A stretch of 24,152 bases of DNA from a virus, in the IMG/VR virus record IMGVR_UViG_3300030116_000184, positions 1 through 24,152 of that record, one strand, 5' to 3'. A program made the translations under genes and the position numbers. Positions 1 to 24,152 of this stretch are shown here, piece by piece. The notes below the pieces were generated by a model. It was not told the origin of the DNA. It was given only the letters and a program-made list of their open reading frames with translations, and made no database searches. Numbering within the stretch: position 1 is the first letter of the stretch; the number at the start of each line of letters is the position of its first letter.

Positions 1-481
1 GTGCTTGCAAGTTAGCAAAGAACTGGTCTGTTTGATTTTGAGAAGTAGCATTAAACTGATTAGCCGCATTTATTGCCGCTTGGTCTGTAAACAAAGATTG
101 AATACGAGACTGTGCTTTAAACATCTCTGTTTGCTGTCTATTAGATAGATTAGCCATATCCATCTGCATAAAGTTTTGTGCGTTCATTACAGCCGCTTGC
201 TGTCTGTTAGATAAGTTTGCCATATCTAACTGAGATAAAGCCGCAGCTTCAGCCATTACTAAGGCTTGCTGATTAGATAAGTTCTGCAAATTAACGGTGT
301 TAGCAATACGACTGTTCTCTAACGCTACCTGTTGTTCAGCAGTAAAATTCATATTAGCTACATCAGCAATACGTCCTGCATTTTGTACACGTGCTTGAAA
401 TGCTTGGTCAAATTCCATGCCCATAAACTCTGCACGTTGTTGTGCCGCAAGCATGTTACGTTGTTGTCTATTCGATAAGTT
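1..481 (-). repeat. 22-residue (66-bp) degenerate repeats in the left-edge protein
   Basis: The coding repeat has clear copies of NLSNRQQ/NLSNQQ starting at residues 325, 391, 413 and 435. Weaker equivalents occur at 347 and 369 (NFTAEQQ at 369). The spacing is exactly 22 residues. A 22-residue unit equals two hendecads, a period known for long right-handed coiled coils. It continues to or beyond the left edge. Confidence 0.7.
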
Positions 482-1453
482 CTGTGACTCAAACTGTGCT
501 ACCGTAGATGCGTCTGCTTGTGCAATAGGTATAGCTGATTCCATAGCTGCTTGAATAACAGCTTGACCTGCTATGGAAGATGCCCCTAAACCACGAGATG
601 CCAACACACTATTTGCTTTACGCATAGCACCTGCCGCCCATGCTGGTGTGTTACCACCTTCAAAATCCTGCATTAAGCTATCTAGCTGTCCTTGCACAGT
701 AGCTTTTTGTGAAGGTGTAGCTTGAGCCGCTTGTATTTCTTCTGTAAATTTAGCCGCTTTCTGTGCATCTGCCGCACCTGTGATAAGTTCACCATCCTGT
801 ATCTCACGTTGTACAGGATTATCCATAAGTATTCCTGCACCCTGTGCCGCACTTAAATCACCTACAGAACTTTTTGCTTGCTGTGATGCTACTACATTTG
901 CACGTGGGTCAACTGTTCCTTGTGCGGCTTGTGTTGCTTGTAATGCTGTATCCACATCTTCTTTAGATGTCTCTGCCTCTACAGTTTGTGGTGCTTTCTC
1001 TTTTACTGTGTCTGCCTGAGTAACACCTGCTATAGCAGTATCAATAGGGTTAATTGCACCAAGCTGACCTGTGCCAGTCGTTAACTCTGTGCCTGTTGGA
1101 ACTGCACCTGATGGGTTCATTATCTGTGCGGCATCTACTTTACCACCTGTAGGCACACCGGGCTGTGTCATTCTTTGTACAGTTATATCACCTATATTAG
1201 TAGTTGGTTGTTGTTGTTCCTCAGTTGGTTGTTCTGTAGTTTCTGTAGGTGTGGTTGTACCACCCTCTTGTAGTTTAACAACAACACCACCTTTTGCCAT
1301 TTGTTGTGCCTGTTTAACAAAGTTATTCATTTGCATTTGTTTAGCAGGATTTGCTCCAAGAAACTTATCAAAATTTTCCATGTCTCCTTGATAACCCATA
1401 GCACGTGCTATCTTTGCCATACCACTAGGTTTAAATGCTTTGAACATAGCCAT
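1..1453 (-). CDS. Large Ala/Gln-rich virion protein, partial (candidate internal/ejection protein)
   Basis: The frame is open for 484 codons from ATG at 1453 to the left window edge with no stop, so the C-terminus is missing. The start is supported by AGGAAA about 7 nt upstream and lies 2 nt after the stop of the preceding gene. A second ATG two codons in is a less likely start. Residues 65-84 are Thr/Pro/Gln-rich and the middle is Ala/Gln-rich without membrane segments. From about residue 325 to the edge the motif NLSNRQQ (or NLSNQQ) recurs at residues 325, 391, 413 and 435, all multiples of 22 residues apart, which suggests long helices. Large, helical, Gln/Ala-rich proteins encoded after the tail hub in podoviruses are often internal core or DNA-ejection proteins, and similar NLSNRQQ-type repeats occur in marine phage virion proteins. 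The ejection role is inference; a structural helical protein of another kind is possible. Confidence 0.8.
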   Translation of the reverse strand, partial: MAMFKAFKPSGMAKIARAMGYQGDMENFDKFLGANPAKQMQMNNFVKQAQQMAKGGVVVKLQEGGTTTPTETTEQPTEEQQQPTTNIGDITVQRMTQPGVPTGGKVDAAQIMNPSGAVPTGTELTTGTGQLGAINPIDTAIAGVTQADTVKEKAPQTVEAETSKEDVDTALQATQAAQGTVDPRANVVASQQAKSSVGDLSAAQGAGILMDNPVQREIQDGELITGAADAQKAAKFTEEIQAAQATPSQKATVQGQLDSLMQDFEGGNTPAWAAGAMRKANSVLASRGLGASSIAGQAVIQAAMESAIPIAQADASTVAQFESQNLSNRQQRNMLAAQQRAEFMGMEFDQAFQARVQNAGRIADVANMNFTAEQQVALENSRIANTVNLQNLSNQQALVMAEAAALSQLDMANLSNRQQAAVMNAQNFMQMDMANLSNRQQTEMFKAQSRIQSLFTDQAAINAANQFNATSQNQTDQFFANLQA

Positions 1454-1455
1454 AA

Positions 1456-1686
1456 TTATTTCCTATCTAATGCTCTATCTAGTTTATCTTCTACTCTATG
1501 TAGTGCTTCCATAACCCTATCCATGTCATCCTTTAATTCAAACTTTGTTGCATAGTCTTCACGAGTTTTGTTTAGTAAAATCTGCAAGCGTTTTACTTCT
1601 GCAAACATCTGACGAAATGCCCAGAACACTGGAGCAATAACCATTGTTAAAATTACATTCCAAAATAACATAGGGTCTATTGTCAT
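1456..1686 (-). CDS. Small single-pass membrane protein with coiled-coil tail (holin/spanin candidate)
   Basis: A 76-residue protein. The frame extends upstream to a TTG at 1716, but ATG at 1686 is the better start: it forms an ATGA overlap with the stop of the preceding gene and has GGAG about 9 nt upstream. Residues about 8-24 (FWNVILTMVIAPVFWAF) form one hydrophobic segment. The rest is charged and helical (EVKRLQILLNKTRE, then MDRVMEALHRVEDKLDRALDRK) and looks like a coiled coil. Small membrane proteins at the end of a structural operon are often holins or spanins, but there is no second transmembrane segment, lipobox or neighbouring lysin to confirm this. It could equally be a membrane-contacting virion component. 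Two bases separate it from the next gene, so the two are probably translated together. Confidence 0.8.
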   Translation of the reverse strand: MTIDPMLFWNVILTMVIAPVFWAFRQMFAEVKRLQILLNKTREDYATKFELKDDMDRVMEALHRVEDKLDRALDRK

Positions 1687-2156
1687 GTTGATATCTCCAC
1701 AGCTATAAGAGAACAATTCCTTATGTCAAAAACAATCGGGGATACATCTAAATCATTAGAGGTAACAGTATAAGTTACAGAAGAAGTAGTATTTGGTTCG
1801 TCTACATATTGAGTAGATAAATGATAATACCAAGGGTCTGTTGAACCTGAATTAATAAAACCTCCAGAACGTAGTTCTCTTAAACTCCCTGATAATTCTG
1901 TTCCATTTCTTTTTAATGCAATTTGTCCTCTATTAGTTCTTTCTTGTTCATCAGGAATACTACCAGAAGAACTAGGTGTTACATGCGATATTTCCATACT
2001 AGTAAGTAATAAAATTTTTGCGCTAGTTGTTGAAGGTGTAATTGTTACAGTTGCTCTAGTAACATGTGAACCATATGTAGTTGTTGATGTAGAACTACCT
2101 ACTTGGTTAAAACCTGTGGTGTTATTTACACCTCTAGTGCTTAATGATATTGGCAT
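1683..2156 (-). CDS. Small tail-fibre-like protein
   Basis: 157 residues, rich in Ser/Thr with alternating hydrophobic residues, as in beta-structured fibre or receptor-contact proteins. It starts MPISLSTRGVNNTTGFNQVG and contains a run resembling an exposed beta-sandwich (VTRATVTITPSTTSAKILL, residues about 33-51). No catalytic motif, signal peptide or membrane segment is seen. ATG at 2156 follows the TAG of the preceding gene by one base, so translation is coupled. It is the last of three fibre-type genes after the tail hub. The fibre assignment rests on composition and position; the family was not identified. Confidence 0.75.
   Translation of the reverse strand: MPISLSTRGVNNTTGFNQVGSSTSTTTYGSHVTRATVTITPSTTSAKILLLTSMEISHVTPSSSGSIPDEQERTNRGQIALKRNGTELSGSLRELRSGGFINSGSTDPWYYHLSTQYVDEPNTTSSVTYTVTSNDLDVSPIVFDIRNCSLIAVEIST
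1702..1729 (-). promoter_or_regulatory. Possible promoter before the small membrane protein
   Basis: On the minus strand TTGACA (1729-1724), 16 nt, TATAGC (1707-1702). The -35 is perfect; the -10 matches 4 of 6. The -10 lies 15 bases before the ATG at 1686, the same distance as in the hub-gene promoter. It lies within the 3' end of the previous coding gene, so it is weaker evidence than the intergenic ones. Confidence 0.3.
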
Positions 2157-2157
2157 A

Positions 2158-2862
2158 CTATGTCTTTCTTCCGTTATAAAAGTTAGTTAATGCTAATTTA
2201 CCACTAGTAGGAACATTAGTATTTACAGCAATAGTATAAGATATATTAAAATCTCCTGTAGGAGAAACTGCCTGACTTGAAGTGTTTCCTATAGTAGTGC
2301 TTTCTATTGTCGCATCATACCCTGTGTTATTTGTAAAAGTATATACTGCTGGATAACTAAAATTAAAAATACGCCAAGATATAGTGGCTTGATTATTAGT
2401 GCTTATAGTATATGGACCATTTTGAAATAAAGTATGGTTAGGGGCTAAAGTTCCACCTGTATGATAACTTTGAGTCACCGTTCCGCTTGGATATGTAACA
2501 GTAAGTGTGCCGCCTTCTTGATATCCTCTAGCACCGTATTGCAAACGATAAGAAGAACTACTACCCTGAGAGCCAGTGCTACTACCTGCTGTATGAGACA
2601 AAGTATTATATTGAGAATTTGTTGGACCCGGGTCATATGTTGTAGTTTGTGGAGTCGTTCTTACTAAAGTTAAACCAGTAACACCCCCAAAATCATTATC
2701 TGTTCCATTACTAGATGGAGCAGCTTGCGTTGCAGAACTTGTAAGTGTTGCTGGAACATTATCTCCACCTTTTAAATATTCTGACATAGAATGAGGAGCA
2801 GTGCCACCAAACTCTGCGGCTATTTGATTAAGAGATATTGCACCTGAACTTTGTAATGTCAT
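2158..2862 (-). CDS. Tail-fibre-like protein with 'SSGAISLNQI' N-terminus
   Basis: 234 residues. The N-terminus (LQSSGAISLNQIAAEFGG, then MSEYLKGG) is a short module I recognise from many marine phage and cyanophage fibre genes, where SSGAIS-L-x-x-I is followed by an MSE(Y/W) segment. The C-terminus (LALTNFYNGRKT) resembles the end of the same module. The middle is Ser/Thr/Gly-rich and beta-like, with no enzyme motif. The start overlaps the previous stop as TAATG. It probably forms part of a distal fibre or adhesin. The exact virion location is unknown. Confidence 0.8.
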   Translation of the reverse strand: MTLQSSGAISLNQIAAEFGGTAPHSMSEYLKGGDNVPATLTSSATQAAPSSNGTDNDFGGVTGLTLVRTTPQTTTYDPGPTNSQYNTLSHTAGSSTGSQGSSSSYRLQYGARGYQEGGTLTVTYPSGTVTQSYHTGGTLAPNHTLFQNGPYTISTNNQATISWRIFNFSYPAVYTFTNNTGYDATIESTTIGNTSSQAVSPTGDFNISYTIAVNTNVPTSGKLALTNFYNGRKT

Positions 2863-4898
2863 TATGATATAGTTCCTGAAGCTGTTACATCACCTACAGC
2901 AGTAAAGTTTCCACTTGTGTCGATAGCAAATTTAGCTGTGCCATTATATTTAAATACAAGTGCATCTGTTTTTGCTGAACTATTGATTGTAAAGTCACCC
3001 ACTTCTACAGTCCAATCATCGCTTGCACCTATTTGTATAGATGTTGTTCCTGACGATGCATTAGTTGCTTTGAGAACAGGAGAATCAACACTATCTGCAT
3101 ATACATTAGCATATCGATTAGACGTAGTTCCTATATTATATGTGCTGTCAGTCGTAGATACTATATTACCTGTAGTTACAGAACCTGTGCCTGTATTTAA
3201 ACTGGTAAATGTACCGCCACCAAATACTACATCACCTGCATTACCACTAAATACTTCACTACTATTAGTTGCATCAGCTATAAAGGTAAATTTACTTGCG
3301 CTATCATCATATCCAAAGAAACCAACTTTAGCAGTACTACCTGTATGATATCTAAACTCTATACCTCTATCTTTATTATCATCTGAACTAGGAGCAGTAT
3401 CTCCACCTAATGTAAATATAGGGTCATCAATAGTTACTGTGGTGCTATTTACTGTAGTTGTTGTTCCATTTACAGTTAAGTTACCACTAATAGTAATACC
3501 ACCTGTTATGTTAATATTACCTGTTCCTGTTATATCGGAACTATTTAAATCTAAGTTGCCACCTAACTGTGGACTGCTATCTCCTGATAAATCTGTACTG
3601 ATAGCCGCAAAAGAAAGTTGACCACTACCATTTGTTTGTAATACTTCATTAGCATTTCCATCTGCTATAGGAAAATTTAAACCATCTAATACTATTTTAC
3701 CATTACCATTAGGTGTAATTGTTATATCACCATTTGTATTTGTACTAGTTAAAGAGTTAGTATCTAATAATAGATTACCAACAGCTACATTTCCAGCAAA
3801 AGTAGCATTAGCACCTGCAAAAGTTAAAGCCGTTGTAGTTCCTGATTTAATAATTAAGTTGCCAGAAGTATTTGTTAATGAACCGTATGTAGAACCTGCA
3901 TCTTTAAGAAAGACATCGCCACCATCTGCATCCAATATAATATCTGTTCCTGCATCTAACGTAATTGTACCACTACTATCTATTTCTTCTATAATAGGAG
4001 TGGTTAAAGTTTTATTAGTAAGAGTTTGTGAACCTGTTAAAGTAGTTACTGTGCTATCTATATCAAATGTAACTACATTTCCTGATGCAGTAGTATGAAT
4101 ACCTGTTCCTCCACTAAGTGTTAGTACCTCACTATCTAAATCTATAGATAAGGAAGTGCCTCCAACTGTAGTATTACCACTAAAGTCTAAGTCTTGTGCA
4201 GTTAATTGTGAGTCAACGTATGCTTTTACAGATTGTTGTGTTGGAACATGTGTAGCAGAATTAGAAGCCATATCATCTTCATCTTTAAAACCAGCTAGAT
4301 GTATAGTAGTATCTGATAATTCACCAAAGGTAATTCTATTAGTTGTTGTAATAGTACCAAATCCAGAAGCAATAGAACCAGAAGCTAATGCACCAACGGT
4401 TGTAAGACTTGAAAAGCTGTTTAAAGTAGATTCAAAGTAAGTTACAAAATCTGTCAATGCTACTTGAACCATAGTGCCATTATCATTTACAACTAATCTA
4501 TCAGCATCAGCTAGTGTTGTTGATGTAGCAGATGTACCACCATCTATAATATTTAATTCTGCACCTGTAGATGTAATAGCCGTACCATTTAAATTTAATG
4601 TATCTATGTAGGCTATACCATCTAAATAAAAATCTTTAAACTTAGCAGATGATGCTCCTAAATCTACAGTGTTATTTGAGTTTGGTTTAATAACATTAGC
4701 ACTTGAACCTAATAGTTCTCCTGCCTGTCCAAAAACAGTAATGCGTCCACCTTCTTGTGCATCACCACTATGTGTGTGTCCAGCACTAGCACTAAATGCA
4801 TCTACTAATTTATTAAATTCTGCATTAAAATCTGCAGCATTAATTACCAGACCAGTGGCAATATTGTTAGTAGATTGTCTTGTATACGAGTTTGCCAT
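2862..4898 (-). CDS. Long tail fibre protein
   Basis: 678 residues of low-complexity beta-rich sequence typical of trimeric fibres, with many short runs such as TLTNKTLTTPII, ITITPNGNGKIVLDG and NLTVNGTTTTVNSTTVTI. These segments occur in fibres of marine phages and cyanophages. The N-terminal part (YTRQSTNNIATGLVINAADFNAEFNKLVDAF) resembles the virion-attachment region of such fibres, including a phrase (SASAGHTHSGDAQEGG) close to common fibre N-termini. I see no C-terminal intramolecular chaperone (the Ser-Lys S74 peptidase type), so trimerisation may rely on another route. It begins in a TAATG overlap with the hub gene, which suggests co-translation with the tail machine it attaches to. 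Confidence in 'fibre' is high; receptor specificity is unknown. Confidence 0.88.
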   Translation of the reverse strand: MANSYTRQSTNNIATGLVINAADFNAEFNKLVDAFSASAGHTHSGDAQEGGRITVFGQAGELLGSSANVIKPNSNNTVDLGASSAKFKDFYLDGIAYIDTLNLNGTAITSTGAELNIIDGGTSATSTTLADADRLVVNDNGTMVQVALTDFVTYFESTLNSFSSLTTVGALASGSIASGFGTITTTNRITFGELSDTTIHLAGFKDEDDMASNSATHVPTQQSVKAYVDSQLTAQDLDFSGNTTVGGTSLSIDLDSEVLTLSGGTGIHTTASGNVVTFDIDSTVTTLTGSQTLTNKTLTTPIIEEIDSSGTITLDAGTDIILDADGGDVFLKDAGSTYGSLTNTSGNLIIKSGTTTALTFAGANATFAGNVAVGNLLLDTNSLTSTNTNGDITITPNGNGKIVLDGLNFPIADGNANEVLQTNGSGQLSFAAISTDLSGDSSPQLGGNLDLNSSDITGTGNINITGGITISGNLTVNGTTTTVNSTTVTIDDPIFTLGGDTAPSSDDNKDRGIEFRYHTGSTAKVGFFGYDDSASKFTFIADATNSSEVFSGNAGDVVFGGGTFTSLNTGTGSVTTGNIVSTTDSTYNIGTTSNRYANVYADSVDSPVLKATNASSGTTSIQIGASDDWTVEVGDFTINSSAKTDALVFKYNGTAKFAIDTSGNFTAVGDVTASGTIS

Positions 4899-6448
4899 TA
4901 TCTTCTCCCGTTAAGGCTATATTCTAATACTATTGTATCTAAACTAAAAGGTGGATTTGTATCGTCTGTAGTTATTTGTAATTGAAATGCTTTAGCAGAA
5001 CCTATTAAAGGTTGAACAAGACTACTATCAAAATTATCCGAACTATATTTAACTGTTGAACTACCGTAAACGGATGTTAAAGCATCAAAAACAGAAAACT
5101 CAGTTAAGTCATTTGCATACGTTATACATACAGGTTGAGGGTCAACTTTACCAAAATCTAAAATTGGACATACCTGCATACTAACTGCACCTGATGGGTC
5201 TGTATATACTGTACCTTTATAAAATGTTTTTCTTAACTGAGGGTCATCTAAAGTTAAATGAGGTGTATGAAAGATAGCTTTTATATTTGCTCCATCAAAA
5301 CTACTACCACTTTCCATTCTATAAATATAGCCATCATCATTTCCAAAATATATAAACTCTTCATCATTTTCATATTCACTAAATATAGCTCTAGCTTTTA
5401 TACCTGCTGTTTCAGCCCAAGAAAAATTACCTTGTATTCCTTGTGTTCCTAATATTCCTTGTGAAGAAGCATCACTTATGGCTGTGTTATATGCAAAAAT
5501 TCTATACTGACTTTTAGTTCTTATCGTAGTAGATGCAAACACAGAAGAAAAACTAGCAAGGTCTGTCATTTCTTTTTGTATTGGATTAGATAAATTTTGG
5601 AGACTAAAATCTCCTATCTTATCTGTTGCACCTAAAGATTTTAAACCGTCAGGTCCTAAGAAAACAACATCTCCTGCAACTTCTTGTACCGTATCTGGTG
5701 CAATTGCTCCCAAATCATTTGTTACAGGTTCTATTCTATAATCTTCAGCACTACTTCCTACAATTCTATTTATACTATTTTTTGTAAATATAATTAATTG
5801 TTCACGAAAAACTATTAAATCTGTTATAGTATCGTTAAATCTAAATATACCACCACCAGATGCTGATGTAAAATCTGTATCACTTAAATAAGCAGAGTAC
5901 GCTAAAGTAGAACCGTTTGCTACAAAGATATGTCCTTTTAATAAAGCAACAAAGTCAGCACCTGTAAGAGAAGAAGAACTAACTGATGTTATTGTGTTTG
6001 CAACTTGGTCGTATATTCTTGGATTACTTGTTCCATCAACTATAAATAAATTTTCGTTACCATCGAAGTTATACTTTAAAAATCTAACTCGTCCTGAACC
6101 AGATAAAGATACTCCTGTGCTACCAAAACTACCACTATCAGTTATCTGTGTCCAACCACTTCCTGATGAGCGATATAGATGTGTTGTTCTAGCCGCAATC
6201 ACAAAACCTGCATAACGGACTACACCTCTAATTATATCTGGGCTACCACCTGTATTTGTTCCTGCAATTGCATTACTATCAAACTTAGAGTAACCTTGTA
6301 TTCTTCTATAACCACCTTCAATAGAGGGTTCAAAGTTACGTAGAAGTGTAGCAGTTCCTATAGCATTTATACCTTGCTGTAAAGGACTAAGATTGGTTAT
6401 TAACCCACCTGTTAATTCTACTGGATATGTTCTCCATGCGTCTGCCAT
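4898..6448 (-). CDS. Tail hub / DNA-stabilisation protein (P22 gp10 / tail tubular B type)
   Basis: 516 residues starting MADAWRTYPVELTGGLITNL. The opening (LSPLQQGINAIGTATLLRNFEPSIEGGYRRIQGY) resembles the N-terminal region of podovirus hub proteins, with an 'N(F/M)xP..EGG..(R/K)..GY' phrase. The remainder looks like repeated beta blades (residues about 75-400), for example FVIAARTTHLYRSS, FIVDGTSNPRIYD, VVFLGPDGLKSLG and FIYFGNDDGYIYRME, as in propeller-like folds. The length is close to P22 gp10 (about 470) and shorter than T7 gp12 (about 790). It directly follows the adaptor gene, the usual order. It has its own promoter at 6464-6491, and AAGG lies 7 nt before the ATG. The function is inferred from these features and gene order. 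Confidence 0.78.
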   Translation of the reverse strand: MADAWRTYPVELTGGLITNLSPLQQGINAIGTATLLRNFEPSIEGGYRRIQGYSKFDSNAIAGTNTGGSPDIIRGVVRYAGFVIAARTTHLYRSSGSGWTQITDSGSFGSTGVSLSGSGRVRFLKYNFDGNENLFIVDGTSNPRIYDQVANTITSVSSSSLTGADFVALLKGHIFVANGSTLAYSAYLSDTDFTSASGGGIFRFNDTITDLIVFREQLIIFTKNSINRIVGSSAEDYRIEPVTNDLGAIAPDTVQEVAGDVVFLGPDGLKSLGATDKIGDFSLQNLSNPIQKEMTDLASFSSVFASTTIRTKSQYRIFAYNTAISDASSQGILGTQGIQGNFSWAETAGIKARAIFSEYENDEEFIYFGNDDGYIYRMESGSSFDGANIKAIFHTPHLTLDDPQLRKTFYKGTVYTDPSGAVSMQVCPILDFGKVDPQPVCITYANDLTEFSVFDALTSVYGSSTVKYSSDNFDSSLVQPLIGSAKAFQLQITTDDTNPPFSLDTIVLEYSLNGRR

Positions 6449-6463
6449 AATGTACCTTATATA

Positions 6464-6491
6464 GTTATATGTAAATTATTGATTTTGTCAA
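6464..6491 (-). promoter_or_regulatory. Sigma70-type promoter for the tail hub/fibre genes
   Basis: Read on the minus strand, -35 TTGACA is at 6491-6486, then a 16-nt spacer, then -10 TATAAC at 6469-6464. The -35 lies directly after the stop codon of the adaptor gene, in one of the few gaps of the region. The core matches the capsid promoter at 17910-17937 (TTGACA-N16-TATAAC followed by TATA). Only 15 bases separate the -10 from the ATG at 6448, so the predicted start leaves a leader of about 9 nt that still keeps AAGG. Confidence 0.7.
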
Positions 6492-6493
6492 GT

Positions 6494-7234
6494 CTAATCA
6501 AACGCAGCACCGTCAGTGGTTCTTGCATTACCTAAACTAGTATTACCTGTATTATTTATAATCATGCCAGAACGAACATATTCAAATCTATTTACTAATA
6601 AACTTCTCATATTCTCTATACCTTCATTAAATTTTTCTTTAGCTACCATTGCATCTTGTGTATTTTCTCTAAACAAATAGGCATAAAACATTGCTCCATC
6701 TAAAATAACATGAGCAAATCTTTCAGGTATTGTTGGCACATCATCATGCAGTTCTAAATCTGTAGGAAACTGATAATATTCATATATTATAGTATATGCT
6801 TTGTCAGGAGCAGGTACTAAACCATATCTTAAATCAGGTGTTCTAAATACATATTGTGGTTTAGCTGATTTTGAATTATCATATTCATATTCTATATATT
6901 TATTAAGGTATTCTTCATAATCTATTACTTTTAATTTTCTTGTTTCAACATCAAGCGTTGTATCCTTTTTAATTCTAAACGTATCCATAGCTACTGTTTT
7001 TAACGTATCAGGAAAATCATAGCGCATTACGTTTGCAGTTACTGTTTCTTCTTCTTCTACGTGATTAAAAGGATAATTATATTGTTGTTGATTTATATCT
7101 CTGACTGAATGATTAACTGCATCTTTTGCTTGTGCATAAAAACCTGATGCAGTAGCAAAATTAGAAGAAGTTAATTCTACTTCATTTAATCTTCTGTTTA
7201 TTTGATTAACTAATCCTAAAAAATCATATGCCAT
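6494..7234 (-). CDS. Tail adaptor / head-tail connector protein (P22 gp4 / T7 gp11 type)
   Basis: 246 residues. It begins with helices (FLGLVNQINRRLNEVELTS, FYAQAKDAVNHSVRDINQ), continues with a beta-rich middle (RYDFPDTLKTVAMDTFRI, YTIIYEYYQFPTDL), and ends with helical FAHVILDGAMFYAYLFREN and KEKFNEGIENMRSLL. This helix-beta-helix layout and length match adaptor proteins that sit below the portal of short-tailed phages and hold the hub. It lies directly before the hub gene, the conserved order. One base separates its ATG from the previous stop. No promoter precedes it; the one at 6464-6491 lies after it. The assignment comes from recalled family features plus synteny, not from a search. Confidence 0.75.
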   Translation of the reverse strand: MAYDFLGLVNQINRRLNEVELTSSNFATASGFYAQAKDAVNHSVRDINQQQYNYPFNHVEEEETVTANVMRYDFPDTLKTVAMDTFRIKKDTTLDVETRKLKVIDYEEYLNKYIEYEYDNSKSAKPQYVFRTPDLRYGLVPAPDKAYTIIYEYYQFPTDLELHDDVPTIPERFAHVILDGAMFYAYLFRENTQDAMVAKEKFNEGIENMRSLLVNRFEYVRSGMIINNTGNTSLGNARTTDGAAFD

Positions 7235-7235
7235 T

Positions 7236-7565
7236 TTACTGCTCTTTTATTCTAAGTGTTATTGCTCGTTCTGCTGAAATTGCTCTTGTGTCTGTCATAT
7301 TACAAAATAATTTATATTGGGTATTTACAGTTCCTGCAGATAAAAATATAGTAGCAACTGTGCCATCTGAAGAAATATTTTGTGCTGTAGTTGTTAATCC
7401 ATTAACAGTATCTCCTGCATCAAAACGTGTTTTAACACCATTCTCATTAATAATAAACCAAATGACTTGAGAGATACTTGTACCCTGTCGTAAAAACCTA
7501 CTCCAATCTACACTGTAGTCTAATGTTTCATCTGGGTCTTTATTAGGAAACCTAAAAGACGACAT
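7236..7565 (-). CDS. Small fibre-associated structural protein
   Basis: 109 residues beginning MSSFRFPNKDPDETLDYSVD. The pattern 'F..KDPDE.LDY.(V/I)DWS..L..G..I....W.I', followed by a beta-sandwich-like remainder (TRFDAGDTVNGLTTTAQ, ATIFLSAGTVNTQYKLFC, ERAITLRIKEQ), is a family I recognise from many tailed phages, usually near fibre and adaptor genes and usually without experimental function. The final 'a.tlri.E' strand is typical. AAGGAG lies 6-7 nt before the ATG. Its position between the repeat protein and the adaptor suggests a minor tail or neck role. Confidence 0.8.
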   Translation of the reverse strand: MSSFRFPNKDPDETLDYSVDWSRFLRQGTSISQVIWFIINENGVKTRFDAGDTVNGLTTTAQNISSDGTVATIFLSAGTVNTQYKLFCNMTDTRAISAERAITLRIKEQ

Positions 7566-7579
7566 TTCTATCTCCTTAT

Positions 7580-8953
7580 TTATCTAATACGCACACGTCT
7601 TTGTGCGCTAAGTCTATCAAGTGTTGGTGGTATTCTAACAACTCTATTCTGTGAAAATATAAATACTCTTCTATCTTCTGGTCTTGCATCAAATCTTGAT
7701 GGTATATATACAACTCTATCTCTAGTAAATAAATCACGTAATGATAGATAATTTATTTTTATAGTATCATCACTAGAAGTAGAAGCATTTCCTGTAGCTG
7801 AAACAGATACTATTTTAACTACACGAGATTCAGTTGTTGCATTAGCATCGCCTGATATAGAACCATTAGCTAATACTCTTATAGAAGGTATTGCTATAAC
7901 TGATGCTGAACCTAATATACTGCCATCAACAGCATTTATATGTGCAGGTATGTTAGTTACTGCGCTTGAACCTGAACTAGTAATATCAGCATTAAAAACT
8001 TTAACTGCAGAACTAGAGGTAGCACTTTGACCTGCTATTGAACTACTAACATCTTTTAACTTATCTGCTACTGCTGATACAGTTGTTGCACCACTAACAG
8101 AAGCACTAGCAATCTCAATGTCAGATGTACTAACACTAGTAATAGATGCTGAACCAGATGCACTAGCTGAAGAATCAAATGTCTGATTAGCTGTACCTGA
8201 TGCAGTACCGTCACCTAAAATGCTTCCTGCACCTAAAGTACGTCTACCAGCTATACTAGATGCATTTGCTGACCCTGAAGCAGAAGCATCTGCCTCCTGT
8301 CCAACTAAACCTTCAGAAGTAGCACTACCTGTTACTGAAGCCTCACCTAACAACACTTTTACAGCAGTGCTTGATGCTGTGCTTTGACCTGTTACACTTG
8401 CTTCAGCTTTAAATCTTTGATTAGCAGAACCTGATGTAGTTGCCTCACCTGATACACTTGCTTCTGCAGGTCTTACTTTTATAGCAGTAGAACTTACACT
8501 ACCATCACCTGCTATACTTGCTTCTGCAGGTTGTACTCTTACAGCCGTAGAACTTACGCTACTATCACCTGATACGGACGCATCTGTTGCTATTCTTACA
8601 CCAGCAATAGCAGATACACTAGCTGAACCAGATATTGCAGACTCACCCGGTCTTAAACCTGTAGCTGTAGAAGATGATGAACCATTTGCAGATATTGAAG
8701 TTCTAGCATCTAATGTAGCAACTGCAGTGCTTGACTCTGTACCAACACCAGATACACTAGCACTTGCAGGTTGTATTCTTACAGCACTTGAGGATACTGC
8801 ACCTTGACCTGAAACTGATGCAGAAGAAGTTTGTATTCTTACAGCACTTGAGGATACTGCACTTGCGCCTGATACGGATGCATCTGCTGTTAATATTCTA
8901 CCTGCTTCAGCAGAAAACGGAGCAGTAGAAAAAGGAGCAATAGAGAACGTCAT
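7580..8953 (-). CDS. 457-aa protein of nineteen 20-residue repeats, probable structural/fibre protein
   Basis: Three parts are visible. Residues 1-22 are a short lead (MTFSIAPFSTAPFSAEAG...). Residues 23-400 are nineteen tandem repeats, eighteen of exactly 20 residues and one (the tenth) of 18, with consensus close to A-E-A-S-V-S-G-x-x-x-x-S-S-T-A-V-x-V-x-x. Residues 401-457 are basic and contain two related phrases, RVVYIPSRFDARPEDRRVFI and RVVRIPPTLDRLSAQRRVRI. A strict 20-residue Ser/Ala/Val/Gly period suggests a beta-solenoid or stacked beta structure, one coil per repeat; this is inference. The ATGA start overlaps the 76-aa gene upstream. Repeats of this general style occur in marine phage structural proteins. 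No enzyme motif is present. Confidence 0.85.
   Translation of the reverse strand: MTFSIAPFSTAPFSAEAGRILTADASVSGASAVSSSAVRIQTSSASVSGQGAVSSSAVRIQPASASVSGVGTESSTAVATLDARTSISANGSSSSTATGLRPGESAISGSASVSAIAGVRIATDASVSGDSSVSSTAVRVQPAEASIAGDGSVSSTAIKVRPAEASVSGEATTSGSANQRFKAEASVTGQSTASSTAVKVLLGEASVTGSATSEGLVGQEADASASGSANASSIAGRRTLGAGSILGDGTASGTANQTFDSSASASGSASITSVSTSDIEIASASVSGATTVSAVADKLKDVSSSIAGQSATSSSAVKVFNADITSSGSSAVTNIPAHINAVDGSILGSASVIAIPSIRVLANGSISGDANATTESRVVKIVSVSATGNASTSSDDTIKINYLSLRDLFTRDRVVYIPSRFDARPEDRRVFIFSQNRVVRIPPTLDRLSAQRRVRIR
7754..8887 (-). repeat. Nineteen tandem ~60-bp coding repeats
   Basis: These encode residues 23-400 of the 457-aa protein. Copies are diverged at the DNA level, except that units 1 and 2 (8887-8828 and 8827-8768) share long identical stretches, including a shared GTTTGTATTCTTACAG-like run and GCACTTGAGGATACTGCA-like sequence. 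This points to recent duplication at the 5' end of the gene. Unit 10 is six bases short and keeps frame. Confidence 0.85.
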
Positions 8954-9180
8954 ACTGCATCACCTATAGCTATACCATACCATGCACCTCGCCAGAAGAA
9001 TAATTTGTTTGTGCTAGTTACGTATGCCATGTCTCCTACACTTGCTGACGAAGGTATGTCTGAAGCATTAGTATAAGCAGTTACTACGTTACCTGTGAGT
9101 GAACCATCACTTCCTATAGTGTCCGTAGCAACAGCTTGACCAGCACTTGTTGCTATGTCTCTGTTTCTACTTTCTGACAT
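8950..9180 (-). CDS. 76-aa stand-alone copy of the adhesin N-terminal domain
   Basis: The whole protein parallels residues 1-75 of the 1091-aa adhesin just upstream. Shared positions follow M(S/T)ESRNRD(I/L)ATS, then G-x-AVA-x-D-x-I-x-x-DGSL, then YTN-x-SD-x-PS, GD, VT-x-x-N-x-L and a terminal WY-x-I-A. The larger protein continues into Ig-like and LamG domains, but this one ends after GIAIGDAV. It could be a free adaptor or cap that competes for or co-assembles at the same site, or the remnant of a second adhesin. AGAGGGG before the ATG is a strong ribosome site, and its stop overlaps the next start as ATGA, which argues that it is translated and not decayed. Confidence 0.85.
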   Translation of the reverse strand: MSESRNRDIATSAGQAVATDTIGSDGSLTGNVVTAYTNASDIPSSASVGDMAYVTSTNKLFFWRGAWYGIAIGDAV

Positions 9181-9184
9181 TGTA

Positions 9185-12100
9185 TTACCCCTCTAATTCT
9201 GCGGTAGGTACTGCAAATCTATTATTTGCTATTGGATGAGCAACCGTACCTTTTTGTATTCTCAAATTAGAGATGTAACCATAAAAAGGATGCGCATTAT
9301 CCCAACGTCCGCCTATAGGAAATTCTTGTAAATCATACCCAGTTGAACTATTGTAAGCACCATTTTGAATAAGTTTACCATCAATATAAGAACTAAATTT
9401 AAACTCTCCCCCAATGTATTCTTCTACATAATAAAGATGATGCCATGTTCTAGGATGTACAACATTTGTTATATTTACATCACCAGTACCCCCATAAGTA
9501 CTACCAGTTGCTTGGTGTCCTCTAATTCTTAGGTTATTAGACTGAAAAGCTATTTGAAATTGAGCAGATGAAGTATCCCTTGCACCGTAATTACTCGTTA
9601 TATGATTGTTACCACTTAAATTATCTTCGTCTATGTAAAACCACAATTCTACAGAAAAGTTATCCGTAGCACCATTATCTACATCACCCATTGTGTAATC
9701 TGAAGAAGAAGAACCTGTATGTGTTAATTTTATTATTTCATTTGAGTTATGTCCAAAATAAACTGACTTCATACCGGGTGCAGGTCCGAAATCATATACA
9801 GTAGGTGCTGAAGTAACAGATACTGTCCAATTCCCACTTACAGTTGTTGCAGATGCGGCATGACAAGCAAGTAAAAAAGTATTGCTATCTGCAGTTAATG
9901 TTTTTGCTACGGTATCTAGTGGTCTTCTTACATGTCCTAAACTTAACCTAAAATCTTCTAGGTAATAATTACCCCCACCAGAATAACCACCAGCAACACT
10001 ATAATCACCATCTGTATCAAAGTTCTGAGTACCTGAAATGCTTCCCGTATCTACTAAAGTACCATTTAAATATAGATATATTTTATCATAAACACGGGTA
10101 ATAGCAACATGTGTCCAATCGCTACTTAATATACTACTATTAGACGAACCCATAGTAGCACTATCAAACCCACTTATAGCACCACTTGTAGTACCCCCAT
10201 CAATATATATAAATACTCCATAACCCGGACGAAGTTGACACAAAAGATTGTCACTCAAACCACCCGGACCAAATTCAAAAAGAGATTTTTCACCTATAGT
10301 ACTATTTATAACACTTTCACACCAAAACCAAAATTCTATTGTGAAGTCTTGCTTGTTAAAATATAAACTTTGGTCAAAACTTTTAGCATCAAAATAAATA
10401 CCATGACCTGAACTAGCTCCTGTTTGTCTTATAGATGCAGAAGCATGTTTCTTTCTAGTTGTAGATGAATAAGTTGATGCACCTGATAACCTTACTCTAT
10501 GTCTTGAAGTCTTATCAAATATATTCATAGCAGAGGGGTTTATAAGAAGTTGTGTATTTGTTATTGCAGTTAAGGGTGAAGTAGTGGGTGTAAATGCACT
10601 TGTATATACAGCAGTTCCTTTTACAACTCTTGCATCTGCAACATACCCATGAAAAAATTGACTATTAACAGTTCTTCCACCTATACGAATTACATTATTA
10701 GTATTTGTTAAAGTAACAGTTGAGGTAGTTGATGAATCTTGTACTCCGTTTAAATATACTTTAAAACTATTACCATTTCTAACTAAAGCTAAATGATACC
10801 ACTGATTTTTATATAAAGTAGCAGAACCTGCTGAATAACTACTCCAACTACCACTAGTGCCAACTAAAAAATAAGTATTAGCATTTTCTGTACCTAAATA
10901 AAAACCTTGATTATCAGTAGTGTCTGCTGTTGTTATTATAGCCTGTGAACCAGAAAGACCACCATCAGTAGCATAGAACCAACATTCAGCAGTAAAATCA
11001 CCTGACCCCATGTTAAAATTACTACTACTTGCTGCACTTAAATAATCACTAGCACCGTCAAAAAACACAGAACTAGCATTGTTACTAGTTAAATCAAACA
11101 CTTCTGTATCAAAAGGATTGGTAGCTGTTTTTTCAACCGTACCATTGTATGTAAAAGTTTGATTTTGACCTGACTCATCTTTTAAATAAGGTAATGTACC
11201 TAATAATAACTTTGTATTTGTTACGGTAGCTACATCGTCATAAGGAACAGCAATAATTTGATTTGCTGCATTATAAGTATGAGAACCGTTAATAAATCGT
11301 ACTCCTCTTACATCACCTATAAAACCCTCTGTGCCATTACCTGTTGCTCCAATAAACGCATAAGTATTACCTGTAGAAATTGAATTACTGTAACTATTGT
11401 TATAAGCAATTTTTTCACCATTGTAAAATATTGCTATGTGTGTGCCTGTTCTTGAAACAGCTATATGATTCCATTTTCCTGTTTCAAATTTTTGTGAAGA
11501 TATTAATTTTCTACCTATTGCATTATCATACCAATAAGAAGTTATGTAACCACTATTGTCATTATCCCAAAGCAGAAGTCCAAAAGATTTTGCATTACTA
11601 TAATAAGGACCAAGCCCAAATCCACGACTATAATTATTAAATGTGTGGTCTTTATCGACTCTAATATATGCTTCATATGACCAATCACCTGTTCCACCTA
11701 TATCAAAATCAGCAGATGAACCAGTTCTAATATATGATTGTGCAGTATTAAAACGAGTACTATATCCCCCATCTTTATAGGGAGTAAAAGTAGAAGGATG
11801 AGCATCTCCATTAATGCTTACTGTATGACCACTGCTAGATGAATCAGTTATAGTACCATTAGTTCCGTTGTCACCATTTGCTTTCAGTAAAAATGTAGTT
11901 TTTTTACTATTTTCAGTTGTCGTAATAAATACTAAATTAAAAGTAGAAACAACATCTGTATTATTAACACTATCAGATGCCCTAAAAGTTAGTGTGCCAC
12001 TTGTTGTTGTAGCATTAGCTTGTGATTTAGGAGTTACTGTAAATACATTTGTATTGTTACCTGTACCCTGTGATACAGTAGCAAGACCATTGAAATTAGT

Positions 12101-12460
12101 GTCGGCTATGGCACTATATGTGATAGCAAAACCTTCAGGGTCAGTAGCAACTATTGTGATTACAGTTGTTGTGCTACCGTCTGTGGCTAAATTATAAGAT
12201 GAGGCAGGGGATGTAGTATATGTAGGCGATGTATTTACAAGTGCAATAACATACCAACCTGATGTACCTCTGATATACAAACCATTGTTTGCTGTAACAA
12301 ATCCTAAGTCACCTGCGTTAACACCCGTACTTGGTAAGTCAGATAGATTAGTATATGTGGTAACACCACTGATAGCAAGCGAACCGTCTGTTGCGATATT
12401 GTCAGCCGCAACTGCCGCACCTATACTTGTAGCTAAATCTCTGTTACGTGATTCTGTCAT
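9185..12460 (-). CDS. Giant adhesin with Ig-like and four LamG/concanavalin-like domains
   Basis: 1091 residues. Domains in order: residues 1-75, a conserved N-terminal module shared with the 76-aa gene; about 77-180, a cadherin/Ig-like segment (TTVITIVATDPEGFAITYSA); then four laminin-G/concanavalin-type jelly rolls at about 185-395, 415-630, 635-865 and 880-1085. Each jelly roll carries the fold's signature: 'DFT.E.WF(Y/W)' (260-270, 488-496, 705-713, 934-942), then W-x-H-(I/L/V)-A-x-x-R with Y-x-NG (330-348, 554-572, 782-800, with a looser version at 1006-1028), then a closing DVRGVRFI / DARVVKGT / DFRLSLG / NLRIQKGT strand. Such domains usually bind sugars or other surface ligands, so host-surface recognition is likely. 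ATGA overlaps the previous gene's stop. It is the largest gene in the window. Confidence 0.9.
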   Translation of the reverse strand: MTESRNRDLATSIGAAVAADNIATDGSLAISGVTTYTNLSDLPSTGVNAGDLGFVTANNGLYIRGTSGWYVIALVNTSPTYTTSPASSYNLATDGSTTTVITIVATDPEGFAITYSAIADTNFNGLATVSQGTGNNTNVFTVTPKSQANATTTSGTLTFRASDSVNNTDVVSTFNLVFITTTENSKKTTFLLKANGDNGTNGTITDSSSSGHTVSINGDAHPSTFTPYKDGGYSTRFNTAQSYIRTGSSADFDIGGTGDWSYEAYIRVDKDHTFNNYSRGFGLGPYYSNAKSFGLLLWDNDNSGYITSYWYDNAIGRKLISSQKFETGKWNHIAVSRTGTHIAIFYNGEKIAYNNSYSNSISTGNTYAFIGATGNGTEGFIGDVRGVRFINGSHTYNAANQIIAVPYDDVATVTNTKLLLGTLPYLKDESGQNQTFTYNGTVEKTATNPFDTEVFDLTSNNASSVFFDGASDYLSAASSSNFNMGSGDFTAECWFYATDGGLSGSQAIITTADTTDNQGFYLGTENANTYFLVGTSGSWSSYSAGSATLYKNQWYHLALVRNGNSFKVYLNGVQDSSTTSTVTLTNTNNVIRIGGRTVNSQFFHGYVADARVVKGTAVYTSAFTPTTSPLTAITNTQLLINPSAMNIFDKTSRHRVRLSGASTYSSTTRKKHASASIRQTGASSGHGIYFDAKSFDQSLYFNKQDFTIEFWFWCESVINSTIGEKSLFEFGPGGLSDNLLCQLRPGYGVFIYIDGGTTSGAISGFDSATMGSSNSSILSSDWTHVAITRVYDKIYLYLNGTLVDTGSISGTQNFDTDGDYSVAGGYSGGGNYYLEDFRLSLGHVRRPLDTVAKTLTADSNTFLLACHAASATTVSGNWTVSVTSAPTVYDFGPAPGMKSVYFGHNSNEIIKLTHTGSSSSDYTMGDVDNGATDNFSVELWFYIDEDNLSGNNHITSNYGARDTSSAQFQIAFQSNNLRIRGHQATGSTYGGTGDVNITNVVHPRTWHHLYYVEEYIGGEFKFSSYIDGKLIQNGAYNSSTGYDLQEFPIGGRWDNAHPFYGYISNLRIQKGTVAHPIANNRFAVPTAELEG

Positions 12461-12843
12461 CCAACTTTATCCCAAGATTTATTTGTTTCATTCCATTCAT
12501 ATAGTATTCCATCTTTATAGTTAGGACTATTTAAAATCTCATCGCTTATATCGCTAGGTACAGATACAGGAGCTTCCCATAAATATGTATTAGTATTAAG
12601 CACCCAACTGTCATATGGTTTAGGTTCATAAAAAGCATCTGCTTCAGCATCGTAGTGAAAACCTTTACCAGCATAATTGTAACGCAATGGGTTATTACCT
12701 AATTTATGCTTGCCACCATATGTATTATAAGAAGTTTGTATCCATGTTCCCGGATTAGGACATTCGTAACTATCAATAAAGTCTTGTTCAGCAACGATTA
12801 CTTCTTCAACAATTCCATTATTTACTCTTGCAAAATGTGCCAT
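12457..12843 (-). CDS. Conserved marine-phage virion-associated protein (MAHFA family)
   Basis: 128 residues starting MAHFARVNNGIVEEVIVAEQ. The layout 'MAHFA.v..G.V..VIVAE.dF', then PG-W-IQTSYNT-GG-H, then LR-NYAG-G-x-YD, DAF-PKP-SW-LN, LWEAP and a final Y-W-x-W repeat is one I recognise as widespread in cyanophages and other marine phages next to fibre genes, with no established function. Aromatic content is high, especially Trp and Tyr, as in ligand-binding or fibre-tip proteins. It sits between the glycine-rich protein and the LamG adhesin and overlaps the latter by ATGA, so it may be an accessory to one of them. Confidence 0.85.
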   Translation of the reverse strand: MAHFARVNNGIVEEVIVAEQDFIDSYECPNPGTWIQTSYNTYGGKHKLGNNPLRYNYAGKGFHYDAEADAFYEPKPYDSWVLNTNTYLWEAPVSVPSDISDEILNSPNYKDGILYEWNETNKSWDKVG

Positions 12844-12851
12844 ATTATTAT

Positions 12852-13859
12852 CTATACCTGATATCTAACTATTAATATTCCTGAACCACCTGCACCTGAA
12901 GGTCCTGAAGCGTTACCACCATGTGCGCCACCACCACCGCCACTTCCTGTATTAGCAGTTCCAGCAGTTGCAGGTTCAGCGTTATTATAACTACCGCCCA
13001 TACCACCGCCACCTGTGCCACCTTGACCACCGTTAGCACCAGTGCCACCGTTACCAACATTACTAAAAGCACCAGAACTTCCTCCACCGCCACCTGCTCT
13101 TGTAACTGTAGTTCCTGTTATATTACTAGACTGTCCATTTCCCCCATTACCTGATGTCCCACTACCGCCATTTGTACCAGCAGCACCAGCACCGCCACCG
13201 CCACCGCCACCAAAGCTACCTGTACCATTACCTGCGGTAGAACCACCATCATAACCTTGTCCTGATGTTGCTGAACCGCCACCACTGCTACCACTATTAA
13301 AATTACCACCACCTCCAGAACCACCATCGCCACCACTGTTACCACCTGCAGATGAAGCTCCTTCTCCTCCAGCGTCAGCAGTTAATCCATTAAAAGTAGT
13401 ATTATTTCCAGCATTACCTCTTGTTGATGTTGTTACAGCCGCACCCCCTGCTCCTATAACGACAGCATAAGTTCCCGGACTCATAGTCATACTTCCTTCA
13501 GCACTTGCACCACCACCCGAAGTTTGACCAGATACATTAGTTCTATAACCACCTGCACCACCGCCACCAGAATAATAAAATCCACCGCCTGAACCACCAC
13601 CAGCAATCATTAAATATTCAACGGAAATAGTAGAATTAACAACAAAATTTGCCGAACTAGTAAAAGTATGAACTTTATAATTAGTAGAACCAACAGTTAA
13701 ATCTGCTTCAGTTCCACCTGTTGCAGGGGGAGCATAACCTACCATTTCTGGTTCAGTAAGCGAAGCGTATAAGTTATGGTCTTTTGGACTATAATAACCC
13801 TCTGCTGTATCTGCAGATGGTTGATTTAATATTCCTAGTTTGCCACCGTTAAAAGGCAT
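12852..13859 (-). CDS. Glycine-rich adhesin (candidate polyglycine-II sandwich fibre tip)
   Basis: 335 residues. Residues 1-80 (MPFNGGKLGILNQPSADTAE..., DLTVGSTNYKVHTFTSS) form an attachment-like module. From about residue 81 (ISVEYLMIAGGGSGG) to the end it is dominated by Gly with Ser, Ala and Asn, including long GGGG runs, and closes with GILIVRYQV. The opening 'Vey LmIaGGGsGG' and 'Y.V.iGaGG' are hallmarks of the glycine-rich domain used by many phage adhesins. In T4-like S16 gp38 such a region forms a stacked polyglycine-II sandwich that contacts the receptor. It overlaps the upstream stop as TAATG, with GAGGAG just before. The receptor role is inference from the family. Confidence 0.85.
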   Translation of the reverse strand: MPFNGGKLGILNQPSADTAEGYYSPKDHNLYASLTEPEMVGYAPPATGGTEADLTVGSTNYKVHTFTSSANFVVNSTISVEYLMIAGGGSGGGFYYSGGGGAGGYRTNVSGQTSGGGASAEGSMTMSPGTYAVVIGAGGAAVTTSTRGNAGNNTTFNGLTADAGGEGASSAGGNSGGDGGSGGGGNFNSGSSGGGSATSGQGYDGGSTAGNGTGSFGGGGGGGAGAAGTNGGSGTSGNGGNGQSSNITGTTVTRAGGGGGSSGAFSNVGNGGTGANGGQGGTGGGGMGGSYNNAEPATAGTANTGSGGGGGAHGGNASGPSGAGGSGILIVRYQV

Positions 13860-14218
13860 TAACTAATCTCCTCATAAGAACAGATAACATCTAACTTACT
13901 CGCAGTTCCTGCTGTTACTCTCAGTGTATCGCCTTCTTCTAAATAAATAGGTATTGACTTATCTATAGGAGTAAATGAAGAATTTTGTGCAATACTTACT
14001 GTGTCTATAAGTTTATAGGCTGTTGAACTTCTGTATAAATCAACAGTAAGTGTAACTGCAGATGAATGGTCATTTGATACTATAATCGTATTTACTTTAA
14101 ATACTTTATTACTAGACGCTGAGTTTGCAACTAGGTTTGTTGCGCTAGTACCTACAGCGGCAAGAACAGCAGTCTTTCCTGTAATGGTACTTACATTTAC
14201 TATATTAGGTGCTGACAT
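13859..14218 (-). CDS. Conserved small virion protein (SAPNIVNVSTITGKT family)
   Basis: 119 residues starting MSAPNIVNVSTITGKTAVLA and ending with a beta-rich segment (KSIPIYLEEGDTLRVTAG, LDVICSYEEIS). The pattern 'PNIVNV.tITGKT', 'KVFK(V/I)NT(I/L)IVSN', 'V.LY', 'YLEEGD(T/S)(L/I)RV' and 'CSYEEIS' is one I recognise from many marine phages as a conserved structural protein of unknown function. The fold is probably a small beta sandwich. AAGGAAGG lies 5-10 nt before the ATG, a strong ribosome site suggesting a high copy number. Coupled by TAATG to the glycine-rich adhesin. Confidence 0.85.
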   Translation of the reverse strand: MSAPNIVNVSTITGKTAVLAAVGTSATNLVANSASSNKVFKVNTIIVSNDHSSAVTLTVDLYRSSTAYKLIDTVSIAQNSSFTPIDKSIPIYLEEGDTLRVTAGTASKLDVICSYEEIS

Positions 14219-14233
14219 TGTTTCCTTCCTTTA

Positions 14234-15613
14234 CTATCCACCAAATACGATAGCCATTGCTATTGCTTTACCTGTGGTTACTCCACCGCCATTACTAAAT
14301 GCGGCAACTTGTAATTTATCATTTGCTGCCGCACCAGATTGTAAAACCACAGATGAACCATTGGTGGCTGTATAGTCATCTGTATCTACTAATAGTACTC
14401 CATTTAAATATACAAATATATTTCCTGCTGTATAACTCATTGTTGCAGAGTTAGCATCACTACCACTAAAAGTTGTTTGGTTAGCCGTAGCTGTATATTC
14501 AAATGTATTTATTGTTATCGGTGTTCCACCACCACCGCTACTACTAATCGTAATAGTTTTAGTTGCACCTGTTCCTGATGCTGTTACATCACTACCTACA
14601 AAGTTTAATGTGGTTGCAGTAGTAGATAATGAGCTACCTTCTTCTTGAACAGTTACACCCCCACCACCTGAACCTGTGCTTGCGGCAGTAAGTCTTCCTT
14701 GTGCATCTACAGTAATACTCGCATTAGTATAGCTACCTGCACTAACAGTAGTATTAGCTAACTTATCAGCATTAACAGCATCATCAGCTATCATACCTGT
14801 AGCAACTGTGCCTGTATCTCCTGTACCTATAAGTGTACCAGAAGTTGTGGGAAATGTCAAGAGTGCTTCTGAGTGATTTATTTTATTAGAACCAATAACA
14901 ATTGCATGATTACCCATGTAAGCATGGCTTGAACACTGATAATATAATATGCTTGGAGTATCTTCAGTTACCGCTATTTGTAAATAGGTGCTTGTTGTTG
15001 TAACACCTGTTGTGTATGCTGTAGTCTTATCTGCATCTAAATAAAGTCTAAATGGATGACTTGACATATCGCTTGAGCTAAGAGTAAATCTGTAATGATA
15101 CTCTGAATTAGACGTTACGTTGTCAACACCATATAGTGTTAAAGCAGGTGACTCTATTCCATTTATAGCATAGCCTTGACTGCTTCCATCTCCGTAATAT
15201 GGATGTGCAGATGTTTTTGTTACTACAGTCACACTAAATTCTACAGGATTAGAAGAACTTCCATAACTGCTAGATAGCAAAAATGCATCTACATATTCAC
15301 TTGCTTCTTTATATACTGCTTTTTCTGCAGGTTGTGTTACAAAAATATCTCGTGTGCCAGAAGTCCAGCTAACGGCACTATCAGAATTACTGGACTGTAA
15401 AATAGTTGTACGGGCGAGAGTAGTTCCTGAAGAAGTATATGTTCCTATACCTACTTCAAAATCAGTCCCGTCCGTACAACAGTAATAAGTTGTATTTCCA
15501 TTTCCTATGGATGCAAATGATTCAAAACCAGTAACCGCACCTGCAAGAGTATATGTACCCGTACCAGTTGTAGTAGTGGTTTCTTTCACTCTGTCAGCGA
15601 CTACTAAAGCCAT
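14234..15613 (-). CDS. Tail fibre/spike protein with a cupredoxin-like segment
   Basis: 459 residues. Residues 1-100 (MALVVADRVKETTTTTGTGT..., TTYYCCTDGTDFEVGIGTYT, DIFVTQPAEKAVY) form an N-terminal module that recurs in marine phage fibres. Residues about 125-242 look like a small beta sandwich with EYHYRFTLSS, SSHPFRLYLD (His186) and ILYYQCSSHAYMGNHAIVIG (Cys227, His230, Met233). This order resembles the type-1 copper site of cupredoxins, although the Met spacing differs. Residues about 255-320 (TGMIADDAVNADKLANTTV, SITVDAQGRLTAAS) are a common fibre repeat. Residues about 370-440 (TFEYTATANQTTFSG, FVYLNGVLLVDTDDYTA) are another common fibre module. The fibre call is solid; metal binding is speculative. 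Confidence 0.87.
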   Translation of the reverse strand: MALVVADRVKETTTTTGTGTYTLAGAVTGFESFASIGNGNTTYYCCTDGTDFEVGIGTYTSSGTTLARTTILQSSNSDSAVSWTSGTRDIFVTQPAEKAVYKEASEYVDAFLLSSSYGSSSNPVEFSVTVVTKTSAHPYYGDGSSQGYAINGIESPALTLYGVDNVTSNSEYHYRFTLSSSDMSSHPFRLYLDADKTTAYTTGVTTTSTYLQIAVTEDTPSILYYQCSSHAYMGNHAIVIGSNKINHSEALLTFPTTSGTLIGTGDTGTVATGMIADDAVNADKLANTTVSAGSYTNASITVDAQGRLTAASTGSGGGGVTVQEEGSSLSTTATTLNFVGSDVTASGTGATKTITISSSGGGGTPITINTFEYTATANQTTFSGSDANSATMSYTAGNIFVYLNGVLLVDTDDYTATNGSSVVLQSGAAANDKLQVAAFSNGGGVTTGKAIAMAIVFGG

Positions 15614-15639
15614 ATTACTAAGCCCCTGCTATTGCTATA

Positions 15640-16041
15640 TTAGGTTTCTGATATGGTTATGTTTGTATCTGCAAATCTTAATGTATCATTTGCCGCTATA
15701 GTTTTTGAAGCAGTGAGCGCACCATAGTATATTAAGTTACCTTGACCATGATTAGAACTATCCCATATACCGAAATGTGTCACTGTTCCGAAACCACCAC
15801 TACTGTTAGCAGTAAATTCTACTGCACCATTACTAGTGGCAGAGCCATTAGATGCAGAATTAAAATTTATAGCTTGCCTAGAATATCCATTAGAGTTTGC
15901 TACCTCTGCTCCATTACCTGCGTCTGTAGGGTTAGCAGTATGCAAAGCAAGATATTTCTGTGTTACAAAAGTAGATTCGGTAGTTCCTAAGAAATGGTCT
16001 AATACTTTATTCTCTAAGTAATTAGATTTTGCATCTGACAT
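15640..16041 (-). CDS. Small conserved phage structural protein, fibre-type
   Basis: 133 residues. It begins with a helix (SNYLENKVLDHFLGTT), followed by a beta-rich body: YLALHTANPTDAGNGAEVAN, GYSRQAINF, GTVTHFGIWDSS, NLIYYGALTASKTIAANDTL, RFADTNITIS. The string '(Y/V)(L/V)ALHTA(N/D)PTDAG.G.EV...YSRQA..F' and 'G.(V/I)THFGI(W/Y)D' is one I recognise from a family widespread in tailed phages next to fibre genes. Its function is not well defined. The start has AGGAGA 6 nt upstream, inside CATAGGAGA, which is shared with the capsid and scaffold genes. It is the first gene after the terminator-like hairpin at 16061-16086, so it begins the fibre block. Confidence 0.85.
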   Translation of the reverse strand: MSDAKSNYLENKVLDHFLGTTESTFVTQKYLALHTANPTDAGNGAEVANSNGYSRQAINFNSASNGSATSNGAVEFTANSSGGFGTVTHFGIWDSSNHGQGNLIYYGALTASKTIAANDTLRFADTNITISET

Positions 16042-16060
16042 TCTTTTCTCCTATGTCGTT

Positions 16061-16086
16061 AAGAAAGGGGCAAGTTGCCCTGCCCC
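16061..16086 (-). terminator. Intrinsic-terminator-like hairpin after the capsid/decoration genes
   Basis: Read on the minus strand, GGGGCA (16086-16081), an 8-nt loop and TGCCCC (16072-16067) form a 6-bp GC-rich stem followed at once by TTTCTT. An alternative tight stem, GGGCA-ACT-TGCCC, uses the same bases. It begins 10 nt after the stop of the decoration gene. The T-run is interrupted by a C, so termination may be partial, which would let the fibre genes be read through at a lower level. Confidence 0.55.
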
Positions 16087-16095
16087 CTATTTAAG

Positions 16096-16620
16096 TTAAG
16101 CAAGAGTGTCTCTGTCAACTTCATCTGCTCCTAGTTCACCAAGACTATCAATGTTCATCAACACAGCAAAAATACGAATTTTTCCTGCAGTTGGTGCAGT
16201 TGATGTTGCTTGAAGTTCTAGGTCAATGGTATCTTCTGCCGTGCAAATAACAGGGTTAGCCGCTGTTGATGCAGGGGTTAGATATCCAATTCCAGAAGAT
16301 AAGTTTGTTGCATTGTCGTCAATGTCAACATTAGAAACATACCCAGATACATCTGTACCACCAATCTGACTTCCACTTCCAGTAAAGCCAAGGTTTACAG
16401 TATTTCCATCTGCCCCTGTTTGAACAGCTTCAACCATTTCAGCACCTGCTGTCAACACCATAGTATTGGCTGGTACAGAAATTGCTTCAACAATATCACC
16501 TGCTGAAAGGCTATTAATTGCAGAGTTGGAAAAATCCAGAGTAGTTTCAACCATGTAAGGCTGACGACCACGTGCGCCTACGCCACGTACAGAGGTTTTA
16601 AGAGTACTAACTGTAGCCAT
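16096..16620 (-). CDS. Probable capsid decoration or minor head protein
   Basis: 174 residues with no transmembrane segment or enzyme motif. The basic N-terminus (MATVSTLKTSVRGVGARGRQ) is followed by a beta-rich body (ETTLDFSNSAI, IVEAISVPANTMVLTAGAEM, NTVNLGFTGS, EDTIDLELQAT, GKIRIFAVLMNID). The clause 'GD(I/V)vea(I/V).vpantmVL.ag.ev..a' occurs in capsid-proximal proteins of marine phages. Its place 14 bases after the capsid gene, inside the same promoter-terminator bracket, is the classic position for a head decoration or stabilising protein made in large amounts. AAGGGGGGAT upstream is a strong ribosome site. A head fibre is an alternative. Confidence 0.8.
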   Translation of the reverse strand: MATVSTLKTSVRGVGARGRQPYMVETTLDFSNSAINSLSAGDIVEAISVPANTMVLTAGAEMVEAVQTGADGNTVNLGFTGSGSQIGGTDVSGYVSNVDIDDNATNLSSGIGYLTPASTAANPVICTAEDTIDLELQATSTAPTAGKIRIFAVLMNIDSLGELGADEVDRDTLA

Positions 16621-16634
16621 TTTTCAATCCCCCC

Positions 16635-17732
16635 TTACGCCAAGTTGTATGCGGCAGTTACGATTGCTTCAGGACGAAGTATCTTTCTACCGTATAAGTG
16701 CATACCACGAACAATGTCAGCAAAGCTGTCAGGGTCACGGTAAGTTTCAGTCTTATTAATCTGCTCTGCAGTAGCAATAGCAGAAGTATGACCAGCCACG
16801 ATTATGCCCATGTTACTAGCATTAGAACCACCTGTTGTCGCAGGACCTGTGCCTAGTGACGGTAGGTTGTTAGACTGATAGATTTGGAAACCGTGAAGGT
16901 TATTTAAAACAAGACCATTTTGAAGTCCAGAACCACCGAAGTCTGAATTTAGAAGACGTGAATCTTCGTCTTTCAAGATTTCAATAAATACTGGGTCAAG
17001 AACAAGCCAACGTCCTTGAGTGTCCACGTTTTGTTGGTCAAGTAAACGTGCCATACGTGCAATAACTTGCAATGGGAACGCATTACCTGTTGTACCACTC
17101 TTAGCCGCAGTTGCTCCACCAGCACGAGGCTCAAGACCAATTGACTGATTTGCAGTACCTGCAGTGCCATCGGCTTGTGTGAAGTCAGATGCGTCCAAAG
17201 ACATGGAAGCTAAAAGTTCTGCACCAACTAAGTTTGCACCACTAGATGCAGACGTGACAGCCTTTGAACCATTAACAGTTGTGTTAACAGTATTAGCTGT
17301 ACCGTGAATTGCAGACTGTTTAAAACCTGACAAGTAACCAAGAACCTCTTGGTCAAACTGGTCAGCCAAACGATATGCCGCACGGTCTGATGCGAGTTGT
17401 TGGAAGTTCACATGTGAATGTGCTTCTTCAATATCATCGACCTTAAACGCAAAATAGTTTGCTTTATCAATGGTCAATGAAAAGTCCTCATCGTCAAGGT
17501 CTTGTGGTGTTATCGTTGTACCACGAGCGTATTCCTTAACGGAGATTTCGGGTTCTTTGATAATCTTAACAGAATCACCCATTTGTGCAATCTCTCCGAA
17601 GTAATCAGAGTTAGTGATTGCTTCAGCAACGGCAGACTTGCGGAAGGCAAGTTGTACCTGTTTGCTGTAAATAATAGGGCTAAAATTGCCGTTAGGAAGA
17701 TTACCATACCCTGCAGCAGTAGTAAATGCCAT
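16635..17732 (-). CDS. Major capsid protein (HK97-fold, P22-coat-like)
   Basis: 365 residues beginning MAFTTAAGYGNLPNGNFSPI. The order 'FSPIIYSKQVQLAFRKSAVAEAITN' followed by 'GDSVKIIKEPEISVKEYARG', 'LTIDKANYFAFKVDDIEEAH' and then helical 'ASDRAAYRLADQFDQEVLGYL' (residues about 18-145) is typical of the P22-like/HK97-fold coat family: an N-arm, then a beta strand with GD-V-I-P, then an LTID-x-x-YF-F-VDD segment. The later part (RWLVLDPVFIEILKDEDSRL, LHGFQIYQSNNLP) matches the A-domain region, and the C-terminus is KILRPEAIVTAAYNLA. It directly follows the scaffold gene, has its own promoter and long leader, and has AGGAG 7 nt before the ATG, all consistent with the most abundant virion protein. 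No protease gene is seen, so cleavage is not implied. Confidence 0.9.
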   Translation of the reverse strand: MAFTTAAGYGNLPNGNFSPIIYSKQVQLAFRKSAVAEAITNSDYFGEIAQMGDSVKIIKEPEISVKEYARGTTITPQDLDDEDFSLTIDKANYFAFKVDDIEEAHSHVNFQQLASDRAAYRLADQFDQEVLGYLSGFKQSAIHGTANTVNTTVNGSKAVTSASSGANLVGAELLASMSLDASDFTQADGTAGTANQSIGLEPRAGGATAAKSGTTGNAFPLQVIARMARLLDQQNVDTQGRWLVLDPVFIEILKDEDSRLLNSDFGGSGLQNGLVLNNLHGFQIYQSNNLPSLGTGPATTGGSNASNMGIIVAGHTSAIATAEQINKTETYRDPDSFADIVRGMHLYGRKILRPEAIVTAAYNLA

Positions 17733-17734
17733 GA

Positions 17735-17747
17735 TATGTCTCCTATG
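17735..17747 (-). promoter_or_regulatory. Shared 13-nt ribosome-binding element (capsid gene copy)
   Basis: On the minus strand CATAGGAGACATA, with AGGAG 7 nt before the capsid ATG. The same 13 bases with the same spacing occur before the scaffold gene (18814-18826), and the first nine (CATAGGAGA) occur before the gene starting at 16041. This is more than a Shine-Dalgarno core would need. Confidence 0.7.
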
Positions 17748-17797
17748 TTATTAGCATTGTTACAGATACAAACTCACAAAATTTAGAGGCTGATTAG

Positions 17798-17846
17798 GTT
17801 AGGTGTGACTGTACGGGTCAGGCTAACTGCTTCAGGTAATCCGAAG
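17798..17846 (-). promoter_or_regulatory. Two hairpins in the capsid mRNA leader
   Basis: Within the predicted roughly 170-nt leader are two adjacent stem-loops. One (17830-17846) pairs CTTC and GG with CC and GAAG around an ATTA loop, with one bulged base. The other (17798-17827) has an outer GTTAG/CTAAC stem, a small internal loop and an inner TGAC/GTCA stem with a 7-nt loop. They could protect the abundant capsid mRNA from decay or bind a regulator. No known riboswitch class is recognised. The rest of 17733-17941 is AT-rich sequence without an open frame. Confidence 0.4.
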
Positions 17847-17899
17847 ATTTGTTCGTTTGCTGATTAATTGTGCAAGTAGTTAGCTAGACAACTTACACT

Positions 17900-17938
17900 G
17901 TTGACTATAGTTATATTCATAAATATCTATTTGTCAAC
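17900..17938. repeat. Inverted repeat spanning the capsid promoter (possible operator)
   Basis: On the minus strand GTTGACAAATAG (17938-17927) is matched in inverted form by CTATAGTCAAC (17910-17900). The arms are GTTGAC-AAATAG and GTTGAC-TATAG, and they enclose the core promoter. One arm covers the -35, the other runs from the edge of the -10 through the predicted start. A dimeric regulator could bind here. The second arm is not required by the promoter consensus. Confidence 0.4.
17910..17937 (-). promoter_or_regulatory. Sigma70-type promoter for the capsid/decoration unit
   Basis: Read on the minus strand, -35 TTGACA lies at 17937-17932, followed by a 16-nt spacer and -10 TATAAC at 17915-17910. 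It begins a few bases after the scaffold stop, in the largest non-coding gap of the window. Its core matches the promoter at 6464-6491. The predicted start near 17903 gives a leader of about 170 nt before the capsid ATG. It implies use of host RNA polymerase for late genes. Confidence 0.72.
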
Positions 17939-17941
17939 TGA

Positions 17942-18811
17942 TTATCTGGCAGAACCAGATATATCATATATGAATTTGCCAGAACGGATTGCTTCCATTA
18001 TTTCATCTGACTTCTTTTCATATTCTTGTGCCGACATTCTTTGAACCTCGGATTCTTTTAAATAAGAACTAGCCTCGTTTTCTTGTGGCTTTGTCCTCGT
18101 ATTTTTCGTATTAACCGCTTCAGCAACACTTTTATCATTTTTGCTCTTTTTTTCCTTGCCAATATTTCTATCTGATTTGTATAAATCAATTGCTCGTGCC
18201 GCTGACCTTGCGTCATTATCATTCTCGTATAGTGCCTCCTGCACCCATTTAGGTTGTTCTTCTGCCCATTCGTGAAAATCATCACTGTCTCTAATCTCAC
18301 CAAAGTCAGGATGTAATCTCATCAATTCGGCTTCTGCTTTTTCTTTTGTAGCAGAAAGTTGCATTTCATCAATTGCTTTTACTCTTTCTTCTAATTCTAA
18401 AGATTGCTCTTTAGCTTTTTTCATAGCAATTGTTTCTACTATTTGTGCTACATCTGGATAATCTGCCGCCCATTTTTCTATGTCTTCATCAGATTTAGGC
18501 AACTTAATTTCTTTTTTCGTAGCCTCTGACAACTGACGCTTTAAAGTTTCTAATTCCTTTTTAAATTCTTCTGCCTGTTTTTGCTGATGTCTACGTAAAT
18601 CAGAATATCTTTTCTTAAAAGTTTTTTCTTCTGCACTAGTAGGTTCAGGCTCTTCAGGTTTAGTTTCTTCTACTTCACCCTTTTGTTCTTTAATTAATTG
18701 TTCTAACTCTTCCTCATCCTTTTTTATTTTTTCTTCTCTTGAATAAGGCTTAGTTACAAATGCTTTCTTTTCTTGTGGCTTCATTTCTTCTGCCATGATT
18801 GTATCTGACAT
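17942..18811 (-). CDS. Capsid scaffolding protein
   Basis: 289 residues, highly charged and predicted helical. An acidic N-terminal third (KPQEKKAFVTKPYSREEKIK, then Glu-rich to about 60) is followed by coiled coil at about 64-100 (KTFKKRYSDLRRHQQKQAEE and on). A second helical part at about 125-165 leads to a conserved-looking segment 'LHPDFGEIRDSDDFHEWAEE', then 'WVQEALYENDNDARSAARAI' at about 189-208, and a basic Lys/Asn-rich tail. Position directly before the capsid gene, length and coiled-coil character are those of an assembly scaffold that binds coat protein inside the procapsid. ATG at 18811 has AGGAG 7 nt upstream; a second ATG five codons in is less well spaced. Confidence 0.85.
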   Translation of the reverse strand: MSDTIMAEEMKPQEKKAFVTKPYSREEKIKKDEEELEQLIKEQKGEVEETKPEEPEPTSAEEKTFKKRYSDLRRHQQKQAEEFKKELETLKRQLSEATKKEIKLPKSDEDIEKWAADYPDVAQIVETIAMKKAKEQSLELEERVKAIDEMQLSATKEKAEAELMRLHPDFGEIRDSDDFHEWAEEQPKWVQEALYENDNDARSAARAIDLYKSDRNIGKEKKSKNDKSVAEAVNTKNTRTKPQENEASSYLKESEVQRMSAQEYEKKSDEIMEAIRSGKFIYDISGSAR

Positions 18812-18882
18812 ATTATGTCTCCTATGCTGGGGCTAACCGTAGCCACTGTCGGGTGGGGAGTTAGGTAGCCAGTTAATGTGGA
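18812..18882 (-). promoter_or_regulatory. Scaffold mRNA leader with competing stems
   Basis: The 71-nt gap carries a GGCTA-CGGT-TAGCC hairpin (18844-18831). A second GGCTA (18870-18866) could pair with the same TAGCC instead, so two folds exclude each other. The ribosome element CATAGGAGACATA (18826-18814) follows. No -35/-10 pair is seen in the gap, so transcription should come from upstream, possibly the promoter at 19894-19922. Confidence 0.4.
18814..18826 (-). promoter_or_regulatory. Shared 13-nt ribosome-binding element (scaffold copy)
   Basis: CATAGGAGACATA on the minus strand, AGGAG 7 nt before the ATG at 18811. It is identical in sequence and spacing to the capsid copy at 17735-17747. 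This selects ATG 18811 over the in-frame ATG at 18796. Confidence 0.7.
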
Positions 18883-20238
18883 TTATTTTTTAGAGGCTAA
18901 TCCACCTTGCCTCATCTTTTTGGGTTTTGGTTTTGTTTTAGTTAACAAACCGCCCTTTTTAATACCGCCTTCATAAGCTGTCATTTGTTTAGTTTCTTTT
19001 TCTAACTCTTTAATTCTTCTATCTCTATCTTTTTTATCCTGCTTTTTTTCTCTTGCCTTTGCAACTTCTTGTGCTGTTTTTGCACTTCTCTGTGCATCAA
19101 AGGGTTTTTTAGCAGCCTTTTTTTGACCAGCTAAAGATGTTTGTCTTGCTATCTGTCTGTCAATCATAGCTTTATCTAATCTATCTCTACCTATTCTTTC
19201 TTGCTCTATCATTTTTTGTACAAACTTTTCATTAATTCCACCCGGTTTTATTTTTAACTCAGGTTTATCTTCTGGACTTAATGCGTACTTAGCACTCTCA
19301 AAACCAAAAAATGCTTGTTCACCTGTAAGTGGGTCTAGGTATTCACCATTGTCACCTATAATATAACCTGTTGCTGTTCTAGTTCCCGGCTCTAATTTAC
19401 CTAATGCAGTTGAAACAGAAAATGGGTCAACAGGTTTAGTAAAAGGAAATAACTCCTGAGTCATTTTAAGTCTATCATTATCTAAATCCATTTTTTGTCT
19501 AGCCGCTTTATCTTTTCTCCCTTCACTAGTTTTATCTTCTCTAACTTGTGTCTGACCAATTGTAGGTACAACAGTTACTTTATCTTTATCAGGTGCAGTA
19601 TATTCACTAGCTAATATAAAACCTTCTGGTAATTGTGTTACACCGGGAATATACGTTATATTTCTACGTTCTCCTGTTTCTGGATTAATTATTTCTACTA
19701 AACGTGGAGCTTGAGATGTAGTCAAAACGTCTTGAAAAGTTAAATTAGAGTAGTCAGGTTGTGTTGGAGTAGTTGTTTGTTGTGGTCTAACATATTCAAC
19801 AGATGGTGTTACAGACTGCGGTGCTGTAGCAGGTTGTGGTGTTGTAACTGCAGATGGTACAAAACTTTGTTGTGGTGGAACATAACCACCTACATTATAC
19901 TCCATATCATCTTCCATGTCAAGGTCTGATAATTCAAAAGGTATATCATCTGGTATAACAGCTTCATCACCATTACCCATTTGACCCATCTTATCCATCA
20001 TAGACAAACCCATCTTAGCTTCTTGTCTCATCTGCATAAGTTTTTCAAGACCTATATATCGAACTACATCAGCAGGAAATACAAACTCACCTTCACTTAA
20101 CTGTGCTGGTATATCATCACGAACTTCTTCTTGTGTAGAACCTACTGGCACATCATTACCTGATACAGGGTCTATTGTACCACCTTCATCTTTTAAACCG
20201 CCATCATCAAATAGTTCCATCTGTTTTTTCAGTGCCAT
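18883..20238 (-). CDS. 451-aa conserved head-region protein of unknown function with GGL tail repeats
   Basis: Residues 1-75 (MELFDDGGLKDEGGTIDPVS, DDIPAQLSEGEFVFPADVVR, YIGLEKLMQMRQEAK) form a well-structured module I recognise from uncultured marine phages next to portal and scaffold genes. Its function is not established. Residues about 80-115 are acidic. About 120-175 is Pro/Thr/Gln-rich linker. About 180-345 is mixed. From about 350 to 430 it is strongly basic and helical (Lys/Arg/Gln-rich). The end carries two GGL motifs (KKGGLLTKTK and RQGGLASKK). The basic tail could contact DNA or coat protein. It overlaps the small upstream gene by 32 nt. ATG 20238 is preceded by AGGGA; the ATG six codons later is an alternative. 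Scaffold helper, minor head protein and internal virion protein are all possible. Confidence 0.8.
   Translation of the reverse strand: MALKKQMELFDDGGLKDEGGTIDPVSGNDVPVGSTQEEVRDDIPAQLSEGEFVFPADVVRYIGLEKLMQMRQEAKMGLSMMDKMGQMGNGDEAVIPDDIPFELSDLDMEDDMEYNVGGYVPPQQSFVPSAVTTPQPATAPQSVTPSVEYVRPQQTTTPTQPDYSNLTFQDVLTTSQAPRLVEIINPETGERRNITYIPGVTQLPEGFILASEYTAPDKDKVTVVPTIGQTQVREDKTSEGRKDKAARQKMDLDNDRLKMTQELFPFTKPVDPFSVSTALGKLEPGTRTATGYIIGDNGEYLDPLTGEQAFFGFESAKYALSPEDKPELKIKPGGINEKFVQKMIEQERIGRDRLDKAMIDRQIARQTSLAGQKKAAKKPFDAQRSAKTAQEVAKAREKKQDKKDRDRRIKELEKETKQMTAYEGGIKKGGLLTKTKPKPKKMRQGGLASKK
19894..19922 (-). promoter_or_regulatory. Exact-consensus sigma70 promoter inside the 451-aa gene
   Basis: On the minus strand TTGACA (19922-19917), 17 nt, TATAAT (19899-19894): both hexamers and the spacer are ideal. 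It lies in the codons for the acidic stretch DLDMEDDMEYN. Transcripts would begin near 19887 and run through the rest of this gene into scaffold and capsid. Coding sequence could produce it by accident, but a full match at optimal spacing is rare. Confidence 0.55.
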
Positions 20239-20440
20239 TTACTTCATCCCTAAGATATTTAAGTTTTCTTAATGCTGATATTGCGCCTTGTTGTCTGTGT
20301 ACTAAAACTGTGTCAGAAGTTTGTTCTAATACATTTTGATGTACTTCTATAGTAGCATCTATATAATTACTGAACGCTTCCCACTGGTTGTTGTTGTTGA
20401 CCAACGGCTTGAGCTTGCTGAGTATTTGCCCCTTGTTCAT
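20207..20440 (-). CDS. Small conserved protein nested between portal and the 451-aa gene
   Basis: 77 residues starting MNKGQILSKLKPLVNNNNQW. The frame extends upstream to a GTG at 20485, but that lies deep inside the portal gene, and ATG 20440 with AAGGA about 10 nt upstream is preferred. The pattern W-E-x-F-x-x-Y-I-D-x-x-I-E-V-H, then L-E, then R-QQGAISALRKLKYLRDEVNG is all-helical. Short proteins with 'W..F..Y(L/I)...I......LE......R.QG.I..LR.L..LRD.V' lie after portal genes in many podovirus-like phages, with no known function. It overlaps the portal 3' end by 74 nt and the next gene by 32 nt, in different frames, so it is easily missed. Confidence 0.75.
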   Translation of the reverse strand: MNKGQILSKLKPLVNNNNQWEAFSNYIDATIEVHQNVLEQTSDTVLVHRQQGAISALRKLKYLRDEVNGTEKTDGTI

Positions 20441-22505
20441 TTCCTGTAAATCCTTGTTCTCCCGGCACTGGTGCTTGTCCAACACCTATGTTACCGCCAC
20501 CTGCTCCACTGGTATCCATTGCATCTGCTCCTGCAGGTGCGCCCTGTGGTTCTTGTGGTTGTTCTTGTTGAAAGCCTTTCATCAACTCTGCTTGAATAGC
20601 GGCTTCATTCATATTGTTGGTAACTTTGTCGGGGTCTAACTCCATAGACTTTGCAATCTCACGAATAATATATTGGAACTTAGCAAACGGTGCAAGAGAT
20701 GGATTACTTGCAACCTGCAAGAATTGCATAAGTCTTTGACTACGTACTTCATTAGCCATGAGACTTTCTGTACCTCTAGCTCGTACTTCTAAGTCTCCTT
20801 TAATTTCTGGGTCAAAATCAAACTGCATATTAAATCTAAACAACCCTTCTCCTAAAGGTCGTAATAGATAGTCATCTACATTCTTAATAACAGTCTTAGT
20901 GCTTCCTTGAGCCGCACCCATAAGCATAGAAATACCAGAAGCAGTTCTACCTACACCTTGCACTCCTGTTTGACCATGAGCAAATGAAGGGAAGCCTGTG
21001 CTTTCATCTGCGAGTACACGTGCTTTATCAAACAGCATCATGTTCTCACTAGACACATTCGGGAACTTTGTACCAAATATCGCTTGTCCCGGTGCGCCAC
21101 CTTGTCTGCGAAACACCTTGCCCGGATATAGGGATAAGTCTTGACCCGGCACTAGGTTGGTTTCATCTACCTCTACAATTAAATTACCAGACAATACTGC
21201 ATTATCAACAGCCATACGCATAAAGCCATTCATCAACGTCTGTGTATCATCCATGTTTTCAGCAATACCTACACCAAAGAATGAGTATGGGTTTAACTCA
21301 TAGGGTGCGGCATGATATGGTATTTTTGCAGGTTTAAATGGATTAAGAACCATTCGTATTAGTTTACCATTACATACCCATACGTTTGCCTGTAATTCAT
21401 CAAAAGTTTTTAGTTCATCTGGAATATTAATCTCTGCTTCTTCAAGCATTTCTGTATCTACCATACCCCAGTATTCTAATACATCAAAGCGTTCTACTCC
21501 GTGTTCTGGTGCATAATCAGATAAGTCATCTTCCCAATATTCTTTAGTATAGTTTTCTCCTAGCTGTATGACTTCATCTATAACTGTGTCTCTGAACATC
21601 GGTCTTTTCTTGAGATTCCGAAGTTGCGACCTTGACATTTTATGTCGTTCAATGACGTACTGTGCTTCATCCATATTATTGGCATCAGGGTCAGGGTAAA
21701 AATTCCAGACAGAAACGTGTGAAACTTGAGGCATTGTTTTAAACTGTGGGTCATATTCACCATCCTCTCCCCAATTAGGATATTCTTTATCTACAGCAAA
21801 AGGTCCTTTCATTACACCAGTGCCAAATAAAGCCATCTCAAATGCTGTGCTACGTAAATGTTTACTAGCACTTGATTCTTCTAGCTGGTCGTGTATTTTC
21901 TTCTGCATCTTCTTTGCGGCTATCATAGCTGGGCTAAAGGTAACAGAGGTAGGTGTAGCACCTGCTCCTTCTTTAAGCCCCTCTATACCCTCTAATTTCT
22001 CCGTTAAAGGACCTAGCATTTCTTGAAGAGACTTTTCTGTAGCACCTGCAGGTAAATCATTACCATCTCCTGCAAAGCCATATGGACTACTCAGGGCAGT
22101 ATCACCACGCAACTGCTCTGGTTCTTTTGGGTCGAAGTGTACGTCTGCGACAACTCCTTCTGGTAACTCAGTAGGTTCAACAGAAACAGGAAACCGATTA
22201 TTAGCAAAGAGTACATCGACAATTTGCCCATAAGCCGCAAGAGTTTTTGTTTTTGTAACTTTAATAAAGACACGTGACTTCTCCGATTCAGTAAACTGAA
22301 CATCTGGTCCGTATAGTCCTCTATAGTTTCTATAGGCTTTTAACCAGCGTTGTTCATCTTGATAACGATAGTCTTCTGCTCTTTTAAATCTTTCGTGGAT
22401 AAATGGTATTATGGAAGACACATCAGCATCTTCAGTTGTGCTATCATCTACATCCTCTAAAGATATAGAATCTGCTTCAATCATTACATTTTCATCTTCA
22501 GCCAT
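20367..22505 (-). CDS. Portal protein (P22-like, podovirus type)
   Basis: 712 residues, in the range of large podovirus portals. The acidic N-terminus (1-35) is followed by helical FIHERFKRAEDYRYQDEQRW and KAYRNYRGLYG, the usual start of a portal clip/wing region. 'SRVFIKVTKTKTLAAYGQIV' and 'FANNRFPVSVEPTELP' follow. The middle carries 'FEMALFGTGVMKGPF' and 'VSVWNFYPDPDANNMDEAQY' (a recurring portal phrase), with 'IPYHAAPYELNPYSFFGVGI' and 'GRTASGISMLMGAAQ' later. The C-terminal 70 residues are Gln/Pro/Gly-rich and disordered. It forms the dodecameric DNA channel at one capsid vertex, where the terminase docks and the adaptor binds. It follows the terminase gene by 10 nt with AAGGAT overlapping the stop. 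Assigned from these phrases plus position. Confidence 0.9.
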   Translation of the reverse strand: MAEDENVMIEADSISLEDVDDSTTEDADVSSIIPFIHERFKRAEDYRYQDEQRWLKAYRNYRGLYGPDVQFTESEKSRVFIKVTKTKTLAAYGQIVDVLFANNRFPVSVEPTELPEGVVADVHFDPKEPEQLRGDTALSSPYGFAGDGNDLPAGATEKSLQEMLGPLTEKLEGIEGLKEGAGATPTSVTFSPAMIAAKKMQKKIHDQLEESSASKHLRSTAFEMALFGTGVMKGPFAVDKEYPNWGEDGEYDPQFKTMPQVSHVSVWNFYPDPDANNMDEAQYVIERHKMSRSQLRNLKKRPMFRDTVIDEVIQLGENYTKEYWEDDLSDYAPEHGVERFDVLEYWGMVDTEMLEEAEINIPDELKTFDELQANVWVCNGKLIRMVLNPFKPAKIPYHAAPYELNPYSFFGVGIAENMDDTQTLMNGFMRMAVDNAVLSGNLIVEVDETNLVPGQDLSLYPGKVFRRQGGAPGQAIFGTKFPNVSSENMMLFDKARVLADESTGFPSFAHGQTGVQGVGRTASGISMLMGAAQGSTKTVIKNVDDYLLRPLGEGLFRFNMQFDFDPEIKGDLEVRARGTESLMANEVRSQRLMQFLQVASNPSLAPFAKFQYIIREIAKSMELDPDKVTNNMNEAAIQAELMKGFQQEQPQEPQGAPAGADAMDTSGAGGGNIGVGQAPVPGEQGFTGNEQGANTQQAQAVGQQQQPVGSVQ

Positions 22506-22515
22506 TTTTTAATCC

Positions 22516-24072
22516 TTAATATCCAAAGGTTGAATCTGCTACTGGCATACCACCGCTAGGTCTACCCATTGGGTCGTAGTCAAATATACTAAATCGAGGT
22601 CGTGACATTATTCCGTATCGCAATGCATCATACAAGTGGTCTTCTGCTTTCGTGTCAATATCCTCTGGATTTTTCTTATCCAATGGCAGTGAGGGCAATT
22701 GAGAGATAATGTCTGTGCAACTACTAAAGAAAACAAGTCTAGGTTCTTCCGTAAATTCATCAACCTGTAGCCGTCTATGTATTTCATTTTTACCAGAAAC
22801 ACGGCTACCTCTGCTTCTGTCTGATGGTCGCCATCTGCAACCCTTCTGTATCATTTGCTCTGCAAGGCTAGGACCAGTATCGCCACGCTTATGCCAAAGA
22901 GAACTATCAAGCACACCATACTTAATATTGCCATCTTCAGCTTCTAACTCCAATATCATATCTGCTAAGTCTGTAGCTAAGACTTTTGACACGTACAGTT
23001 CCCTGTACACAATGAGTTGTTCAGACGGACTGACAGCAAACCATACAACAGCACTGTAAGACCCATACCCATAGTCACATGCTCTGAACTTAACCCAATT
23101 GTTAGGAATATTAAAAGGTTCAACAACATGAACATCACGATTAAACTCAGTAAATGCCGCACCTTCTTTAATGTCCCAATCCCCATCCAAGAGTTGTCTT
23201 CGCTGTTGTTCTGGGAGTGACAAGAGCATGGCTTCGTAGTCACCAGCATCTGCGAGATAGGGGTTATCAGATAACCTAGCAGGTATAAACCGCCTCTTGA
23301 AAAGCGGTCGCCCAGCTTTGCTATGCCCTGCTGGATACTTGAGAATTTCACCTGTTTCAATATCTGTCGCATCAAATGCCTTTCCGTATGGTGCTGGGTC
23401 TATGAACATTTTCTTAACCCAGTGATGACCCCTACCACCCGGGTTTGTTGTTGCCCTCATAAAGATGGGCAAATCAGGGGCAGTGGACCTAAGACGAGAG
23501 CGCATGTAGTTCCATGCATATGGAGATTGCCATTGTGTTAACTCGTCAAAGCCAATCCAGCTAAATGCTAGACCCTGATAGCGCAGGACATCTTCATCTC
23601 TGTCAAGGTATGACATCCACAATCTCGCTCCAGATGGTGCTGTCCACTGCATTTTTCGTTCAGACCATTTTATGCCTGACCATATTTGTGGGTACAACTC
23701 TTGTGACTTGAAGATAAGTTCACGAAGTTCTTCTGTTGTATGTCGTAACAGCAATCCACTAAATGCTGGATGCCCCATGTATCGTAGTGGGTCAGCTAAC
23801 ATGGCATAGGATTTACCACCCCCTGCCGAACCACCATATAATACTTCACGCTCACTAGCCGCTAGAAAATCTGTTTGAGGACCTTCGTTTGGCTTAAATA
23901 ACACATTAGCGTGTTCTTCTTCAAACTCTGTTTCATATGAAACATCTTCAATTATTTTAGGCTTTTGCGCCTGTTCTTTCTTCTTCAAGGGCTTTCGCTT
24001 TGGCGATTGCCGTTTCCGCATATTCTGCCCATTTGCGGATGCTTGCAACTTTGTTCTTACGCTGTCGCTCAT
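22516..24072 (-). CDS. terL: Terminase large subunit (packaging ATPase/nuclease)
   Basis: 518 residues with every expected motif. ATPase domain: Walker A GGSAGGGKS (80-88), Walker B IGFDEL (173-178), and coupling motif ATTNP (207-211). C-terminal RNase H-like nuclease acidic residues: Asp333 (RACDYGYGS), Asp389 (GVLDSSLW) and Asp478 (AEDHLYDALRYG). It pumps phage DNA through the portal and cuts it. Residues 1-45 form a basic extension (RKRQSPKRKPLKKK) read in another frame over the end of the upstream gene, which it overlaps by 116 nt. ATG 24072 has AAGGAAA about 12 nt upstream; ATG at residue 18 is a possible shorter start. The extension may be genuine or an artefact of start choice. Confidence 0.95.
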   Translation of the reverse strand: MSDSVRTKLQASANGQNMRKRQSPKRKPLKKKEQAQKPKIIEDVSYETEFEEEHANVLFKPNEGPQTDFLAASEREVLYGGSAGGGKSYAMLADPLRYMGHPAFSGLLLRHTTEELRELIFKSQELYPQIWSGIKWSERKMQWTAPSGARLWMSYLDRDEDVLRYQGLAFSWIGFDELTQWQSPYAWNYMRSRLRSTAPDLPIFMRATTNPGGRGHHWVKKMFIDPAPYGKAFDATDIETGEILKYPAGHSKAGRPLFKRRFIPARLSDNPYLADAGDYEAMLLSLPEQQRRQLLDGDWDIKEGAAFTEFNRDVHVVEPFNIPNNWVKFRACDYGYGSYSAVVWFAVSPSEQLIVYRELYVSKVLATDLADMILELEAEDGNIKYGVLDSSLWHKRGDTGPSLAEQMIQKGCRWRPSDRSRGSRVSGKNEIHRRLQVDEFTEEPRLVFFSSCTDIISQLPSLPLDKKNPEDIDTKAEDHLYDALRYGIMSRPRFSIFDYDPMGRPSGGMPVADSTFGY

Positions 24073-24152
24073 TCTGTAACCGTTTCCTTAGTCCTACGTG
24101 TGATATGTATCTATCGCTATTTGTACTCAACCAGTTGGCTACCTCACGATAG
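23957..24152 (-). CDS. C-terminus of a small HTH-type protein, probable terminase small subunit (partial)
   Basis: An open frame enters from the right edge and ends at TAA 23959-23957, giving 64 residues. It reads YREVANWLSTNSDRYISHVG, then LRKRLQNERQRKNKVASIRK, then a charged helical tail ending ERTGAKA. The first part has the look of a helix-turn-helix (EVANWLSTN...ISHVGLRKRL), followed by a basic helix. A DNA-binding protein just before terL is normally the small terminase subunit that recognises the packaging site. It overlaps terL by 116 nt in another frame. The start and N-terminus are outside the window, so the function is inference from position and the HTH-like pattern. Confidence 0.7.
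   Translation of the reverse strand, partial: YREVANWLSTNSDRYISHVGLRKRLQNERQRKNKVASIRKWAEYAETAIAKAKALEEERTGAKA

What the first reader, a model, noticed from the sequence alone, without database searches (positions are those of the whole stretch)
9185..12460. Adhesin with four LamG-type domains in one protein
Four distinct concanavalin-like jelly rolls follow an Ig-like segment. They are well diverged from each other, so they may bind different glycans or form a multivalent array. This is large for a podovirus adhesin of this type and implies a complex host surface.
Basis: partly seen in the sequence, partly recalled or inferred. Interest (0 to 1): 0.5.

Follow-up and report, generated by a model that had tools for sequence, protein, structure and literature searches.

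The report
Phage adhesin with swappable lectin-like domains
A short-tailed ocean virus carries a long tail protein whose last four blocks look like sugar-binding domains, and comparison with related viruses indicates that single blocks are swapped whole between viruses, which may be how they keep up with changing host surfaces.

Summary
ORF 12460..9185(-) encodes 1091 aa with four Laminin_G_3 domains, each above Pfam's cut-off alone, behind a small N-terminal domain and a probable Ig/PKD-like sandwich. The phage is HMO-2011-type. The gene lies in a variable cassette whose end genes resemble fibre I and the fibre-tail adaptor of podophage GP4; many relatives lack the cassette. It is most likely a tail-fibre adhesin; glycan binding is inferred from the fold.

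Four domains is not exceptional. Related stalk genes carry 3 (57), 4 (11) or 0 (50) LamG domains in 118 closed ORFs; other phage proteins have more.

LamG 2 here is 92% identical in DNA to that of another HMO-2011-type phage (dS 0.07), while LamG 1, 3 and 4 of that pair are saturated. The nearest relative keeps domains 1, 3 and 4 but has another domain 2. Of 15 array pairs sharing 200 bp or more at 85% or better, 12 are mosaics, and 0 of 16 breakpoints lie deep in a domain (8.3 expected). All this rests on metagenome assemblies.

The parts
9185..12460 (-). adhesin ORF, 1091 aa: N-domain + Ig/PKD-like stalk + four LamG domains
12224..12460 (-). N-terminal domain (aa 1-79), 91-94% identical to the three orthologues while the LamG domains are 28-72%; presumed virion-attachment part (inference)
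   Evidence: paralogue in the next ORF
11903..12223 (-). probable Ig/PKD-like stalk domain (aa 80-186)
11225..11902 (-). LamG 1 (aa 187-412)
   Evidence: Pfam E 3.6e-13; 69% to a LamG of L194 and of L202
10538..11224 (-). LamG 2 (aa 413-641)
   Evidence: Pfam E 1.2e-22; model pLDDT 89
10580..11042 (-). exchanged segment within LamG 2: shared with L186, not with the nearest relative L194
   Evidence: two-breakpoint scan: 173 of 188 informative sites inside favour L186, 152 of 922 outside; 2lnLR 412, highest of 100 permutations 17.6; blastn 91.7% over 481 columns
9881..10537 (-). LamG 3 (aa 642-860)
   Evidence: Pfam E 1.2e-11
9188..9880 (-). LamG 4 (aa 861-1091)
   Evidence: Pfam E 1.3e-14
8950..9180 (-). 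N76: stand-alone 76-aa copy of the N-domain, 54% identical, without stalk or head
   Evidence: kept in L194, L195 and the L186 group at 91-93%, dN/dS 0.12-0.17 against L186 and L194
15640..16041 (-). fibre I homologue at one end of the cassette
   Evidence: Pfam Gp80 E 3.5e-37; PDB 8jou_a E 2.6e-8
14234..15613 (-). tail-fibre gene with conserved N-terminal domain
   Evidence: phrog_30742 tail fiber E 7.4e-31; its first 109 aa are 63-99% identical in the 80 loci kept
13859..14218 (-). 119-aa cassette ORF, unknown
   Evidence: no family; relatives upstream of the stalk gene in L186, L197, L199
12852..13859 (-). glycine-rich fibre-type protein
   Evidence: Pfam Gly_rich_2 E 9.9e-10
12457..12843 (-). 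128-aa ORF directly upstream of the adhesin
   Evidence: phrog_7759 E 8.4e-27; directly before the stalk gene in L186, L197, L199
7580..8953 (-). Ala/Ser-repeat protein; a counterpart (by position and repeat character, by eye) precedes the adaptor gene in the five other cassettes inspected
7236..7565 (-). fibre-tail adaptor homologue at the other end of the cassette
   Evidence: Pfam Gp77 E 1.7e-14; PDB 8jou_D E 0.011
6494..7234 (-). tail adaptor gene, fixed flank of the cassette
   Evidence: Pfam SU10_adaptor E 6.8e-20
16096..16620 (-). gene following the major capsid protein (HMO-2011 gp46-like), other flank of the cassette
   Evidence: no family

Best explanation
The protein is a tail-fibre-type adhesin of an HMO-2011-type marine podovirus. 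A conserved N-terminal domain and a probable Ig/PKD-like stalk hold it on the tail, probably through the fibre I and fibre-tail adaptor proteins encoded at the two ends of the same cassette. Four LamG jelly rolls form the distal part and most likely bind surface glycans of the host. The array evolves by whole-domain exchange: single LamG units are replaced by homologous recombination between phages, with crossovers at the conserved edges of the domain (in LamG 2, near the motifs GSGDFTAECW and RVVKGTAVYT), while the stalk is kept. Shown here: the LamG domains, the cassette context, the mosaic pattern. Inferred: place in the virion, glycan binding, the recombination mechanism, benefit to the phage.
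For: Four LamG folds; L2's best structural match is domain 4 of the arabinanase AbnA (19-20% identity, Z 19.5-19.9; one entry, 5hon, is titled as a complex with a compound whose name is cut off after 'arabinot'). Fibre context; of 63 rows (56 distinct contigs) with both flanks visible (in two rows, CRP-1 and ctYwJ313, the coat gene stands in for the gp46-like flank), 40 have the flanks 53-87 bp apart; all 18 rows (12 contigs) with a gap of 1.5 kb or more carry the adaptor homologue, and none of the other 45 shows it there or, for the two stand-in rows, anywhere in the locus. One stalk, other heads: 50 of 118 stalk ORFs have no LamG match; among these 50, 11 match FG-GAP, 8 a glycine-rich domain and 4 a lactonase-type propeller, and L199 has an F5/8 type C head. 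Exchange of L2. L194 is 97-99% identical in TerL, portal, MCP, gp45L and gp44L but 39% in the L2 core against 66-69% in L1, L3, L4. General exchange: 12 of 15 pairs mosaic; 16 breakpoints at mean 10.6 aa from a domain edge, random 32.1, p 1e-4. Exchange between phage types: L202 (9.4 kb of a 12.9-kb contig) matches none of the other 21 window genes tested but has 75% DNA identity over 1137 columns of L1-L2; its reductase is nearest to a 171-kb Rhizobium phage.
Against: No virion proteomics, binding data or host. All mosaic arrays come from metagenome assemblies; chimeric assembly at conserved motifs is not excluded for each case, and the window's own array was seen in one contig. LamG domains elsewhere also mediate protein contacts (general knowledge). 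Isolate genomes examined (3 Vellamovirus, 5 ACG-2014f) showed no domain swap, though they are 99-100% identical over the compared stretch and their LamG proteins are of another kind. Some PHROG families matched by the LamG part and by the fibre I homologue are named head proteins. The full-length model is of low confidence.
Confidence: 0.72

Rival explanations
1. The protein is a capsid (head-fibre) decoration that sticks to glycans or particles, not a tail fibre.
For: The cassette directly follows the capsid and gp46-like genes; PHROG names phrog_701, 8510, 18802 and 240 are in the class head and packaging.
Against: Both ends of the cassette match the GP4 fibre I and fibre-tail adaptor, and the adaptor homologue is present in all 18 rows with a long cassette.
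Confidence: 0.12
2. The mosaic arrays are assembly chimeras joined at conserved LamG motifs.
For: All are metagenome contigs; a 30-bp stretch at the right-hand breakpoint is identical in three phages.
Against: Identical arrays recur in separate assemblies (L186 group in four, L240/L242, L225/L226, L257/L260 and others). The window's L2 is 92%, not about 100%, identical to its nearest copy, with 20 amino-acid changes in 155, and off-position relatives up to 89% exist.
Confidence: 0.12
3. LamG 2 differs from that of the nearest relative through fast mutation or a diversity-generating retroelement rather than exchange.
For: In the exchanged copy non-synonymous change is as frequent per site as synonymous (26 to 5.8 changes, dN/dS ratio 1.25).
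Against: A donor-type copy at dS 0.07 exists in another phage while L1, L3 and L4 of that pair are saturated; no reverse transcriptase match (PF00078) in the window record or in four related records, two of them 54-56 kb. These records may be fragments.
Confidence: 0.04
4. The LamG array is a glycan-degrading enzyme.
For: ConA-like folds include glycanases; Pfam gives a weaker 3keto-disac_hyd match.
Against: No ExDx(1-2)E motif of GH16 type (motif recalled); Laminin_G_3 is the best family for each domain.
Confidence: 0.04

Closest known systems
Laminin_G_3 (Pfam PF13385, Concanavalin A-like lectin/glucanases superfamily)
   Same: all four domains are members by sequence and L2 by predicted structure
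   Different: tandem unit of about 220 aa on a phage stalk, exchanged singly; ligand unknown
Podophage GP4 fibre module (Pfam Gp80 fibre I, Gp77 fibre-tail adaptor, PDB 8jou)
   Same: the cassette's two end genes match these families
   Different: here a long LamG adhesin, glycine-rich and repeat proteins lie between them; whether GP4 has counterparts was not examined
HMO-2011-type phages (Puniceispirillum phage HMO-2011, Roseobacter phages CRP-1, CRP-345)
   Same: terminase 83-86%, MCP 69-80%, same order of head genes
   Different: HMO-2011 has gp46 and gp45 side by side and many small fibre genes further downstream; CRP-345 has a 1.8-kb cassette with the adaptor homologue
Phage DSL-LC04 concanavalin A-like protein (OR003939)
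   Same: tandem LamG array, top-ranked annotated relative, 27% identity over 83%
   Different: six LamG matches in a 1368-aa frame and no match to the stalk profile
Sharing of host-recognition modules between distantly related phages (Alteromonas phage A5, PMC10579305; title and start of the abstract seen in a search listing)
   Same: recognition genes cross phage families
   Different: there tail fibre with chaperone; here single domains inside an array as well

Membership tests
Laminin_G_3 domain | score above the curated Pfam cut-off for each domain | tested here: met
   45.4 to 81.1 bits against 27.6
Laminin_G_3 domain | ConA-like jelly-roll fold | tested here: met
   L2 alone: model pLDDT 89, Z 19.9 to AbnA, 19.1 to PAPP-A; L1 and L4 only in the weak full model; L3 modelled poorly, so not shown by structure
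Laminin_G_3 domain | carbohydrate binding | not testable with these tools
   fold only
Ig-like/PKD stalk | sequence match to an Ig-like or PKD family | tested here: inconclusive
   none significant for the window protein; PKD E 0.0005-0.003 in one of nine relatives, below cut-off in the relative's full-protein scan; antibody chains E 1.8e-4
HMO-2011-type phage | homologous terminase and capsid genes in the same order | tested here: met
HMO-2011-type phage | DNA polymerase with a partial DnaJ domain (PMC9038755, passages read) | not tested
   not looked for; the fragment's recognised genes are packaging and structural
GP4-type fibre module | fibre I and fibre-tail adaptor homologues | tested here: met
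   Pfam Gp80 E 3.5e-37, Gp77 E 1.7e-14
Diversity-generating retroelement target | reverse transcriptase gene in the genome | tested here: inconclusive
   no PF00078 match in the window record or in 4 related records, but each may be a fragment

The most novel reading that the evidence does not exclude
Marine phages of different types share one adhesin chassis: a conserved stalk with a LamG array of fixed size, three or four units, in which each unit is a freely exchangeable cassette recombined at conserved DNA edges. Host range would then be set by a combination of lectin units, comparable to modular exchange in antibody or pilin systems, without a dedicated mutator.
Probability: 0.35. Interest if true: 0.7.

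Novelty: new variant of a known kind. Interest (0 to 1): 0.5.

Why it matters
[quoted passage not shown] If single LamG units are exchanged as modules, host recognition in these phages can be read and tested unit by unit: each LamG can be made alone and matched with a glycan, and natural mosaic pairs such as L241/L250, whose genes are 98-99% alike in nearly all parts but one unit, are ready-made comparisons.

Tried and rejected
Looked for a reverse transcriptase (none in five records) and a GH16-type motif (none). Looked for a recombination handle: the most repeated 30-mer of the gene in 25 LamG loci is GDFTAECWFY, near the left breakpoint, with only 8 hits at 25 of 30 or better; suggestive, not proof. 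Sought domain swaps in isolate cyanophages: none in 13 pairs, but these are near-identical and of another protein kind. Tested whether the four domains are recent duplicates of each other: no; each groups with a domain of another phage, at starred support, rather than with its neighbours (the bootstrap had not settled). A first breakpoint test used pairs chosen by domain identity, which favours breakpoints between domains; it was replaced by a choice on shared DNA alone (segments under 40 aa merged), in which two pairs repeat near-identical relatives (L219/L220, L251/L254), leaving 14 breakpoints without these repeats. Clostridial-toxin rows reflect a shared lectin fold; no evidence here points to a toxin and none was fetched. 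The N+Ig stalk of the window gave no match at E 1e-5 in 50,697 phage records with a single sequence; N76 has a weak match to phrog_1325, E 1.9e-4, and one of nine stalk members to phrog_3995, E 0.0048. Paper searches on LamG in phages listed no title or abstract on LamG unit exchange; the listings were capped and the library lacks most subscription journals. Searches for the GP4 tail listed 8 of 124 and 6 of 8 papers; among those listed is a GP4 head structure but no tail structure, so the GP4 names come from Pfam and the 8jou link from sequence.

The count '3, 4 or 0 LamG' rests on the best 80 hits of one capped search (78 loci) and on an HMM trained here; four of the eleven four-LamG rows are copies of one array, and some three-LamG genes have long tails that could hide a weak unit. 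The cassette counts mix loci found by the capsid gene with loci found by cassette genes, so they are no frequency; four of its rows (gaps 270-281 bp) rest on a partial match to gp45L.
Full report
What is there. The window is a 24,152-base virus record. Its terminase is 86% identical to that of Puniceispirillum phage HMO-2011 and its major capsid protein 80% to Roseobacter phage CRP-345, so it is an HMO-2011-type podovirus, with its recognised genes on the minus strand. The gene at 12460..9185 encodes 1091 aa. Pfam finds Laminin_G_3 with four stretches (E 5.5e-55), and each of the four pieces scanned alone passes the cut-off. A model of LamG 2 is confident (pLDDT 89.0, pTM 0.88), and its nearest solved folds are AbnA domain 4, PAPP-A, pentraxins and related lectin-like jelly rolls. 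The model of the whole protein is weak, but its top Foldseek match is the tandem LamG array of neurexin.

Where it sits. Relatives were compared at the place between the gene after the capsid (gp46-like) and the tail adaptor gene (gp45-like). In 40 of 63 rows with both flanks visible these are 53-87 bp apart (in one of them, CRP-1, the capsid gene stands in for gp46); in 5 rows the gap is 270-550 bp; in 18 rows (12 contigs) it is 1.5-9.5 kb (63 rows from 56 distinct contigs, partly found through cassette genes, so no frequency). In the window the gap is 8.9 kb. All 18 long rows carry the same small gene next to the adaptor, and it was not found in the other 45. This small gene matches Pfam Gp77, the fibre-tail adaptor of podophage GP4, and the 133-aa gene at the other end of the window's cassette matches Gp80, fibre I of the same phage; both have their best PDB match in entry 8jou, the adaptor only weakly (E 0.011). 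The cassette is thus most likely a fibre module. In the window it holds, in order, fibre I, a tail fibre, a 119-aa ORF, a glycine-rich protein, a 128-aa ORF, the adhesin, N76, a repeat protein and the adaptor. The five other cassettes inspected have other contents: a small protein and a repeat protein only (L024, L063), long fibre-type genes (L027, L035), or among others a SPRY/DUF7483 protein with one LamG (L110).

One stalk, many heads. The first 186 aa are 76-97% identical between four orthologues, while the LamG domains fall to 28-72%. A search with an alignment of the stalk kept 78 loci. In 118 distinct closed ORFs with this stalk, 57 carry three LamG domains, 11 carry four (four of these are copies of one array) and 50 none. 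The 50 others were scanned with Pfam: 11 have FG-GAP repeats, 8 a glycine-rich domain, 4 a lactonase-type propeller; the first of the 50 had no match. L199 has an F5/8 type C domain. The window's four-domain form is shared by its orthologues and is slightly larger than the usual three; it is not unusual among phages.

Exchange of LamG 2. The nearest relative, L194, is 99% identical in TerL, 98% in MCP and 99% in gp45L. Its adhesin is 94% in the N-domain, 84% in the stalk, 66-69% in LamG 1, 3 and 4, but 39% in the core of LamG 2. The core of LamG 2 of the window instead matches a more distant HMO-2011-type phage, L186 (gp45L 89%): 91.7% DNA identity over 481 columns, dS 0.072 against 0.50 in gp45L of the same pair and more than 1 in LamG 1, 3 and 4. 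A scan of 1110 informative sites places the segment at window 10580-11042; 173 of 188 sites inside favour L186 and 152 of 922 outside; the likelihood ratio is 412 against at most 17.6 in 100 permutations. A tree of 39 domains gives WIN-2 with L186-2 at 100/91, and WIN-1, WIN-3 and WIN-4 with L194 at 97/82, 100/100 and 99/90; LamG 3 groups, less firmly (91/97, not starred), with the first LamG of L195, another position (bootstrap not settled). Within the exchanged core non-synonymous changes are frequent (26 against 5.8 synonymous), relatively more than in gp45L (Fisher p 5.9e-5) but not above neutrality (p 0.82); the two comparisons are at different depths, so this is a hint only.

Exchange between phage types. 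Contig L202 (9.4 kb held of 12.9 kb) matches none of the other 21 window genes tested, yet carries LamG 1 and 2 at 75% DNA identity over 1137 columns. Its ribonucleotide reductase is nearest to Rhizobium phage RHph_I1_18, a 171-kb phage. Its array seems to lack LamG 3: the end of its second unit reads like the LamG 3-4 junction (by eye). LamG stalk genes also lie on contigs up to 177 kb.

A general pattern. Among 67 distinct three- or four-LamG arrays, the window's included, 15 pairs share at least 200 bp at 85% or more. Three are alike throughout, 12 are mosaics. Their 16 breakpoints lie on average 10.6 aa from a LamG edge (random 32.1, p 1e-4), none deep inside a domain (8.3 expected, 0 of 10,000 as low); two of the 16 repeat near-identical relatives. 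The clearest case is L241 against L250, with 98-99% flanks and a middle unit at 47%. In an earlier list, 23 same-size pairs had one domain at 70% or more, and all 23 had another at 50% or less; that list left out arrays identical in their last 200 aa (83 genes became 63 groups).

Reading and doubt. The most economical account is a tail-fibre adhesin whose LamG units are replaced one at a time by homologous recombination at their conserved edges. Not shown are the place in the virion, the ligands, the mechanism of exchange and the benefit. The main doubt is that all arrays are metagenomic. Against chimeras speak identical arrays in separate assemblies, moderate rather than perfect identity to the donor, and off-position relatives. 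Isolates I could examine were uninformative. Papers: PMC9038755 and PMC6918029 were read in passages; others were seen only in search listings. The searches listed nothing on LamG unit exchange.

Noticed in passing
window 8950-9180 (-): N76, a stand-alone copy of the adhesin's N-domain, is kept at 91-93% in relatives and looks under purifying selection; perhaps a cap or filler for fibre attachment sites.
   Followed up: partly
window 16096-16620 (-): The gp46-like gene is 93% identical to that of L026 but about 40-44% to that of L194, although L194 is 98% in the capsid protein next to it: a second exchanged gene at the edge of the cassette.
   Followed up: no
window 7580-8953 (-): Ala/Ser-repeat protein with dS only 0.04 to L194, lower than its neighbours N76, adaptor homologue and gp45L (0.08-0.33), suggesting its own recent exchange.
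   Followed up: no
window 12457-14218 (-): The 119-aa, glycine-rich and 128-aa genes have no match in L194 but have relatives in L186.
   Followed up: no
L202:788-1474: Fusion-like end of a LamG unit that seems to have lost LamG 3, as if by unequal recombination between neighbouring units (by eye).
   Followed up: partly
L225, L230, L273 and others: Larger contigs carry several stalk genes in a row with different heads, a repertoire of fibres.
   Followed up: no
L110:5147-8686: Another cassette holds an 1179-aa protein with one LamG, a SPRY domain and two DUF7483 stretches.
   Followed up: no
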